This document shows, piece by piece, positions 1-64,000 of a DNA stretch of 64,000 nt. The translations under genes were made by a program, and so were the position numbers. Under the pieces are notes generated by a model that made no database searches, was not told where the DNA came from, and worked only from the letters and a program-made list of their open reading frames with translations. The DNA comes from Parafrankia sp. EUN1f (GTDB taxonomy: Bacteria > Actinomycetota > Actinomycetes > Frankiales > Frankiaceae): the NCBI RefSeq assembly GCF_000177675.1, contig NZ_ADGX01000019.1, positions 1-64,000 on the forward strand, read 5' to 3'. Position 1 is the stretch's first letter; each line of letters starts with the position of its first letter.

Positions 1-25
1 GTCCCTGAGCTTCCGGCTCAGGGAC
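1..25. terminator. terminator-like hairpin
   Basis: A perfect 10-base-pair stem, GTCCCTGAGC pairing with GCTCAGGGAC, closes a 5-base loop (TTCCG). It lies 63 bases past the stop codon of the minus-strand transporter gene that ends at 89. No T run follows on either strand, so it would be a tract-less actinobacterial type of terminator. What lies further left is outside the window. Confidence 0.5.
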
Positions 26-88
26 ACACCGCAGCCGCACGCGGGCGGACCCGCACGCGGGCGACCCGCACGCCGCCCGCGGCCGGCC

Positions 89-1135
89 TCAGGCGGGCTG
101 GTGGGCCGCCTCGTCGCGGATCTCGCCGACGAGCTCCTCCAGGATGTCCTCCAACGCCACCAGCCCGAGGATGCGGCCGGTCTCGTCGGAGAGCCGGGCC
201 AGATGCGACCCGGAGCGCTGCATTGTCGCCAGGACCGTGCGCAGGCTCTCGTCCGCGCCGACCCGCACCAGCGGCCGGATCCACTTCGGCGCGACCGGCG
301 CGGACCTGCGGTCCTCACGGTTCTCCAGGACGTCCTTGAGGTGCAGGTAGCCGACGAGGTCGTCGTCCTCGCCACGGACCGGGAAACGGGTGAAGCCCGT
401 GTCGGCGGCGAGCTGCTCGACCTCCCGCGGCGTGACCGTGGGTGCGACGGTGACCAGTGCCTCCGGCCGGAGCAGCACACTGCGGGCGGTGCGCTCGTCG
501 AAGGACAGCGCGCCGGTGAGCAGGTCGTGCTCGTCCTCGGCCAGCAGGCCCTCGCGGTGCGACTCCTCGATGAGCCCGGCCACCTCGTCGCGGGTGTAGA
601 CGTTGGTGACCTCGTCCTTCGGCTCCACCCGCAGTGCCCGCAGGGTGAGGTTCGCGACCAGGTTGAGAGCCGAGATCACCGGCTTCACCGCCCGCACCAC
701 GGCGACCAGGGGCGGGGTGAGCAGCAGGACCGCCCGGTCCGGCAGGGCCAGCGCGAGGTTCTTGGGAACCATCTCACCGATGACCACATGCAGGTAGGTC
801 ACCAGGGTGAGCGCGATCGCGAACGCCACCGGATGCCGCATCGAGGTCGGCAGCCCGACCGCCTCGAACGGCGCCTCCAGCAGGTGCGCGATGGCGGGCT
901 CGCTCAGCGCGCCGAGGCCGAGCGTGCACACCGTGATACCGAGCTGGGCGCCCGCGAGCATCAGCGACACGTGCTCCATGGCGTGGAGCGTCACCTTGGC
1001 GGCGCGCGAGCCGGCCGCGGCCCGCGGCTCGATGGTGTCCCGCCGCGCGGAGATGAGCGCGAACTCGGCGCCGACGAAGAAGGCGTTGCCGGCCAGAAGC
1101 ACGACCGTCACCGCCAGCGCGATGACGTCGTTCAT
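89..1135 (-). CDS. CNNM/HlyC-CorC family transporter, short form
   Basis: Membrane protein of 348 residues of the hemolysin C/CorC (CNNM) family, which is linked to magnesium/cobalt export or ion homeostasis. The first ~190 residues form a DUF21 membrane domain (hydrophobic segments near 5-25, 60-80, 100-125 and 135-155). A CBS pair follows at ~205-330. Unlike its neighbour it ends just after the second CBS domain, so it lacks the C-terminal CorC_HlyC domain. Its start overlaps the upstream gene's stop by 4 bases, so the two are translationally coupled and may form a heteromer. Substrate cannot be told from sequence. Confidence 0.9.
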   Translation of the reverse strand: MNDVIALAVTVVLLAGNAFFVGAEFALISARRDTIEPRAAAGSRAAKVTLHAMEHVSLMLAGAQLGITVCTLGLGALSEPAIAHLLEAPFEAVGLPTSMRHPVAFAIALTLVTYLHVVIGEMVPKNLALALPDRAVLLLTPPLVAVVRAVKPVISALNLVANLTLRALRVEPKDEVTNVYTRDEVAGLIEESHREGLLAEDEHDLLTGALSFDERTARSVLLRPEALVTVAPTVTPREVEQLAADTGFTRFPVRGEDDDLVGYLHLKDVLENREDRRSAPVAPKWIRPLVRVGADESLRTVLATMQRSGSHLARLSDETGRILGLVALEDILEELVGEIRDEAAHQPA

Positions 1136-2427
1136 CGGCCGGCCCCGAGCCTGATCCGGTCGACCCGCCGACCGTCCATCCGTTCCACCTCGTAGCGGAT
1201 GCCCTCGAGCGTGATCGTGTCGCCGGCGCGGGGGATCCGCCCCAGCGTGCGCGACATCAGGCCACCCAGTGTCTGGTACGACTCGTCGGCCGGGATCCGC
1301 AGGCGGGTGACCTCGCTGGCCTCCTCGGGCCGCAGCAGGCCGGAGAGCAGCCAGGTGCCGTCCCGGCGGCGCAAGGCCCGGGGGCTGACGCGGTCATGCT
1401 CGTCGATGACGTCGCCGACGATCTCCTCGATGAGGTCCTCCGCGGTGACCAGACCATCCGTCCCGCCGAACTCGTCCACGACGATGGCCATCTGAAGACC
1501 GCCCGACCGCAGCGTCTCCAGCAGCGGGTCGAGCGGCATCGAGGACAGCACGGTCACGGCGGGGACCATCGCCTCCCGCACCGTCGTCGTGTCGCGCAGC
1601 TCCTCGGGCACGCTCACCGCGTGCTTGACGTGGATCAGCCCGACGACGTCGTCACTGCCGTCCCCGATGACCGGGAACCGGGCGTGGCCGGTCCGCCGGA
1701 CGGCGTTGATCACCTCGCTGACCGGTGCGTCCGCGTCGATCGACTGCATGCGCATGCGGGGTGTCATGACGTCCTCGGCCACGCGGTCACCGAAGGTCAG
1801 CGAGCGCTGCATGAGCGTCGCGGTCTCCCGGGGCAGGGTGCCGTGCTCGGCCGAGCGCCCGAGCAGGGAGAACAGCTCCTGCGGCGATCGCGCCGAGGCG
1901 AGCTCCTCCTGGGGCTCGATGTTGACCCGCCGCAGCAGCGCGTTCGCGGTGCTGTTCAGCGAATGGATCAGGGGACGGACAGCCCGGGTGAAGACCCGCT
2001 GCGGGCGCTGCACGGCCCGCGCCGTGCCCAGCGGCCTGGCGATCGCCAGGTTCTTGGGCACGAGCTCCCCGTAGAGCATGGTGAACGCGGTCGCGAGGAC
2101 CAGGGCGAGAGCCACGGAGACGCCACGTGCGACGCCGTGGGAAGCCCCGAGGCTCGTGAGCGGGCCTTCAAGTAGATCTGCGATGGCCGGCTCGGCGAGG
2201 AAACCTATGGCCAGGTTCGTGATGGTGATACCGAGCTGTGCCCCGGAGAGCTGGGTGGACAGCTGCCGCAGCCCGGTCAGCACCCCGGCCGCGGACCGGT
2301 CGCCCGCGTCGGCGGCACGCTCGACGGAAGGTCGGTCAACGGTGACGAACGCGAACTCCGCGGCTACGAAGACGCCGCAGGTCACCACCAGCACAATACT
2401 CAGGAGCAGAAGGAGCGCCTCTGTCAC
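1132..2427 (-). CDS. CNNM/HlyC-CorC family transporter, full form
   Basis: 431-residue paralogue of the next gene with the complete family architecture: DUF21 membrane domain (~1-195), a CBS pair (~215-335) that in this family binds adenine nucleotides, and a C-terminal CorC_HlyC domain (~345-425, with the typical YQTLGGLMSRTLGRIP stretch). The start is GTG at 2427, with a G-rich site (GGGGG) about 7 bases upstream. It is the first gene of a two-gene minus-strand operon. The family is tied to divalent-metal efflux; the ion is not deducible here. Confidence 0.9.
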   Translation of the reverse strand: MTEALLLLLSIVLVVTCGVFVAAEFAFVTVDRPSVERAADAGDRSAAGVLTGLRQLSTQLSGAQLGITITNLAIGFLAEPAIADLLEGPLTSLGASHGVARGVSVALALVLATAFTMLYGELVPKNLAIARPLGTARAVQRPQRVFTRAVRPLIHSLNSTANALLRRVNIEPQEELASARSPQELFSLLGRSAEHGTLPRETATLMQRSLTFGDRVAEDVMTPRMRMQSIDADAPVSEVINAVRRTGHARFPVIGDGSDDVVGLIHVKHAVSVPEELRDTTTVREAMVPAVTVLSSMPLDPLLETLRSGGLQMAIVVDEFGGTDGLVTAEDLIEEIVGDVIDEHDRVSPRALRRRDGTWLLSGLLRPEEASEVTRLRIPADESYQTLGGLMSRTLGRIPRAGDTITLEGIRYEVERMDGRRVDRIRLGAGR

Positions 2428-2964
2428 CGATCGACCCCCGCGGGCGCTTCCCTACGCGTGGGTCGGCCGGAACTACATCCGGCATCGTCGGTACTGTTCA
2501 TGATCCCTTCCGTCGGGTGGGACGCTGTCGGGCCCGACAGTCGCCCAGCTGTTTGCCTACCCCCGTCAAGCCGGTTCAACGCCTGCCGGGTGCGGACCGT
2601 TTCACGATGGCCTGTGGGATGTGTGTCGGTCCAGGGGGCCACCGTGTGGTACGGCGGGTACTGGCGGGGCCCCGGGCGCATGATTGCTCACCATCCGCAC
2701 CGAGCACCAGCCCGAAGCGCGACCGCCGCCTGCGGCTCGCACGGACCGGCTCACCCGCGGACCGGCTCGCGCCGCGGGACCCGCTCGATGGGCGCTCGGC
2801 CTCGGATGGGCTCGGCCACGCAATGGTGCGCTTCGTCACTGTCACGGTCGGCGACGAGACCGCAGGTGTGGCGGCCCTGGGAAAGGGGAAGGTGATCGGT
2901 GCCCGGGAACATCGTTTCCCGGGAGTTCGGAACGGGCCCAGATCGGGGGATCCGGGAGGGCGTC
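2428..2964. other. 537-base gap between divergent genes
   Basis: The region separates the divergent transporter operon and the DUF4232 gene. It should hold both promoters, but I cannot assign -35/-10 boxes. The only clear structure is a perfect 16-base palindrome at 2525-2540. Open frames here have no recognisable product and no convincing ribosome site. A GTG at 2899 with AAGGGGAAGG upstream is an alternative start for the next gene. Confidence 0.4.
2525..2540. promoter_or_regulatory. perfect palindrome, possible operator
   Basis: CTGTCGGGCCCGACAG is a perfect 16-base palindrome located ~100 bases upstream of the transporter start at 2427 and ~425 bases from the DUF4232 start. Position and symmetry suit a dimeric repressor site, but chance is possible in such GC-rich DNA and no regulator gene is adjacent. 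Confidence 0.3.
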
Positions 2965-3714
2965 ATGCGTCTTTCTCCGCTTTCTCCGCGCATCCTCGAA
3001 TCGTCCGCCTCGCGCCGGCCGGAAATGCCGTCGGAAAGGTGCGGGGCGGGTTTCCACGTCCTGGCCTCGACCGGGATGGCCGCCACGCTCGCGGTGGCAG
3101 TTTTCGCGGTGGCCGGTTTCGCCGGAATGGCCGCGGCCGGTGACGTGCCGGGCGGCGGCATTTCCTGCGACTCGGGTGAGCTTCGCGCCGAAGTGACGGA
3201 CGTCCAACACGGCGCGGGTCAGACGTACGCCGAGCTGAGCGTGGTCAACGTCGGGCGGCGGTCCTGTGAGCTGCGTGGCTACCCGCTGGTTTTCCAGGTC
3301 GACGAGGCCGGCGACGGGCTCGGCCCGGCAGCCGTTGCCCAGGGTCCGGTCGGGCCGCCGGTGCCGCTGGCGGTCGGCGGACGGGCGCAGGCCGGTCTCG
3401 CCATGACCGCCGCCGGGTTGTTCCCGAGCTGCCCGGATGCACCGGCCAGGCCGGCTGGGCTGCGCGTCGTCCCTCCCGGTGCAACAGGTCCGCTGCCGGT
3501 GGACGGCTTTGCGGGGCTGCTCCCGTCGGGCGGTGGGCTCGCCGCGGACGGTGGGCTTCCGTCGGACGGTGTTGCCGGGCGTGGGTCAGCGCCTGGGCCT
3601 GCGGCTGGTCCCGTGGCTGCCGGGCCTGGCTCGGTGGCCGCCGGCGTGGGCTGTGCGGCCACGGTGTTGACCGAGCTGCGGGTGACGACGTTCTTCTCGG
3701 CATCGGGCGGCTGA
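2965..3714 (+). CDS. DUF4232 domain secreted protein
   Basis: Predicted exported protein of 249 residues. A basic N-terminus is followed by a hydrophobic stretch (~32-55, VLASTGMAATLAVAVFAVAG). Then comes a DUF4232 domain with the typical ISCDSGELRAEV opening, SVVNVGRRSCELRGYP, and a closing Cys near the end. DUF4232 proteins are extracellular or lipoprotein-like proteins of unknown function in actinobacteria. A Gly/Pro/Ala-rich insert sits at ~180-230. I prefer the ATG at 2965 (GGGAGGG 4 bases upstream); a GTG at 2899, also with a good site, would add 22 residues. Confidence 0.75.
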   Translation: MRLSPLSPRILESSASRRPEMPSERCGAGFHVLASTGMAATLAVAVFAVAGFAGMAAAGDVPGGGISCDSGELRAEVTDVQHGAGQTYAELSVVNVGRRSCELRGYPLVFQVDEAGDGLGPAAVAQGPVGPPVPLAVGGRAQAGLAMTAAGLFPSCPDAPARPAGLRVVPPGATGPLPVDGFAGLLPSGGGLAADGGLPSDGVAGRGSAPGPAAGPVAAGPGSVAAGVGCAATVLTELRVTTFFSASGG

Positions 3715-3734
3715 GATCCGCCAGCGGCGCTGGC

Positions 3735-3777
3735 CGGTGCCGTCTCCCGCCGTGCGCGGAGGTGGGAGACGGCACCG
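3735..3777 (+). terminator. hairpin terminator after DUF4232 gene
   Basis: GGTGCCGTCTCCC pairs perfectly with GGGAGACGGCACC (13 bp, plus one more C-G at the base) around a ~15-base loop, 21 bases past the stop at 3714. No T tract follows, as is common in high-GC actinobacteria. Confidence 0.65.
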
Positions 3778-3911
3778 CGCACGGGCCGCCACGGCCGCGC
3801 CGCCGGGTCCCGCTCGGCGAGCACCTGCCAGTCGGCCGGCCACACAGGGCCGCACGACCGCACGGCCGGCGGCGTGCCGGCCAGCGGCGTGGGTCGCGTG
3901 GCAGTGGACGT

Positions 3912-4124
3912 CTATCGCGGGGTCAGGCCGATGGAGTAGAAGATGGCCAGCGGCCAGGCCAGTGTCGCGACCACCGCGGTGAAGAAGTGGCGCAGGGTGG
4001 CACCGTCCCAGTCGGTGACGTTCCAGTAGTCCTGGCTGATGGTGACGATGAGTCCGATGGCCAGGTAAAGAAGAAATCCGAGGCTGACGCTGCCGTAGGT
4101 CCGAGTGCGCACCCGGGTTGCCAT
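3912..4124 (-). CDS. small two-helix membrane protein, unknown function
   Basis: A 70-residue protein with two hydrophobic segments (~13-30, LGFLLYLAIGLIVTI; ~47-65, FTAVVATLAWPLAIFYSIG). A very good ribosome site, GGAAGGAG, sits 6 bases before the ATG, which argues that it is real despite its size. Proteins of this type (basic N-terminus, YWNVTDW between helices) are common orphans in actinobacterial genomes. I do not recognise a function. It is transcribed away from a cluster of interspersed repeats. Confidence 0.65.
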   Translation of the reverse strand: MATRVRTRTYGSVSLGFLLYLAIGLIVTISQDYWNVTDWDGATLRHFFTAVVATLAWPLAIFYSIGLTPR

Positions 4125-4345
4125 CGGGCGCTCCTTCCGTAAAGGGGGAATATCCGCTGAGCCGCCAAATACCCGGATGTATACGGGATAACCTTCCGGA
4201 TGTGCCGCGGTTCCCGAGCTGCCACTTCGACCGGGCTGCCGCTGTGACTGGCCGCTGTGACTGCTTGCTGCCGGGTGGTGCCCGTCACGAAATCACGTGG
4301 ACCAAGATCGATAGTCGGGAGTGTGCGGCTGGGATCGCCACCGCT

Positions 4346-4410
4346 CGAAGATCATGGGCTTTTCGTCGTCCCGACGACCACGATCCTCATCTCTTGCCTG
4401 GTCGCAACGG
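4346..4410. repeat. interspersed hairpin repeat, copy A1
   Basis: First of two adjacent, diverged copies of a repeat also found at 16488-16570 and 57004-57083. Shared landmarks are AAGATC near the left end, CGACCACGATCCTC in the right arm, and CTCTTGCC after it. The inner stem CGTCG/CGACG closes a 3-base loop. The copy lies in the ~490-base gap between the small membrane gene (4124) and the end of the TauE gene (4617). Confidence 0.6.
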
Positions 4411-4441
4411 CTGTCCGGGGTGCGGCCCGAGGTCACTGTTG

Positions 4442-4505
4442 GAAGATCATGAAATTGTGGTCGTCCTTACGGCCGGGATCCTCGATTCTTGCTCAGCAGC
4501 AACGG
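4442..4505. repeat. interspersed hairpin repeat, copy A2
   Basis: Second diverged copy, 96 bases after A1 (GAAGATCATG start, GGGATCCTCGATTCTTGC end). The central stem TGGTCG/CGGCCG is kept through two G-U pairs. A further segment (4510-4525, CGAAGCTCGGGAT) matches sequence after the copy at 16.5 kb (CGAAGCTCCGGAT), so the repeat unit extends beyond the hairpin. Confidence 0.6.
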
Positions 4506-4616
4506 CTTCCCGAAGCTCGGGATGATGCTGCGGGCTCTGGCGCGACCGGAATCCTCAACTCCTCGGGCCCACCTCGACCGGTGGCGAGGAGAACAGGGGC
4601 CGGGCCGGGCTGGGCT

Positions 4617-5372
4617 TCAGCGGTAGGCGTCGAGAGCCAGGGACACGGCCAGGCCGACCGCCGCGGCCGCGATGATCCAGCGCAGCAGCTCGGCGGGCAG
4701 CGCCCGGACGATGCGGGGGCCGATGGCGCCGCCGGCGAGCAGCCCGGCGGCCAGCGGGGCGGCCGCCGTCCAGGCAACCGATCCCACGACGGCGAACAGG
4801 ACCGCGGCGACCGCGTTGGAGAAGCCCGACGCGACGTTCTTCACCGCGTTCACACGGGCCAGCGGCTCCGGGATCATCACAGCCATGATCGCCAGCAGGG
4901 CGACGCCGGCACCCGCGCCGAAGTACCCGGTGTAGATCGAGACGCCGAACACGGCGGCCAGCAGGCCGGGGCCGCGGGGGCCGGCGGCGGTGTCACCGGC
5001 CGCCGGCCGAAGGCGAGGCGAGAGCACCAGGAGCACCGCGGCGCCGACGATCAGCCAGGGCACGACCAGTTCGAAGGCGCGGGCCGGGGTGGTCATCAGC
5101 AGCACCGCGCCGAGGGCCCCGCCGGTGAGGGTGGCGGCGCCGAAGCGGGCGACCCGCCCGCCCTGGCCGGCGAGCTCGGTACGCGAGCCGAGCGCGGCAC
5201 CGAGCGCCACGAACAGCAGGGCCGCGGTGTTCGTCATGTTCGCGGTCCGTGGCTCCAGGCCCACGGCGAGCAACGCCGGATAGGAGACGAGGGACGCCAA
5301 CCCCGCGACGGTGCTGGTGATGCCCGCGAGGATCCCGGCGCCGAGGAGCAGCGCGACGTCCGCCGCGTTCAG
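4617..5372 (-). CDS. sulfite exporter TauE/SafE family protein
   Basis: Polytopic membrane protein of the TauE/SafE (DUF81) family, which exports sulfite or small organo-sulfur anions. About 8 hydrophobic segments are visible. The family N-terminal pattern LLLGAGILAGITSTVAGLAS, followed by SYPALLAVGL and MTNTAALLF, reads without a stop upstream of the first conventional start (TTG at 5300). The true N-terminus must therefore lie near 5350-5372, where no ATG, GTG or TTG exists in frame. The most likely start is CTG at 5372, 6 bases after GAGGTGAGAG. A sequencing slip near the start is the alternative. Upstream is a CoA-transferase gene, same strand. Confidence 0.8.
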   Translation of the reverse strand: MNAADVALLLGAGILAGITSTVAGLASLVSYPALLAVGLEPRTANMTNTAALLFVALGAALGSRTELAGQGGRVARFGAATLTGGALGAVLLMTTPARAFELVVPWLIVGAAVLLVLSPRLRPAAGDTAAGPRGPGLLAAVFGVSIYTGYFGAGAGVALLAIMAVMIPEPLARVNAVKNVASGFSNAVAAVLFAVVGSVAWTAAAPLAAGLLAGGAIGPRIVRALPAELLRWIIAAAAVGLAVSLALDAYR

Positions 5373-5469
5373 GCGGCTCTCACCTCGACGTGGATGGGTC
5401 GGATGTGCGTGATCCGGGAACGAGTGATCCGGGTGCGGGTGATCCGGGTGCGGGTGAGTCGGATGCGGG

Positions 5470-6582
5470 TCACCCGGCCGGCGGTGCGCTCGCCCATTCG
5501 GCCAGGACGGCGTCCGGCTCGCCGTAGACCGCGCGGGGGGGTACGGGCGTGGGGCTGCGGGAGAAGCGGGGCGCGGGCGCGGCCTGGGGGACCCCGTCGA
5601 CGTCCACCACGGCGCCGCGGGCGGACATGTGCGGATCCGCCGACACCTCGGCCAGGCTCAGGACCGGCGTGACACAGGCGTCCGTCCCGTCGAAGCGCGC
5701 TGCCCACTCGTCGCGGGTGCGGGCGGCGAAGGCGGTGGTGAAGGCCTCGCGCAGCACCGGCCACCCGGCCGGGTCGTTCTGGTCCGGCAGCTGTGCCGCG
5801 TCCAGGTCGAGGCCCTTGAGCAGCTCGGCGTAGAACTGCGGTTCCAGCGGTCCGACGGCGACGTGGCCACCGTCGGAGCAGGTGTAGGTGTCGTAGAAGG
5901 GCCGGCTGCCGTCGAGCAGGTTGGACGCCCGCTCGTCGGACCAGTCGCCGTAGCCGTGCCAGTCGCCCATGGCGCGCCAGGCCCACATCATCTGCAGCAG
6001 GACGCTGGTTCCGTCCACGATCGCCGCGTCGACGACCTGGCCCTGGCCCGAACGCCCGCGTTCCAGCAGCGCGGAGAGGATCCCCACCAGCAGGAACATC
6101 GAGCCGCCGCCGTAGTCGCCGACCAGGTTCAGCGGCGGTGCCGGGCGTTCGTCGGCGTTGCTGCCCATGGCGTGCAGAGCACCGGTCAGCGAGATGTAGT
6201 TGATGTCGTGGCCGGCGCGGTGCGCGAGCGGACCGGTCTGGCCCCAGCCGGTCATCCGGGCGTAGACCAGCCGGGGGTTGCGCGCCAGGCACTGCTCCGG
6301 GCCGAGACCGAGCCGTTCGGCCACTCCGGGCCGGTAGCCCTCGATCAGCACGTCGGCCCGGGCGATCAGCTCCGTCGTCTGCGCGAGGCCCTCGGGGCTG
6401 CGCAGGTCGACCCGCAGCAGGCGCCGGCCGCGCAGCAGCCAGTCGTCGGGGCCGTCGCCCAGGTTCGGCCGCTGCACGCGGACGACGTCCGCGCCGAGGT
6501 CGGCGAGGATCATCGCGGCGTGCGGCCCGGGGCCGATACCCGCGAGCTCCACGACCCGCAGCCCGCTCAGCGGACCGGACAC
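5470..6582 (-). CDS. CaiB/BaiF family, alpha-methylacyl-CoA racemase-like
   Basis: 370-residue class III CoA-transferase-fold protein, closest in pattern to alpha-methylacyl-CoA racemase, which inverts the alpha-methyl centre of branched acyl-CoAs before beta-oxidation. The N-terminus has [20 protein letters not shown]. The racemase catalytic His is in AGHDINY and the Asp in [21 protein letters not shown] follows. The start is GTG at 6582, preceded by GGGGAGG 3 bases upstream; a longer frame to 6624 adds nothing family-like. A thiolase gene lies 98 bases upstream on the same strand, fitting a fatty-acid or sterol side-chain degradation operon. Confidence 0.88.
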
Positions 6583-6680
6583 ACTGCCTCCCCGAACAAC
6601 CTGGAGTAACTGGAGCAACGCCAAACCCGACGCCAGACCCGAACGGTCTCGAACGGCCCCGAGCGGCCCGGAAAACGAAC

Positions 6681-7874
6681 TTACAGGCGTTCGATGATCG
6701 TCGCGTTGGCCATGCCGCCGCCCTCACACATCGTCTGCAGACCGTAGCGCCCGCCGGTGGCCTCCAGGTAGTTGAGCATCGTCGCCATCAGCTTGACCCC
6801 GGAACCGCCGAGCGGGTGGCCCAGCGCGATCGCGCCACCGCGCGGGTTGAGCTTCGCCGGGTCGGCGCCGAGCTCCTTCGCCCAGAACAGCGGGACGGAC
6901 GCGAACGCCTCGTTGACCTCGTAGGCGTCGATGTCGTCCAGGCTCAGACCGGAGCGCCTGAGGATCTTCTGCGTCGCCGGCAGCGGCGCGGTCAGCATGT
7001 ACAGCGGGTCGTCACCGGCCAGTGCGAACGAGTGGAAGCGGGCCCGTGGCCGCAGGCCCAGCGCGGACGCCTTCGACTCGCTCATGATCAGTGCGGCGGA
7101 CGCGCCGTCGCTGAGCGGCGAGGAGTTGCCCGGGGTGATGTGCCAGCCGATCTGCGGGAAGCGCTCGGCGTACTGCTCGGTGTAGAACGACGGCTTGAGC
7201 CCGGCGAGCCCCTCGGCCGTGGTCGACGGGCGGACGGTCTGGTCGACGGTGTGGGTGAACGTGCTGCCGTCCGGGGCGACCGCCTCGAACGGGATGATCT
7301 CGTTGTCGAAGCCACCGGCCGCGGCGGTCGCCGCCGCTCGCTGGTGCGACCGGGCGGAGAACTCGTCGAGCTCCTCGCGGGTCAGCTTCCACTTCGCCGC
7401 GATCAGCTCGGCGCCCACGCCCTGGTTGGCGAGGCCCTCGGGGTAGCGCGCGCGCATGCCCGGCCCGGACGGATCCCGTCCCACCGAGGCGAAGCGCATC
7501 GGGACCCGGCTCATCGACTCGACGCCGCAGGCCACGACGACGTCGTAGGCGCCGGCGATGACGCCCTGCGCGGCGAAGTGCATGGCCTGCTGGCTCGAGC
7601 CGCACTGCCGGTCGACGGTGGTCCCCGGCACCGACTCGGGGTAGCCGGCGGAGAGCACCGCGTTGCGGGCGATGTTCGCCGTCTGCTCCCCGGCCTGGCT
7701 GACACAGCCGGCGATCACGTCGTCGACGATCGCGGGGTCGATGTCGTTCCGGGTGACCAGCGCCTTCAACGTCGCCGCGAGGAGCTCGACGGGGTGGATC
7801 TCGGACAGCGCTCCACCGGGCTTGCCTCGCCCGGAAGCGGTGCGCACGATGTCGACGATCACTGCGTTTTCCAC
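6681..7874 (-). CDS. acetyl-CoA acetyltransferase / 3-ketoacyl-CoA thiolase
   Basis: 397-residue thiolase-II type enzyme that cleaves 3-ketoacyl-CoA with CoA (beta-oxidation) or condenses two acetyl-CoA. The acyl-accepting Cys is in [10 protein letters not shown], the His in [10 protein letters not shown] and the second catalytic Cys in [10 protein letters not shown] close to the C-terminus, so all active-site residues are present. The GTG start at 7874 has GAGGAG 5 bases upstream and opens directly with the family sequence [12 protein letters not shown]; longer frames are non-homologous. It is probably cotranscribed with the downstream racemase-like gene. Confidence 0.9.
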
Positions 7875-8093
7875 GGCACTCCTCAACCAGAAGCTGGCGC
7901 GGGCCAACCGGAAGCCCGGAACGGGCCAGCCGGAAGCCAGTACGGAACGTACGGAACATTTCCGCTCGTCGCGGTCGCTCGTCGCGGTGGTTCGGCGCGA
8001 GCGACACACCCGCAAATCGAACGTATGAGTACGCCGTTCTCAGGGTCAAGAAATGCCGTTGCGGACCGGCGGTGCCCGGACGCACGGTGTGGG

Positions 8094-8594
8094 CTATTCC
8101 TCCCGGGCCGGCGCGTCGTCGTTACCACGGCGCAGAACGCGCAGGCCACGGCCGTCGGGATGCCAGCTCTCGACTATCAGCTCGTCGCCGGCAACCGAGA
8201 TCCGGACGACTTCGGTGACCTCCACCCGGAACAGGTCGAACGGCGTCGGTGGCTTCACCTCGTCGACGAAGCTCCGCAGCGTGCCCGGGTCGGTGACCGG
8301 CACGGCCCGGCCGGCCACCCGGGCATCACCGTCCTGCATGTCGGCGCCAGGGCCCGGGTTCGCGTGCAGCGCGAACCGGGGCTCCCGGATCAGGTCCGCC
8401 GACTTGCGCGCACCCGGCATGCCGCCGAGCCACAGCTCACCCAGCAGAAAGTTCGTCTCGATGCCGCTCACCCGAGGTGATCCGTCCGCGCGCACGGTCG
8501 CCAGCACGTGGTGGCGGTAGGCGGCGAACCGCTCGCGCACGGCCCGCCCGAAGTCCGGTTCCGCCGTCTCGAACTCGTTCCAGCTCACAGTCAT
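8094..8594 (-). CDS. pyridoxamine 5'-phosphate oxidase family protein
   Basis: 166-residue split-barrel flavin/F420-binding-fold protein. The pattern HHVLATVRADGSPRVSGIE, GGMPGARKSADL and FALHAN is typical of the actinobacterial PPOX group, many of which use FMN or F420; the cofactor and substrate here are unknown. Its start (ATG at 8594) faces a WYL regulator gene starting at 8656, leaving a 61-base shared promoter region, so regulation of this gene by the WYL protein is plausible. Confidence 0.8.
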   Translation of the reverse strand: MTVSWNEFETAEPDFGRAVRERFAAYRHHVLATVRADGSPRVSGIETNFLLGELWLGGMPGARKSADLIREPRFALHANPGPGADMQDGDARVAGRAVPVTDPGTLRSFVDEVKPPTPFDLFRVEVTEVVRISVAGDELIVESWHPDGRGLRVLRRGNDDAPAREE

Positions 8595-8655
8595 GGCCCA
8601 AGCCTCACCCCGAACGGTGACATCTGCTGTCAGGGATCGGAGCTACCTTCGCCGG

Positions 8656-9687
8656 GTGCGATCCAGCCGCCTGATGGCCCTCCTGCTGCATCTCCAGTCC
8701 CACGGCGGGGCCACCGCCGCCGATCTCGCCGCCCGGTTCGAGGTGTCCGTCCGCACCGTGCGGCGTGATGTCGCCGCGCTCGCCCAGGCGGGCGTGCCGG
8801 TGTGGTCCGAGCCGGGGCCGCGCGGAGGGATCCGCCTGGTGGAGGGATGGCGGACCCGGCTGGACGGGCTGACCGGCGACGAGGCGTCCGCGCTGCTGCT
8901 GGCGGGGGCCGGCGGTGACGCGCTCGCCGGCCTCGGGCTGGACGCCGTCGCCGCCGCCGCGCGGGGCAAGGTGCTGGCGACCCTGCCCCCGCAGCTGCGC
9001 GTCCGGGCCGGGCAGGTCGGCGAACGGTTCCACCTGGACGCGCCGGGCTGGTTCACCGACACGGAGCCGGTGCCGTGCCTCGCCGCCGTCGCCGCGGCGG
9101 TCTGGGCCGGGCACCGGCTCGACATCCGGTACGGCCGGCCGGAGAGAACGGATGTGCCGGACAGAACGGATCGACCGGACAGGGCGGACCGGACGGACCG
9201 GCTGGTGCGGCGCCAGGTCGAGCCGCTCGGGCTGGTCCTCAAGGCGGGGGTCTGGTACCTGGTCGCGGGCCAGGACGGTGACATACGCAGCTACCGCGTC
9301 GCCCGGATCGCCGCGGCGGAACCGGTGCCCGGCCCGCGGGCGAGCTTCACCCGGCCCGCGGACTTCCGGCTGGACCGCTGGTGGGCCGCATCGAAGGAGG
9401 ACTTCGTCCGGTCCCTGCACAGCTGGCCGGCGCGCCTGGCGCTCACCGCGCTCGGGGAGCGGATCCTCGCCGGGGTGCTGGATCCGCTCGTCGTACGGCG
9501 GGCCCTGGCCACGGCCGGCGTGCCCGACGCCGACGGCTGGCGCGAGCTGGACGTGTGGTTCGAGGGCCCGGAAGTCGCCGAGTCGCAGCTGTGGGCGCTG
9601 GGCCCGCACGTTCGGGTCGTCGCCCCGGCATCCCTGCGGGCCGCGCTCGCGGGCTCCGCCCGGCGCAGCGCGGCGATCAACGCCTGA
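8656..9687 (+). CDS. WYL domain transcriptional regulator (YafY type)
   Basis: 343-residue DNA-binding regulator. The N-terminal winged HTH (~1-60: RSSRLMALLLHLQSHGGATA, then ARFEVSVRTVRRDVAAL) is followed by a WYL domain (~140-230, VKPLGLV-like region with LVLKAGVWYLVAGQ) and a WCX-like C-terminal region. WYL domains sense ligands, often nucleic acids or metabolites. I chose GTG at 8656 because YafY proteins begin at RSSRL; an ATG at 8593 overlapping the divergent gene is the alternative. An Asp/Arg/Thr-rich stretch at ~163-185 (repeats of DRTDRPDRAD) is an in-frame short-repeat expansion. Confidence 0.88.
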   Translation: MRSSRLMALLLHLQSHGGATAADLAARFEVSVRTVRRDVAALAQAGVPVWSEPGPRGGIRLVEGWRTRLDGLTGDEASALLLAGAGGDALAGLGLDAVAAAARGKVLATLPPQLRVRAGQVGERFHLDAPGWFTDTEPVPCLAAVAAAVWAGHRLDIRYGRPERTDVPDRTDRPDRADRTDRLVRRQVEPLGLVLKAGVWYLVAGQDGDIRSYRVARIAAAEPVPGPRASFTRPADFRLDRWWAASKEDFVRSLHSWPARLALTALGERILAGVLDPLVVRRALATAGVPDADGWRELDVWFEGPEVAESQLWALGPHVRVVAPASLRAALAGSARRSAAINA

Positions 9688-9708
9688 GCCCCGCCGGATG
9701 GGGGGCGA

Positions 9709-9996
9709 TCAGGCGGGACGGACGACCGGGTCGGTGGTGATCTGGCGCGGGAGGGTCAGCAGCCGCCCCGGGGCCCGTTCGTCGTCGCGGCGCCAGTAGC
9801 CGCCGTCCGCGCACAGCCCAGCGTCGACGGGCGGCACACAGTGACCGTCGTCGCGGTGCGCATCAAACCCTTCGCTTCCCACAAAGGTCTCGTGGCAGGT
9901 TGGGCAGTGCGCAGCGGTCAGCGCCGTCCAACGCACATCGCAGCGACCGCATCCGATGAGTGTCGGACGGTCATAGTCGATGTCGCGGCCGCGCAA
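9709..9996 (-). CDS. FDXHR-type putative zinc-binding protein
   Basis: A 95-residue protein with two Cys pairs (CGRC at ~16-19, CPTC at ~31-34) and a FDAHRDDGHC segment (~44-53). This matches the FDxHR family of small predicted zinc-binding proteins common in actinobacteria and their phages and plasmids. The start is TTG at 9996 behind a G-rich site. It converges on the WYL gene (21-base gap). Function unknown; a nucleic-acid-binding role is only a guess. Confidence 0.72.
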   Translation of the reverse strand: MRGRDIDYDRPTLIGCGRCDVRWTALTAAHCPTCHETFVGSEGFDAHRDDGHCVPPVDAGLCADGGYWRRDDERAPGRLLTLPRQITTDPVVRPA

Positions 9997-10175
9997 GAGC
10001 CGCCCCCCTCGTTGTTCGCCGGACGAATCCGCGCCTTGGATGGTCAGGCACCGTCAGGTCGATTCTTTACGCCCGCCCCCTGGTGCGGACCGCAGATGCG
10101 GCATCGACCGTAACGATTTGCCGGGCCGGTCCACCATACGGGGGTGCCGGAGGTGCGAATCCGCTTCCCGGCTGT

Positions 10176-10802
10176 TCAGTGGGCACGGAGCTCCTCAAGC
10201 GGTGAAAGGCTGCTGGGTGACGGCGGCCGGACGGGGTGCCAGCCCGGCTCGGAATAGGCCTCGCCATGTTGCCAGGCGACAAGGACGGCATGGTCCAACC
10301 TCTCCAGCCCCGCGGGGAGGCCGGCGAGCGACCGCCAGCACGCCTGCCCCGGCCGTCCTGCCGGCTCCCGCGCCGTCGTCGCCGCTGCCACTGCCGTCGC
10401 CGCTGTCGCCTTCTCTGCGCTCTCCAGCAGGAAGTAGAGGGTCATCTGCTCCTCACCTCCGATCCGGTGGTGCGCCGTGTGCGCCAGTGTGAGCGCCGCC
10501 CCGTCGGCCAGCGGTGCGGCCGCGTCGGCCGCCAGCCGCAGCGCCGTCTCCCGGGCCGGCTCGCCGAGCCGCAGTGAGGCCGCGGGCAGCCGCCACTCCG
10601 GCGTGGGTGAGCCTTCCGAGGTGCCTGACATGATCAGGAGAACGGTGCCGGCGACGACCACCATCAACCGCAGGTCAACGGGAAGGCACAGCGACCGCGT
10701 GGGATACAAGGCTGGCTCCGAAGGCTGGCTCCGCTGGAGGTCGGACACTGTCGGGGCGCGCCAGCCCGGACCGATCATCCGGGTTTGAAGGTGCACGTGC
10801 AA
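10176..10802 (-). CDS. hypothetical protein, doubtful
   Basis: Open frame of up to 208 residues with no family I recognise. The part from residue ~58 on (start candidate near 10631) has protein-like composition: RLGEPARETALRLAAD, AALTLAHTAHHRIGG, LYFLLESAEKAT, HAVLVAWQHGEAY. An Ala/Thr-rich low-complexity run sits in the middle. No candidate start has a clear ribosome site. No opposite-strand gene explains the frame, so it may be real. Confidence 0.35.
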   Translation of the reverse strand: MHVHLQTRMIGPGWRAPTVSDLQRSQPSEPALYPTRSLCLPVDLRLMVVVAGTVLLIMSGTSEGSPTPEWRLPAASLRLGEPARETALRLAADAAAPLADGAALTLAHTAHHRIGGEEQMTLYFLLESAEKATAATAVAAATTAREPAGRPGQACWRSLAGLPAGLERLDHAVLVAWQHGEAYSEPGWHPVRPPSPSSLSPLEELRAH

Positions 10803-11049
10803 GAGCCGGTGCGTGGATTGGCCGGAAGAGCCGTGCGGCCCGGATGGTGCCCGGGGGTGCCGGAAGGCCCGACCGGATGGGTCCTTGTGGCACCCGTCTC
10901 GGTAGCTGTGGCCGGTGGTGATGACCAGCGTCTCCGGCGGTCCGCGCCGTCCGGCCAGGTCATGGCGGGGCCGCCATGGTCACCCAGTGCGATGGCTGGG
11001 CCGATGATCGAAGCTGTGCTTCCCTGATGTTCGATAGCGTCTGTAGACC

Positions 11050-12930
11050 ATGGACCCGTGGCTCGAGGGCGCCTGTGGTGATAACAGCCCTGGCGACGAC
11101 ACCGACGGCGGGTCGCTGGAGACACCGCGGCTGCTGGGGATTCGACGACTCCGGGAGCTGCTGGACGGGCGGGAGGCCGGGGAGATGATCGACAGTGAGA
11201 AGCTCCTGGACGCCCCGGCTCCGCTCCCGGTCCCGGACTCGTTCGGCGAGGCCCCGCCCACCCAGGCTGGCCGCCTTGAGCTGGACGAGCTGATGGTCCA
11301 GCTGGTCGAGCGGGCCCACGAGGTGATGACCACCCAGGGCCGGCTGCGCAGCCTGCTGCGGGCCCATCGCGCGGTCGCCGCCGACCTGAGCCTGGAGGTC
11401 GTGCTCCGCCGGATCGCCGAGGCGGCCTGCGAGCTTGTCGACGCCCGCTACGGAGCCCTCGGCGTGATCGCCCGGGACGGGCGGATGGAGCAGTTCATCC
11501 ACGTCGGAATGGACGCCGACCTGGTCCGCAGGATCGGCCACCTGCCGCGCGGGGAGGGCGTGCTCGGCCTGCTGACCGCCGACCCCCGGCCCGTCCGCCT
11601 CGACGACATCGCCGCGCATGACCACGCGGTCGGGTTCCCGCCGGGGCATCCGCCGATGCGGACCTTCCTCGGCGTGCCGATCAAGGTCCGCAGCGAGGTC
11701 TTCGGCAACCTCTACCTCACCGAGAAGCGCGGCGGGCGGCGGTTCACCGCGCAGGACGAGGAGCTGGTCCTCGCCCTGGCCGCCAGCGCCGGTGTCGCGA
11801 TCGAGAACGCGCGGCTGTTCGGAGCGGCGCAGCGGCGCCAGCAGTGGCTGCAGGCGTCCGCCGACATCATGCGCCACCTGCTGGCGGACGGCGCCGAGCC
11901 GCTGGCGCTGATCGTCGGGCGCGCCCGGGAGGTCGCCGACGCCGATCTGGCCTGCGTGCTGCTGGCGGACGAGGTCACCGGGGAGCTGCTGATCGAGGCG
12001 GCCGACGGCCTGGCCGCGGACAGCCTGGTCGGCCAGGTCGTCCCGACGGAGGTGACGCTGGCCGGCAGGTCGGTCGCCGACGGCCGGCCCGTGCTCGTCG
12101 ACGACGCCACCCTGGAGCCGGGCAGCTCCGGGCTCGGCGCGGTCGGCATCGGGCCGATCATGGTCATCCCGCTGGTGGGCACGCAGACGCGGCCGGGCGC
12201 GGTGGTCCTGGCACGGGAGACCGGTGGCCGGCCGTTCGCCGACACCGACCTCGACATGGCGGCGACGTTCGCCGGGCACGTCCAGGTGGCTCTCGGCCTG
12301 GCCACCTCCCGTGCCAACCGGGACCGGCTGCTCGTCCTGGAGGACCGCGACCGCATCGCCCGCGACCTGCACGATCATGTCATGCAGCGGCTGTACGCGG
12401 TCGCGCTCGGCCTGCAGGGCATGGCCGCGGCCGAGGACCGCGCGCCGGCGGCGGGCCGGCTCAGCACCTACGTCGACGACCTCGACGCGACCATCCGGGA
12501 GATCCGTTCGACGGTGTTCGAGCTGCGGGGGAGGCGGTCCAGCGGCGGGGCGGGCGTGCGTGCCCGGCTGGTCGAGATCGTGGAGGAGGTCGGCGAGGCC
12601 CTCGGGTTCAGCCCCCGGCTGCGGGTCGACGGACCGCTCGACTCCGTGCTGTCGGGCAAGACCGTCGACCACCTGCTGGCCGTCGCGCGCGAGAGCCTGT
12701 CCAACGTGGCCCGGCACGCACGCGCGAGCCGGGCTGAGCTGTCGGTGACGGTCGGGCAGGGCTGGCTGCGCGCCGAGGTCACCGACGACGGGGTCGGTCT
12801 GGGGGACACCAGCCGGCGCAGCGGCCTGGACAACCTCCGCAGCCGCGCGGAGGAGCTGGGCGGAACGTTCGACATCGCCGCCGGCCCGTCCGGGGGCACC
12901 CGGCTGCGCTGGGCGGTTCCGCTGCGCTGA
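11050..12930 (+). CDS. DevS/DosS-like GAF-GAF sensor histidine kinase
   Basis: 626-residue cytosolic kinase: ~95-residue N-terminal extension, GAF-A (~105-260), GAF-B (~275-425), HisKA_3 (~430-500, RDLHDHVMQRLYAV with phospho-acceptor His ~441), HATPase (~530-625, DDGVGLGD). GAF-A closely follows mycobacterial DevS/DosT: VDARYGALGV, GFPPGHPPMRTFLG and FGNLYLTEK. The His at ~200 lines up with the proximal heme His149 of DosS. It is therefore probably a heme-based O2/NO/CO or redox sensor. No response regulator gene is adjacent. Downstream genes have DosR-regulon counterparts in mycobacteria. Confidence 0.9.
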   Translation: MDPWLEGACGDNSPGDDTDGGSLETPRLLGIRRLRELLDGREAGEMIDSEKLLDAPAPLPVPDSFGEAPPTQAGRLELDELMVQLVERAHEVMTTQGRLRSLLRAHRAVAADLSLEVVLRRIAEAACELVDARYGALGVIARDGRMEQFIHVGMDADLVRRIGHLPRGEGVLGLLTADPRPVRLDDIAAHDHAVGFPPGHPPMRTFLGVPIKVRSEVFGNLYLTEKRGGRRFTAQDEELVLALAASAGVAIENARLFGAAQRRQQWLQASADIMRHLLADGAEPLALIVGRAREVADADLACVLLADEVTGELLIEAADGLAADSLVGQVVPTEVTLAGRSVADGRPVLVDDATLEPGSSGLGAVGIGPIMVIPLVGTQTRPGAVVLARETGGRPFADTDLDMAATFAGHVQVALGLATSRANRDRLLVLEDRDRIARDLHDHVMQRLYAVALGLQGMAAAEDRAPAAGRLSTYVDDLDATIREIRSTVFELRGRRSSGGAGVRARLVEIVEEVGEALGFSPRLRVDGPLDSVLSGKTVDHLLAVARESLSNVARHARASRAELSVTVGQGWLRAEVTDDGVGLGDTSRRSGLDNLRSRAEELGGTFDIAAGPSGGTRLRWAVPLR

Positions 12931-13020
12931 CCGGTTCCGCTGCGCTGTCCGGTCTGCTCGGTCGGCCCGGTCTGCTCGGTCGGCCCGGTCTGGCCGGCTG
13001 CCCGGTCTGGCCGGCCGGCC
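12914..13020 (+). repeat. short direct duplications at the 3' end of the kinase gene
   Basis: GGTTCCGCTGCGCTG occurs at 12914-12928 and 12933-12947, straddling the stop codon. It is followed by two copies of CGGTCTGCTCGGTCGGCC and two of a GGTCTGGCCGGC-type unit. The block looks like slippage-driven duplication of the gene's tail and fills most of the gap to the next gene. Confidence 0.5.
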
Positions 13021-13040
13021 GGCAGCGCCGGGTGCGGGGT

Positions 13041-13110
13041 AGTCCTCCGCAGGAGTTTCAGGGGACTGAAGGCAGCTCTCTCAGGTACGAAAGGCCCGGT
13101 TTCCGGGGCC
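13041..13110 (+). promoter_or_regulatory. candidate regulatory dyads upstream of the APH/AAA kinase
   Basis: Two structures lie 73-142 bases before the start at 13183. AGTCC at 13041-13045 and GGACT at 13063-13067 are inverted; the latter sits in GGGGACT, which resembles the GGGACT half-site of mycobacterial DosR boxes. Then GGCCCGG-ttt-CCGGGGCC forms an inverted repeat at 13093-13110. Link to a DevR/DosR-type regulator is inference only. Confidence 0.3.
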
Positions 13111-13182
13111 GCTCGCGGGCGCTGCGCCGCCCGGGTGGCCGTAACGATGGATGCCGGACGCAACGGTGCGGAGAGAGGTGCC

Positions 13183-14721
13183 ATGCCGGTCGAGCAGATG
13201 GCCGCGAGGCCCGTTCCCGCCGTGCTCTGGTCACGGCCGGGCGCCGGCGGCCGGGTGGTCGAGACGGCCGACGCGGTGCTCTGCCTGACCGGCGACCGTG
13301 TCCTCAAACGGCGCCGGCCGCTGGACCCGGGCGAGCCCGCCTTCCGTGGCCTGCTGACCCGGCTCGCGGCGTGCCGTGCCGAGGTGGCGCGGAACCGGCC
13401 GCTGGCACCGGACGTCTACCTCGGCGTGGCGGACGTCGTCGACGACGGCGGCGTCGTCCAGGATCACGCTGTCGTCCTGCGCCGGCTGCCGGCCGGTCGC
13501 CAGCTCGCGTCCCTGCTCCGGCGGGGTGGTCACATCGACGAGGAGGTCCGCGCCGTCGCGCGGGCCGTCGCCGGGTTCCACGCGCGCTGCGAGAGCTCCC
13601 ACGGGAGCGGCGTCGACGATCCCGGGCGGTCCGAGGCACGGTGGCAGGAGGCGATCACCGCCGCCGCCGCGTTCCGGGGGACGGTGCTCGAGGCCGAGCT
13701 GGTGGACGAGATCGGCCGGCTGGCCCGGGCGTACCTCGCCGGCCGCGGCGCGATGCTGGCCGAGCGGGTCACGGGCGGGTGGGTCCGCGACGGGCACGGA
13801 AGCCTGCGGGCCGACGACATCTACTGCCTGGACGACGGGCCGCGCATCCTCGCCCGGGCCGAGGGCGACGGGCGGCACGACGACGTCCTCGGGGACGTCG
13901 CGCTGCTCGCGGTGGAGCTGGAGCGCCTCGGGTCATCGGAGGACGCCGACCTTCTCCTGCGCGCCTACCAGGAGTTCGCCAGAACGGCGCACCCGCGCTC
14001 GCTGGAGCATCTGCACATCGCCTACCGCGCGCTGGTCGAGGCGGCCGCGGTCGCGGCCGCCGCGGGGGAGCAGGCTCGCCGTCTCGCCGACATCGCCTAC
14101 CGGCATCTGCGCCGCGCGCGGGTGCGGCTCGTGCTCGTCGGGGGCCTGCCCGGCACCGGGAAGACGACCCTGGCCGGTCGGCTTGCCGCCGGCGACGGCG
14201 GCCGGGTGCTGATCCGCTCCGACGAGGTGCGGGCGCGGTTCTCCGCCGAGGAGGTGGGCACGGACAACTCCTACGTGTGGCCGCTGGCATCGGAGATCAC
14301 CGCGCGGACGTACACGGAGCTGCTGTCGCGGGCCCGGGCCTTCCTGGCCGGCGGGGAGACGGTGATCATCGACGCCTCGTGGTCGGACGGGCGCCACCGC
14401 GCCGCGGCCGCGCGGCTCGCGCGGGAGACCGGAGCGGAGCTGATCGAGCTGCGCTGCGTGACCTCGCCCGAGGTGGCGGCGGCCCGGCTGGCACGGCGTG
14501 ACGCGGCCCGCCAGCCGGCCTCCGGGCCGTCTGGGGCGTCCGGGCTGTCTGGGGCGTCCGGCACGGTGGGGTCCGGCAAGCCCTCGACCACCGCCGGTGC
14601 CATGTCCACCGTGCACAGGGCGATGAGCGCATGGGCCGAGCCGTGGCCGACGGCCAGGGTGATCCAGACGACGGTGCCCGAAGGCGAGGCGTTCCAGGCC
14701 GCCGAGCGCTGCGTCGCCTGA
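13183..14721 (+). CDS. two-domain APH-like / AAA kinase (Rv2004c type)
   Basis: 512-residue bifunctional protein. The N-terminal half resembles an aminoglycoside phosphotransferase-fold kinase (VLKRRRPLDPGEPAFRG, then HARCESS in the catalytic-loop region). The C-terminal half (~315-500) is a P-loop kinase with GGLPGTGKTT and IRSDEVR. This arrangement matches M. tuberculosis Rv2004c, a DosR-regulon member of unknown substrate. ATG at 13183 has GAGAGAGG about 5 bases upstream; a longer GTG start at 13135 is possible. A Ser/Gly/Ala-rich repeat (SGPSGASGLSGASG) sits near residue 450. It follows the DevS-like gene by ~250 bases. Confidence 0.85.
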   Translation: MPVEQMAARPVPAVLWSRPGAGGRVVETADAVLCLTGDRVLKRRRPLDPGEPAFRGLLTRLAACRAEVARNRPLAPDVYLGVADVVDDGGVVQDHAVVLRRLPAGRQLASLLRRGGHIDEEVRAVARAVAGFHARCESSHGSGVDDPGRSEARWQEAITAAAAFRGTVLEAELVDEIGRLARAYLAGRGAMLAERVTGGWVRDGHGSLRADDIYCLDDGPRILARAEGDGRHDDVLGDVALLAVELERLGSSEDADLLLRAYQEFARTAHPRSLEHLHIAYRALVEAAAVAAAAGEQARRLADIAYRHLRRARVRLVLVGGLPGTGKTTLAGRLAAGDGGRVLIRSDEVRARFSAEEVGTDNSYVWPLASEITARTYTELLSRARAFLAGGETVIIDASWSDGRHRAAAARLARETGAELIELRCVTSPEVAAARLARRDAARQPASGPSGASGLSGASGTVGSGKPSTTAGAMSTVHRAMSAWAEPWPTARVIQTTVPEGEAFQAAERCVA

Positions 14722-14741
14722 GCGGGTGACGGAGTCGGTCC

Positions 14742-14880
14742 GGGCAGGTCCAACGTTCGCGAGTCTGGGTAGGTCGAACACTGGAAGGCTGGGTAGGTCG
14801 AACACTGGAAGGCTGGTAGGGCGAACACTGGAAGGCTGGTAGGGCGAACGTTGGAAGGCTGGGTAGGGCGGACGTTGGAG
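14742..14880 (+). repeat. tandem array of 23-25-base units
   Basis: Intergenic direct repeat. Clear units are 14767-14790 and 14791-14814 (24 bases, identical), 14815-14837 and 14838-14860 (23 bases), a partial unit from 14861, and a degenerate unit at 14742-14766. The core is AGGKCGAACACTGGAAGGCT; later units change ACACT to ACGTT. It has no spacers, so it is not CRISPR. It occupies about half of the gap between two genes of the dormancy-like cluster. Confidence 0.85.
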
Positions 14881-15002
14881 CGGCGCGGCCCGGCGAGCCG
14901 GCGAGAAGGCGACAATGGGCTCCTGCGGGTGACCGGGGTCCTGCACGCATGGCTGTCGGTCGCGCACGAGGATTGCCGGGTCGTCGACGAACGGGAGAGG
15001 CC

Positions 15003-16082
15003 ATGGTCGGCACCGCCATGCGGCTGACAGAGAGTGACGCCCGCGCGATCGTCGAGCTGGCCGCGCTCGCGCCGTCCATTCACAACACCCAGCCTTGGCG
15101 CTGGCGGCTGGACGCGGCGGGGCTGCACCTGTTCGCCGACCCCGCCAGGCTGTTGCAGGTCGCCGATCCCGAGGGGCGCCAGCTCCTGATCAGCTGCGGC
15201 GCCTCGTTGGCCTTCGCCCGTCTCGCGGCGCGCTCACGCGGTCTGCTGGCCGACGCGGTGCTCGGCCCGTTCGCCGACGACGAGACGGGCGTGCCCGCGG
15301 CGGACCAGCCGCTCGCCACCCTCACGGTGAGCGGGCGCCGGCCGGCCAGCCCGGCCGAGGCCGACCTCGTCGCGGCCATGGCGAAGCGCCACACGGACCG
15401 CCGGCCGTTCCTGGCAGGCGAGCGCGGGCGGCTGACCACGGATGACCTGTCGGCGCTGCGTCACGCCGTCGAGGCCGAATCCGCCTGGGCCTGGTTCGTG
15501 GACGACACGGACTCGCGGATCGAGACCTCCGTGCTGTTGTCCCGCGCCGACTGGCACGAGTCCCATGACCCCGAGTACGCCGCCGAGCTGCGCCAGTGGC
15601 GCCATGAGCCGTCGGCGGCGGCGGACGGGATTCCGTCCAGCGCGGTGCCGGACGTGGCCGGGGAGCGCCAGTCGGAGTTCGTCCTGCGGGATTTCGGCGT
15701 CGACGGCGGGAACGACGCCGCGGGCGCTACGGGCGCTACGGGCGCAGCAGACAGCGGCACCGAGGCGGCGGCCCCGGGGGAGGGGCCGGTGGAGCGCCCG
15801 ACTGTTCTCGTGGTCGGCACCGACAGCGACCGGCCCGTCGACTGGCTGATCGCCGGCGGTGCGACGGGGCGGGTGATGCTGACCGCGACCGCCCGGGGGC
15901 TGGCCGCCTCACCGCTGGGCCAGGTGATCGACCTCACCGCCAGCCGCGCGCAGCTGGGCGCGGTGATCGGAGCCACCGGGCACGCCCAGATGATGCTGCG
16001 CCTGGGCCGCCCCGACCCGGCCCTGCCGCCGCTTGCCGGCACGCCCCGTCGCGGGGTCGACGAGATCCTCCAGATCGGTTGA
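15003..16082 (+). CDS. Acg-family FMN-binding nitroreductase-like protein
   Basis: 359-residue double-domain nitroreductase-fold protein of the Acg type. ALAPSIHNTQPWRWR at the N-terminus and LISCGASLAFARLAA afterwards are characteristic. Acg (Rv2032) of M. tuberculosis is DosR-regulated and proposed to sequester FMN rather than act as a reductase. Start ATG 15003 has GGGAGAGG close upstream; an ATG at 14949 would add 18 non-homologous residues. An in-frame GATGATGA-type insert lies near residue 240. It sits between the APH/AAA kinase and the GNAT gene. Confidence 0.87.
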   Translation: MVGTAMRLTESDARAIVELAALAPSIHNTQPWRWRLDAAGLHLFADPARLLQVADPEGRQLLISCGASLAFARLAARSRGLLADAVLGPFADDETGVPAADQPLATLTVSGRRPASPAEADLVAAMAKRHTDRRPFLAGERGRLTTDDLSALRHAVEAESAWAWFVDDTDSRIETSVLLSRADWHESHDPEYAAELRQWRHEPSAAADGIPSSAVPDVAGERQSEFVLRDFGVDGGNDAAGATGATGAADSGTEAAAPGEGPVERPTVLVVGTDSDRPVDWLIAGGATGRVMLTATARGLAASPLGQVIDLTASRAQLGAVIGATGHAQMMLRLGRPDPALPPLAGTPRRGVDEILQIG

Positions 16083-16128
16083 ACGGGGTCCGATAGCCCC
16101 CGACGGAGCCACCGGCCAGGATGGCGCT

Positions 16129-16413
16129 ATGGACGTCACCGTTGTCGACAACGCCCCAGCCAGCCGTTTCGAAGCCCGGACCGAGACCGGTGAGGTCGCC
16201 GGCTTCGCCACCTACACCCGGACGAAGTCGGCGGTGACGTTCGTGCACACCGTGGTGGACCCGGCCTTCAAGGGCACCGGGGTGGGGTCGACCCTCGCCG
16301 CCGCGGCGCTGGACGCGGTACGCGCCGAGGGCCTCGCGGTCGTTCCGCGGTGCCCGTTCATCAGGGCGTTCATCGACCGCCACCCCGAATACGCCGACCT
16401 CGTCCAGAGCTGA
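16129..16413 (+). CDS. small GNAT N-acetyltransferase (COG2388/YidJ-like)
   Basis: 94-residue minimal acetyltransferase-fold protein. TVVDPAFKGTGVGSTLAAAAL carries the acetyl-CoA-binding [QR]xxGxG-like turn, and CPFIRAFIDRHPEYADLV is the hallmark C-terminus of the COG2388 group. Substrates of these tiny GNATs are largely unknown. ATG 16129 opens directly with the family sequence; 46 bases separate it from the Acg-like gene, so cotranscription is likely. Confidence 0.85.
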   Translation: MDVTVVDNAPASRFEARTETGEVAGFATYTRTKSAVTFVHTVVDPAFKGTGVGSTLAAAALDAVRAEGLAVVPRCPFIRAFIDRHPEYADLVQS

Positions 16414-16487
16414 CAGCCCAGACCGAGCCGAACCGCCTGAGACCTGGGTGCACCGTCGCGCAGCGCCAGAAATTCATATCAAGTGAG

Positions 16488-16570
16488 ACAAAAGGGCGCA
16501 GAGTCGCTTGATAGTCCGCAAGATCTGAGGATTTGGTCGCCAGAACGACCACGATCCTCAACTCTTGCCC
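16488..16570. repeat. interspersed hairpin repeat, copy B
   Basis: The best-formed copy. GAGGATTTGGTCG (16527-16539) pairs with CGACCACGATCCTC (16546-16559) with one bulged base and one G-U pair, around the loop CCAGAA. An outer stem CAAGA/TCTTG (16519-16523, 16563-16567) is separated by a 3-base internal loop. The left flank GGGCGCAGAGTC also aligns with copy C at 57 kb. It lies between convergent genes, so it may act as a terminator for both. Confidence 0.75.
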
Positions 16571-16628
16571 GGCAGCAGGCACAGCCGAAGCTCCGGATTT
16601 TGCTCATCGGGTTGGCAGGGTGCTGGCT

Positions 16629-17600
16629 CTAGCGCTGGGCGGGAATGTCGTCGAGGGTGGGAAACGGGTCCGGGGTGATTTCGTCGGCGGGCGACCGGTG
16701 AGGATGCCCGGGCCTGCGTGCGGTGGCGTACGGGGTGCGCGGGGCGCGCCGGGAACGTCGGTGGAGTGTTCGTCGGCTCAGTCTGCGGGCGAGTGGGGCG
16801 GCGGCCAGACCGGCGGCGGCGAGCACCACCCCGAGTGTGGCCGTTCCGGTGAGAAGGGCCCGCTCGGCCGTGGACCTCACCGCCCCTCCGCTCGTGGGCG
16901 ATCCGCGATCGTGGGCGCGGTTGCCCTGACGTGATCCGGAGGGCCCGGAGCGGTCGCCGACGGGGTCGTCCGCGGCTTCGGGCGGTGTCGCCACCGGTGG
17001 TGAGGCCGGTGGCGGGCCCACGTCCGTCGTCTCGGATCGTGCGGTGCCGGAGCCAGGCACGCCACGTGCAGCCCCACCGGCTGGCTGAGCTGCGCCGGCT
17101 CGCTGTGCCCCGCCAGCTGGCTGTGCCCCGCCAGCTGGTTGGGCAGCGCCGACCGGAGGGCCCGCGCCGACCGCGCCGACCGCGGCGGCTGCGGCTGCGG
17201 TGGTCGGAGCGCTGTCACCCCCGGTGGCTGCTGGGCCGTTTCCGCCGCCGCGACCCGCGGGGACGCCGGTCGCCTGGCTGGGCTTGCCCGCGGGCGTGTT
17301 CCCGGGGCGCGCGGCGTGGCGGTGCCCGGCGGCCGGTTCGGGCTGTTCACCCGGTTCGGCGCCTCGGTCGTCGTCCGGTTCGGTGGTGCCGAAGAGGTCT
17401 GGCTGGTTCTGGTCCGCGTCCGGGCCCAGGTCGACGTGGACCTCGATCGGGCCGATCAGGTCCTCGGTACCGAGCGCGACGACGGCGGGCCCGTTCGACG
17501 CGGGTCGTGGGGGGCCACTCGCGGCCGCGGCGACGGCCGGGGCGGCAAGGACCGCGGTGATCGTCGAGGTCAGTGTCGCCGCGGTCAGCACTGCCCGCAC
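16629..17600 (-). CDS. secreted Ala/Pro/Gly-rich protein with C-terminal membrane anchor
   Basis: 323-residue predicted surface protein. A signal peptide (RAVLTAATLTSTITAVLAAP, AVAAAA) is followed by ~60 more normal residues (VVALGTEDLIGPIEVHVDLG), then a long low-complexity region with AQPAGG repeats. Near the C-terminus a hydrophobic helix (LLTGTATLGVVLAAAGLAAA) is followed by a strongly basic tail, giving a membrane or wall anchor without an LPXTG sortase motif. GTG at 17600 is preceded by AAAGGA. The low-complexity part is consistent with a wall-spanning stalk. Function unknown. Confidence 0.65.
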   Translation of the reverse strand: MRAVLTAATLTSTITAVLAAPAVAAAASGPPRPASNGPAVVALGTEDLIGPIEVHVDLGPDADQNQPDLFGTTEPDDDRGAEPGEQPEPAAGHRHAARPGNTPAGKPSQATGVPAGRGGGNGPAATGGDSAPTTAAAAAAVGAVGAGPPVGAAQPAGGAQPAGGAQRAGAAQPAGGAARGVPGSGTARSETTDVGPPPASPPVATPPEAADDPVGDRSGPSGSRQGNRAHDRGSPTSGGAVRSTAERALLTGTATLGVVLAAAGLAAAPLARRLSRRTLHRRSRRAPRTPYATARRPGHPHRSPADEITPDPFPTLDDIPAQR

Positions 17601-17875
17601 ATGGAGTCCTTTCGGCGCTCGCCGATCGGTGTCGGCGGGCCACCGGAGGGTCAGGGGCGGCTGGTCGGACGGCACCGCGCGTCTGCGGAACCTCGGGACT
17701 GGGTCGGCAGTCTGCGTCCCGAGGCCACGGCACGGCAACGCTCCACGCCGACGGCCTCCCACCCGAATCAGGGGCGGAAGGGAGGGAGGCCGCCGGCCGC
17801 GGCGTCAGCAGCAGCCGCGCCGGGCAGCCGGGCGGCCCGGCGCCCGGTGGTGGGCCGCCGGGCCGCCCGGGTGGG

Positions 17876-18649
17876 TCAGGCGGACAGACCGGCGTGCATC
17901 TCCCAGACCAGGACCTCGGCGGGCTCGACACCGGTCACCCGTTGGCCGCCGACGGCGGTGAACCGCACCGCGTCGCCCTCGTGCAGCGGGCCGGCCCCTT
18001 CCAGGTTGACTTCGCCGCGTGCAACGAAGAGGTGCAGATAGGGGGCGTCGGGCAGCTCCACGCTCTGCCCCGGCGCGAGCCGCGCGACGTGCAGCGCCGC
18101 GTACCGGTTCTTTATGCGGATCGCCGATGCGCCGTCGTGCCGGTCCATGCCGGAGGCGACGGTCACGAGGCCGCCCCGGAGCAGCTCGTTGTCGATCTCC
18201 AGCTGCTCGTAGCCGGGGTCGATGCCACGCTCGTCCGGAACGACCCACATCTGGATGAAGTGGACCGGGTCGTCGTGGGGCTCGGTGTCACTCGTCAGCC
18301 GCCAGGCGTCGTTCTTCTCCGAGTGCAGGATGCCCCGGCCGGCACTCATCCGCTGGGCGAGACCCGGGTAGATCACGCCCTTGTTGCCCGTCGAGTCCTG
18401 GTGGACGAGCGACCCCTGCAGCACCCAGGTGACGATCTCCATGTCCGTGTGCGGATGGGTCTCGAAGCCCGTCCCCGCCCGAACGGTGTCGTCGTTGCTG
18501 ACGAGCAGCAGCCCGTGGTGGGTGTTGGCCGGGTCATAGTGCTGGCCGAACGAGAAGGAGTGCTTCGAGTCGAGCCAGGCGATCTTCGTCTTCGCGCGGT
18601 CGTCCGCGCGGCGGATGTCGACCTGAGGGCTCAGTGTCGCGCTGGCCAT
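17876..18649 (-). CDS. pirin family bicupin protein
   Basis: 257-residue pirin-like protein. The N-terminal cupin carries the metal-site residues in FETHPHTDMEIVTWVLQG and later GRGILHSEKN; pirins bind Fe and some are quercetinases or redox sensors. The ATG has AAAGGGG 6 bases upstream. It is divergent from a MarR-type gene with a 45-base shared region carrying two copies of the same 11-base sequence, so it is probably the target of that regulator. Confidence 0.9.
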   Translation of the reverse strand: MASATLSPQVDIRRADDRAKTKIAWLDSKHSFSFGQHYDPANTHHGLLLVSNDDTVRAGTGFETHPHTDMEIVTWVLQGSLVHQDSTGNKGVIYPGLAQRMSAGRGILHSEKNDAWRLTSDTEPHDDPVHFIQMWVVPDERGIDPGYEQLEIDNELLRGGLVTVASGMDRHDGASAIRIKNRYAALHVARLAPGQSVELPDAPYLHLFVARGEVNLEGAGPLHEGDAVRFTAVGGQRVTGVEPAEVLVWEMHAGLSA

Positions 18650-18669
18650 GGTGACCCCTTTCCATCTTC

Positions 18670-18700
18670 ATGACGTGTCATTAAGCTATATGACGTGTCA
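18670..18700. promoter_or_regulatory. twin MarR-type operator between pirin and MarR genes
   Basis: ATGACGTGTCA occurs twice, at 18670-18680 and 18690-18700, exactly 20 bases apart. Each copy is near-palindromic (TGACGTGTCA versus TGACACGTCA). The second copy covers the GTG start proposed for the MarR gene, and read toward pirin it contains TTGACA, a good -35. The layout suits autorepression plus control of pirin. Confidence 0.6.
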
Positions 18701-19288
18701 ACTAGAGGTGCGGACGAGGTATTCCAGCCCGCGACCGGCGCCGCGAGTGCGGCCGGTCCGGTGGGTGCTGCGGGTCCGGCGGGTGCTGCGGGTCCGGCGG
18801 GTGCTGCGGGCGAGGTGCGCTGGCTCGCCGAACACGAGCAGCGGGCCTGGCGTCGCTACCTGCTCATGGCCGGTGAGCTCGCCGCCCGGATGAATCGCGA
18901 ACTCACCGCGGACGCGGGCATCTCGCTGGCCGACTACGACGTCCTCGTGCACCTCACCGAGGCGCCGCAGGGGCGGCTGCGGGTGAGCCGGCTCGCCCAC
19001 GCGCTGTCGTGGGAGCAGAGCCGGCTGTCCCACCACGTCGCGCGGATGCAGCGCCGAGGCCTGGTGGTCAGGGAGGAATGCGCCGAGGACGGCCGCGGCG
19101 CGCTGGTCGTCCTGACCCCGCAGGGCCGGGCCGTGATCGAGCGCGCCGCGCCCGCGCATGTCACGTTCGTCCGGGAGCATGTGTTCGACGCCCTGACCGA
19201 GGCCCAGGTCGACGCGTTGGACGCCATCTCCGCCGCGGTGCTGGCCCGGCTCGCGACCGCCGCGTCGGCACAGTCCCCGCGTCCCTGA
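18695..19288 (+). CDS. MarR family transcriptional regulator
   Basis: 197-residue winged-HTH regulator. The DNA-binding core is ADAGISLADYDVLVHLTEAP, RVSRLAHALSWEQSRLSHHV with the wing ECAEDGRGALVVLT, and a C-terminal dimerisation helix. A GPAGAAG repeat (three 15-base units) sits in an N-terminal extension of ~40 residues. GTG at 18695 is the first start and would give an almost leaderless transcript; a start nearer RWLAEHEQ is possible. It faces the pirin gene across a twin operator. Confidence 0.85.
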   Translation: MSTRGADEVFQPATGAASAAGPVGAAGPAGAAGPAGAAGEVRWLAEHEQRAWRRYLLMAGELAARMNRELTADAGISLADYDVLVHLTEAPQGRLRVSRLAHALSWEQSRLSHHVARMQRRGLVVREECAEDGRGALVVLTPQGRAVIERAAPAHVTFVREHVFDALTEAQVDALDAISAAVLARLATAASAQSPRP

Positions 19289-19290
19289 GA

Positions 19291-19311
19291 CCGGCGGCGA
19301 CCGACCGCCGG
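19291..19311. terminator. bidirectional hairpin between convergent genes
   Basis: CCGGCGG (19291-19297) pairs perfectly with CCGCCGG (19305-19311) around a 7-base loop, in the 37-base gap between the MarR stop and the end of the FAD monooxygenase gene. Confidence 0.45.
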
Positions 19312-19325
19312 GTGCGAGAGCGCGG

Positions 19326-20564
19326 TCAGGGGAGCTCGGGTCGGAAGCCGATGCCGACGATGTGGGCGAACGCGCCCTGGGCCGCCGGGGTTCGGGCGAT
19401 GCGCCGGAGCAGTGCGGGGGCTGTGGGCGGCGACCCGCCGGCCGGTCCGTCCAGGGTTGGGCCGAGGAACGCGCGCTGGGCGGCCCGCTGCAGCAGCTGG
19501 GTGAGCACGGTCGGGGGGAGGCGGCGGCGCTGCACCGCGGCGAGCTGCCGTGGCGTCGGCGCGCGGGCCGGCTCGCGGCCGGCCAGCAGCGGCCCGGCGA
19601 GCAGGCGGGCCGCGGCGACCGCGTCCTGTACGGCGAGATTGATCCCGACCCCGCCGATCGGTGACATCGGGTGGGCCGCGTCCCCGATGATGAGAGCGCC
19701 GGGTGCGTACCAGCGCCGGGCCCGGTCGATCCGCACGGTGAGCAGGTGGACGTCGTCCCAGCTCCCGATGCCGCCGACGCGGTCGGCGAAGTCGGGGGCG
19801 ACCGCCGCGACGCCGCGGCGCAGCGCGTCGATCCCCTCGGCGCGGACCGCGTCATAGCCGCCCTTGCGGATCAGGTAGGCGACCTGCCAGTACTCGCCCC
19901 GATCGATCCGCACCAGCAGGCGGCCCGACCCGGCGAGGCCGCCCAGCCCCGCGCCGTCCTCGGGGCGCCGGGGGAGCCGGAACCACAGCACGTCCATCGG
20001 CGCGCCGAACCGGCGCATCGGGAGGCCGAGCTGGGTTCGCACGACCGATCCCCGGCCGTCGGCGCCCACGGTGAGCCGGGCCCGCACCGTCTCCGGTCCG
20101 TCGGGGCCCTCGGCGGTGACCCCGACGACCTGCCCGCCGCCGTCCCGGAGCAGGCCGGTCACGTTCCGGCGGCGCAGGAGGGTGAAGGTGGGAATCTCGG
20201 CGCCGGTGCGGGCGAGCATCTCCAGCAGGTCCCACTGCGGGACGAAGTACAGGTAGGGGTGATCCGTCCGCAGCCGGGCGAAGTCGGCGACCTGGAATGT
20301 TCCGTCGGCGAAGGTGAAACTGAGGCTGGTCACCCGGCGTCCGGGCAGCGCCCGGGTGGGCCCGCCGAGACCGATCCGGTCGAGCAGCGTCAGCGTCGAC
20401 GGGTGCACCGTGTCCCCGCGGAAGTCCCGCAGGAAGTCCTCGTGCTTCTCCAGCACGCAGGTACGCAGGCCGTGCCGGGCGAGCAGCAGACCGAGCATGA
20501 TCCCGGCCGGCCCGCCGCCGACCACACAGACCTCGAACGTGTGGCTGACCCGCTCCGGCGTCAT
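19326..20564 (-). CDS. FAD-dependent monooxygenase (PHBH fold)
   Basis: ~412-residue group A flavoprotein monooxygenase. The N-terminal Rossmann motif is VVGGGPAGIMLGLLLARHG, the central FAD/NAD signature is VGADGRGSVVR, and GDAAHPMSPIGGVGINLAV binds the ribityl phosphate. Such enzymes hydroxylate aromatic or polyketide-like substrates; this one is unassigned. ATG 20564 has CCGGAG ~7 bases upstream; a longer frame to 20672 is not homologous. It converges on the MarR gene and follows FtsH on the same strand with a 58-base gap. Confidence 0.88.
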   Translation of the reverse strand: MTPERVSHTFEVCVVGGGPAGIMLGLLLARHGLRTCVLEKHEDFLRDFRGDTVHPSTLTLLDRIGLGGPTRALPGRRVTSLSFTFADGTFQVADFARLRTDHPYLYFVPQWDLLEMLARTGAEIPTFTLLRRRNVTGLLRDGGGQVVGVTAEGPDGPETVRARLTVGADGRGSVVRTQLGLPMRRFGAPMDVLWFRLPRRPEDGAGLGGLAGSGRLLVRIDRGEYWQVAYLIRKGGYDAVRAEGIDALRRGVAAVAPDFADRVGGIGSWDDVHLLTVRIDRARRWYAPGALIIGDAAHPMSPIGGVGINLAVQDAVAAARLLAGPLLAGREPARAPTPRQLAAVQRRRLPPTVLTQLLQRAAQRAFLGPTLDGPAGGSPPTAPALLRRIARTPAAQGAFAHIVGIGFRPELP

Positions 20565-20622
20565 GACAGCTCCGGCATCATGACAGCTGCCTACCCCGTC
20601 AGGCCGCCGGACCGACGTGGGT

Positions 20623-22623
20623 TCAGGTCTCCAGGCTGATCTGGGGCGGTATTCCCCCCTGCGGCCCCTCACCGTTCGGCCCGGTGCCGCCCGGGGCGTG
20701 GGCGAACTTCGCCACCGAGGCGGCGGCGATCTCGTCCACGACCGTTCCGTCGACCGTCTCCTCCTCGAGCAGGCGGGCGGTCAGCTCGTTCAGGGCGTCC
20801 CGGTGCATGCGCAGCAGGTCGACGGAACGTGCCTCCGCCTCCCGGAGCAGCCGCGCCACCTCGGAGTCGATCAGCCGCTGGGTCTGCTCCGAGTACGGGC
20901 GGCCGACGATCTCGTCGGTGCCTAGGTAGCCGGGCCCGTCCGAGGCGTACCCGACCGGGCCGATCTCCGCGGAGAGACCGAACTCGCGGACCATGCGGGT
21001 CGCCAGCGCCGTCGCCCCGGCCAGGTCGTTCGAGGCGCCGGTCGACCCGTGCCCGAACACGACGAGCTCGGCGGCCCGGCCCGCGAGACGCACGGCGAGG
21101 CTGTCGGTGAGGTAGTTCTCGCTGTAGAGGTGCCGCTCGGCCTCGGGGAGCTGCTGGGTCACCCCGAGTGCCATGCCCGCCGGCAGGATGGTCACCTTCG
21201 CCACCGGATCGGCGTCGGCGCAGAGCGCCGCGACCAGGGCATGGCCGGACTCGTGCACGGCCACCGACCGCTTCTCGTCCGGCAGCAGGGCGTTGGACGC
21301 GTCGCGGCGGCCGAGCAGGATCCGGTCGCGCGCGGCGTCGAGATCCGCGGCGCTCAGGGTGGACCGCCCCGCCCGCACGGCGTTGATGGCCGCCTCGTTG
21401 ATCAGGTTGGCGAGGTCCGCGCCGGAGAACCCGGGGGTTGCGCGGGCCACCCGGACGAGGTCGACGTCCGCGGTCAGGTGCTTGCCGCGGGCGTGCACGG
21501 CGAGGATCTCGGCGCGTTCGGACTGGTTCGGCAGCGGCACGGTGACCTGGCGGTCGAAGCGCCCGGGCCGCAGCAGCGCGCGGTCGAGGGTCTCGGGGCG
21601 GTTCGTCGCGGCGAGGATCACAACGCCGCTGCTCGCCTCGAAGCCGTCCATCTCGGCCAGCAGCTGGTTGAGGGTCTGCTCGCGTTCGTCGTTGGCGCCG
21701 CCGAAGGCGCTGCCCCCACGACGGCCGCCGATCGCGTCGATCTCGTCGATGAAGATGATCGACGGCGCGCGTCGGCGTGCCTCGGCGAACAGGTCCCGCA
21801 CCCGGGACGCGCCGACGCCGACGAACATCTCGACGAAACCGGACCCGGCGATCGACAGGAACGGGACCTCGGCCTCACCGGCGACGGCCCGGGCGAGCAG
21901 GGTCTTGCCGGTGCCGGGTGGGCCGACCATCAGCACGCCGCGCGGACCGTGCGCGCCGGCCTCGCGGTACTGGTCGGGATGGCGCAGGAAGTCGACGACC
22001 TCGCTGATCTCCTGTTTCGCGCCCTCGTAGCCGGCGACGTCGGTGAACCTGGTCTCCGGACGGACCACGTCGGTGACCTTCGCGCGGGAGCGGCTGAACA
22101 TCCCGAGCGGACCGCCGGCGCCGCCGCCGAGCTGGCGGCGGGCCATCCGGCCGGACCACACGAAGAAACCGATCAGCAGGAGCAGCGGCAGGAAGCTCAG
22201 CAGCACCGACAGGAAGGACGTCCCCGTCCGGGTCGCGGTGATCTCGACCTTCTTGGCCGCGAGCTTGCTCGTCAGCGCCGTGCTGTCGAGCGCGGTCGGG
22301 ATCCGGGTGGTGAAGTCCTTGCCGTCGGTGAGCGTGCCGTCGACGGCACCCTGGTCGTCGATCGTGACGGAACGGACCTGGCCGGCGTCGACCCGGCCGG
22401 CGAAGTCCGAGTAGGCCAGCTTGTCCGGCGCTCCGGCGAACAGGCTCGGGCCGAAAAGCAGCAGCACCGTGACGACGAGCCCGAGCGGGATCAGGAACCG
22501 GCGCCAGCCCGGCATCGGCGGGGGAGCGGGCTTGGGCGGGGTGTCCTTCGGCGGGCCGGAGCGCGCCGGAGCGGAGTGATGCTCACCGTCGAGGACGACA
22601 CGGGAGATCACCGGCTCCACCAC
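20623..22623 (-). CDS. ftsH: ATP-dependent zinc metalloprotease FtsH
   Basis: 666-residue membrane AAA protease that degrades misfolded or regulatory membrane proteins. Order: first membrane helix (~43-62), extracytoplasmic FtsH_ext domain (~65-135), second helix (~137-157), AAA domain with Walker A GPPGTGKT (~234-241) and Walker B IIFIDEID (~289-296), the SRH region LRPGRFDRQ, and the peptidase zinc site HESGHA. It ends in a Pro/Gly tail. I chose the tandem GTG codons at 22623/22620; no good ribosome site is visible and a start at MPGWRRFL would be shorter. It lies 74 bases after the DUF2277 gene. Confidence 0.92.
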
Positions 22624-22697
22624 AGATTCACCGGCCGCCCCGCGGGCGATCCAACGACAGCTCTCAAAGCTCCAGGCACGGACCTCAGTATGCCCAG

Positions 22698-23039
22698 CTA
22701 TGACCCAGGTACTGCTGGTGCGTGCCCTGCTTGTGCTTGTGTGGCGGTGGCGGTGGCGGTGGTGGCGGTGGCGGCGGTGGCGGTGAGCCGGGCCTGGACC
22801 TCCGGCCGGCGCAGCGGCGGCACGGTCGCCGGTGGTGTTCGCCGCGCGGGCAGCTCGCCCAGCAGCCGGTGCACGCTCGCGGCGACCTCGGCCACGGCCA
22901 CCTCGAACGCCTCGGCCGCGGCGGCCGGCGGCTGGCGCAGCCCGCTGACCTTGCGGACGAACTGAAGGGCCGCGGCCTCGATCTCGTCGTCGGTCGCGGG
23001 CGGGGCGAGACCGCGCAGCTCGGTGATGTTGCGACACAT
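22698..23039 (-). CDS. DUF2277 domain protein with repeat-derived tail
   Basis: 113-residue protein opening with the family sequence MCRNITELRGLAPPATDDEI and ALQFVRKVSGLRQP; the family function is unknown. The ATG follows GGAGG directly (2-base spacing). Members are usually ~90 residues; this one gains a tail of alternating Thr/Ala (TATAATATTATATATQ) encoded by a GGTGGC-type microsatellite at ~22739-22785. It probably shares a transcript with ftsH. Confidence 0.85.
   Translation of the reverse strand: MCRNITELRGLAPPATDDEIEAAALQFVRKVSGLRQPPAAAAEAFEVAVAEVAASVHRLLGELPARRTPPATVPPLRRPEVQARLTATAATATTATATATQAQAGHAPAVPGS
22739..22785. repeat. GGTGGC-type microsatellite inside DUF2277 gene
   Basis: Runs of GGCGGT and GGTGGC hexamers and triplets, about 45 bases long, coding for the Thr/Ala tail of the DUF2277 protein on the minus strand. 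Length changes here would stay in frame only in steps of 3. Confidence 0.7.
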
Positions 23040-23348
23040 ACCTCCACGGTAGGTCACGACGTACCCAGTCTTTGTGGTGGTGGCCCTTCGCCCCGGTACC
23101 GGCGGAGATCTGCTGCCCGCGTCCCAGGACCGACCCGCACCCATGACTCCAGGCCACCCACCGCCAGCCCACCCGCATCAAGTGATAACAAAACCACGGC
23201 CGGAGCGCTAGGAGACGAACAAAGAGCCGACACGCCGACCGCTCATCATCGGAGCGAGCGGATCGGCCACGGTAGCTTCCTCGAGCGTCGTTTAATTGAA
23301 CGGATTAGGCGAGTCAACGTTTCGTACGCTATTACTGCGAGGTTTACC
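23040..23348. other. 309-base divergent promoter region
   Basis: The gap separates the DUF2277/ftsH operon and the first WxL-like gene. It is less GC-rich than its surroundings, with AT-rich patches at 23175-23225 and 23288-23340. It must hold both promoters, but I cannot fix their boxes. GCGAGG at ~23336 is the ribosome site of the WxL-like gene. Confidence 0.4.
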
Positions 23349-23876
23349 GTGCGCAAGTTTGTACCACTTCTGGCGACTACGGTGGCGGTCTTCGCCGTAG
23401 TGTCTGCGGCACCGGCCCTGGCGGATACAACGGGAAATACCTCCGCAACGGTCACGCTGAGCACAACCGGGGTTCTTTCTATCACGGTGCCGGCGGCGAT
23501 CGCCCTCAGTGGATCCGTGGCCGACACCACGCTCAACGGACAACTTGGCAACGTGCAGGTCACCGACGAGCGCAGTGCCGACCCCGCCGCATGGAACGCC
23601 TCGGTGAGCGCGACGCCGTTCACGAGCGGAACACACGCTCTCGGAAGCGCCGCTTACGACCCGGGGGTCGTCACAACAACAGGAATCCCGGCCAGCCAGA
23701 TCACCACGAACATCGTGACGCTCTCCACGTCTCCCCAGGTCACCGTCACCCTCGATGGGGGAACCTCCTTCTCCGGAAACAACACGGCCGTGTGGGACCC
23801 CAGCATCAGTGTCCCCATTCCTGCCGGTTCCGTGACTGGAACGTACACGTCGACGATCACCCATTCGGTCGTCTAA
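23349..23876 (+). CDS. WxL-like secreted surface protein, locus 1
   Basis: 175-residue exported protein. A signal peptide (RKFVPLLATTVAVFAVVSAA, cut near ALA-DT) is followed by a Thr/Ser/Val-rich beta protein. Landmarks are GNVQVTDERSA, AAWNASVSATPF, TAVWDPSISVPIP and a C-terminus ending GTYTSTITHSVV. The same pattern recurs in the proteins at 34961-35509 and 35832-36389. It resembles Firmicutes WxL surface proteins, but the distal W-x-L is T-H-S-V here. GTG 23349 has GAGG 6 bases upstream. A WxIP-like gene follows after 4 bases, so the two are surely cotranscribed. Confidence 0.75.
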   Translation: MRKFVPLLATTVAVFAVVSAAPALADTTGNTSATVTLSTTGVLSITVPAAIALSGSVADTTLNGQLGNVQVTDERSADPAAWNASVSATPFTSGTHALGSAAYDPGVVTTTGIPASQITTNIVTLSTSPQVTVTLDGGTSFSGNNTAVWDPSISVPIPAGSVTGTYTSTITHSVV

Positions 23877-23880
23877 CTGG

Positions 23881-24927
23881 ATGACCTTCACTGTGCGACG
23901 TGTCCTCATAGCACTCGCCGTGGTCGTGGTCGGGACTGTCCTCCCGACCACGACCACGTTTACCGGGCCCGCGGGTGCGGCGACATCAGCGGCGACCTCC
24001 ACACCGGAGAGCATCGGCATACGGTTGGTCGACGTTCCGGCAGACGCGGTGGACGATCCGCGCGCGCGGATCTATATCGTCGATCATCTCAATCCAGGGA
24101 CGGTCATCCAGCGACGGATCAGCGTCAGCAACCTGAGCGACACCGAGCGACGTCTTGCGGTCTACGCGGGCGCGGCCTCGGTCGAGCGGGGCGGCTTCAA
24201 TGTCTCCGCCGGTCGCACTCCCAACGAGCTCACCACCTGGATCACGATCGATCGGCCGTTGCTGACCCTGCAGCCCCACGAGGAAGCGACCGTCACGGCA
24301 AAAATCGCGGTCCCCCGCGATGCATCTCCCGGGGAACACTACGCTGCGATCTGGGCGGAAACAGGTACAACCCACGCAACGCGCAACAAAAACGTGGTCG
24401 AGGTCAGTCGGGTTGGTGTTCGAACTTACCTGTCGGTGGGCCCCGGGGGTCCTCCGCCGGCGGACTTCGCCATCGCCGGCCTCTCCTCGAGCAGGTTGCC
24501 GGACGGACGGCCGGTCGCCACCGCACAAATCCGCAACACCGGCGGACGGGCTTTGGACATGACCGGGGAACTCGGTCTCACCCGTGGTCCGGGCGGTCTG
24601 AGTGCCGGCCCGTTCCCTGCCCGGCTGGGCAAGACCCTCGCACCCGGTCAGTCCGAACCGGTAATGGTAACCCTGGACAAACAACTACCCGCTGGTCCGT
24701 GGACAGCCCTGATCCGTCTGAAGAGCGGGCTGACCGAGCGGACCGCCCGGGCCGTCATCACTTTCCCGCAACACAGCGGAGAAAGCCGGAGCGGGAAGAT
24801 GCTGCCCCTCTCGAACAACGGTTATCTCACGGCCGGTGTCATCGGCATACTGCTGCTCGCAGCCCTGTCGGTGCTCGTGCTCCGCCGTCGTCGACGCCGC
24901 TCCTCCCGGGAACGGGAATCGGCCTGA
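23881..24927 (+). CDS. WxL-interacting-protein-like (DUF916-type) surface protein, locus 1
   Basis: 348 residues: signal peptide (~1-34), a WxIP/DUF916-like beta domain (~40-165, with DPRARIYIVDHLNPG, NELTTW and DASPGEHYAAIWAET), a second beta domain (~175-290, NTGGRALDMTGEL, AGPFPARLGKTLAPG, PAGPWTALIRLKSGL), then a membrane helix (~315-335) and a basic tail. In Firmicutes DUF916 proteins bind peptidoglycan and partner WxL proteins. It is a clear paralogue of the protein at 33814-34851. It starts 4 bases after the WxL-like gene and is followed by a strong terminator. Confidence 0.8.
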   Translation: MTFTVRRVLIALAVVVVGTVLPTTTTFTGPAGAATSAATSTPESIGIRLVDVPADAVDDPRARIYIVDHLNPGTVIQRRISVSNLSDTERRLAVYAGAASVERGGFNVSAGRTPNELTTWITIDRPLLTLQPHEEATVTAKIAVPRDASPGEHYAAIWAETGTTHATRNKNVVEVSRVGVRTYLSVGPGGPPPADFAIAGLSSSRLPDGRPVATAQIRNTGGRALDMTGELGLTRGPGGLSAGPFPARLGKTLAPGQSEPVMVTLDKQLPAGPWTALIRLKSGLTERTARAVITFPQHSGESRSGKMLPLSNNGYLTAGVIGILLLAALSVLVLRRRRRRSSRERESA

Positions 24928-24939
24928 TTCGAAGGACCT

Positions 24940-24972
24940 CCCCCCGGCGACGTGCTGAGGGTCGCCGGGGGC
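24940..24972 (+). terminator. hairpin terminator closing surface-protein operon 1
   Basis: CCCCCGGCGAC (24941-24951) pairs perfectly with GTCGCCGGGGG (24961-24971) around a 9-base loop, 13 bases past the WxIP-like stop codon. Confidence 0.7.
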
Positions 24973-25116
24973 TGCGGCTGTTTCTGGCCTCGGCCCCGAC
25001 CACCACCTGCGCCGCCGGGACCCCGAACGCCAGTACCGCAAGTCGTCCACCAGCTCTCATAGCTCGGTCACCAGATCATCCTGGCGGCCTCACCCTGAGT
25101 ACTTCTCGACTTGGTG

Positions 25117-25977
25117 CTAGATGTCGACCTCGCCGACGATGCAGGTCACGGTGTCGCCGCCGACCCAGACCGTCCCGTCCTCCCCGCGGGAGAGGCGAAC
25201 CTGCCCGTCGCGGCCGAGCCTGGTGCCCTGCCGGGTGGTGAACGGCCCCTGCACAACGCCGGTGTCGAACAGCCAGGTGGCGAGCGAGGCGTTCAGACTG
25301 CCCGTCACGGGGTCCTCGACCGTCGTGATCAGCGGGCTGAACGCGCGCACCTCGAAGGCGGCCGGGCCGCCCGCCGGGTGCGGCCCGATGACGCCCACGC
25401 TCAGGTCAACGGTGCCAGGATCGACTGCCAGCACCCTCTCGGCGGAGGCCAGCATCACCGCTACCCAGCCCGGGCCGTTGTCCACCCACTGGGCAGCGAC
25501 GATGTCCGTGGCCGGGATCCGAAGAACCTCGGCGAGATGGACCAGCAGCTCGGCGTCCGCCGGCTCGTAGCGCAGCAGCGGCGGCGCCGCGAAGGCCAGC
25601 CCCGACGGGGCGTCCGCCGCTGGCGCCTCCCTCGACAGCGCGTCCCGGCGCACGGTGATCAGGCCCGCGTCGCACTCCTGGATGACCCGGTCGTCGTCAC
25701 GGGGCGTCCCGCCCGCACCCAGCCAGGCGTGAGCGGTCCCCAGCGTCGGATGGCCCGCGAACGGCAGCTCGCCTGCCGGGGTGAAGATGCGGACGCGGTA
25801 GTCCGCGGCCGGCGTGGTCGGTGGAAAGACGAAGGTCGTCTCGGAGAGGTTCGTCCAGGCCGCGAACCGCTGCATCTCCTCGGGGGACAACCCTTCGGCG
25901 TCGAGGACGACCGCGAGGGGATTCCCGAGGCAGGGCCGCGAGGTGAAGACGTCGACCTGCTGGAACACGCGTCGCAT
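25117..25977 (-). CDS. PhzF family isomerase
   Basis: 286-residue diaminopimelate-epimerase-fold protein. FQQVDVFTSRPCLGNPLAVV, TNLSETTFVFPP (the conserved catalytic Glu) and FAGHPTLGTAHAWL are all hallmark PhzF segments. PhzF itself isomerises an intermediate of phenazine synthesis, but most homologues are of unknown substrate and no other phenazine genes are here. It begins 26 bases after the prephenate dehydratase gene on the same strand, so it is probably cotranscribed with it. Confidence 0.88.
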   Translation of the reverse strand: MRRVFQQVDVFTSRPCLGNPLAVVLDAEGLSPEEMQRFAAWTNLSETTFVFPPTTPAADYRVRIFTPAGELPFAGHPTLGTAHAWLGAGGTPRDDDRVIQECDAGLITVRRDALSREAPAADAPSGLAFAAPPLLRYEPADAELLVHLAEVLRIPATDIVAAQWVDNGPGWVAVMLASAERVLAVDPGTVDLSVGVIGPHPAGGPAAFEVRAFSPLITTVEDPVTGSLNASLATWLFDTGVVQGPFTTRQGTRLGRDGQVRLSRGEDGTVWVGGDTVTCIVGEVDI

Positions 25978-26003
25978 GGCGGGGCGGGGTCGGCGGGCGC
26001 TGC

Positions 26004-26867
26004 TCAGGCGCGCTCGGTCGCCGGGCCGTACCGCTCGCGGAACCGGCTCGCCCGGTAGACCCCGAGGATCCGGTAGTCGGCGAAGAAACCGAGCTCGGAG
26101 AAGGCCCGTTCGACGGCCGGGTCCTCCGGGCTGCCCTCGATGTCGGCGAGGAACTGAGTCGCCACGAAGTTGCCGCTCACCATGCAGCTCTCCAGCTTCG
26201 TCATGTTGATGCCGTTGGTGGCGAACCCGCCCATTGCCTTGTAGAGCGCCGCCGGCATGTTCCGCACCTTGAACACGAAGGTGGTGACGATCGGTCCGAC
26301 ACCGGCCGCGGCGCGCAGGCGTTCGTTGGAGAGGATCAGGAACCGGGTGGTGTTGTGCTCCTCGTCCTCGAGATCGGCCCGCAGCACCCGCAGACCGTAC
26401 TCCTCGGCCGCCAGCCGGGAGGAGACCGCAGCCTTCGTCACATCATCCCACTCGGCGACCTCGCGCGCGCTGCCCGCGGTGTCCGCGGCCGGTACGGCGG
26501 TGAGCCCGAGCGCGCGGATGGCGTTGCGGCACTGGGCCAGCGCCTGCGGATGGCTGTGCACGGTCTTGAGATCGTCCATGGTCGCGCGCGGGAGGCCGAC
26601 GAGCTGGTGGCGAATGGGCAGGAAGTACTCGCCGATGATGTGCACGGACGTGTTCGGGAGCAGATGGTGAATGTCCGCCACCCGGCCCGCGGTCGAGTTC
26701 TCGACCGGAATCATCGCCAGGCCGACGGTACCGTCCTCCAGCGCGGTGAAGCATTCCTCGAAGGTCTGGAACGGTACGGCCTCGAAATCGGGGTAGACGT
26801 CGCGGCAGGCGATATGGGAGTTGGCTCCCGGTTCGCCCTGGTATGCGATCTTCTGACGCCCGGTCAT
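26004..26867 (-). CDS. pheA: prephenate dehydratase
   Basis: 287-residue monofunctional enzyme converting prephenate to phenylpyruvate, the committed step to phenylalanine. The periplasmic-binding-like catalytic domain starts IAYQGEPGANSH and includes IPVENSTAGRV and the TTRFLIL (TxRF) catalytic motif; a C-terminal ACT regulatory domain follows (TTFVFKVRNMPAALYKAMGG, INMTKLES) and would bind Phe. ATG 26867 has AGGAAG 7 bases upstream; the longer frame to 26993 adds non-homologous residues. First gene of a small operon with the PhzF gene. Confidence 0.92.
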   Translation of the reverse strand: MTGRQKIAYQGEPGANSHIACRDVYPDFEAVPFQTFEECFTALEDGTVGLAMIPVENSTAGRVADIHHLLPNTSVHIIGEYFLPIRHQLVGLPRATMDDLKTVHSHPQALAQCRNAIRALGLTAVPAADTAGSAREVAEWDDVTKAAVSSRLAAEEYGLRVLRADLEDEEHNTTRFLILSNERLRAAAGVGPIVTTFVFKVRNMPAALYKAMGGFATNGINMTKLESCMVSGNFVATQFLADIEGSPEDPAVERAFSELGFFADYRILGVYRASRFRERYGPATERA

Positions 26868-27049
26868 TTGCGGCTTCCTGCTTTCGGTTCGTTGGTTGAT
26901 CCATGGGGGCACGCCCCGGTGCTGTCCCCGACGGTACCGGTCCGTGCGCCGGTACCCGTACGCCGCGGGACGGACCTCACCGCGGGACACCACGTCACCG
27001 CGGGCGCGACCGCACCGCGGGTGGGCTACTGGCCGGGTGAGGGCGGGCC

Positions 27050-28624
27050 TCAGCCGGAGTGGGCGGCATCGAAGGCCTCGACGATCTCCCGCGGGATGCG
27101 GCCGCGGTCACCGACCTCGAAACCGTGCTGCCTGGCCCATCCTCGGATCTGGCCGGGATCCCGGCCGCCGGTCCCGGCGCCGCCCGGGCCGGCGGAGGAG
27201 AGCGCCTCCGACCCACGCGGCCCGGTGGGGGCAGGCAGGAGCCGGTCCGCCGGGCCGGCCGGGAGCGGGATCCCGGCCATGGCCCGGACGTCATCCGGCT
27301 GCCGGGCCGCGGCGATCGCGAACGCGGCGGGCAGGTACGTGATCGTGATCAGGTCCTCATCGCCCCGTCCGCCCTGGTCGTCCCGTTCCTTCTGCCGGGG
27401 CGGGTCGCTCCGGAGCTGGCCGACGACGTCCCGGGCCAGGTCGGCGAGGTGCTCGTGGTGGGTCAGCAGGATGATCTGCCAGCTGGGCGCGAACTCGGCC
27501 AGCACCCGCAGGGCGGCCCTCGTCCGGTCGTCGTCGAAGGTCATGAGGACGTCGTCGAGCACGACCGGCAGCGTGGGCTCGCCGCGATCGGCCCGCTCCC
27601 GCTGGAGCTGGTTGATCGCCGCCAGCCGCAGGGCGAGGAACACCTGGTCGCAGGTGCCCTCCGACAGGTCGTCCGGCCCGAGCTCCTGCTCGTCCGAGCG
27701 GATGACCTTCAACGTCCGGGCGGAGTCGCCGCGGTCGACGGCGCGCAGCGCCACGTACCGGCCCTCGGTGAGCCGTTCGAGCAGCTGCCCCGCGGCGGCG
27801 AGCAGGGGCGATGCATGGCGACGTTCGTAAGCTGCCAGCTCGCTGCGCAGCGTCTCGTGCTGCAGGCGTGCGATGACGTAGCGCTCCGCGGTCTCCGCGA
27901 CCAGCGCCAGCGACTCCTGGGCCCGCGCGTGCAGCTCGCCGGCGCTCGCACCGCTCTCCAGGTCGAGCAGGCGCCGTTCGCCGGTGCCGACCGCCGTCCA
28001 GGCGTCCCGCTGGGCGGCGGCGTACCGGTCATGCTCGTCCCGGGCGCGGGTGACTTCGGCCGCGAGCTCCGCGTCCGTCCGGCCGGTCAGGTCGCTCACG
28101 ACGGCCTCGAGGTCGTCGCCGGGAACGGTCGCACGCAGGAGGGCCTCGGCGGCCGTCAGCTCCGCCGTCACATGGGCGAGGTCCCGCTGGCGGGCCGCCG
28201 CGTCCGCGAGGGTCTGCCCGGGTGCGAGGGTGACCTGGGCGCCGAGCTCGTCGAGACGTCCCGCGGCGCTGTCCCGGAGCCGGGCCGCCGCCTCGACGCG
28301 GGTGGTGAGCCCCTCGATCGCCTGGTCGATCTCCGCGGCGCGGGCCCGGTTCTGCGTGGCGGCCCGGTGCAGGCCGCTGAGCTGGTCGACCAGGTCGGCC
28401 AGCGCGCCGATCTCGGCGTCCAGGTCGTCGGACCCCGCCGTCGCCGTCGCTGTTGTCGGGCCGGGGCGGCCTGGGTCCGGCTCGGCGGAGGTCCGGCGCA
28501 GGCCGTGCCGTGCCGCCAGCCCCGTCACCTCGGCGGCGAAGTCGCCGAACACGCCTCCGGCGGCGTCGGCATCCCGCCCGGCCTGCAGCGCAAGCTCGTG
28601 CAGTGCGGCGGCCTCGGTGAGCAC
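27050..28624 (-). CDS. SbcC/YhaN-like ATPase, C-terminal part, with Lsr2-like domain
   Basis: This 524-residue frame continues the protein begun by the overlapping frame 28525-31053; the two are split by a frameshift at 28643-28651. It holds the second half of a coiled-coil/hinge region, then the ATPase C-lobe (signature region near LSEGTCDQVFLALRLA, Walker B LPVVLDDVLMTFDD, switch His in LLTHHEHL). A Pro/Gly linker follows, then a ~38-residue tail GQIRGWARQHGFEVGDRGRI continuing PREIVEAF, which matches the DNA-binding domain of Lsr2 including its RGR hook. The start at 28624 is only the first GTG after the break; independent expression is unlikely. Confidence 0.75.
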   Translation of the reverse strand: MLTEAAALHELALQAGRDADAAGGVFGDFAAEVTGLAARHGLRRTSAEPDPGRPGPTTATATAGSDDLDAEIGALADLVDQLSGLHRAATQNRARAAEIDQAIEGLTTRVEAAARLRDSAAGRLDELGAQVTLAPGQTLADAAARQRDLAHVTAELTAAEALLRATVPGDDLEAVVSDLTGRTDAELAAEVTRARDEHDRYAAAQRDAWTAVGTGERRLLDLESGASAGELHARAQESLALVAETAERYVIARLQHETLRSELAAYERRHASPLLAAAGQLLERLTEGRYVALRAVDRGDSARTLKVIRSDEQELGPDDLSEGTCDQVFLALRLAAINQLQRERADRGEPTLPVVLDDVLMTFDDDRTRAALRVLAEFAPSWQIILLTHHEHLADLARDVVGQLRSDPPRQKERDDQGGRGDEDLITITYLPAAFAIAAARQPDDVRAMAGIPLPAGPADRLLPAPTGPRGSEALSSAGPGGAGTGGRDPGQIRGWARQHGFEVGDRGRIPREIVEAFDAAHSG

Positions 28625-31053
28625 AGCCCGCCGCTCGGCCCACCCCGGGGGTCGGTGACGTCGGCCAGGACGGCCCGGCGGACGAGGGCCTGCCAGTCGT
28701 CCTCGGCGCCGCGCAGCTCCTCACGGCGTTTCGCCAGGTCACGCTCCGCCTCGTCGACGACACGCCCGGAGTGGAGCGCGGTGGCGCGCTGCTCCCGGGC
28801 CCTGTCGTCGTCGTCGAGCACGCCGCGTGCGGCGCCGAGCAGGCTGTCGAGGTCGGCTTCCGTGGTCGGGACACCGACCCGGGTCAGCGCTTCGGTCAGC
28901 GCGCTGCGCTGCGCCCGCACCTGCGGGTCCAGCCCGTTGACGCGTGCCTGTGCGGCGAGCAGCTCGCCATGCGCGCGGTGCGCGTCGTCGGCGGCCTGCA
29001 GGACGTCCTCCACCTCGTCCCGGGCGGGAGCGGCGAGGCCGGCGCCCTGCCACAGCGCAGTCCAGGCGGCGGCGGCCTGATCGGCGGCGTCGGCCGCCGC
29101 GGCGGTGGCGGACAGCGCGGCCGTCACGCGCTTGCGGGCGGTCGTGGCCTCCCGGCGGAGCTGGCCGCGCCGGGCCGCGAGGTCGGCATGGCGGATGAGC
29201 TGGTCGGCGATCTCGTCGGCCTGGGCGATGCCGGCGGCGAGCACCGGCAGGAGCTCACCGGCCCGCTGTCGGGTCAGACCCTGCCCTGGTGCGTCTGGTG
29301 CGTCTGGTGCGTCTGGTGCGTCTGGTGCGTCTGGTGCGTCCGGTGCGCCGGGCGTGGCGGTGGGGTCCGGTGTGGCGGTGCCGGTCGCGGCGAGCAGCAG
29401 GTTCCACAGCCGCGCGCGGGTCGCGCGGGCCTGTTCCAGCGTCGCGGAGTCCGGCAGGTCCTGCTCGTCCGCTTCGGCGAGCCGTCCCTGGGCGAGCTCG
29501 TCGTCGCGGGTGGCCCCGACCAGGTCCTCCTCGCGCCGGGCCAGCGTGACCTGCGCCGCGTCCAGCGCCTCGCGTGCCGACCGCACCTCGGCGCGACCAG
29601 GCATGGTGGGCGGTGGGCCGTCCAGATCACGGGCACCGGCGCGGTGCAGCGCCGCCCGCCGGTCGCGGACCGCGTGGGCCGCCGCGTCGACGGCGTCCCG
29701 GGCCCGCGCGGTCGCCGACCCTTCGGCGCCGACGACGGCGACCACGGCCTTGAGATGGCTGATCGCCGCCGGATCGGCCCCGGGGAAGAGCTCGGTGGCG
29801 GCGTCGTGACGCTGGCGCGCGGCGGACAGTGTCTCCTCGGCCCGGCCCAGCTCGTCGCCGAGGTCAGCGATCGTGGCGGCCAGCGCGTCCAGCTGGGCAG
29901 CGAGATCGCGGGGGACGTGCAGATGGTCGAGAAGATCGGCGGTGTCACGCTCGTCGTTCGGGCCGACGAGGCCCAGCAGCAGCGCGCGCGCCAGGCCGGA
30001 CTGGTGACGTGACTCGGCGGCCAGCTCACGGGCGCGGCGGCCGTCGCCCAGCCGCGCGACGCTGGCCCGGTCCAGCCGGATGATGGTCGCGCTGTCCGCG
30101 AGCACCGCCTCGTCGACGGTCAGCGTCTCCCGCGCGGCGCGGCGCTCGGTCAGCTCAGTGGTCAGCCGCTCCAGCTCCGTCTCGGCGGCCACGGTCTCCC
30201 CGACGCTGGCGTCGAAGATCGCCGCCTGCTCCGCGGTGAGCACGGTGCCGGCTCCCAGCAGGGCGATCCGGCGCTCCCGGAGCACCACGAGATCCCGGAC
30301 GAACGCCGCGGCCCGGCTCCGCTGCTCCATCCGATCGGCCGCCGCGGCGGCCGATCGGACCGCCGCCGCCATCGACGCGGCCTCGCCGCGGCGTAGCGCC
30401 AGCTCGTGGCGGGCCGCCTCGACGTGGGCCGCGCGGGTCATGGACGCCGCCGCCTGCTCGGCCTGGCGCTGGTAGTCCGTCAGCGCGATGCGCAGCTTCG
30501 ACTGCTTGCTGTTGCGATGCTGCTTGTAGAGGGAGTCCATCTCGGCCGCGAGCGCGTCGAGCAGGCTGCGCACCGCCCGGCCGCTACGCGCGGTGAAGAC
30601 GAGCTCGGCGAGGTCACCGCGGCCCGCGAAGACGTTGGCGCCGCCTTCTCGCAGTTCGGTGTGGGAGAGCCCGAAGGCTCGGCGCCAGCGGTCGCGCTCC
30701 GCGGCGCCGCCGGAACCCCAGGGCGGTGCGAACGGGGCGCCGTCCGCGGCCGTCTGCAAACCGGTGTTGCGACGCCTGATCTCCACCTGCGTCGTCGGGG
30801 GGATCTCGTCCGGCGCCGCGGGGATCTCACCCCCGGGCAGTTCGAGGTCGGCGCTCAGGCTCAGCGCGCCCAGGCCGAAATGGAAGCTCTGCCGGGTGCC
30901 GCGGAAGGTCCACAGCAGGTCGGAGAGCGCATCCAGCGTGGTGGACTTGCCGGCCTCGTTGGCGCCGACGACCAGGGTCAGCCCGGGGCCGAACTCGACT
31001 CGGCGGGCTTCGAAGGCGCCGTAGCGCTCAAGCCCCAACGCCCGGATGCGCAT
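28525..31053 (-). CDS. SbcC/YhaN-like ATPase, N-terminal part
   Basis: N-terminal part of an SMC/Rad50-type ATPase that pairs with the SbcD-like nuclease upstream. MRIRALGLERYGAFEARRVE and Walker A VVGANEAGKSTTLDALSDLL open the AAA domain, followed by long Ala/Arg/Glu-rich heptad-like coiled coils. Homologous sequence stops at about residue 800 (ADVTDP); the last ~40 residues are out-of-frame read-through. The intact protein with the part at 27050-28624 would have ~1,330 residues. An Asp-Ala-Pro repeat (six or seven DAP units, 29288-29350) interrupts a loop. The start codon shares one base with the stop of the SbcD-like gene. Confidence 0.8.
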   Translation of the reverse strand: MRIRALGLERYGAFEARRVEFGPGLTLVVGANEAGKSTTLDALSDLLWTFRGTRQSFHFGLGALSLSADLELPGGEIPAAPDEIPPTTQVEIRRRNTGLQTAADGAPFAPPWGSGGAAERDRWRRAFGLSHTELREGGANVFAGRGDLAELVFTARSGRAVRSLLDALAAEMDSLYKQHRNSKQSKLRIALTDYQRQAEQAAASMTRAAHVEAARHELALRRGEAASMAAAVRSAAAAADRMEQRSRAAAFVRDLVVLRERRIALLGAGTVLTAEQAAIFDASVGETVAAETELERLTTELTERRAARETLTVDEAVLADSATIIRLDRASVARLGDGRRARELAAESRHQSGLARALLLGLVGPNDERDTADLLDHLHVPRDLAAQLDALAATIADLGDELGRAEETLSAARQRHDAATELFPGADPAAISHLKAVVAVVGAEGSATARARDAVDAAAHAVRDRRAALHRAGARDLDGPPPTMPGRAEVRSAREALDAAQVTLARREEDLVGATRDDELAQGRLAEADEQDLPDSATLEQARATRARLWNLLLAATGTATPDPTATPGAPDAPDAPDAPDAPDAPDAPGQGLTRQRAGELLPVLAAGIAQADEIADQLIRHADLAARRGQLRREATTARKRVTAALSATAAAADAADQAAAAWTALWQGAGLAAPARDEVEDVLQAADDAHRAHGELLAAQARVNGLDPQVRAQRSALTEALTRVGVPTTEADLDSLLGAARGVLDDDDRAREQRATALHSGRVVDEAERDLAKRREELRGAEDDWQALVRRAVLADVTDPRGGPSGGLCSPRPPHCTSLRCRPGGMPTPPEACSATSPPR
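29288..29350. repeat. 9-base in-frame repeat in SbcC-like gene
   Basis: GGTGCGTCT is repeated five times perfectly, with a sixth and seventh unit differing at one or two positions. On the minus strand it codes an Asp-Ala-Pro run inside the coiled-coil region of the ATPase. Confidence 0.85.
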
Positions 31054-32285
31054 CAGGCGTCACCGCCGGCCAGCCGGGCCAGCAGGCCACTTCCGGCCCG
31101 GTGGGCCAGCTCGCCGAGTGTGCCGGGGTCGCCCAGGTCGAGCAGGTCGGCGGTGCGCAGCAGCCGGCCGATCTCCCGCTCCAGCGGCCCGACCCACTGC
31201 CGGAGCAGGTCCCGCTGCCCGCCGAGCGACTCGAAAGCCGCCAGGATCGACGTGATCAGCTCGGGGTCGACGCCTCCGGCGGAAGTCGGATCGGTGACCC
31301 GGGTGACGATCTTCTCCAGGCAGACCCGCAGGCCGTCCTCGACGGAGCGCAGCTCCTCGCGCAGCCGCTCGGCATCGGCGAGGTCGGCGGCCGCCCGACT
31401 GGTGCCGGTGAGCACGATCCGCGCGACGACGGGGCGGTCGCCGGCGGCCTCCCGCGCGGCCCGCAGCTCCGTCGCGATCCGGTCGAGGACGGCGTCGAGG
31501 CTGGCGGTGCCGCTGGTGTCGACCGTGATCAGAGCCCAGCGGGCGACGTCGCAGGGCACGTGCTCGACGCGGGCGGGGCCGGCGTCGGTGATCTCGACGA
31601 CGAGGGCGCCCTTCGGGCCGGCCTCCCGCGGGGTGCGGCCCTGGAGGTTCCCGCTGAACGCCGCGACCTGCTCGCCGGCCGCCACCACCCGATGGGTGTG
31701 GACATGACCGAGCGCGAAGTAGTCGTACCCGGTGCGGGTCAGGTCGTCCGCAGAGCATGGTGCGTAGTTGTCGTGGCCCTCGGCGCCGTCCGCGGCGGTG
31801 TGCAGGAGACCGACGTTGACCAGCCCGCCGATGGCGTCCGGGTACCGCAGGACGAGATTGTCCCCGACGGCGCGGGTGGCGTAGCTCTGCCCGTGCACCG
31901 CCAGGCCCAGGTCGTCCGCCGTGTGCGTGGCCGGCTGGTCGGCCGGGAACACGGTGACGTTGGGGGGCAGGGTGAGCGTCCGGGTGATCTCGCTCTCGGC
32001 GTCGTGGTTTCCCGAGATCATGAACACCCGGACGCCCGTGTCGCGCAGGCGCCCCATCTGCTCGACGAAGAACCGCCCGGTCGCGTAGTCGTGCCAGGTT
32101 CCGTCGTAGATGTCCCCGGCGAGCAGCAGCGCGTCCGCCTGCCTGGCGATGGTGAGATCGACCAGGTTGCCGAGCGCCCGCCTGGTCGCCTGCCGGAGCA
32201 GCTGGGCGAGGTCGCCGTCGCCGAGCCGGGTCAGCCCACGCAGGGGGCTGTCGAGGTGGACGTCGGCTGCGTGAACGAGACGCAT
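31053..32285 (-). CDS. SbcD/YhaO-like DNA repair metallophosphoesterase
   Basis: 410-residue calcineurin-like nuclease subunit of an SbcCD (Mre11-Rad50)-type complex. The metal motifs are in order: VHAADVHLDSPL (DxH), LLAGDIYDG (GDxxD), ISGNHDAES (GNHD), and GHVHTHRV (GHxH). ATG 32285 has AGAGGGAAG just upstream; a longer frame to 32348 is not homologous. It overlaps the SbcC-like gene by one base, so the pair is translationally coupled. The SbcC-like partner is broken by a frameshift, which would leave this subunit without its ATPase unless the break is an assembly error. Confidence 0.88.
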   Translation of the reverse strand: MRLVHAADVHLDSPLRGLTRLGDGDLAQLLRQATRRALGNLVDLTIARQADALLLAGDIYDGTWHDYATGRFFVEQMGRLRDTGVRVFMISGNHDAESEITRTLTLPPNVTVFPADQPATHTADDLGLAVHGQSYATRAVGDNLVLRYPDAIGGLVNVGLLHTAADGAEGHDNYAPCSADDLTRTGYDYFALGHVHTHRVVAAGEQVAAFSGNLQGRTPREAGPKGALVVEITDAGPARVEHVPCDVARWALITVDTSGTASLDAVLDRIATELRAAREAAGDRPVVARIVLTGTSRAAADLADAERLREELRSVEDGLRVCLEKIVTRVTDPTSAGGVDPELITSILAAFESLGGQRDLLRQWVGPLEREIGRLLRTADLLDLGDPGTLGELAHRAGSGLLARLAGGDA

Positions 32286-32560
32286 CTTCCCTCTTGCGGC
32301 GGGGCGCCCCCGCGCAGTGGGTGATGCGCGGTTGCGGTCGGGTGGCACGGCTCGCGTGGTGCGATCCGCGGACGGCCCTCGTCGCGACGCGCGAGGCCGA
32401 ACGCCCAGAACCTAGTACCGCAAAGGGACATCTCGAACGGTCCCACGCCGTGCGGGCGCGTGACATTGGCGAATTTCCGGATCGTTGCCGATCCAGCGTG
32501 GTCCTGATGTTTCTCTCTGTTGCGTGGGCAGCTGTGGGTGCCGCCCCGGTGCGGGAACGC

Positions 32561-32764
32561 TCAGCGCCCGGAGCGTGCGCCGGATCCCGACGTCGAGCGC
32601 GTGCGCCGGGCCCGGCTGCGCGTGCCCACATCGACCTGCCGGGCGGGCCCGGCGCCGTCGGCGACGCTGGCCAGATCCGCCGCGATGCTTCGGTTGATCA
32701 GGCCGACGGTTCGTTCCCGGTCGCTGGCGTCGAGTCCTTCGAGCAGGCTGTTGATCAGGCTCAC
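32561..32764 (-). CDS. small hypothetical protein
   Basis: 67 residues starting at GTG 32764 with a strong site, CGGAGG, 6 bases upstream. The N-terminal half is a plausible amphipathic helix pair (LINSLLEGLDASDRERTVGL, INRSIAADLASVAD); the C-terminal half is Arg/Ser/Thr/Gly-rich and basic, as in small nucleic-acid-binding proteins. No family recognised. It is isolated between the sbcD-like gene and a tandem repeat array. Confidence 0.5.
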   Translation of the reverse strand: MSLINSLLEGLDASDRERTVGLINRSIAADLASVADGAGPARQVDVGTRSRARRTRSTSGSGARSGR

Positions 32765-32864
32765 GGTCGTCCTCCGTATGGTGGTGTGATCGTGTTGCTC
32801 GTTGTTCCTGCTTCCCGGGAAGGCACGGGTTAAGCATGCGAATTACGAGATTCCGACCCGGAGC

Positions 32865-32956
32865 ACCGGGTGACCTGGCTCACCTGGCGACTCGGTCCAC
32901 CGGGTCGATCCGCTCACCGGGTGGCTCCGTTCACCGGGTCACTCAGTGCACCGGGG
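32865..32956. repeat. 17-base tandem array at the 3' end of the SDR gene
   Basis: Five full units of 17 bases start at 32865, 32882, 32899, 32916 and 32933, with a partial sixth at 32950. Each opens with CACCGGGT (CACCTGGC in the second) followed by a more variable 9 bases. The array runs into the last codons of the minus-strand SDR gene, whose stop lies at 32943-32945. The period is not a multiple of 3. Confidence 0.8.
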
Positions 32957-33731
32957 AGAGCCCGCCGTCCAGGTTGATGCCGGCGCCGGTGAGGTAGGCC
33001 GCCCGCGGTGAGAGCAGGAACGCGGCGAGGTCGGCGAAGTCCTGGGCCGCGCCGACCCGCCCGAGCGGGATGCCGGAGTTCTGGCCGAGATCGGTGTAGA
33101 GCTCACTCGTGCTGACACCGAGCTCGGTAGCCCGCCGTTCCCACTGCCGGCTCTCCAGCAGACCGATGAGCACCGCGTTGACCCGGATCCCGTCCCGGCC
33201 CAGCTCCTTCGACAGGGCCTTGGTCAGGGCGAGGCCGGCGGCCCGGGACACCGATGTGGGCATCGATCCCGCCCCGGGCGCCTTCGCCGCCACGGCGAGC
33301 GTGTTGACGATGCTGCCGCCACCCGCGGCGCGCAGCTGCGGGAGCACCAGCCGGATGAGCCGGATCGCGCTGTACACCTTGAGCTCGACGTCGGCGTCCC
33401 ATACCTCGTCGGTCTGCGCGGTGAACATGCCGGCGGCGCTGCGCCCGGCGTTGTTCACCAGCCCGTCGATCCGCCCCCAGCGGCCGACGGCCAGCTCGGT
33501 GAACTGCTCCAGGTCGGCGACGCTGGTGACGTCGGCGACCACCGGCAGCACATCCGCCTGGTCCGCGCCGGCCTTCGTGACCTCGTCGGCGAGCCGGTCG
33601 AGGGCATGGGACCTGCGGGCGCAGAAGGCCACCCGCGCGCCCTCCGCCGCCAGGGTGCGGACGAGCGCCGCACCCAGACCTTCGGAGCCACCGGTGACCA
33701 GGATGACCCTGCCGGCCAGTTCAAGATCCAT
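32943..33731 (-). CDS. SDR-fold protein lacking the usual catalytic Tyr and Lys
   Basis: 262-residue short-chain dehydrogenase/reductase-fold protein. The dinucleotide motif VTGGSEGLGAAL and the NNAG motif are present, and the C-terminus has the usual LTGAGINLDGG. At the YxxxK position the sequence is PTSVSRAAGLAL, so Tyr is replaced by Thr or Ser and Lys by Arg. It may bind NAD(P) without classical dehydrogenase activity. ATG 33731 has GGAGGG ~5 bases upstream. Its 3' end is made of a 17-base tandem repeat. Confidence 0.82.
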   Translation of the reverse strand: MDLELAGRVILVTGGSEGLGAALVRTLAAEGARVAFCARRSHALDRLADEVTKAGADQADVLPVVADVTSVADLEQFTELAVGRWGRIDGLVNNAGRSAAGMFTAQTDEVWDADVELKVYSAIRLIRLVLPQLRAAGGGSIVNTLAVAAKAPGAGSMPTSVSRAAGLALTKALSKELGRDGIRVNAVLIGLLESRQWERRATELGVSTSELYTDLGQNSGIPLGRVGAAQDFADLAAFLLSPRAAYLTGAGINLDGGLSPVH

Positions 33732-33813
33732 ACATGCCCTCCGTCGTCCCGTCCGCGGTCCGGTCCCCACCGGCTCGTCCGATCCCTGAAGACCCTAGGG
33801 ACACTGCGGCTGT

Positions 33814-34851
33814 CTACTCCTGCGCGGGCCCGTCGCCGGCCCGGCGGGCGTGGCGGCCGTGGCGGGTGTGGCGGAGGTGGGCCGCACGGCCCGCGAGCAG
33901 GGCGAGCGCCGCGACGAGCGCTCCGGTGCCCGTGACGAGGGCGATCGCGGCCGGGCCGTCCAGGGGAAGGAACGGAAGGAGGCGCTCACGGACCGGACCG
34001 GTCTGGGTATCGGGCCGGTCGGGGAAGCGGATGCGGGCGGCGAGAGTGTTCTCCACCAGGCCGCTGCGCAGGGTGATCGTCGCCTTCCACGGGCCGGCAG
34101 GCACCAGTGGATCCAGGAAGACCGTCACCGGGTCGCTTTCGCCCGGGGCGACAGTCGTGCCGAGCCTCGCGTCGAACGGGCCGGCCTGCAGGCCGCCAGG
34201 CCCGTCGGCCAGGCGCAGCTCGCCGGTGATGTCCAGGGCCCGTCCGCCCGTGTTGTGGACAGTGGTGATCATGGCGGGCCGGCCGTCATCCATCCGGCGC
34301 GCCACGATGTCCGACATGGTGAAGGCGGAGGGCGCGGGCCCGCCCGGCCCGATGTCGAGATAGACGCGGATACCCACCCTGTTCACCAGCTGGACGCCGG
34401 TGCCGCCGTTCGCGGAGCTGGCGGTCTCGGCCCAGATGACGCCGTAGTGCTCACCGGGTGAGGCGTCGGTCGGCACGGTGACGCGCACCGTGACAGTGTC
34501 GGTGCTGTGCGCCGCGACCTCGAGGACGCTCCTGTCGACGCTGGCCCATGTGGTCAGCTCGTTGACGGCGTGGCTTTCACCGAAGGAGAAGTGGCCCTTC
34601 CCGACCGTCGCGGCGCCCGGGTAGACGACTATCCGGCGCGGTTCGTCGCCGTTGTTCGTGACCTCGACGCGCCGGTCGATGGTGGCGCCCGGCTCCAGGT
34701 GATCGATCAGGTACTGCCGGGCGCGCGGGTCGAGGCGCAGGCTGTCGGTGACCTCCATGAGGCGTACACCGATGGTGCCGTCGTCGCTCGCCCGCGCCCC
34801 GGGAGAAGCGCCGATGGTGATCGTGGCCAGCAGCAGACTGGCCACGATCAC
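33814..34851 (-). CDS. WxL-interacting-protein-like (DUF916-type) surface protein, locus 2
   Basis: 345-residue paralogue of the protein at 23881-24927, sharing DPRAR, NELTTW, DASPGEHY, IWAET, NTGGRALDITGEL, AGPFDARLGTTVAPG and PAGPWKATI in the same order. It has a signal peptide (~1-21, IVASLLLATITIG), two beta domains, a membrane helix (~295-320) and a His/Arg-rich basic tail (RHTRHGRHARRAG). GTG 34851 is the only reasonable start. It lies 109 bases downstream of the WxL-like gene on the same strand. Confidence 0.8.
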   Translation of the reverse strand: MIVASLLLATITIGASPGARASDDGTIGVRLMEVTDSLRLDPRARQYLIDHLEPGATIDRRVEVTNNGDEPRRIVVYPGAATVGKGHFSFGESHAVNELTTWASVDRSVLEVAAHSTDTVTVRVTVPTDASPGEHYGVIWAETASSANGGTGVQLVNRVGIRVYLDIGPGGPAPSAFTMSDIVARRMDDGRPAMITTVHNTGGRALDITGELRLADGPGGLQAGPFDARLGTTVAPGESDPVTVFLDPLVPAGPWKATITLRSGLVENTLAARIRFPDRPDTQTGPVRERLLPFLPLDGPAAIALVTGTGALVAALALLAGRAAHLRHTRHGRHARRAGDGPAQE

Positions 34852-34960
34852 CGTGATGGTCCGCGTGACAGTGCGGCAGGGCAGTGCCCGGCCAGATCGC
34901 TGTCCCGTCTTGCCACCCCCTCGCCTGCGTGGTCGCCTGCGGTCGCGGCCGACCAGACCG

Positions 34961-35509
34961 CTAGGCGACCGAGTGCGTCACCGTCGCGGTGTAGGTGCCT
35001 GCCACCTTCGATGCCGACGGAATCGTGATGGTTAGCGTCGGGTCCCAGGTGGCGGTGTTCAGGCCGGTGCCAGCTGTGGCTGTCACCGCTGTCTGCGCGG
35101 TGCCAGACAGCGCGGCCACATTTGATCCCGTGGTTGACACATTACTGGCTGTGATGGTTCCGGGTGTGTAAGCGATGGCGGACGCCGGAATCGTGACGCC
35201 CGCCGCCGTGCCGCTGCCCGCGAACGCCGAGGACGTGACGCTCGCGATCCAGGTCGCGGACGCAAGGCCACGCGAGTCGGTGACGGTCACGTTGCCCAGG
35301 GGGCCGGAAACCGTCGGAGCGGTGACTGCGAACGAGCCGAGGTTCACCGGGGACGGACCAGGAACGGTGATGTCGAGGGTCCCGCCGGTGAGGGTGAACG
35401 TGACGGTGGTCGTGCCGGACGTGGCGGCGGTCGCGGGTGGGGTGAGGGCCAGCCCGGTGGCCAGGATCGCCACGGCTCCGGCGGATACCAAGAGTGACGA
35501 TCTGCGCAA
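34961..35509 (-). CDS. WxL-like secreted surface protein, locus 2
   Basis: 182 residues: signal peptide (RRSSLLVSAGAVAILATGLA, cut near ATA-AT), then a beta-rich domain with GGTLDITVP, GNVTVTDSRGLASATWIASV, TATWDPTLTITIP and a C-terminal KVAGTYTATVTHSVA. These match the proteins at 23349 and 35832. The TTG start at 35509 is set by a textbook AAGGAGGT site 5 bases upstream; a start at 35516 in another frame is not supported. It precedes its WxIP-like partner. Confidence 0.78.
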   Translation of the reverse strand: MRRSSLLVSAGAVAILATGLALTPPATAATSGTTTVTFTLTGGTLDITVPGPSPVNLGSFAVTAPTVSGPLGNVTVTDSRGLASATWIASVTSSAFAGSGTAAGVTIPASAIAYTPGTITASNVSTTGSNVAALSGTAQTAVTATAGTGLNTATWDPTLTITIPSASKVAGTYTATVTHSVA

Positions 35510-35831
35510 GCCGCACCTCCTTCCCGGCGGTAGGCCGCCGTGGTTCGTTGCGCTGGCTGACTGCCAGGGCAGGGATGTTTACCGATCGTGAGCGTCACTA
35601 CCGTAGTCATGCCGCGTGGCGATAGCTACTCTTCGTAACCATGGGTGGCGTGGATCAAAGGCATTCCCGGGATGAGCGGTAGGGCAGTGGCCAGGCTGGT
35701 CCAGCCGGGCCGGGCCCCGCCTCGATCGGCTGTGCGCGACGTCCCGTTCGGATCGGGTTCGCTCCGGAACCGGACCTTCAGTTGCGGCGGGCGTCCTTGC
35801 CCGCGATCAGTCCCCGCGGTACCAATGCGCG
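35510..35831. other. 322-base divergent region between two WxL-like genes
   Basis: Shared upstream region of the two divergently transcribed WxL-like genes. It carries the AAGGAGGT site of the leftward gene at ~35515-35522 and a moderately AT-rich patch at 35590-35650. I cannot assign promoter boxes with confidence. Confidence 0.4.
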
Positions 35832-36389
35832 GTGCGCAACCGTCTGCCGGGCCGCGGCTTCCGCTTGGCCGGGTTCCGTCGAATGCACCCTTCGCGGCGG
35901 CTCACGCTCGCTCTGCTGACTCTGGTTTCGTCCGGAACGGGGATCGCGCCTGCCAACGCGGCGTTGGACATCACCGTGCCGACCGCGAAGGACCTCGGCT
36001 CCCGGCAGGTCGGCAGCGGCACGCTCACGGCGGCGCTCGGCACCGTCACGGTCACGAGCACGAACCTGATCGGTACCTGGACGGCGTCGGTGTCGTCGAC
36101 GAACTGCACCACCGGTGCCGGAGGGAGCCAGCAGACGGTGCTGAACAGCCAGCTGTCCTACTGGTCCGGGCCCGTCACCGCCACCACGGGCCAGCTCTCG
36201 CTCACCACCCCGGGCCAGGCCACGGCAGCCAACGCGGTCACGCTGAGCACCGCCCGCACCGCCTTCTCCGCGGTCACGGTCAACATCCTGCAAAGCACCG
36301 TGTCGTGGAATCCCACGCTCATCGTGAACGTCCCGTCCAGCGTGGTCGCCGGCACGTACACCTGCACGGTGACCCACTCGGTGGCCTGA
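35832..36389 (+). CDS. WxL-like secreted surface protein, orphan third copy
   Basis: 185-residue exported protein. A basic N-terminus (RNRLPGRGFRLAGFRR) leads into a signal helix (LTLALLTLVSSGTGIAPANA). The mature part starts LDITVPTAKDLGS and contains GTVTVTSTNLIGTWTASVSS, TVSWNPTLIVNVP and the C-terminal VVAGTYTCTVTHSVA. It lacks the D-x-R of the first motif and carries two Cys (in SSTNCTT and YTCTV) absent from its paralogues. GTG 35832 or ATG 35883 could start it; neither has a clear ribosome site. No WxIP-like gene follows, so it may use the partner of the divergent operon. Confidence 0.68.
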   Translation: MRNRLPGRGFRLAGFRRMHPSRRLTLALLTLVSSGTGIAPANAALDITVPTAKDLGSRQVGSGTLTAALGTVTVTSTNLIGTWTASVSSTNCTTGAGGSQQTVLNSQLSYWSGPVTATTGQLSLTTPGQATAANAVTLSTARTAFSAVTVNILQSTVSWNPTLIVNVPSSVVAGTYTCTVTHSVA

Positions 36390-36427
36390 GCCCGCGGCGG
36401 ACGGCGCCGGCGGGAGAAAGCGGCGCC

Positions 36428-39316
36428 CTAGCGGAAGAAGTCGACGCCCGATCCGGTCATCCGGCGTGGCAGCGACTCCGGGTCGGTCCCCGGCGGCAGC
36501 AGGCGGACACCGGCGTGCAGCAGAACGACACCCGAGCGGCCGACGAGCACCGGGTCGAGGAGCACCTCGGCGACGGCGGGCGCACGCTCGGCGAGCCGGG
36601 CGAGCCGGTGCAGCACGTCCTCCAGGGCGGCGAGATCGGCTGGCGCGGTCCCACCCGTGGCGCCTGCGTCGCCCGTGCTGCCCGTGCTGCCCGTGCTGCC
36701 CGTGCCGACCAGCATGACGGCGCCCCGGATGCCGCGCACCAGCTCCGCGGCGTCCCGGTCGGTGAGGGGCAGGGCGCGGGCCAGCGGGTCGACGAGCAGG
36801 TCCGCGACCGCCCCGCCCAGCCGCAGCGACACCAGCGGCCCGATCGCCGGGTCGTGGGTCATGCGGACCACGGTGGAGACACCGGCCGGGGCCATCGGCT
36901 GTACCAGCATGTCGCCCGGCCCGACCGCGGCCCGGATAGTGCGCCACGCCTCGGCCAGCGCGCCGGGACCCTCGACACCCAGGCGCACCGCGCCGACGTC
37001 CAGCCGGCCACGGAAGCGCTCGTCCGCGATCTTGAGGGCGACCGGCCACCCGATCCGCTCGGCCGCGGCCAGCGCGTGGCTTTCGGAGACCACCCGTTCG
37101 GCCGGCCAGACCGCTAGGCCGACTCCGGCGAGGATCCCCGTGACCCGGTCCGGTGGCAGCCATTCGCCGTCCATCGCCGCGCCGTCCATCGCGCGCATCG
37201 TCCGGCCCAGGTCGAGCCGGTCGAGGGTGGGCACGGTGCCCTGGTCGCGGTCCCGCCAGGCCGCGTGGTCGGCGGCCCGGGCGATCGCCCACGCCGCCGA
37301 CTCCGGCGAGGCGAAGGACGGCACCGATCCGCGGCCCGGCGTCGAGACGTGGCCCGGCGTCGAGGCGGAATCCGGGGTCGAGGTGTGGCCCGAAGCCGCG
37401 CCGTGGTCGGTCCGGCGGGCGGCCAGCGCGGCCGGGATCCCGTCGTGGCCGAGGAAGGACGCGACGACCGGCAGGCGGCCCGCCGCGGCGACGCCGCGCA
37501 CGGCCCGCGCCAGCTCGTCGCCGGCGGGATGCGGGGTGATCAGCACCAGCACGGCGTCGACGTCACCCGAACCGGCGACGGTGCGCAGCGCCGCCTCGAA
37601 CCGGTCCGGGGCCGCCATCGCGCCCAGGTCCACCGGGTTCGTCGCGTCCTGGCCGTCGAGCAGGTCACGCAACGCGGCCGTGGTGGCCGATCCGAACCGT
37701 GCCACGTCGAGCCCGGCCGTGCGGCAGGCGTCCACCGCCAGTGCGGCCAGCGCGCTCGACGTCCCGACGATGCCGACCCGCCGCCCGACCGGCAGCGGCT
37801 GGGACACCAGCAGCGCGGCCATGTCGAAAAGCTGCCCCAGCGTGTCGACCCGGATGACGCCGGCACTGGTGAACAGCGCGTCCAGCGCAGGATCGGTGGA
37901 GCTGCCGCCGCTCTTGAGCGCGATCACCGGCTTGCGCCGGCCCAGCCGCCGGGCGATCCGGGCGAACTTGCGGGGGTTGCCGAAGCTCTGCAGGTGCAAC
38001 ATGACGACCTCGGTGCGCTCGTCCGACTGCCAGAACTGCAACAGGTCGTTGCCCGAGACGTCCGAACGGTCACCGGTGGAGACGAACGTCGACAGGCCGA
38101 TCGAGCGCCGCGCCGTCTCGGCGAGGAAGGTGCCGGCCAGCGCCCCGGACTGGGTGAAGGCACCGACCCGCCCGGTCGGGGGAGAGCCGGCGGCGAACGT
38201 GGCGTGCAGGCGGACCGCCGGATCAGTGTTGATCACACCCATCGCGTTCGGGCCGATCAGCCGCATGCCCGACTCGCGGGCCAGTCGGGTCACCTCGGCG
38301 AGGCGGGCCCGGCCGTCGGCCCCGGCCTCGGCGAAGCCGGCCGAGACGACGATCAGGTTCCGGACGTCCTTGTGCGCGCAGGCGCGGACGGCGTCGGCGA
38401 CCTGGGCCGCCGGCAGCGCGATCACCGCCAGGTCGACCGGGTCCGGGATCTCGCGCACGTCGGGATAGGCGTAGACCGAGGCGATCTGCCGGGCCGCCGG
38501 GTTGACCGGGTAGACCGGGCCGTGGAAGTCGCTGGACAGCAGCCGCCGAAACACCTCGTGGCCCGCGTTTCCGGGTCGCCTGCCGGCGCCGATGACCGCG
38601 ACCGCCCGGGGGTTCAGCAGCCGGGCGATGCTGCGTGCCTCGGCGCGCTGCTCCAACGCCCGCGAGATGCCCCGCGCCCGCGGCGCCTGGGCGGTCGAGA
38701 ACACCATCCGGATGATCCGCCCGCTGCCGCTGCCGCTGCCGCTGCCGCTGCCGCTGCCGCTCGCGCTGGTGTCGCCGCTGCTGGTGTCGGAACTGTCGTC
38801 GGGAGCGTCGTCGGGGACGAAGCCGGCGGCCTGGAAGACCCGCTGGGCGTGGTCGTTGCTGCTGGGCAGGTCGGCGACCAGGGCCCGAACGCCCAGATCG
38901 CCGGCGGCCGCGGTCAGGTGCTCCAGCAACAGCGGCCCCACACCCCGGCGCCGGTACCCCGTCCGCACGACCAGGCGGACCCGGGCCGGGCCCGGGCGCG
39001 CGCCCGACCGGACGTACTCCGCCGCCCCGACCAGCCGGCCGCGCAGGATCGCGACGACCACCAGATGGTCCCGGTGGTCGTCGTCGGTCAGTCGCTTCGC
39101 GAGGGCGTCGGACGTCTGCTCGTCGTGCCACGGGGCGGGCAGGCCCGCGGACTCGGCCTCGGTCAGGCCGGTGTACAACGCGGCGAGGTCGGTCGCGTCG
39201 GTGCCGAGCGCCGGCCGCAGCTGGACGGGCGCGCCGTCGGTGAGCACGGCGTCCGCCTGCCAGCGCGCCGGACGGTCCAGATCTCGCACGGCCTCATCTC
39301 GCACGGCCTCTGCCAT
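36428..39316 (-). CDS. GNAT plus NDP-forming acyl-CoA synthetase fusion (Pat-type acetyltransferase)
   Basis: 962-residue protein-lysine acetyltransferase candidate. An N-terminal GNAT domain (~30-185, VRTGYRRRGVGPLLLEHL and AQRVFQAAGF) is joined by a (GS)n linker to CoA-binding, ligase-CoA and C-terminal ATP-grasp domains. In active NDP-forming synthetases the phospho-His lies in an SHTG segment; here SGGSSTDPALDALFTSAGVI skips it, so the synthetase part is probably a sensor, as in Pat enzymes that silence acetyl-CoA synthetase. The GNAT-first order is reversed from E. coli PatZ. ATG 39316 has GGAGG 8 bases upstream. A MarR gene is divergent. Confidence 0.85.
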   Translation of the reverse strand: MAEAVRDEAVRDLDRPARWQADAVLTDGAPVQLRPALGTDATDLAALYTGLTEAESAGLPAPWHDEQTSDALAKRLTDDDHRDHLVVVAILRGRLVGAAEYVRSGARPGPARVRLVVRTGYRRRGVGPLLLEHLTAAAGDLGVRALVADLPSSNDHAQRVFQAAGFVPDDAPDDSSDTSSGDTSASGSGSGSGSGSGSGRIIRMVFSTAQAPRARGISRALEQRAEARSIARLLNPRAVAVIGAGRRPGNAGHEVFRRLLSSDFHGPVYPVNPAARQIASVYAYPDVREIPDPVDLAVIALPAAQVADAVRACAHKDVRNLIVVSAGFAEAGADGRARLAEVTRLARESGMRLIGPNAMGVINTDPAVRLHATFAAGSPPTGRVGAFTQSGALAGTFLAETARRSIGLSTFVSTGDRSDVSGNDLLQFWQSDERTEVVMLHLQSFGNPRKFARIARRLGRRKPVIALKSGGSSTDPALDALFTSAGVIRVDTLGQLFDMAALLVSQPLPVGRRVGIVGTSSALAALAVDACRTAGLDVARFGSATTAALRDLLDGQDATNPVDLGAMAAPDRFEAALRTVAGSGDVDAVLVLITPHPAGDELARAVRGVAAAGRLPVVASFLGHDGIPAALAARRTDHGAASGHTSTPDSASTPGHVSTPGRGSVPSFASPESAAWAIARAADHAAWRDRDQGTVPTLDRLDLGRTMRAMDGAAMDGEWLPPDRVTGILAGVGLAVWPAERVVSESHALAAAERIGWPVALKIADERFRGRLDVGAVRLGVEGPGALAEAWRTIRAAVGPGDMLVQPMAPAGVSTVVRMTHDPAIGPLVSLRLGGAVADLLVDPLARALPLTDRDAAELVRGIRGAVMLVGTGSTGSTGSTGDAGATGGTAPADLAALEDVLHRLARLAERAPAVAEVLLDPVLVGRSGVVLLHAGVRLLPPGTDPESLPRRMTGSGVDFFR
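38721..38762. repeat. CCGCTG hexamer run coding the GS linker
   Basis: Six or more perfect CCGCTG hexamers. On the minus strand they code alternating Gly-Ser between the GNAT and CoA-binding domains of the Pat-type protein, a natural site for linker-length variation. Confidence 0.8.
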
Positions 39317-39470
39317 CGCCGAGCCTCCTACCTCCCGGATGCCCACCTCCGGTGCCGTCAGCCCTGCGATCATGCTGCCGCCACGCTGCGATCGTGCGCG
39401 GCCGGGCGGGTTCAGCCGAAAGGTCCGGGTAAAAAGTCGGAATGCCAGCGCAAATCATAGGCTGGATGGC

Positions 39471-39998
39471 ATGGACGGCGGCAGAGAGCCGGCGGCCGGC
39501 GCGGGCGGTCGGGTGACCCCGGCCGAGCCGCGTTGGCTCCGGGACAGCGAACGGACCGCCTGGCGAGGGCTCATCAACGTCATGACGCGCCTGCCCGCGG
39601 CCCTCGACGCGCAGCTTCGCCGTGACGCGGGCCTGAGCCACTTCGAGTACTCGGTGCTCGTCGGCCTCTCCGAGGCGCCGAACCGGACCCTGGCGATGGC
39701 CCGGCTCGCCGAGTTCACCTGCGGGTCGCTGTCCAGGCTCTCGCACGCCGTCAAACGCCTGGAGGACAAGGGCTGGGTGCGGCGCTTCCCGTGCGCTGCC
39801 GACGGGCGGGTCACCAACGCGATCCTGACCGACCTCGGTTTCGCGAAGCTCGCCGCGACCGCTCCCGGTCACGTGGAGACCGTCCGTGACCTTGTGGTGG
39901 AGGCGCTCTCGCGGGACCAGCTGATCCAGCTCACCGCGATCTGCGGCCAGGTCCTCGACCGACTGGACACCCCGCCCCCACCGACCCGGCCCTGCTGA
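39471..39998 (+). CDS. MarR family transcriptional regulator
   Basis: 175-residue winged-HTH protein: RDAGLSHFEYSVLVGLSEAP, TLAMARLAEFTCGSLSRLSH (recognition helix), KRLEDKGWVRRFPCAADGRV (wing), then a dimerisation helix. Similar in plan to the MarR protein at 18695. The ATG at 39471 is the first in frame that fits the family; upstream frame is antisense to the Pat-type gene. It is divergent from that gene (154-base gap) and convergent with the DUF2269 gene. Confidence 0.85.
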   Translation: MDGGREPAAGAGGRVTPAEPRWLRDSERTAWRGLINVMTRLPAALDAQLRRDAGLSHFEYSVLVGLSEAPNRTLAMARLAEFTCGSLSRLSHAVKRLEDKGWVRRFPCAADGRVTNAILTDLGFAKLAATAPGHVETVRDLVVEALSRDQLIQLTAICGQVLDRLDTPPPPTRPC

Positions 39999-40009
39999 GA
40001 GCCACCGGG

Positions 40010-40468
40010 CTAGACGCCTGTCGTCGAGCCCGGTCGGGCGATCATCAGGACGGTGACCACCGTCCACAGCAGGCTGAACAGGCCGCTGGTCACGGCGACC
40101 CGGGTGGTGCTCACGGCCGACCCCGGGGACGTCCGCACCTGCTCGATCAGCTGCTGCTGGCTGGGGAGCACCACCATCGCGAGGACGAGCGCGGCGATCC
40201 CGGTGAGCACGATCGAGGCCACCAGCCAGGGGTCGCCGACCACGCCCATGCTCATGGCCGTGGCCAGCCCGAGGATCGGCACCACGATGCCGATCGCCGC
40301 GTACACGTTGCAGATGCGGTGCAGGGTGCTGACCATTCCCTCGGCCCGGGGGTCGGGCTCACGCAGCGCAGACCGCACCGCCGGGGCGAACATGCTCGCC
40401 GCGACCGTCACCGGGCCGACGGCGATGATCGCGGCGAGGACGTGGACGCTGAGGAGAAAGGTGGTCAC
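40010..40468 (-). CDS. DUF2269-type four-helix membrane protein
   Basis: 152 residues with four hydrophobic segments (~5-27, 50-72, 82-102, 125-147). The first helix carries SVHVLAAIIAVGPVT and the loop HRICNVYAAIG, both typical of DUF2269 integral membrane proteins of unknown function. A His near residue 9 and one near 50 are conserved in the family and might bind a metal or heme (inference). Confidence 0.75.
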   Translation of the reverse strand: MTTFLLSVHVLAAIIAVGPVTVAASMFAPAVRSALREPDPRAEGMVSTLHRICNVYAAIGIVVPILGLATAMSMGVVGDPWLVASIVLTGIAALVLAMVVLPSQQQLIEQVRTSPGSAVSTTRVAVTSGLFSLLWTVVTVLMIARPGSTTGV

Positions 40469-40680
40469 GAATGCCCAGGTTAGGTGCGTCGCCGCGGCCT
40501 CCGGGGCGACCGGAGCCCTCAGCCGCCGACGGCCTGCGGCCTGCGGATCCGAGCCGCTCGCCCCTTGACCGACCGGGCTGCCCGGCCCTTCCCCGCCAGC
40601 CTGGCCCTTCCCCGCCAGCCCTGCCGGCCAGGCTATTCCAGTCCCGGTCCCGGTCGGTTCCGGTCCGCTCGGGGCGGTGA

Positions 40681-41484
40681 TCAGTCCCGTGCGGGCAGCG
40701 CGTCGAAGACCGCGGACCGCTTCTCGGTCCGCGCGGTGAGCGCCTCGGCGAGCCCCGGGCCGTCGAAGGCGATGTCCATCTGCTGGAGCGTGTCGGTGAG
40801 GGCGTCGTCCGCGGAGCGGTCGAGGTCGGCGTAGACCTGCTTCTTGATGGTCGCGAACGAGAACGGCGAGCAGTTGGCCGCCAGGTCCGCCGCGTAGGCG
40901 AGGGCGGCGTCGAGCACCGTGCCGTCCGGGACAACCCGGTGGACGAGGCCGATGGCCGCCGCCTCCTGGGCGTCGATGGTCCGCCCGCTGAGCAGGAGTT
41001 CCATCGCGGCCTGCACACCGATCACCCGCGGCAGCAGCCAGGACACGCCGTATTCGGCGGCGAGCCCCAGGCGCGAGAACGCGGTCGCGAGCTTCGCCGA
41101 CTCGGCCGCGAACCGGATGTCGCTGCCCAGCATGTAGGCGAAGCCGATGCCGACGGCGGCGCCGTTGATCGCGGCGACCACGGGCTTGCGCAGCCGCACG
41201 GCCAGCGTCGGCAGGTCCTCCCGGGCCGGGACGAATTTCTTGATCATCTCGGGTCCGCCGCGCAGCACATCCAGGTCGGCGCCGGAGCAGAAGCCGGGAC
41301 CGGCGCCGGTCACGACGATCACGCGGACGGCCGGATCGTCATCCGCGGCGCGCAGGGCGTCCGCGTAGGCGGGGCCCATCGTCGCGGTGATCGCGTTGCG
41401 CGCCTTCGGGCGGTTGAAGGTGATGACACAGACCCCGTCGCGGATCTCGGTCAGAATCTCGCGCTCGTCGGTTTCCGTCGTCAC
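40681..41484 (-). CDS. enoyl-CoA hydratase/isomerase family protein
   Basis: 267-residue crotonase-fold enzyme. The oxyanion-hole segments are GAGPGFCSGADLDVL and INGAAVGIGFAYMLG; in the second catalytic region SRLGLAAEYGVSWLLPRVIG carries one Glu, matching EchA-type hydratases/isomerases of actinobacterial lipid or sterol degradation. GTG 41484 has GGAGG 8 bases upstream; the longer frame to 41547 is not homologous. Isolated single gene; substrate unknown. Confidence 0.85.
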   Translation of the reverse strand: MTTETDEREILTEIRDGVCVITFNRPKARNAITATMGPAYADALRAADDDPAVRVIVVTGAGPGFCSGADLDVLRGGPEMIKKFVPAREDLPTLAVRLRKPVVAAINGAAVGIGFAYMLGSDIRFAAESAKLATAFSRLGLAAEYGVSWLLPRVIGVQAAMELLLSGRTIDAQEAAAIGLVHRVVPDGTVLDAALAYAADLAANCSPFSFATIKKQVYADLDRSADDALTDTLQQMDIAFDGPGLAEALTARTEKRSAVFDALPARD

Positions 41485-41756
41485 GCCGCCCGCCTCCGTG
41501 ATTGCCTGGTCTGGTGGGATCCGCTGCCACCCGCACGTCGTCAACACCCGTACGTCGTCAAGGAGACTAGGCGACCACCGGGATCCCGCGCTCGCCAGAT
41601 GTGACGGACGACAGATCCACGACGCACCGGACGAATAGGGCGTACTGCGACCAGGCGAAACTGCATGGGCCGGGATGCGGACCCGAGCGGCCGGCGTGCG
41701 CGTGCCTGCGCATGCGCACCGCCGGCCGCCATGGCGTCCGCTGCCTGCCCGGGCTC

Positions 41757-42536
41757 TCAGCGTTCGCCGCCACCGCGGCCGGGTGCGGCCGGGTCCAGGT
41801 GCGGCTGCTGTTCGGTCCGGGCGGCGCCGGCGGCCGCCCGCCCGCTGAAGCCGCTGTGCATGAGGGCGTCCAGGCGGGGCTCCTCACCGTCCGCGGAGCG
41901 CATGGTCGCGGCGAACTTGGTCAGACCGATCACGAGCGCGGTGAGAGCGACCCACAGGACGGTCAGCGAGTACGTGGGGTGGTGATGTGTCGCGGCCCAG
42001 AACGCCATCGCGACCGAGAACGCGCCGATGGTCAGCGGAGCCCACCAGGTGCCCCCGCGCGCTGCCTGCCGCTGCGAGAACGCCGAGACCAGGGCGTGGA
42101 TGCCGAGGGCCAGCAGTGACCAGGCGGCGATCCGGGCGACCACGGCCAGTGTCGGGCTGGGCCAGACGAGCGCCACGATGCCGCCGGCGGCCAGCGCGAC
42201 GGCCAGGGCCGCGTGCGTGGGCCGCCAGGAGGTGCCGGAAGCCAGCCCGGTGACCAACTCGCTGAGCGCACCCAGCAGTAGCGTGATCCCGAGCAGGACG
42301 GCGATCGACTTGCCGGTGGTCAGTCCGAACATCGGGATGGCCAGTGCGAACAGCAGCCAGCCGATGCCCAGCGGGAGCAGTGCTCCCATGGCCCTGGCGC
42401 CCAGGTCCTGGCCCGCTCCCGCACCACCGGCCGCGCCGCCGTGGCCACCGCCGCGGCCATGCTCGTGAAAGGCGTGGCCATGAAGATCGTGGCCGTGGCC
42501 GCGAAGATCGTGGCCGCGGTCGCCTGATGCACTCAT
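41757..42536 (-). CDS. HdeD-like (DUF308) membrane protein with His-rich N-terminus
   Basis: 259 residues. The first ~38 are a His/Gly-rich cytoplasmic tail (GHDLRGHGHDLHGHAFHEHG) likely to bind metal; then six hydrophobic segments (~50-70, 77-97, 107-125, 132-150, 167-185, 192-210) in the paired-helix pattern of HdeD-type acid-resistance membrane proteins; the tail is Ala/Arg-rich. ATG 42536 has GGAGGG 8 bases upstream. The His-rich tail is unusual for the family and suggests a metal link. Confidence 0.78.
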   Translation of the reverse strand: MSASGDRGHDLRGHGHDLHGHAFHEHGRGGGHGGAAGGAGAGQDLGARAMGALLPLGIGWLLFALAIPMFGLTTGKSIAVLLGITLLLGALSELVTGLASGTSWRPTHAALAVALAAGGIVALVWPSPTLAVVARIAAWSLLALGIHALVSAFSQRQAARGGTWWAPLTIGAFSVAMAFWAATHHHPTYSLTVLWVALTALVIGLTKFAATMRSADGEEPRLDALMHSGFSGRAAAGAARTEQQPHLDPAAPGRGGGER

Positions 42537-42742
42537 GAAGTCATCCCTCCAGCAGGGTGGTTGTCGTGTGCGGGTTCTCCCTCACCCGTGCCCGGAGGCT
42601 TCGGATTTCATACCGTGCGTTACGAGATCGATTCGACCTGTTATGGGCCTTGTCGATGAGGCCTGGATCGGTTGCCTACATCGGTGCGGGGACGCCAACC
42701 TGAGGACCGGTGGTCGGCGGTGGATCGGGGCGAGGAGCAGCG

Positions 42743-43750
42743 GTGAAGATCGATTACAACCTGTCGGACGACATCGCCGTGACCGCGGGCTCGGCGGTCG
42801 AGGTCGAGAAGGACGGCTACGCCGGGGCCTGGGTGGGGGAGACCAGCCACGACCCGTTCCTCCAGTGCCTGCAGGCATCGATCGTGACCGACTCGATCAC
42901 CGTCGGGACGTCGATCGCGATCGCCTTCGCGCGCACCCCGATGACGCTGGCGAACCTGGGCTACGACCTGGCGCAGTACAGCGAGGGGCGTTTCGTCCTC
43001 GGTCTCGGCTCGCAGATCAAGCCGCACATCGAGAGGCGTTTCTCCATGCCGTGGTCGCATCCCGCGGCGCGGATGCGCGAGCTTATCCTCGCGGTCCGGG
43101 CGATCTGGGACTGCTGGCAGAACGGCACCAAGCTGGACTTCCGCGGTGACTTCTACACCCACACGCTCATGACGCCGTTCTTCACCCCGAAACCCCACGC
43201 GTTCGGCCCGCCCCCCGTCTTTCTCGCCGGCGTCGGCCCGGGCATGACGGAGGTCGCCGGCGAGGTCGCCGACGGGTTCTTCGTCCATCCGTTCAGCACC
43301 ATGCGCTATATCGAGGAAGTGACCATTCCGGCGCTGCTGCGCGGTCGCGCCCGGGCCGGCCGCGACGACCTGGACGGCTTCACGGTCTGCGGGCCGGCGT
43401 TCGTCACGATCGGGCGGACGGACGAGGAGATGGCCCGCGCCGTCGCGGCGACCAAGAAGCAGATCGCTTTCTACGGCTCCACCCCGGCCTACCGTTCCGT
43501 CCTCGAGCTGCACGGCTGGGGTGAGGTGCAGCCGGAGCTGACGACGCTGTCCAAGCAGGGCCGCTGGGACGACATGGCGGAGCTGATCACCGACGAGATG
43601 CTGGCGGAGTTCTCCGTGATCGGCTCGCCGGAGGAGGTCGGGCGCGGCCTCATCGCCAAGATCGGCGGCGTCTACGCCCGGACGACCCTCTACGACGCGG
43701 GCGGCTCGAACAAGGCGCACTGGCCCGCCGTCCTGGACGCCGCGCGCTGA
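42743..43750 (+). CDS. LLM class F420-dependent oxidoreductase (TIGR03617-like)
   Basis: 335-residue luciferase-like TIM-barrel enzyme, of the actinobacterial group that uses coenzyme F420. Family segments: YAGAWVGETSHDPFLQCLQA, GTSIAIAFARTPMTLAN, GRFVLGLGSQIKPHIERRF and FFVHPFSTMRYIEE. The substrate is unknown. GTG 42743 has GAGGAG 6 bases upstream. It leads a probable operon with DUF2889 (34-base gap) and a dienoyl-CoA isomerase, hinting at degradation of an unsaturated or cyclic CoA substrate. Confidence 0.88.
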   Translation: MKIDYNLSDDIAVTAGSAVEVEKDGYAGAWVGETSHDPFLQCLQASIVTDSITVGTSIAIAFARTPMTLANLGYDLAQYSEGRFVLGLGSQIKPHIERRFSMPWSHPAARMRELILAVRAIWDCWQNGTKLDFRGDFYTHTLMTPFFTPKPHAFGPPPVFLAGVGPGMTEVAGEVADGFFVHPFSTMRYIEEVTIPALLRGRARAGRDDLDGFTVCGPAFVTIGRTDEEMARAVAATKKQIAFYGSTPAYRSVLELHGWGEVQPELTTLSKQGRWDDMAELITDEMLAEFSVIGSPEEVGRGLIAKIGGVYARTTLYDAGGSNKAHWPAVLDAAR

Positions 43751-43784
43751 CCCGTCCCGGCCGGCCCGGAGGGAGGTCGTCGCA

Positions 43785-44834
43785 GTGAGCTGGCAGTTCG
43801 TGGACCCACCTCCCGCCGAGCCGCCGTTGCACGCCCGCCGGGGCCTGCACGACCCGGTGGCGGGAAGCCCGGTCCGCCGTCCGGGCTCGGTCCGGCGCAC
43901 GATCACGATCGACGCGCTGCACCCGGACGGGGCCGACGGGGACCTGCACCTCCTCGGCCGCGGCCGGGACCTGGTCACCGCGCCCGACGGCTCGGCCGCG
44001 CAGGCCGACGCGGCGCGCTTCCACCTCGAGCTCGCCTTCTCCGGTGGGCGTGAGATCCGCCGCCTCGAGGTCGACCCAGCCGTGCCGCAGCTGCGCGAGC
44101 TGGTGGCCACCGGGGGCACGTCGGGGTTCCGCCGCCGCCTCGCGGAGCTGTTGCCCGAGCTCGACCAGAGGCTTCCGCTGCTCGCGGCGATGCTGGACGA
44201 CGTGTCCGTGGTCGGGCTCATCTCGGGCTACGCGGTGAGCCGGATGGGGCACGTCCTGCGCGGCGGGCGTTTCCTGCTGGCCCAGGCCGACCAGTGCGCC
44301 GGCTGGATCCAGGGCGGGACGATCATCGAGAACATCGAGCGGGAGGGCATGCCGCCGATGGTGACGGGCCCGGCCACCCCTGCGCTCATCCGCCCCGACG
44401 ACCCGCAGGGGTGGCACGAGATGCCGCCGCTGCCGCCGCACGGCATGCGCCGGCACCGCCGCCTGGACGTCGTGCGCTCCCCGGCCGTGCCCGGCGCCGC
44501 CGACGTGGACCTGTTCTTCCGGGACAGCTACCAGTCCGACGGCGGGCCCGAGACCGTCATCCACGAGTACACGGTCACCGCCCGGCTCGATCTCGCCAGC
44601 GGTGTCCTCACGGAGATCACGGCGTATCCCCGGGTCCTGCCCTGGGTGGAATGCCCGTTCGCGGCGGCGAGCGCGTCCCGCCTGGCCGGCGTCGCCGCCG
44701 CCGACGTGCGCGACGTGGTGCGGGCGCAGCTGCGGGGTACAAGCACCTGCACGCATCTCAATGACACGCTTCGGTCGCTGGTCTTCGTGCCCGCTCTCGC
44801 CTCGCTCCTGCCCGGGCCGGCCGCGGCCGCGTGA
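43785..44834 (+). CDS. DUF2889 domain protein
   Basis: 349-residue protein with the DUF2889 pattern: RPGSVRRTITIDALHPDG, LLGRGRDLVTAPDG near the N-terminus and CTHLNDTLRSL near the C-terminus. Function is unknown; it is often found near F420 enzymes and acyl-CoA metabolism genes, as here. GTG 43785 has GGAGGGAGG 9 bases upstream. Second gene of the LLM operon. Confidence 0.82.
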   Translation: MSWQFVDPPPAEPPLHARRGLHDPVAGSPVRRPGSVRRTITIDALHPDGADGDLHLLGRGRDLVTAPDGSAAQADAARFHLELAFSGGREIRRLEVDPAVPQLRELVATGGTSGFRRRLAELLPELDQRLPLLAAMLDDVSVVGLISGYAVSRMGHVLRGGRFLLAQADQCAGWIQGGTIIENIEREGMPPMVTGPATPALIRPDDPQGWHEMPPLPPHGMRRHRRLDVVRSPAVPGAADVDLFFRDSYQSDGGPETVIHEYTVTARLDLASGVLTEITAYPRVLPWVECPFAAASASRLAGVAAADVRDVVRAQLRGTSTCTHLNDTLRSLVFVPALASLLPGPAAAA

Positions 44835-44941
44835 CCGGGAGCCGGGCAGAGGCTCGGTGCGACCGGACAGAGGCTCAGCATGACCGGATCGAGGCTTCAG
44901 TGTGAAACGTTCGCCGTCCGTGCCTTTGTGGGGAGTCAGCC

Positions 44942-45775
44942 GTGGGTAGCCGCAACTTCGAGATCGACATCGTCGACCAGGTCGCCTGGCTGGTGCTCTC
45001 CCGGCCGGACGAGCTCAACACGTTCCAGCCGGAGTTCTGGTATGAGTTCCCGAAGGCGCTGGCCCGGCTCGGTGCGGACGGCGCCGTCCGCGCGCTCGTC
45101 GTGGCGTCCACCGGCCGGCATTTCACCGCGGGTCTGGACCTGGCCGCCTTCGGCAGCGCCGAGCTCTTCGCCGACGGTGAGCCGGCCCGGGCCAACCTCG
45201 CCCGCCGGTCGCTGATCCTGCGGATGCAGGAGGCCCTGACGGCCCTGGAACGGCTGCGGGTCCCCGTGCTGGCCGCGGTACAGGGCGGGTGCATCGGCGG
45301 TGGCGTCGACCTGATCACCGCCTGCGACATGAGGTACGCCACCGCGGACGCCTTCTTCACGGTCCAGGAGACCAAGATCGGAATTCCGGCGGATCTCGGG
45401 ACGCTGCAGCGCCTGCCGCGGGTCATCCCGGACGGCCTCGCCCGGGAGCTCGTCTACACCGGGCGCCGGCTGCCCGCCGAGCAGGCTCTCGCCGCCGGTC
45501 TGGTGAACCAGGTGTTCCCGGACCGGGACGCGATGCTCCGCGGCGTCGGCGAGATCGCCGCGGAGATCGTCGCGAACAGCCCGGTCGCGGTGTGGGGCAG
45601 CAAGGAGCTGCTGCTGCACGCACGGGACCACACCGTCGCCGACGGGCTTGCCTACACCGCGACCTGGCAGGGCGGCGCCTTCCAGCCCGGCGAGGTGACG
45701 GAGTCCGTCCAGGCCAGGTTCGACAAGCGGGCCGCGCGTTACCAGGACCTGCCCTCGGCCATCACGCCCGAATAG
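44942..45775 (+). CDS. crotonase, delta(3,5)-delta(2,4)-dienoyl-CoA isomerase-like
   Basis: 277 residues with the strongest likeness to ECH1-type dienoyl-CoA isomerases, which move conjugated double bases of polyunsaturated acyl-CoAs into reach of 2,4-dienoyl-CoA reductase. VQGGCIGGGVDLITACDMRY and FFTVQETKIGIPADLGTLQR keep the catalytic Asp and Glu and the second Asp (in PADLG) that distinguish ECH1 from plain hydratases. GTG 44942 follows ~108 bases after DUF2889 on the same strand. It converges on the thioesterase gene with a hairpin between them. Confidence 0.87.
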   Translation: MGSRNFEIDIVDQVAWLVLSRPDELNTFQPEFWYEFPKALARLGADGAVRALVVASTGRHFTAGLDLAAFGSAELFADGEPARANLARRSLILRMQEALTALERLRVPVLAAVQGGCIGGGVDLITACDMRYATADAFFTVQETKIGIPADLGTLQRLPRVIPDGLARELVYTGRRLPAEQALAAGLVNQVFPDRDAMLRGVGEIAAEIVANSPVAVWGSKELLLHARDHTVADGLAYTATWQGGAFQPGEVTESVQARFDKRAARYQDLPSAITPE

Positions 45776-45784
45776 CCCGCGACC

Positions 45785-45803
45785 GCCCGCCCCGCCGGCG
45801 GGC
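45785..45803. terminator. hairpin between convergent genes
   Basis: GCCCGCC (45785-45791) pairs with GGCGGGC (45797-45803) over a 5-base loop. An overlapping outer pairing AGCCCGC/GCGGGCT (45774/45804) is also possible. It sits in the 28-base gap between two converging genes. Confidence 0.45.
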
Positions 45804-47129
45804 TCACAGCGCGAGCCGGTCGTCCACCGCGTGCGCCTTCTGGGCGAAGGGGCGCAGCATGGCGTCCACGGTGAACGACGCGACCAGCGCGCCCGCCTCG
45901 TCGTGCACCCGGCATTCCGAGTGGGTCATCCCGTCGCCGGCGAACGTGGACAGGTGGTGATAGCGCATCCACTCGTCGGCGCGCACCGCGGCGTGGAAGG
46001 AGATGCCGATCGCGTTGATCCCCGTCGACAGCGTGCGGTGGGCCTGGCTCTGCCCGACCCCGGCGTGCGGGCGCAGCGCGGCCGCGATCGAGATGTGGCC
46101 GGTGAACTGGGTTAGCAGCCCGGCGTGCAGCGGCGGGTCCGCCGGGACGTCCCGGAACCGGACCCAGGTGTCGATGACCGGCGGGCCGACCGGGGCGTCG
46201 GGGTCGTCGGTGTACGCCGCGTCGACCATCCGGATGTCCCGCCCGGTGACGGACATGTCGTACGGCTCGCTGTCGTGGGGGCCCGCGCACGGCTCGGTGG
46301 CGGCCTGGTGGCGGACGACGTCCGGGGCCGTGACGTCGAGCAGCAGCGTGCCGCTCGCGCGGCGGCGCCCGCCCTGCGAGACATGTACGGCCAGCGTCGA
46401 GAAGCTGCGGCCGGCGCTGAGCTCGTCGATCTCGAACTCCAGCGGTTCCCGGGCGTCCGCCGCCCGGTAGAACACCATGTGCGCCGAGACGACTCTGCGC
46501 TCGGGCGCGTGGCGGCCCGCCGCCACGATCGCCTGCCCGAGCATCTGGCTGGCCTCGACGACCGGCCGCCGCGCGCCCGCCAGCGTGGTGCTGACGTACC
46601 GGCGGTCCCCGGCCGGGCGGACGTTCATGATGTCGATCAGGTCCGCGGCGTCACCCCAGGTGGGGAACCGCTTGATCGTGGTGTCGCGTTCGTCGGAATC
46701 CGGGCCGGCGTCGACCACCTCGACCCGCACCCGGTCGTGGTCGAACGCGACCAGGTCGGTCAGCCATTCCAGCCCGGGGGCGGGCTGGGAGAAGGCCCAG
46801 GCGGCGTCGCGCCCGTCGACGGAGATCACGCCGCCGGGGTCGTGCCAGTCCCGGGAGCCGGCCTGCACCTTGCCTTCGAGCGTCCACAGCCGCGCCTGGC
46901 CCTTGACCGGGCAGGCCGTGGTGCGGCCCTCGCTGTGCAGGGCCTCGGTGCGCACGTCGGCGGGAGGGAAGTAGAGAACGGGATCTTCGGTTGCCTCCCG
47001 CACCCGGACGGCGGCCCGGGACTCGGCCACCAACACGTCGCCCCACCAGGCCCGAGCCAGGTAGCCGCACGGCTGGTGCGATAACGCGGGACTCTCCGCC
47101 GACGATGCTTCGGACGTCACAGGCTCCAC
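45804..47129 (-). CDS. DUF427 plus acyl-CoA thioesterase II fusion
   Basis: ~441-residue fusion. The N-terminal part (~20-130) is a DUF427 domain (VAESRAAVRVREATEDPVLY, YFPPADVRTEAL, TACPVKGQARLWTL). The C-terminal ~290 residues form a double hot-dog acyl-CoA thioesterase (VSAHMVFYRAADAREPLEFE, then GLLTQFTGHISIAAALRPH, LSTGINAIGISFHAAVRADE) that hydrolyses acyl-CoAs. GTG 47129 or GTG 47120 can start it; the second has GGAG 3 bases upstream. It starts 11 bases after the hydrolase gene, so the two are one operon. Confidence 0.82.
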   Translation of the reverse strand: MEPVTSEASSAESPALSHQPCGYLARAWWGDVLVAESRAAVRVREATEDPVLYFPPADVRTEALHSEGRTTACPVKGQARLWTLEGKVQAGSRDWHDPGGVISVDGRDAAWAFSQPAPGLEWLTDLVAFDHDRVRVEVVDAGPDSDERDTTIKRFPTWGDAADLIDIMNVRPAGDRRYVSTTLAGARRPVVEASQMLGQAIVAAGRHAPERRVVSAHMVFYRAADAREPLEFEIDELSAGRSFSTLAVHVSQGGRRRASGTLLLDVTAPDVVRHQAATEPCAGPHDSEPYDMSVTGRDIRMVDAAYTDDPDAPVGPPVIDTWVRFRDVPADPPLHAGLLTQFTGHISIAAALRPHAGVGQSQAHRTLSTGINAIGISFHAAVRADEWMRYHHLSTFAGDGMTHSECRVHDEAGALVASFTVDAMLRPFAQKAHAVDDRLAL

Positions 47130-47140
47130 GCCAAGTGAAG

Positions 47141-48043
47141 CTAACACCGGGCCCGGGTGCGGGACGAGCGATCGGTGGCGGGCAGCCGGTCGATCCAGCC
47201 GAGGACGAGCGAGTTGAACAGGTCGGGATGCTCCTGGTGGAGCCAGTGGCCGCCGGGCAGCTGATGCACCTCGTCGCAGGGCCCGGTCGCGAGGCCGCGC
47301 TCCCAGTCCGCCCGGTCGCCCTGCCGCTCGGAGTAGACCGCCAGCACCGGGCAGGACCGCCCGCGCAGGTAGGCGGTGCTGCGCTCCCGGCTGCCGAACT
47401 GGTCCTCGGTCAGCCACATCCCGGCCAGCGCCGCCTGGGCCACGTCGAGCGGCACCCCCATCGCCCGGCGCCGGTGCCAGGTCGTCAGCGGCCGGGGCGC
47501 CTCGGGGCCGGCGAGTGCGGCCAGGTAGCGCAACAACCGTTGCTGGGTGCCCGGCGCGCCCAGGTCACCCAGCGTCCGCGCGGTCCGCTCGACCTCTTCC
47601 TCGGCGAGGCCGTACGCCGGCTCGACGGCGACCACGCCGCGGACGAGCTCGGGGCTCTCGACGGCCAGGGCGCTGGCCACCATGGCGCCCAGCGAGTGCC
47701 CGACCGCCACCACCCGGCTCCCAGCGCTCCCAGCGCCCCCAGCGCCTCTTGCGTTGCCGGCGCTCCCGGTGATGCCGAGCTGGCGCAGCAGCGCGGCGAC
47801 GTCCGCGGCGAGCACCCTCGGGCGCAGGCCCTTGGAGCCGGTGGAGCGGCCGTGCCCGCGCAGGTCGAAGGAGATCACCCGGTGGTGGCCGAGGAAGTCG
47901 GGGATCTGGGCGTTCCAGTCGTGCGAGTCGCAGCACCAGCCGTGGACCAGGAGCAGCGGTTCGGCCGCCGGGTCGTCAGCGTCCTGGGCGGGGTCGTCGG
48001 TGAAGAACAGCCTCGTCTCGACCCCCAGGTCGAAGTACGGCAT
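47141..48043 (-). CDS. alpha/beta hydrolase
   Basis: 300-residue alpha/beta-hydrolase. The oxyanion segment is LLLVHGWCCDSHDW, the nucleophile Ser lies in VAVGHSLGAMV, and the catalytic His in LPGGHWLHQEHP. An in-frame Gly/Ala/Ser repeat (SAGNARGAGGAGSAG) is inserted just before the nucleophile strand. Substrate unknown; pairing with a thioesterase suggests ester or acyl turnover. An inverted repeat 28-45 bases upstream may be its operator. Confidence 0.85.
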   Translation of the reverse strand: MPYFDLGVETRLFFTDDPAQDADDPAAEPLLLVHGWCCDSHDWNAQIPDFLGHHRVISFDLRGHGRSTGSKGLRPRVLAADVAALLRQLGITGSAGNARGAGGAGSAGSRVVAVGHSLGAMVASALAVESPELVRGVVAVEPAYGLAEEEVERTARTLGDLGAPGTQQRLLRYLAALAGPEAPRPLTTWHRRRAMGVPLDVAQAALAGMWLTEDQFGSRERSTAYLRGRSCPVLAVYSERQGDRADWERGLATGPCDEVHQLPGGHWLHQEHPDLFNSLVLGWIDRLPATDRSSRTRARC

Positions 48044-48553
48044 CGGTGGACCCCGCTTCGTAGATGACGTTCGTCGTCTGAACGACGATCTGTGCGGGAC
48101 CGATGTTCCCCGGACCCTCCCGCAGCCGGGCGGACGGGTCCGGCCACCGGGCCGGGAGCCGGATCTCCCACGCGGGCCGCGCTCGTCACCTCGGTCCGGT
48201 CGACGCCTGGCCGCGCCTTTCTCGCCGCGGGCCTTGGCCGGGCCCGACGCATTTCTCGGCGTGAGCTTGATGACGTGCTGAGCGGGTAACTACACCGATA
48301 CGAGCACGTGGGCTTCGGCTGACAGGTACAGAAAGGCCACGGAAAGCGGTTGGCTCCTCGCTCGTACGACCTGGCCGCGGACGTCGCGTGCATGGTGGCC
48401 TGTTCGCGGAGATCGGGATTGGGGGATCGTCTCGCTGGCTGCCGAACGGACCTGACACCTGCGTAATGCCCGATGAGCACCGATCTGGCATCATGCCGAG
48501 CAGGGTTATTCGGACGCGCGGTACGCGCTACGGATCCGGAAGATGGTGGGATC
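48044..48553. other. 510-base gap between divergent genes
   Basis: No convincing gene seen: the open frames here lack ribosome sites and recognisable products. It holds an inverted repeat at 48071-48088 near the hydrolase start, and presumably the promoter of the small gene at 48554, with a less GC-rich stretch around 48285-48560. Confidence 0.4.
48071..48088. promoter_or_regulatory. inverted repeat, possible operator of the hydrolase operon
   Basis: TCGTCGT-ctga-ACGACGA is a perfect 7-base dyad with a 4-base centre, 28 bases upstream of the hydrolase ATG. Position and size suit a TetR- or LysR-type site, but no regulator gene is adjacent. Confidence 0.35.
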
Positions 48554-48748
48554 ATGGCCGCGATTGTTGAGCTGGCGGCGTCGATTGACGGCGTCCCGAC
48601 CGTGGAGGAGACCGACGCGATGCTCGATGAGCTGCGACGGCTCCCGCGTGACGCAGCGACACTCGAGCTGATCGACGGTCTTCTGGAGATTCGAGCACTA
48701 CTTGGCGCGGTGCGGTGTGAACCGTGCGTTGACACGCGCGCCAAGTAG
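48554..48748 (+). CDS. small hypothetical protein
   Basis: 64-residue acidic helical protein: AAIVELAASIDGVPTVEETD, AMLDELRRLPRDAATLELID, GLLEIRALLGAVRCEPCVDT. Two Cys close to the C-terminus (CEPC) could bind metal. ATG 48554 has GGTGGG close upstream. I recognise no family. It is followed directly by two tandem palindromic elements that could end its transcript. Confidence 0.5.
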   Translation: MAAIVELAASIDGVPTVEETDAMLDELRRLPRDAATLELIDGLLEIRALLGAVRCEPCVDTRAK

Positions 48749-48759
48749 CGGATCGATGC

Positions 48760-48829
48760 TGAGCCTCTTCCATCTCACGGGGCACCGCCAGGGTTGCCGG
48801 GGGTCCGAGCCGACGATGGAAGAGGCTCA
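48760..48829. repeat. 70-base palindromic element, copy 1
   Basis: Perfect 15-base terminal inverted repeats, TGAGCCTCTTCCATC (48760-48774) and GATGGAAGAGGCTCA (48815-48829), enclose a 40-base GC-rich loop. The unit recurs, diverged, at 48877-48945. It may be a strong terminator for the small gene, a structured RNA, or a non-autonomous mobile element. Confidence 0.8.
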
Positions 48830-48876
48830 CAGTCCGGCGGACCGCCTGACGGCGAGCCGGACCTGGAGCCGAACTG

Positions 48877-48945
48877 TGAACCTTCCATCTCACGATTCGC
48901 GGCCGGTGATGCCGTGAAGCCCGATTCGACGGTGGAAAAGGTTCA
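48877..48945. repeat. 70-base palindromic element, copy 2
   Basis: Same layout as copy 1: TGAACCTTCCATC at the left and GGTGGAAAAGGTTCA at the right, with TCTCACG after the left arm and CGACG before the right arm conserved. G-to-A and C-to-T changes at paired positions (TGAGCC/GGCTCA versus TGAACC/GGTTCA) keep the outer stem. The copies are 47 bases apart. Confidence 0.75.
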
Positions 48946-48995
48946 GTGAACTGCCGGCCGGCAGCCGAAGTGCAGGCTGCCGGCCGGCAGTCGGA

Positions 48996-49295
48996 CTACT
49001 GAGCGCCGAACGGCTGACCCTGCTGGCCGACCTGGCCGATGTTGGCGCCGAGACGGTCACCACCGGAGATGTTCTGGCCCGCACCGACACCGGCGAGCTC
49101 CTGCAGGCGGTTCTGGACATACCGCTCGCTGTGGTGGGTCTTGTCCGCGATCCGCGCAACGAGGTCGTTGACGCTGGTGGCGGCGTCAAGGTCGGCGGTG
49201 CTGACCTGGCCGAACTGGTCCAGGATCCGGTACCGGAGCTGGCGCCAGTTCTGACGCAGCTGCTGCTCGACCTGCTGACGCTGCTGCTGGTCCAT
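48996..49295 (-). CDS. CsbD-like small stress protein
   Basis: 99-residue Gln-rich protein. QQVEQQLRQNWRQLRYRILD, then FGQVSTADLDAATSVNDLVA follow the plan of CsbD-type general stress proteins (LKGKWKQLKGKVKEQWG type), with a Gly/Gln-rich tail (GVGAGQNISGGDRLGANIGQ). CsbD proteins are induced by stress in many bacteria but their molecular role is unclear. ATG 49295 fits the family start; ATG 49322, with GAAGGA upstream, would add 9 residues. Confidence 0.6.
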   Translation of the reverse strand: MDQQQRQQVEQQLRQNWRQLRYRILDQFGQVSTADLDAATSVNDLVARIADKTHHSERYVQNRLQELAGVGAGQNISGGDRLGANIGQVGQQGQPFGAQ

Positions 49296-49481
49296 TCTCG
49301 CTGATCCCCTCTCGTGTTTCATGAATCCTTCGCCGAATGGCTCGGCAAGGCGACGTGAACGCTACTCCAGATCGCCTCCGCCGGCCGTTCGGCCAAGGAA
49401 TTCTGCGGTAACGGAGCGGGGTGGCAAGAAATGTTTCCTGTACGGCTGTCTGTCGCTTTCTTGGCTACCCGTCCTGTTCGG

Positions 49482-49925
49482 TCATCCGCCCTGGACGGGA
49501 TCCAGGACGAACACCGGAATCTCGCGTTCGGTCTTCTTCTGGTAATCCGCGTAGTCCGGCCAGGCCGCGACCGCGCGTTCCCACCAGAGCGCCTTTTCCG
49601 CCCCGGTGACCTCACGGGCGACCATGTCCTGACGGATCGGCCCGTCCTGCAGCTCCACCTGCGGATGGGCGACGATGTTGTGGAACCACACCGGGTGGCT
49701 CGGCGCCCCGCCGAGGGAGGCGACCACCGCGTAGTGGCCCTCGTGCTCGACCCGCATAAGTGGGCTCTTGCGTATCTTGCCCGACTTCACGCCCAGGGTC
49801 GTCAGAATGATCACCGGTGCGCCGCGCAGCTCGGTGCCGCGCGTTCCGCCGGAGCTTTCGTACTCCTCGACCTGCTTGCGTACCCACTCGGCGGGGCTCG
49901 GCTCGTATTCACCAGTCAACGGCAT
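49482..49925 (-). CDS. Ddn-family deazaflavin (F420)-dependent nitroreductase-like protein
   Basis: 147-residue split-barrel protein of the deazaflavin-dependent nitroreductase group. [40 protein letters not shown] and [16 protein letters not shown] are standard family segments; the group uses F420H2 to reduce quinones or nitro compounds. ATG 49925 fits the family; ATG 49940 would add 5 residues. Monocistronic; a second family member is at 55232. Confidence 0.87.
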
Positions 49926-50050
49926 GTTGTGAGTCAACACCGCCGGTGAGCGGCTCCTTCCCGTCCGGCGCCGTGCGGGCCCGCGGTGTTTCGGGTGCCC
50001 GGGGACGCGGCGCCGAGCCGACGCCGCGCCGACGCCGAACCGACGCCGCT

Positions 50051-50094
50051 AGGCCGTCGCAGGCTCGGCGTCAGGCCGTCGCAGGCTCGGCGTC
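50051..50094. repeat. 22-base tandem duplication at the NUDIX gene end
   Basis: Two identical 22-base units (50051-50072 and 50073-50094, opening AGGCCGTCGCAGGCTCGGCG) run into the stop codon of the minus-strand NUDIX gene. To the left, GCCGAGCCGACGCC-type repeats (50009-50050) are partly complementary to them, so the block can fold and may end transcription. Confidence 0.6.
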
Positions 50095-50551
50095 AGACGG
50101 CGGCGGTCAGGGCCGGCCATGCCGCGCGCAGCGCGGGCAGCAGTGGCATCGTCAGCGCGTGGCGGGCCGAGACCCAGGTCCAGTCCGCGGTCTCCCAGTT
50201 GGCGGCGGAGGGTTCGAACATCGTGCCGACATCCAGCACCAGCGTCGTGTATGACCACTGCCCGTGGTCGTCGACGTATTCGCGGGCGGGCGGGTGTGCA
50301 CGGGGGATGTGCGCCGGTAGCGGGCCGAGCTCCTCCTCGGCCTCCCGCAACGCCCCGGTCAGGGCGGACTCGCCGGGCAGGAGCGCTCCGCCGGGAAGCG
50401 CCCAGGTGCCGCCCTGATGCGACCGGGGATGGCGCAGGACGAGCAGGTACCTCGGATCCGGGTCGGCGGCTGCCCGCAGCAGCACACCGGCGGCGCCGAG
50501 CGCACCCCAGTGCTGGCAGCCGCGCGAGCAGAGCACGAAACGTTCGATCAG
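50093..50551 (-). CDS. NUDIX hydrolase
   Basis: ~152-residue nucleotide-diphosphate hydrolase-fold protein. The Nudix box GALLPGESALTGALREAEEE continuing LGPL fits G-x5-E-x7-REUxEExGU, preceded by GTWALPG. Substrate unknown. Upstream of the fold, ERFVLCSRGCQHWGALGAAG is typical of actinobacterial NUDIX proteins. A fine GAGGAGG site (50561-50567) is followed by CTG at 50551 with no ATG or GTG at proper distance, so CTG may be used; an ATG at 50638 would overlap the upstream gene. It starts ~44 bases after the GH13 gene, same strand. Confidence 0.82.
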   Translation of the reverse strand: MIERFVLCSRGCQHWGALGAAGVLLRAAADPDPRYLLVLRHPRSHQGGTWALPGGALLPGESALTGALREAEEELGPLPAHIPRAHPPAREYVDDHGQWSYTTLVLDVGTMFEPSAANWETADWTWVSARHALTMPLLPALRAAWPALTAAV

Positions 50552-50594
50552 GACGGGCCTCCTCGGACGCTGGCGGCTTCGGTCGACGGTGTGG

Positions 50595-53105
50595 TCACCA
50601 GCCCAGCTTGCCCGCCCACCGCCGCCAGGGACGTCCATGGTGTGAACTTGACGTGCGCCTGCGGTAAACACGGACGCTGACGGCCGCCACGTCGAGCCGG
50701 AGCGTCTCCCCGCGTGCGGACAGTGCCCGCTCCCGCCGGGTGCCGCGGCCGCCGAAGGCCACGGCGTCGGTGTCCAGCACCGGCTTCCACCGCCGGCCGG
50801 CCAGCGACGGGTGCGACAGTGTGCGGCCGGGCGCGGGCTCGTTGGCCAGGCTCGCCACCACGAGGAACTCCTCGCCCGCGTCCCAGCGGCGGAAGGCGAT
50901 CAGACGGGCCGGGTCGTCGGCCGCAACCACCTCGACGGACCGCGACCGCAGCGTCGGGCTGCCCAGCCGCAGTGCGACGAGCGCCCGGTAGCAGGCGAAC
51001 TGGCCGGCGCCGCGATTCGCGCGCAGCCCGGCGAGGTCCTCCTTGGCCTCGGTGAACGAGTCGTGGAGAAACGCCTGGTCGGCACCCACCTCGTCGCCCA
51101 TCAGGAACATCGGTGTGCCGGGGGAGAGCAGCGTGAGCGCCGCGACACACCGCAGCCGGGCGAGGGCGAACCAGGCGGTCTCGCCGTCGAGCGGGGCGTG
51201 GTCGACGGCGACGAGGATGTTGCGCGCGGTCTGCTCGGCGTTGCCCGCCTCGTCGTGGCTTTCTGTGTAGACCACGGCGTGGTCCGCTGCTGCCGTCAGG
51301 GCGGCACCGAACCGGCCCATCGCCAGCGGGCCGTGCTGGTCGCGACCGGCGGTGTGCAGCAGCTTCGCGTACTCCGGTCCCTCACCCTTGTCGCCGATCA
51401 GGTGGTGGTAGAAGTCGACGTACCAGCGTGCGTCGAAGCCGAGCCCGCCCTCCTCGGCGGGCCTGGTCACCTCGGCCCAGCCCGAGTGGTCCTCCGCGAT
51501 GAGCATCACCTGCGGGTCGACGACGCGCAGGGTCTGGCACAGCTCGCGCAGGAACTTGCGCCCGGCGATGTTCGCCGCGCCGACGGGGCTCCCGTCCGCG
51601 TGCAGGCGGTTGTAGGAGTGGATCGAGGTGGTCTGATCGACCCGCAGCCCGTCGATGTGGAAGTCGTCGAGCAAAGCCACCGCGCTGGCGATGAACAGCG
51701 CGCGGACGTTCTCGTCGTGGTAGCGCGGAGCCCAGCCGGAGGAGACGTTGTCGAGGTAGCCGCCGTCCGGGTGGGGGTGGTCGGTCTCGGCACCCTCGTA
51801 CCAGTAGTAGATGTTCCGGCTCGCGGCCGTGCTGTCGACCTGCCAGGCGCAGCGCTGGGCGTTCGGGCTGTAGTGGTTGTAGACGACGTCCATGAGGACG
51901 GCGAGCCCGCGCCGGTGACAGGCGCGGACGAATCCCCGCAGCCCCTCCCGTCCACCCGCGCTCTGCTTGACGGCGAGCAGGTGCGAGCTGCCGTAGCCCC
52001 AGGATCTCGTCCCGCTGAACTCGAACATGGGCATCAGCTCGACGGCGTTGACGCCCAGGTCGACGAGGTGGTCCAGCAGGGCCGTCGCGTCGGCGAAGGT
52101 GCCGGCCGCGGTGTGGCCGAACCCCAGCGAGCCCACGTGCAGCTCGTAGATGACCAGGTCCTCGACGCGGCGCGGGACGGGCCGGGCCGGGTCGAACTCG
52201 TCCGCCCAGAACCGGGCGTCGTCGCGGGTGTCGACGATGACCGAGCAGCTCACGGCGCCGTCCAGCTCGTGGGCCGGCCCGTCGTAGGGGGCGCCGCACG
52301 GGTCGACGTCACCGGCGCCGCACTGGCGCGTCGAGTACATGTCGGACCGCCAGGCCACCGAGCCGTCGTCGCGCACGATGCGGTAGGCGTAGCGCCGGCC
52401 GACCCAGTCGGTGAAGCCGGGGGCGGCGGCCTCCCACCAGCCGCCGGCCACCGCGCGCATCTGCAGCCTGGTGAGCTGGTCGTCCTCGCCTCGGCCGTCG
52501 TCGGCGATGTAGCCGCTCGGCCCGGCGAAGGCCACCTCGACGCCACGCGCGTGTGGCGCCCAGACCCGGAACCGGATCCGCTCAGCCGCCTCGGCGCCGG
52601 CGCCGGCGCTCGCGCTGGTGGTGCCGGCCCCGGCCCCGGCCCCGTTGCCGGCCCCGGCCCCGTTGCCGGCGTCGGCGCCGGGGTCGCGGATCAGGCGTCG
52701 TGCGCCGTTGTGCCGGTGCGCCGCGAGCCGGAACTCGGCCTGGGCCACCGGCCCGTCCTGCGGCTCGACCCGCAGCTGGCGGACCTGCGTCGTGACCTGC
52801 GGGTCCGCCAGCTCCGCGGGGATCCCCCACACCCGCGAGCCGTCGGGACGGACCAGCCACACACCCCAGTCGACGGTCCAGGAGGTACTCGCGTCCAGCG
52901 TGACCGAGGCGCGGAAGGCGGCGGTGCCGTCCTCGGCGACGAAGCGCTCCATCGCCGTCGTCGACCACGCGGCGGCGGGCCGCCCCTGCTCGTCCCAGCC
53001 GCCGGCGAGCAGTGCCTCGTCCGCGATCCGACGTCCGACACCGGTGTGGTAGACGAAGTCGACGCGAACGGTTCCGGTGTCCTGCATGACCGACCAGAAT
53101 GTCAT
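50595..53105 (-). CDS. GH13 alpha-amylase family enzyme, branching-enzyme-like
   Basis: 836-residue glycoside hydrolase family 13 protein. An N-terminal region with a CBM48-like domain (~180-290, IRFRVWAPHARGVEVAFAGP) precedes the barrel (~330-690). Catalytic residues are present: nucleophile Asp in IDGLRVDQT, acid/base Glu in LIAEDHSGW, transition-state Asp in TESHDEAGN. The last ~90 residues form the beta C-domain. ESHD and AEDHSG point to glucan branching rather than debranching, but this is unproven. A low-complexity Gly/Ala insert (NGAGAGNGAGAGAG) follows ~150. First gene before the NUDIX gene. Confidence 0.83.
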   Translation of the reverse strand: MTFWSVMQDTGTVRVDFVYHTGVGRRIADEALLAGGWDEQGRPAAAWSTTAMERFVAEDGTAAFRASVTLDASTSWTVDWGVWLVRPDGSRVWGIPAELADPQVTTQVRQLRVEPQDGPVAQAEFRLAAHRHNGARRLIRDPGADAGNGAGAGNGAGAGAGTTSASAGAGAEAAERIRFRVWAPHARGVEVAFAGPSGYIADDGRGEDDQLTRLQMRAVAGGWWEAAAPGFTDWVGRRYAYRIVRDDGSVAWRSDMYSTRQCGAGDVDPCGAPYDGPAHELDGAVSCSVIVDTRDDARFWADEFDPARPVPRRVEDLVIYELHVGSLGFGHTAAGTFADATALLDHLVDLGVNAVELMPMFEFSGTRSWGYGSSHLLAVKQSAGGREGLRGFVRACHRRGLAVLMDVVYNHYSPNAQRCAWQVDSTAASRNIYYWYEGAETDHPHPDGGYLDNVSSGWAPRYHDENVRALFIASAVALLDDFHIDGLRVDQTTSIHSYNRLHADGSPVGAANIAGRKFLRELCQTLRVVDPQVMLIAEDHSGWAEVTRPAEEGGLGFDARWYVDFYHHLIGDKGEGPEYAKLLHTAGRDQHGPLAMGRFGAALTAAADHAVVYTESHDEAGNAEQTARNILVAVDHAPLDGETAWFALARLRCVAALTLLSPGTPMFLMGDEVGADQAFLHDSFTEAKEDLAGLRANRGAGQFACYRALVALRLGSPTLRSRSVEVVAADDPARLIAFRRWDAGEEFLVVASLANEPAPGRTLSHPSLAGRRWKPVLDTDAVAFGGRGTRRERALSARGETLRLDVAAVSVRVYRRRTSSSHHGRPWRRWAGKLGW

Positions 53106-53212
53106 GCTTGGCGCGCTTTGCGGCTCTCGGTACCCGACGGGGTCACCCGTCGGCGTAGGCGCGGTCGGGGGCCCGGGCCGGGCCGATCGCCGTGGCGGGC
53201 CCGGCGCACGCG

Positions 53213-53257
53213 TCGGCGCTGTTCTCCCGGGAGGACCGCCCGGGAGAACAGCGCCGA
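53213..53257. terminator. very strong 19-bp hairpin
   Basis: A perfect 19-base-pair stem (left arm 53213-53231, right arm 53239-53257, opening TCGGCGCTGTTCTCCCGG) with a 7-base loop lies between the Kelch gene's stop (53303) and the GH13 start (53105), both on the minus strand. It should terminate the Kelch transcript and isolate the GH13 gene. Confidence 0.75.
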
Positions 53258-53302
53258 CAGATGATCTTACTTCAGATGATCCTCACAGGATCGGCGGGCG
53301 GG

Positions 53303-54913
53303 TCACTCGCTCAGCGACGCCGTGGAATCCAGCGCGGTACCGGAGCTGGAGGTACCGCCGGTCACGTAGACGTGGCCGTCACCACCGGTCGCGGCACCGG
53401 CGCCGGCGCGGGTCGAGAGGGCCCCGCTCGGGCCGGCCGACCAGTTGTCGTCGTCGGGGGTGAACACCTGGGTGTCACCGACGACCTTCCCGTTGCTGTC
53501 CCGGCCACCGGTCACATAGACCCGGCCGTCCGGCCCGGTCGCCGCCGCCGCGTCCGAGACACCGGTCGGCAGGTCGGCTACCTGAACCCAGGAACCGCCG
53601 GGCGCGCCACCGGAGCCCGGCGTGTACGCGTAGGCGTCGGAGGAGGCCTTCTTGCCGTTGCCCGACGCACTCCCACCGGCGGCGAGGATACGGCCGTCCG
53701 GCAGCGCCGCCAGCGCGGGCGAGGTCGTGGCCGACGGCGGAGCCGCGGCCGTGGACCAGCTCCTGCTGCCCGGGTCGTAGATGGCCAGCGTGGAGGAGTC
53801 GAGGACGTAGATCTTCCCGTCGTTGCCGCGGGTCGCGCTCGGGTCGCCCATCGGCTTCGGCAGCGACGGCCCGCTGCTCCATGAGCCGCTCGACGGCGAG
53901 TAGACCTCGACGGAGTCCGTCGGGGTGGCGTCGTCACCGGTACGCCCACCGATCGCGTAGACGTTTCCGTTCGCGTCGGTGGCGGCGGCCGGGTGGGTGC
54001 GCGCGGTCGTCAGCGACGCCGCGTTGGACCACTCGCTGCTTTTCGGGTCGAACACCTGGACGGTGTCCACCGGCGTGCCCGCGCCGGGTGACACGGCCGC
54101 GCCGCCGGCGCCCGGCGAGGCGCTGGCCGACGACGTCGGCGAGCCGCTGGACGTCGCCGTCGAGCCCGGCGACGTGGTGGTGGTTGTGGTGGTGGGCGTC
54201 GTCGTGTCGTTGCCCGGCGAGCCGGGCATGTCGGTCGGCATGTCGGTCGGCATGTCCGTTGGCATGTCAGTCGGCATATCGCCGTTGAACGCGGCCGGCG
54301 TCAGCCGTACACCAGGCGTCTGCCCCGTCCCGCCACCGGCCGGGCCGGTCGTCGGCGTCGTCGGACCGCCGGTCTGGGGCGACCCGGTGGGGGAGGACGT
54401 GGTCGCGGTGGGGCTTGTGGTCGGCGAACCGGTCGGCGAAGCGGTTCCGCCCGCTCCACCGGCGCCCGCCGCGCCGCTGGTGGTCTCACCGCCGATCGCG
54501 AAGATCTTTCCGTCGCAGCCGGCGGTCGCCCCCAGGTTGGCACGCGCCGAGGGCAGGTCGGCGACGGACTGCCAGGTCTTCAGAGGGCCGGAGACCTCCG
54601 GCAGCGTCGGGCACTTCGAGCCCGCCGTGCCCGCCGCGCCGGGTGCGGCGCTCGCCGTGCCGCTGGGTGAGGGCGAGCCCGTCCCGGTGGGTGAGGCAGT
54701 CCCGGTGGGCGAGGCAGTCCCGGTCGGCGATCCGGTTCCGCCGGTCGGTGAGCCCGTCCCGTAGGTCGGCGCGGCCGACTGGGTGGCCGGGCTGGTCGGC
54801 TGGGCGTGGGCGTCTGGTGCGAAGAGGATCGGCGTGGCCAGGGCCGCGGTCAGTGTGGCGGTCAGGACGAACGCGCGGGACGCACAGCGCTGGGACGTTC
54901 GTGACCAGCTCAT
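53303..54913 (-). CDS. secreted Kelch-repeat protein with long low-complexity linkers
   Basis: 536 residues: signal peptide (~1-38, FVLTATLTAALATPILFAPD), an SPTGTASPTGT repeat stalk, one Kelch blade (SVADLPSARANLGATAGCDG, KIFAIGGE), a long Thr/Ser/Pro/Gly insert including DMPTDMPTDMPT, then five more Kelch blades (NVYAIGGRTGDD, KIYVLDSS, RILAAGGSASGN, RVYVTGGRDSN, HVYVTGGTSSS). Kelch blades form a beta-propeller for protein or glycan binding. ATG 54913 has AAGGGGGG 5 bases upstream. The repeat insert splits blade one from the rest. Extracellular role inferred; no anchor seen. Confidence 0.8.
   Translation of the reverse strand: MSWSRTSQRCASRAFVLTATLTAALATPILFAPDAHAQPTSPATQSAAPTYGTGSPTGGTGSPTGTASPTGTASPTGTGSPSPSGTASAAPGAAGTAGSKCPTLPEVSGPLKTWQSVADLPSARANLGATAGCDGKIFAIGGETTSGAAGAGGAGGTASPTGSPTTSPTATTSSPTGSPQTGGPTTPTTGPAGGGTGQTPGVRLTPAAFNGDMPTDMPTDMPTDMPTDMPGSPGNDTTTPTTTTTTTSPGSTATSSGSPTSSASASPGAGGAAVSPGAGTPVDTVQVFDPKSSEWSNAASLTTARTHPAAATDANGNVYAIGGRTGDDATPTDSVEVYSPSSGSWSSGPSLPKPMGDPSATRGNDGKIYVLDSSTLAIYDPGSRSWSTAAAPPSATTSPALAALPDGRILAAGGSASGNGKKASSDAYAYTPGSGGAPGGSWVQVADLPTGVSDAAAATGPDGRVYVTGGRDSNGKVVGDTQVFTPDDDNWSAGPSGALSTRAGAGAATGGDGHVYVTGGTSSSGTALDSTASLSE
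54225..54276. repeat. 12-base in-frame repeat in Kelch gene
   Basis: GGCATGTCGGTC occurs twice perfectly, then GGCATGTCCGTT and GGCATGTCAGTC. On the minus strand it codes Asp-Met-Pro-Thr four times within the linker of the Kelch protein. Confidence 0.85.
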
Positions 54914-55231
54914 GGGTTCCCCCCTTTGAGGCCCCGAGCGGGACCGGACCATTGGGTGGACATCGGGCGCGACCGACCGCGATCGGCGGCGCACGAGGAT
55001 GGTCGGCTCTGGTTAGCCGCGGTCGTTGCCACATCGAGGGTCGCGACGGGCACGGATTGTCTTCCCCTAGTTTCTGAGAGTAGTCATGGCTGTGCGTGAC
55101 CATCGGGGGTCACCCGCCGCGAATGCCAACCAGCCCACCGGACCACCCGCTCGATGGCTCGACGGGGCACGGAGCGGAGCGGGCCTTAGGCTTGCCGGGC
55201 CGGGCGGCGAGGACGGATCGAGGGCCGGGAC
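54914..55231. other. 318-base divergent region
   Basis: Promoter region between the Kelch gene (leftward) and the Ddn-like gene (rightward). Apart from the Kelch ribosome site at ~54919-54926 and a modestly AT-richer patch near 55060-55090, I see no structured feature and no credible small gene. Confidence 0.4.
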
Positions 55232-55660
55232 ATGGTGAGCGAGCGTGGCTTCAAGGCCATGAACAGCGCGCACAGGCTGCTGTTGAAGGCGACCCGCGGC
55301 CGGCTCGGCTGGCATGCGATCGGCATGCCCGTCCTGGAGCTGACGACGGTCGGCCGCCGCAGCGGCCACCAGCACACGATCATGCTCACCTCGCCGGTCC
55401 GCGACGGCGCGGCGATCGTGTTGGTGGCCTCCCGAGGCGGCGACGACCGCCATCCCGACTGGTTCCTCAATCTCCGCGCCCAGCCTGACGTCGAGGTCCG
55501 CCTCCGTGGTGACGCGTGGCGCCCGATGCGCGCCCGGGTCGCCACGGAGGCGGAACGCGACCGGCTGTGGCCGCGGGTCGTCGCGGGCAACCGGGTCTAC
55601 GAGGGATACCAGCGCAAATCGAAACGGGTGATTCCCCTGGTCCTGCTGGAACCGCGCTGA
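55232..55660 (+). CDS. Ddn-family deazaflavin-dependent oxidoreductase
   Basis: 142-residue split-barrel protein of the same family as the one at 49482. MPVLELTTVGRRSGHQHTIM, LTSPVRDGAAIVLVASRGGD, HPDWFLNLRAQPDVEVRLRG are the family segments, and the C-terminal YEGYQRKSKRVIPLVLLEPR is typical. It presumably binds F420H2; substrate unknown. ATG/GTG choice: GTG 55232 is used here, and the ATG at 55259 is internal to the family helix. Confidence 0.87.
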   Translation: MVSERGFKAMNSAHRLLLKATRGRLGWHAIGMPVLELTTVGRRSGHQHTIMLTSPVRDGAAIVLVASRGGDDRHPDWFLNLRAQPDVEVRLRGDAWRPMRARVATEAERDRLWPRVVAGNRVYEGYQRKSKRVIPLVLLEPR

Positions 55661-55780
55661 CATCACACCCGTGCGGGGCGCGGATGGTCCGGATGGTCCG
55701 GCCGTGGGCTCCCATACCGGCGCCGAGCGGGAGGAATCCGAGCAGGAGGAAGATGCCGACAGACGGGGAGGCGGGTGGGG

Positions 55781-56938
55781 ATGGCTGTGCGGGTGCCGGT
55801 GATCGCGCTCACCGGATATCTGGGCGCGGGCAAGACGACGGTGCTGAACCACCTGCTGCGGGCCCCCGGGGCGCGGCTCGGTGTGGTGGTCAACGATTTC
55901 GGTGCGATCAACGTCGACGCGGCCCTGGTCAGCGGCCAGGTGGACGAGCCTGCCTCCATCGCCGGTGGATGCCTGTGCTGCCTGCCGGACACCGACGGCC
56001 TCGACGTGGCGCTGGCGAAGCTGAGCCAGCCGAAGCTGCGCCTCGACGCGGTGATCGTCGAGGCCAGCGGGGTGGCCGACCCGCCGGCGCTCGCCCGGCT
56101 CATCCGGTTCAGCGGGGTGCCTCGGGTGCGCCCCGGCGGCCTTGTCGACGTCGTGGACGCCGCCGCCTACTTCGACACGGTCGACCCGGGCACCGGCCTG
56201 CCCCCGGCCCGGTTCGCCTCCGCGACCCTCGTCGTGATCAACAAGACCGACCGGCTCCCGCCGGAGCACCGCGCGGACATCCTGGGGCGGATCACCGACC
56301 GGGTACGCGAGTCCAACCCGCAGGTCCACGTCGTCGAGACGACGCACGGGCGCCTTGACCCCGCCCTGGTCCTCGACACCGCGAACCCGCACGACCCGAT
56401 CGACGAGCTCCCGCTCGCCGCCGCGGCCAGGGAGGCCGGCGAAGCCGGGGACGGCGAGGGCCACGCCCACGACCATGACGGCGAAGCACACCCGCGGGCC
56501 GACGCGGTGACCGTGCTCGCCACCGGCCCGGTCGACCCGGGCCGGCTGGTCGATCTGATCGAGCGGCCCCCTCCTGGCGTCTACCGCCTCAAGGGCACCG
56601 TGACCGTGGACACCGGCCGCGGTCTGCGCCCCCATGTGGTCAACCTCGTCGGCGGCCAGATCCACATCGCCGCCCGGCCCAGCATCCCGAAGCCCGGCAT
56701 CCCGAAGCCCGGCATCCCGAAGCCCGGCATCCCCGAGCCCAGCAGCACCAGCCCCGGCTCCAGCTCGACCAGGCCCGGCTTCGCGGCCGACGGCGGCGAC
56801 GGACTGGTCGCGATCGGCCTGCGCCTCGACCTGGCCGGCGTCCAGGCCCGGCTGGAGGCGGCCGTCGCACCCTGCACCGCGCGGCCCACCGCGGACGACG
56901 TCCGCCGCCTCGCCCGCTATCGACGGCTGAGCGTCTGA
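55781..56938 (+). CDS. CobW/G3E family GTP-binding metallochaperone-like protein
   Basis: 385-residue G3E GTPase. P-loop TGYLGAGKTTVLN, the metal-binding GGCLCCLPD (CxCC), and NKTDRL for guanine recognition are all present. A His/Asp-rich loop (GHAHDHDGEAHPR, ~230) and a C-terminal CobW_C domain follow. The family inserts or delivers Zn or other metals. A Pro/Gly/Ile/Lys repeat (KPGIPKPGIPKPGIPEP, 56681-56740, four 15-base units) interrupts the C-terminal domain, an in-frame expansion. ATG 55781 has GGGGAGG 9 bases upstream; GTG 55775 is the alternative. Confidence 0.87.
   Translation: MAVRVPVIALTGYLGAGKTTVLNHLLRAPGARLGVVVNDFGAINVDAALVSGQVDEPASIAGGCLCCLPDTDGLDVALAKLSQPKLRLDAVIVEASGVADPPALARLIRFSGVPRVRPGGLVDVVDAAAYFDTVDPGTGLPPARFASATLVVINKTDRLPPEHRADILGRITDRVRESNPQVHVVETTHGRLDPALVLDTANPHDPIDELPLAAAAREAGEAGDGEGHAHDHDGEAHPRADAVTVLATGPVDPGRLVDLIERPPPGVYRLKGTVTVDTGRGLRPHVVNLVGGQIHIAARPSIPKPGIPKPGIPKPGIPEPSSTSPGSSSTRPGFAADGGDGLVAIGLRLDLAGVQARLEAAVAPCTARPTADDVRRLARYRRLSV
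56681..56740 (+). repeat. 15-base in-frame repeat in CobW-type gene
   Basis: Four units of 15 bases (GGCATCCCGAAGCCC consensus) at 56681-56695, 56696-56710, 56711-56725 and 56726-56740 code the Ile-Pro-Lys-Pro-Gly repeat. Confidence 0.85.
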
Positions 56939-57003
56939 CCCGCTCGTTCGGCCGCCGCCCGAACTCGGGTCGGGGCGACAGGCAGGGCTCCTGCGGGAGG
57001 CGC

Positions 57004-57083
57004 GCAAAGGGGCGCAGCGTCACTGGCAATCCGCGAGAAGAGAGGATTTTGGTCGTCAGAACGCAAAATCCTCCACTCTTCGG
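57004..57083. repeat. interspersed hairpin repeat, copy C
   Basis: Same element as copy B at 16.5 kb. GAGGATTTTG (57042-57051) pairs with CAAAATCCTC (57064-57073) around a 12-base loop, and an outer stem GAAGA/TCTTC flanks it, where copy B has CAAGA/TCTTG. The paired changes preserve both stems. The left flank GGGGCGCAGCGTCACTGG also aligns with copy B. It fills the middle of the 327-base gap after the CobW-type gene. Confidence 0.75.
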
Positions 57084-57265
57084 ACTCGCCCAGCCGGGCC
57101 GCCGTGCTCGGCAACGGATTCCCCTGGCTCGGTGACCCGCTGATTCGTGCCCTGCTTGCGGTATGGAGAAAACCTGGGCGGCGGTACACTCCAAAGCGGG
57201 CCTGGAAAGCGTGAAGAATCTTATGGATTACGTTCGAGTCGAGCTTTGTGTAGCTGCATGGTGAA

Positions 57266-58063
57266 TTGTGGTCCAATTCCGGTGAAAGGTCTGGTTTGGG
57301 GAACTTGACACCCTTTGACGGGATAACCAATGCGAGGGATCTCGGTGGTCTCTCCACGTTGGGCGGTTTGCGTACGTTGTCGAGTGTCCTGTATCGGTCC
57401 GGCGCCCTGGACCGCATGTCGGAGCGGGACCGGCACCGGCTCGTCAACGAGATGCGTGTCGGTACGGTCGTGGACATTCGAACGCGCGAGGAATCCGACG
57501 GGGACGGGCTTCAGGACCAGCGGCTCCTGCCCGAGGTGCGGTGCGTCCACGTCTCGGTGGTTCCCGAGGGGAGAATCGGTCGCGAGCCCTTCCCCGACGG
57601 CCGCGATCCCATTGCGCTCGCCGAGGGCTACTTCGCGAACCTGGTCGAGGGCGCGGAGGCCCTCGCGGAGATCATCGCCATCATCGCGGGTGCGGTGTCG
57701 GTGGGCGAGTCGGTACTCTTCCACTGCGCTGCGGGGCGCGATCGTACCGGGCTGGTCGCGGCTCTCCTGCTCGGCCTCGTCGAGGTCACGGACGAGCACA
57801 TAATTTCGGACTACATCGCCAGCAACTCCCATGCGCTGACCATCGCGGAGCGCCTGCGGGCGAATCCGCTTTACGTCGCGCAGAGCGCTGACGGAATAAA
57901 GCCGGTGATGTTGCGGAACCTGACGATGATCCACTTCCTCGGCCTGGTCGGCGACAGGTTCGGTGGCGTCGACGGGTGGGCCTCGCGGGTGGGGGTAAGC
58001 GACGAGGCGGTCTCCGGGCTGCGCAGGAGCCTCGTGCCCGGGCAGGCCGCGCAGAGCCCATGA
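57266..58063 (+). CDS. tyrosine-protein phosphatase (PtpB / Y_phosphatase3 type)
   Basis: 265-residue dual-specificity-type phosphatase. It opens with GITNARDLGGLSTLGG (family signature NxRDLGG), has VVDIRTREES, and the catalytic P-loop HCAAGRDRTG (Cys ~154, Arg ~160). This type removes phosphate from Tyr, Ser/Thr or phosphoinositides; in mycobacteria PtpB is secreted, but no signal peptide is visible here. GTG 57266 is the most upstream start and has no clear ribosome site; MSERD or LTPF starts would be too short. Converges on the esterase gene. Confidence 0.88.
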   Translation: MWSNSGERSGLGNLTPFDGITNARDLGGLSTLGGLRTLSSVLYRSGALDRMSERDRHRLVNEMRVGTVVDIRTREESDGDGLQDQRLLPEVRCVHVSVVPEGRIGREPFPDGRDPIALAEGYFANLVEGAEALAEIIAIIAGAVSVGESVLFHCAAGRDRTGLVAALLLGLVEVTDEHIISDYIASNSHALTIAERLRANPLYVAQSADGIKPVMLRNLTMIHFLGLVGDRFGGVDGWASRVGVSDEAVSGLRRSLVPGQAAQSP

Positions 58064-58135
58064 CCGTTTCCCGGCGGTCCCCACGGCGTCCCCGCGGCGA
58101 CGCTGTCTGAGGCGTACGTCGTGGGGCTGGCGCCG

Positions 58136-59110
58136 TCAGGTGTTGCGGATGGCGTTGGCGACGAGACCGAGCGCCTCCTCGGCACGAGGCAGGGCGGCGG
58201 GGTCCAGGGTCAGGAAGCCGTGGATCTGCCCGGCGTATAGGTGCAGGTCGACGCGGACGCCGGCCTGCCACAGCCGGTCGGCGTAGGTGAGGCCTTCGGC
58301 GACGAGGGGGTCGCAGCCGGCGAGGAGCAGCGTGGTGGGCGGCAGGTCCTGGACGTCGGCGTGCAGCGGTGCCACATCCGGGTCCTGGCGCAGCGCCGGG
58401 TCCGGTACGTAGTGGTCGAAGAACCAGTTGAGGTCGTCGTCGGTCAGGGGCCAGTCGTCGCCGAAGTGGCCGCCGGCGCGGTGCTGCTCGCCCGCGGTCA
58501 CCGGGTAGGCGAGGATCTGCCGGGCCACCGGCGGCCCGCCGCGGTGGAGCAGCCGGCGGACGGCGACGGTGGCGATGTTCCCGCCGGCCGAGTCGCCGAG
58601 CACCACCAGCCGGGCCGGGTCGCCTCCCCATTCCGAGGCGTGGGCGGCCGACCATGCGATGGCGGCGACCGCGCTGTCGACGGCGTGCGGGTAGGGATGC
58701 TCGGGCGCCAGCGGGTAGTCGACCGACACCAGCACGCAGTCGGCGGCGTGGACGAGCCGCCGGCAGAAGGAGTCCGAGGCGGCGACACTGCCGATGACCC
58801 AGCCGCCGCCGTGGAAGTACACCACCACCGGGAGACCTGCGTCAGCCTCTGCCTGTGGCCGTTGCCGCGCTCGGTAGATGCGAACCGGCACCCCGGCCCG
58901 GCCCGGCACGTCCACGGTGATGTCGTGGAGGTGGTCGACGTCTGGCCCGGCGGACCCGGCCGCGGACCGTTCCTCCAGGTAGACACGCGCGCCGTCGACT
59001 CCCCGCTCGCGCATCGACGGCTGGCCGAGCTGCCTGATGCGGGCCGCGAGCTCCGCGGCGTCCGCGTCCTGCCCCGGTGGCAGTGACAGCCTGACCTCGG
59101 CGTTGCCCAT
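58136..59110 (-). CDS. HSL-type esterase/lipase (alpha/beta hydrolase)
   Basis: 324-residue hormone-sensitive-lipase-family esterase. The oxyanion hole HGGGW is at ~100-104, the nucleophile Ser ~174 in LGDSAGGNIA, an Asp in AGCDPLVAEG, and the catalytic His in QIHGFLTL near the C-terminus. ATG 59110 has AAGGAGG 7 bases upstream. It is divergent from a TetR gene whose next neighbour is a Baeyer-Villiger monooxygenase, so it is likely to hydrolyse the ester or lactone that enzyme makes. The shared 88-base promoter carries two identical-spaced dyads. Confidence 0.9.
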   Translation of the reverse strand: MGNAEVRLSLPPGQDADAAELAARIRQLGQPSMRERGVDGARVYLEERSAAGSAGPDVDHLHDITVDVPGRAGVPVRIYRARQRPQAEADAGLPVVVYFHGGGWVIGSVAASDSFCRRLVHAADCVLVSVDYPLAPEHPYPHAVDSAVAAIAWSAAHASEWGGDPARLVVLGDSAGGNIATVAVRRLLHRGGPPVARQILAYPVTAGEQHRAGGHFGDDWPLTDDDLNWFFDHYVPDPALRQDPDVAPLHADVQDLPPTTLLLAGCDPLVAEGLTYADRLWQAGVRVDLHLYAGQIHGFLTLDPAALPRAEEALGLVANAIRNT

Positions 59111-59146
59111 CGGCCCGCCCTCCTTGTCGCGCGACGGCTATGCTTT

Positions 59147-59179
59147 GGACGGATGTCCGAACTCCTCGGACGCTTGTCC
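59147..59179. promoter_or_regulatory. twin TetR-type operators
   Basis: GGAC-ggat-GTCC (59147-59158) and GGAC-gctt-GTCC (59168-59179) are two dyads with the same half-sites and a 4-base centre. Their centres are 21 bases apart, i.e. two helical turns, on one face of the DNA. They lie between the esterase and TetR starts. This is what cooperative TetR dimers would bind. Confidence 0.65.
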
Positions 59180-59198
59180 GGATCGGAGTGTATGCCGC

Positions 59199-59927
59199 AT
59201 GACGGGCCCCGCGGTCAGCGAACCGGGCAGCGAGCCGGCGGCTGCCACCGCAGACCAGGCCGCACGCTGGTCGCCGAACCAGCAGGCGGCACGTGCGCGC
59301 ATCGCGCAGGCCGCGGCACGTCTGGTGGCGCGCTCGGGGATCGCCGCCTGCACGACCCGGGCCGTCGCCGAAGAGGCCGGCCTGACGAAGAGCACGGTCC
59401 ACTACTACGTCGACAACGCGGGCGAGCTTGTCGACCTGGCCGTCCTGACCTTCCTGCGGCAGCTCGCCGACCGCGTACGCCAGCACATGGACGCCGCGGC
59501 CGACGGCCCGGCGGCGTTCCGCGCCCTGGTCCGGACCTTCCTCCCTCCGGGAGACGGCACCGCGGAGCCAGGTGGCATCGCGGAGCCAGGCGGCGTCGCC
59601 GTGCCGGGCGGCGAGACGGCGCCGGAAGGCGGCGGCGTGGCGCTCGGTGAGACCGCGAGGCTGAACAGCCTGGTCCTGTGGACCACCTACCTGGCGCACG
59701 CCTGGCCCCGGGGCGCCCACGCCGAGGTGCTGACCTGCTTCGAGACCATTCGCGCGCTGTTCGAGGACGCCATCGGGCGATGCGGTGTCCCGGAGCCGGC
59801 GGAGCGGGCCCGCGCGGTGCACCTCTACCTGCTCGGTGCCGTCCAGCACAACATCATGCGGCCGCTGCCCCCGGCCGAGGTCGCCCGCGCGGTCACGGCG
59901 CTGAGCGGCGTCCCGATCCACCAGTGA
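59199..59927 (+). CDS. TetR family transcriptional regulator
   Basis: 242-residue repressor. The N-terminal HTH (~25-75) reads NQQAARARIAQAAARLVARS, then TTRAVAEEAGLTKSTVHYYV; the C-terminal ligand domain contains an in-frame Gly/Pro/Glu insert (AEPGGIAEPGGVAVPGGE, ~128-145) from a short repeat. ATG 59199 is the first with a sensible N-terminus; an upstream ATG at 59192 is in another frame. It precedes the BVMO gene and is divergent from the esterase gene, so it probably controls both and itself. Confidence 0.88.
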   Translation: MTGPAVSEPGSEPAAATADQAARWSPNQQAARARIAQAAARLVARSGIAACTTRAVAEEAGLTKSTVHYYVDNAGELVDLAVLTFLRQLADRVRQHMDAAADGPAAFRALVRTFLPPGDGTAEPGGIAEPGGVAVPGGETAPEGGGVALGETARLNSLVLWTTYLAHAWPRGAHAEVLTCFETIRALFEDAIGRCGVPEPAERARAVHLYLLGAVQHNIMRPLPPAEVARAVTALSGVPIHQ

Positions 59928-59968
59928 CCCGTACCTGACCGGATGCCCGCTCGGGAAGGATGAAAAGA

Positions 59969-61927
59969 ATGCCAGCCGGCGTCTCCCGGAGAACCGAAGG
60001 CTCCTCGTCCTCCTTACTTCCTCCGATCACCCAGGACGATGACCAGATCGCCGCGTTCCTGGAAGGCGTCAGCGTGCCGACGCTGGTCGCGTCGATGGCC
60101 CATCTCACCGGGGACCCCGCCTTCGTCCGCGGGCCGCTGCGGCCGCGGACCTTCATTCCGAACGACTTCCAGGGCGGGCTCGAGGAGCACGAGTCACGCG
60201 CCCTGCGCGAGCAGGCGCTGGCCGCGATCCGGGTCTACCGGGACGCCGGCTGCCCGCCGGTGCCACCGCCGCCCGGCCCGCTCGCGCGGGAGATCATGGC
60301 CTGGCTGGTCTGCGAACCGGTCGCCGACGAGTACGCCGAGATGTTCCTGGAGGAGATGAACATCGCGGGCGACGACCCCCGGCGCCTGGATCTCGGCGAC
60401 CTCGACGCCGCGGCGCGCCACGGCCTTTCCGTCGTCGTGATCGGCTGCGGCCAGTCCGGGCTGCTCGCCGGGGTTCGCCTCAAACAGGCCGGGATTCCGT
60501 TCACCATCATCGAGAAGAACGCGGACGTCGGCGGAACCTGGCTGGAGAACAGCTACCCGGGCTGCCGGGTGGACGTCGGCAACCATTTCTACTGCTATTC
60601 GTTCGAGCCCAGCGACGGCTTCGGCGGCTACTTCTCCCAGCAGCCCGAGCTGCTGGGCTATTTCCGGCAGGTGATGCGCCGCCACGACATCGCGCCGCAC
60701 GTCCGCTGGAGCACGGAGGTGCTCTCCGCGACGTGGGACGAGGTCGCCTCGCGATGGCACCTGGTCATCCGCGGCCCGGACGGGACGCGGACCCGCCTCG
60801 ACGCGAACGTCGTGATCTCGGCGGTCGGGCAGCTCAACCGCCCGCTGACCCCCGAGATCCCCGGCCTGGACACCTTCTCGGGCCCCGTCTTCCACACCGC
60901 TCGCTGGGATCACTCGGTCGGGCTGGCCGGAAGACGGGTCGCGCTGATCGGCGCCGGCGCGAGCGGTTTCCAGGTCGCCCCGGCGATCGCGCAGGACGTC
61001 GAAAGCCTGGTCGTGTTCCAGCGCAGCGCCCAGTGGATGGCACCGAACCGGAAATACCGCCAGGCCGTGGACGACGGGGCGAAATGGGCCATGCGCCATC
61101 TGCCCGGCTACGCGTCCTGGTACCGGTTCATGCTCATGTACCAGGCCAGCGACAAGGCCCTGGACCTGGTCCGGGTGGACCCGCACTGGCCGGGGCTCCC
61201 GGAGTCCGTCAACGCCGCGAACGAGGCCCGGCGCCGGGTGCTCCTGTCCTGGATCGAGCGCCAGGTCGGCGACGACCCCGAACTGCTCGCGAAGGTGATT
61301 CCCGACTACCCGCTGATGGGGAAGCGGCTGCTGCAGGACGACGGAAGCTGGCTGCGGTGCCTGCGCCGGGACAACGTCGACCTGGTCCGTGACGAGATCA
61401 TCCGGATCGAGCCCGACGCCGTCGTCACCGGTCGGGGGCGTTTCGAGGTCGACGTGATCGTCCTGGCGACGGGTTTCCGAGCCAACGAGTTCCTCGCCCC
61501 GATGGACATCACCGGTCGCGGCGGAGCGCGCCTGCGCGAACAGTGGGCGGACGGCCCCGCGGCACATCTGGGTATCACCGTGCCGCGTTTCCCGAACCTT
61601 TTCCTGATGTACGGCCCCGGCACGAACCTCGCGCACGCCGGGAGCATCATCTTCCACTCGGAATGCCAGCTGCGCTTCATCGGATCGTGCCTGCGGGCAC
61701 TACTGACGGGCGGGTACCGGTCGATGGAGGTGACCACCCAGGCGTTCGACGACTATGTCGGGCGGCTGCGGGCCGAACTCGCCGGCACGGTCTGGGCGCA
61801 TCCGGCGGTGCGGCATTCCTGGTACAAGGGCGACGACGGCAGGGTGCACGTCCTGAGCCCCTGGCGCCTGGTCGACTACTGGCGGATGACCCGCGACGTC
61901 GAGCCCGGTTCCTATCTCTTCACCTGA
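59969..61927 (+). CDS. Baeyer-Villiger monooxygenase, HAPMO-like
   Basis: 652-residue FAD/NADPH monooxygenase that converts ketones to esters or lactones. An N-terminal extension (~1-145) like that of 4-hydroxyacetophenone monooxygenase precedes the FAD site VVIGCGQSGLLAGVRLK, the fingerprint FSGPVFHTARW (~303-313, FxGxxxHxxxW), and the NADPH site LIGAGASGFQVAP. ATG 59969 has GGAAGGA 8 bases upstream. It is between the TetR gene and an SDR gene (13-base gap), forming an operon-like unit, with an esterase divergent. Substrate unknown: long-chain, aryl or cyclic ketones are all possible. Confidence 0.92.
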   Translation: MPAGVSRRTEGSSSSLLPPITQDDDQIAAFLEGVSVPTLVASMAHLTGDPAFVRGPLRPRTFIPNDFQGGLEEHESRALREQALAAIRVYRDAGCPPVPPPPGPLAREIMAWLVCEPVADEYAEMFLEEMNIAGDDPRRLDLGDLDAAARHGLSVVVIGCGQSGLLAGVRLKQAGIPFTIIEKNADVGGTWLENSYPGCRVDVGNHFYCYSFEPSDGFGGYFSQQPELLGYFRQVMRRHDIAPHVRWSTEVLSATWDEVASRWHLVIRGPDGTRTRLDANVVISAVGQLNRPLTPEIPGLDTFSGPVFHTARWDHSVGLAGRRVALIGAGASGFQVAPAIAQDVESLVVFQRSAQWMAPNRKYRQAVDDGAKWAMRHLPGYASWYRFMLMYQASDKALDLVRVDPHWPGLPESVNAANEARRRVLLSWIERQVGDDPELLAKVIPDYPLMGKRLLQDDGSWLRCLRRDNVDLVRDEIIRIEPDAVVTGRGRFEVDVIVLATGFRANEFLAPMDITGRGGARLREQWADGPAAHLGITVPRFPNLFLMYGPGTNLAHAGSIIFHSECQLRFIGSCLRALLTGGYRSMEVTTQAFDDYVGRLRAELAGTVWAHPAVRHSWYKGDDGRVHVLSPWRLVDYWRMTRDVEPGSYLFT

Positions 61928-61940
61928 CAGGAGAAGCGCA

Positions 61941-62648
61941 ATGACACACCGGGTCGCCATCGTCACGGGTGCCGCGAGAGGGCAGGGAGCCGCGGTCGTC
62001 CGCCGCCTGCGCGCACAGGACTACGCCGTGGTCGCCATGGATCTGACCACCCCGGAGAGCAGCGACCCGCTGGTCGTGGACTGCCAGGGGGACGTCCGCA
62101 GCGAGAACGACTGGGGGAGGGTGGTCGAGATCGCCGTCGAACGTTTCGGCGCCCTGCACGTCCTCGTCAACAACGCGGGAGTGCTCCGTAGTGGTTCGAT
62201 CCCGGAGGAGACCGGCGACGGCATGCGCGCGCTGTGGGAGATCAACTGCCTCGGCGCCTTCCTGGGCGTGCGGACCGCGCTGCCGGCCCTGCGCGCGGCG
62301 GCCGAGGAACACGACGCCGCGGTCGTCAACACCCTGTCCGTCGCTGCCGTCCGCGGGTTCGCGAACCACAGTGCGTACTCGTCCTCCAAGTTCGCGCTCC
62401 GCGGGTTCACCCAGTCGGCGGCCAAAGAACTCAGCCGGGACCGGATCCGGGTGAACGCGGTGGTGCCGGGCCCGATCGCGACCCCGATGCTCGATCCGTC
62501 CACCGTCGACCGGCTGGGGAAGGAGCTGCCGCTCGGCCGCGCCGGAACCGCGCAGGACGTGGCCGAGGTCGTCGCGTTCCTCGCCTCACCCGCCGCGAGC
62601 TTCATCACCGGCAGCGAATACGCCATCGACGGCGGCCAGCTGATGTAG
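61941..62648 (+). CDS. SDR family oxidoreductase
   Basis: 235-residue classical short-chain dehydrogenase: VTGAARGQGAAVVRRL (NAD(P) motif TGxxxGxG), VNNAGVL, the catalytic Ser in NTLSVAA, and YSSSKFALRGF (YxxxK), with a C-terminal TGSEYAIDGGQ. The acidic D-L-T after the second strand suggests NAD. ATG 61941 has AGGAG 7 bases upstream. It follows the BVMO by 13 bases and probably makes its ketone substrate from an alcohol. Confidence 0.9.
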   Translation: MTHRVAIVTGAARGQGAAVVRRLRAQDYAVVAMDLTTPESSDPLVVDCQGDVRSENDWGRVVEIAVERFGALHVLVNNAGVLRSGSIPEETGDGMRALWEINCLGAFLGVRTALPALRAAAEEHDAAVVNTLSVAAVRGFANHSAYSSSKFALRGFTQSAAKELSRDRIRVNAVVPGPIATPMLDPSTVDRLGKELPLGRAGTAQDVAEVVAFLASPAASFITGSEYAIDGGQLM

Positions 62649-62684
62649 GTCTGGTGCCGACCGCTCCGCGGCAATCGGATCCCC

Positions 62685-64000
62685 TCATCCCGGATCACGA
62701 AAAACCAGCGGGAGAAGCGCGTCGCGGAGCCCGGTACCAGCCCTGCGGATCCGGTCGTGGAGTGCCGCAAGGTCATCCAAAGCACTCACCGTTACGCCGA
62801 TCCGCTCCTGCTGACCACGGTCCGGAAGCAGGAGCGGAAGTCGGCGTATGGTCGCGGCGGTGACCAGCCTGACCGCCGAGCCGGTCGAATGGGCGAGCAG
62901 CCATTCGTGGGTCTGGGGAAGGGCCAGATAGTAGAGCAGGTAGCTGGGGTCCACGGATTCGTTTGGGCGCAGGCGCAGGCAGGATGTGCCGATCAGCCAA
63001 CCGCGCTGCTCCTCGGTCACCAGGGCCTGTCGGCCGAGCTGGCCGGTTCGCACGCACACGATGTCACCCGGCCTGAGTCGGTACCGCGTGAGTTTTTCTG
63101 CCAGGTCGGGCTCGACATGGTCGATCATCTCCGGCGAGATCCGGTTCTCCACGAGATTCCTGGGCTTGACGACCGCTGTTCCGGAAGGCCCGTTGTGGTC
63201 CGTTCTGATCGCGCCGGAGAAACCCGCGAGTACGTCGCACACGTCACCCAGAGGTAGCCGTTTCCAGCTGGTGGCGGTCGTGTCCAGAAGTTCGCCTACC
63301 GAGTCCAGTTGGAGTTCCGCCCGCTCCTGGGCCTCAGCCGCCTGCCGACGCAGCCCGCGCAGGTCGTGACGGAGATCCTCGATCGAGGCCCGAGCGTGGG
63401 CGGGGTCGCCAAGGGCGACGGCGGCAGACGGGGAGGTGAAGGACAGGTAGCGGCCCGGACTGAGCGCGTAGTCATCCTCGCTGATCCGCCGCCTGGCCAC
63501 CGGGTGCGAGATCACCGTCCCCGACGACAACACTGACCGATCCTGATAGGCCGCCACGATGCGGTCGATGTCCTCGTCACGCAGTTCGAGGCGAATCCGG
63601 TCGACCGGCGTCCCGGCGCCGCGGGCGTCGATGAACAGCACGTCGTCACGGTCGTGGTCTGGACGGCGCAGTATCCAGAGTGTCGCCGGAATCAACGTGT
63701 GGGCGAAGAGCCGGGGTGGCAGTGACACCACCGCATCGACGGCACCAGCGCTGACCATGGCGGCCCGGATGAAACTTTCCCGGGGGTTGGCTGATGAACC
63801 GGCCCCAACGGGCATCACGACGGCGGCCCGACCATCCTTGGCCAGGGAAGTCAGCGCGAACTGCAGCCAGGCGTAGTTCGCGTTGTGGCTCGGAGGTTCG
63901 CCGTAGGGCCAGAAAGAATTCAGGAAGGTGGTGTCCTGCCAGTATGAGTCATTGAACGGCGGGTTGACCAGGACCAGGTCGAACATCTCGTCCGGCTTCT
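62685..64000 (-). CDS. N-6 DNA methylase fused to type I specificity-like region (partial)
   Basis: The C-terminal 438 or so residues of a protein whose start lies beyond the window edge. LVNPPFNDSYW is the NPPF catalytic motif of N6-adenine methylases (HsdM type). The following GRAAVVMPVGAGSSANPRES and RLFAHTLIPATLWILRRP belong to the HsdM core. From ~residue 240 the sequence KRLPLGDVCDVLAGFSGAIR, RYRLRPGDIVCVRTGQLG and QQERIGVTVSALDDLAALHD look like an HsdS target-recognition half. So methylase and specificity are fused, a type I or IIG-like layout. The HsdR side is not visible. Confidence 0.82.
   Translation of the reverse strand, partial: KPDEMFDLVLVNPPFNDSYWQDTTFLNSFWPYGEPPSHNANYAWLQFALTSLAKDGRAAVVMPVGAGSSANPRESFIRAAMVSAGAVDAVVSLPPRLFAHTLIPATLWILRRPDHDRDDVLFIDARGAGTPVDRIRLELRDEDIDRIVAAYQDRSVLSSGTVISHPVARRRISEDDYALSPGRYLSFTSPSAAVALGDPAHARASIEDLRHDLRGLRRQAAEAQERAELQLDSVGELLDTTATSWKRLPLGDVCDVLAGFSGAIRTDHNGPSGTAVVKPRNLVENRISPEMIDHVEPDLAEKLTRYRLRPGDIVCVRTGQLGRQALVTEEQRGWLIGTSCLRLRPNESVDPSYLLYYLALPQTHEWLLAHSTGSAVRLVTAATIRRLPLLLPDRGQQERIGVTVSALDDLAALHDRIRRAGTGLRDALLPLVFRDPG

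Follow-up and report, generated by a model that had tools for sequence, protein, structure and literature searches.

The WxL/WxLIP (Csc) clusters of Firmicutes, described from Lactiplantibacillus, Enterococcus and Listeria, represent the closest known system to the gene pair reported here (PMC1534035, PMC9772566, PMC10599100; PDB 9i1y and 9i25). A hairpin strand of WxLIP has been predicted to complete the WxL sandwich (PMC10599100), and the title of PDB entry 9i25 gives a WxLIP bound to a long WxL protein. Firmicutes hold over 91% of the WxL sequences according to one WxL paper, and the main WxL papers contain no mention of actinobacteria. So far, the clusters have been regarded as peculiar to Lactobacillales and Bacillales, with ties to gut hosts and virulence. 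DUF916 genes have been noted beside Ang-2 genes in Actinomycetota in a 2025 paper (PMC12537917). A functional account of a W-IP pair, i.e. a WxL-related protein (W) encoded next to a WxLIP-like protein (IP), in actinobacteria was not found in the openly available literature, in which few subscription papers and bioRxiv preprints were covered. New here is a motif-degenerate pair of the WxL/WxLIP type occurring across high-GC actinobacteria.

The pair was analysed in Parafrankia sp. EUN1f, in a window (the whole stretch of DNA under analysis) of 64 kb. Locus 1 consists of one W gene, W1, and IP1 (Table 1). W1 starts with GTG at 23349, with GAGG at 23339-23342, 6 bases ahead. IP1 starts with ATG at 23881, 4 bases downstream of W1, and its stop ends at 24927. 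The preliminary description had read W1 as a small exported beta-rich protein with a W-[ND]-P-[TS] and a C-terminal motif, followed after 4 bases by a gene for a secreted, membrane-anchored protein. Both readings hold. W1 carries a Sec-type signal, WDPS and GTYTSTITHSVV, and in IP1 an N-terminal signal peptide and a long ectodomain precede a hydrophobic C-terminal helix and RRRRRRSSRERESA, with RRRRRR after the helix. The GC3 of locus 1 (23349-24927) is 0.75, compared to about 0.90-0.92 in the FtsH-like, IP2 and W3 genes of the window, which suggests a recent horizontal acquisition. Apart from these loci, APD (Ala-Pro-Asp) is repeated about six times in a row at about 29200-29300, in a gene for an SbcC-like coiled-coil ATPase (28525-31053, minus strand).

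Table 1. Features of the two W-IP loci, with positions in the window and the basis of each assignment.
Feature	Position (strand)	Basis or remark
W1, small exported WxL-related protein, 175 aa	23349..23876 (+), stop ending 23876	ORF and homologues
W1 signal peptide, Sec-type	23349..23423 (+)	cleavage predicted after ...PALA (between ALA and DTT), read by eye from the sequence
W1 proximal motif W-N-A-S-V	23592..23606 (+)	opposite the first of the two W-x-L in Firmicutes WxL
W1 W-D-P-S motif, characteristic of the actinobacterial subfamily	23793..23804 (+)	W124 and P126 invariant
W1 C-terminal GTYTSTITHSVV, last strand	23838..23873 (+)	aligned to distal W-x-L
IP1, WxLIP-like, 348 aa, two Ig-like domains and membrane helix	23881..24927 (+)	ORF, model, profile
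IP1 DDPRARIYIVDHLNPG	24052..24099 (+)	aligned to N-terminal DK-x3-Y motif region conserved in Firmicutes WxLIP
IP1 strand 141-152 (VSRVGVRTYLSV), candidate donor strand	24403..24438 (+)	after lower-confidence loop; putative donor role
IP1 membrane helix and cytoplasmic poly-Arg tail, without LPxTG	24826..24924 (+)	model, tail counts, LPxTG scan
IP2, IP1 paralogue (49% identity)	33814..34851 (-)	above PF06030 cut-off
W2, WxL-related, directly upstream of IP2	34961..35509 (-)	PF13731 E 2.8e-4, sub-threshold
W3, third WxL-related protein, divergent from W2	35832..36389 (+)	without N-terminal strand; Cys pair

W124 and P126 of mature W1 are part of the W-[ND]-P-[TS] motif and invariant among 22 homologues. 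Between the conserved Tyr and the C-terminus, the W subfamily keeps a fixed distance; exactly 9 residues follow the Tyr in 45 of 65 W proteins. A search of all six frames of the window detected the C-terminal motif plus stop exactly three times, once per W gene, and not once in 50 codon-shuffled windows. W1 shares with WxL proteins both the export and the C-terminal position of the domain: the signal was read from the sequence, and the C-terminus is placed just past the last strand. AlphaFold2, supplied with alignments of related loci, yielded an all-beta fold with a mean pLDDT of 90.9, in which the N-terminal stretch is unpaired. The nearest solved structures listed include the donor-strand-complemented pilins CsuA/B, CfaE/CfaB, FimG and EcpA (Z 6-8); no solved WxL chain was among the matches listed. 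A PDB search with the single W1 sequence resulted in antibody light chains as sole matches, which were judged compositional.

The relation to WxL emerges at the level of the family. W1 had no Pfam match at E up to 10. W2 matches the WxL model PF13731 below threshold (E 2.8e-4, 21.4 bits versus a cut-off of 25), covering both motif positions, and a close W relative from another genome (L099) exceeds the cut-off with 27.5 bits. WxL matches over the PF13731 cut-off are present in 8 of 396 actinobacterial genomes. Profile-profile alignment with hhalign connected the W family to Firmicutes WxL end to end over 153 columns, with E 1.7e-6 (alignment A2) and 6.9e-10 (broader alignment A3). The W family aligned to Pfam-positive actinobacterial WxL with E 1.4e-12, and the latter to Firmicutes WxL with E 3.7e-27. 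A mismatched control, W against WxLIP, gave a probability of 0.03. Profile searches of the PDB with the W family, the Pfam-positive actinobacterial WxL or a single WxL sequence as query detected no WxL chain. In the proximal alignment, GW-R-L-D-V-SATPF of Firmicutes stands opposite AW-N-A-S-V-SATPF; in the distal one, Y-x3-LTWNL stands opposite Y-T-S-T-ITHSV. The motifs of the W family are thus degenerate compared to Firmicutes, with the first Trp kept and both Leu lost. The distal Trp is absent from all actinobacterial sequences aligned, and its position is occupied by His in most of the W subfamily and by Gln, Phe or Thr in others. W1 itself has no two strict W-x-L motifs; the aligned positions read W-N-A and H-S-V. 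Because both motifs are degenerate and the WxL Pfam model gives no match, W1 is, as judged from its sequence, a member of a sister family of WxL and not a canonical WxL protein.

IP1 is a distant match to its Pfam model, PF06030 (DUF916, WxLIP_PGBD), with E 0.002 and 18.6 bits, under the cut-off of 27.3. IP2 surpasses this cut-off with 27.5-30 bits, and 14 of 19 IP relatives match at E up to 1, the best with 3e-6. The HBD model (DUF3324, PF11797) yielded no match, neither for IP1 at E up to 10 nor for 19 members at E up to 1. The second IP domain nevertheless aligns with WxLIP by fold and by profile. The IP1 model, obtained in the same way as that of W1, has a mean pLDDT of 91.4 and comprises two Ig-like domains and a long C-terminal transmembrane helix at 279-313. 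Its best PDB match is 9i25_C, the E. faecium WxLIP bound to a long WxL (Foldseek E 4.5e-12). The superposition covers 239 residues of both domains (model range 8-263) at Z 15.6, 18% identity and rmsd 7.6; a differing domain angle probably accounts for the large rmsd of the model. A second E. faecium WxLIP chain, 9i1y_A, follows with Z 15.4. By sequence, the best PDB matches of an IP profile from 41 sequences were again 9i1y and 9i25 (E 3e-4). The IP family aligned to Firmicutes WxLIP, a set of five proteins from annotated plasmids, with hhalign probability 87.4 and E 3.7e-6 over 225 columns and both domains. The structure match and this alignment place the two-domain PGBD-HBD fold in IP1. At the aligned place of the WxLIP motif NQIDKxxxYFDLK, IP1 reads DDPRARIYIVDHL, in which Asp and Tyr are conserved and the other letters differ. 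A match of IP1 to LPXTG_anchor (TIGR01167) was rejected, as only the helix and the basic tail matched and no LPxTG is present. Four loci from the order of the strain (L026, L027, L028, L033) encode a separate family of IP-like proteins of 387-394 aa, with no W gene detected nearby.

Locus 2 (33814-36389) contains W2, W3 and IP2. The true start of IP2 may be a few codons further upstream, and W3 may start at about 35880. The two cysteines of W3, at positions 52 and 138 in the aligned stretch of 145 residues, could tie the last strand to the proximal region. Besides the two loci, no W or IP copies were found in the genome of this strain.

W and IP are neighbours well beyond the genus. A W gene directly upstream of an IP gene was identified in 33 distinct loci from many actinobacterial families. 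One relative belongs to Plantactinospora. Among the genomes of the host's order, 24 of 35 contain an IP match, and a W gene immediately precedes almost all full-length IP genes. Across the phylum (296 genomes), strong IP matches and W matches coincide by genome and adjoin. Both were present in 13 genomes, far beyond chance (Fisher p 8e-17; table of 13, 3, 4 and 276, tallied by hand). In a comparison of 20 neighbourhoods (up to 20 kb each), no genes besides W and IP were broadly shared, and about half of the neighbourhoods contained a second W, divergent or in tandem. The distance matrices of W and IP correlate with r 0.80, a value reached by none of 5000 permutations; the correlation reflects co-inheritance, which is also expected from shared descent and is no proof of contact. 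A plasmid-borne pair or IP homologues were observed on an Arthrobacter plasmid (L149) and on Streptomyces plasmids. The module may be mobile in actinobacteria, as suggested by these plasmid locations. In some large actinobacterial proteins, a CBM96 or M64 peptidase domain is followed by a C-terminus of the WxL type. Proteins from L115, L106 and L101 combine a WxL match with a domain of the CBM96, IgA peptidase M64 or HtaA type. A large W protein of 456 aa, whose N-terminal region is unassigned, is encoded beside a W-IP pair in L120 (478-1845, minus strand); a 415-aa stretch of it was scanned without a Pfam match.

The preliminary description had further proposed the gene pairing of the Firmicutes WxL/WxIP system, with the distal W-x-L appearing as H-S-V. 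In profile-profile comparison W aligns with Firmicutes WxL and IP with Firmicutes WxLIP, the alignment agrees with the H-S-V reading, and the two genes are neighbours in related as well as unrelated actinobacteria. Of the two outcomes named in advance as refuting, unrelated folds and a lack of co-occurrence, neither was obtained. Other points were borne out in part. The DUF916 resemblance is real, above the cut-off for IP2 and sub-threshold for IP1. In the WxL profile search W1 failed, but W2 came close and the family comparison was significant. The fold comparison succeeded for IP1, whose model best matches a solved WxLIP among the PDB chains; for the W1 model no solved WxL was among the matches listed, an absence that is given no weight. 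The WxL-like identity of W1 stands as profile-level homology in the sister family, not as a protein with the dual motif or a Pfam match. The pair had also been called the best candidate for an undescribed system. This holds for its function, of which no account was found in the openly available literature. Parts of the system are on record, however, as RefSeq gives close IP homologues a DUF916 name and PMC12537917 mentions DUF916 genes. A 51%-identical IP homologue on an Arthrobacter plasmid is annotated as 'DUF916 domain-containing protein', the upstream W as 'hypothetical protein'.

W1 and IP1 probably constitute a cell-surface pair of the WxL/WxLIP kind, in which membrane-anchored IP1 would capture W1 through an inserted strand and retain it at the wall. 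Both proteins would be exported by the Sec route. The C-terminal helix and the basic tail would keep IP1 in the cytoplasmic membrane of the bacterium itself, with the two Ig-like domains projecting into the wall. The first domain would then insert a strand into the incomplete beta-sandwich of W1. The candidate equivalent of the WxLIP hairpin strand is mature 141-152, where R143, G145, R147 and Y149 are invariant in 19 sequences; the loop ahead of it has a pLDDT of 74 in the block 131-140. Captured W1 would be held at the wall, with its WxL-type face contacting peptidoglycan, or be displayed as an adhesive or platform subunit. A physical W-IP complex, the strand insertion and the wall binding would be expected from the homologues, and binding of W1 to peptidoglycan likewise by analogy. 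A docking role fits, because relatives carry cargo (CBM96, M64 peptidase, HtaA) on the same kind of domain.

An unlikely alternative is a monoderm chaperone-subunit system, in which IP acts as a membrane-bound two-Ig chaperone and subunits of the W1 and W2 type polymerise by donor-strand exchange into a fibre; the strand-less W3-type or the large W proteins would, in the same unlikely scheme, provide the ends or tips. In structure, the PapD-type proteins YadV, SafB, Caf1M, CupB2 and FimC (Z 10-13, about 185-195 residues, both domains) rank behind WxLIP as the second tier of IP1 matches. Invariant arginines reside on the first and last strands of IP domain 1, R14 and R147, which may resemble R8 and K112 of PapD. 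The mature N-terminus of the partner W proteins is an alternating, strand-like stretch similar to T-x-V-T-x-T-L-T, which is missing from W3-type proteins, most of which have a Cys pair; and W proteins stop at a fixed length past the C-terminal strand. The similarity of W1 to donor-strand-complemented pilins (Z 6-8) also fits, but all its fold matches are under Z 8, a level common for unrelated beta-sandwiches, and may reflect a common arrangement only. A test for sequence homology of IP and W with PapD chaperones and pilins revealed none: hhalign against E. coli K-12 families resulted in probabilities of 1.3% for IP and chaperones and 0.2% for W and pilins, and Firmicutes WxLIP reached 6% against chaperones. 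Because these sequence tests were negative, the likeness is taken as an analogy of architecture. No usher or other assembly platform gene was conserved in the 20 neighbourhoods of up to 20 kb. An outer membrane is not expected in an actinobacterium of this kind. By the same analogy, and with as little probability, the actinobacterial form of WxL/WxLIP might be a membrane-tethered monoderm counterpart of chaperone-pilin complementation, with a PapD-like IP and large W proteins as tip adhesins.

Even less probable are two readings that deny either the pairing or the anchor. W1 and IP1 might be generic Ig-like surface proteins, with adjacency by coincidence or shared regulation and the WxL resemblance caused by common sequence features of beta-sandwiches. 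Single-sequence Pfam scores are weak, and beta-rich, Ser/Thr-rich proteins produce spurious matches, e.g. to antibody light chains. Significant profile-profile matches accompanied by negative controls, WxLIP as the best structural match and the pairing in 33 loci already largely refute this very improbable view. The least credible reading places the C-terminal helix of IP in a host cell membrane and lets the second domain bind a host protein. Host-membrane insertion has been proposed for Firmicutes WxLIP with the argument that the wall bars access to the bacterial membrane from outside (PMC10599100). However, the net charge of the 15 residues past the helix is +3 or more in 32 of 35 actinobacterial IPs (mean +4.8), and a basic tail also follows the helix in 4 of 5 Firmicutes WxLIPs aligned, the ones extending that far. 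Such a tail, as in a stop-transfer anchor, speaks against helix insertion into a host membrane and for a location of WxLIP in the membrane of the bacterium itself, contrary to the published proposal. A single animal-host role is unlikely, because holders of the pair include the hosts of Arthrobacter and Streptomyces plasmids. The anchored WxL/WxLIP-type pair thus remains the preferred explanation. A Pfam-invisible branch with the same pairing and with soil and plasmid-borne members suggests a general docking device of the wall surface, not a host-adhesion tool. The namesake tryptophans are replaceable, and many sequences are gained for mapping the W-IP interface.

Among known systems, chaperone-usher pairs (FimC-FimG, CsuC-CsuA/B, PapD) resemble the pair in the predicted folds, with two angled Ig-like domains beside an incomplete Ig-like subunit that stops at its last strand. 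The W-IP pair differs from them in lacking sequence similarity and an usher, in the membrane anchor of IP and in its monoderm hosts. Pfam-positive actinobacterial WxL proteins (e.g. L093-L096, L098, L110, L111) belong to the same phylum and mostly have an IP-like gene next door. They exceed the PF13731 cut-off and mostly end in a Firmicutes-like C-terminus (...SGP), yet also lack the distal Trp. In contrast to Firmicutes WxL, W1 has its own W-[ND]-P-[TS] motif, a shorter C-terminus and W-N-A/H-S-V at the motif positions, and is invisible to the Pfam model. Locus 1 differs from Csc clusters by its single W and its high-GC actinobacterial host. An LPxTG site of the CscD type, with a hydrophobic segment behind it and a stop no more than 60 residues away, was absent from all six frames of the window; the LPxTG protein CscD is often present in Csc clusters but not a required member. 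As in Firmicutes, the genes for a small exported WxL-type protein and for a secreted protein of two Ig-like domains and a C-terminal helix lie side by side, and both proteins are homologous to their counterparts by profile. Loci with two W and one IP, i.e. locus 2 and about half of the relatives, correspond to the core of two WxL and one WxLIP in Firmicutes clusters. The large, C-terminally WxL-bearing proteins of Firmicutes are paralleled in some relatives by the actinobacterial CBM96, M64 peptidase and HtaA proteins.
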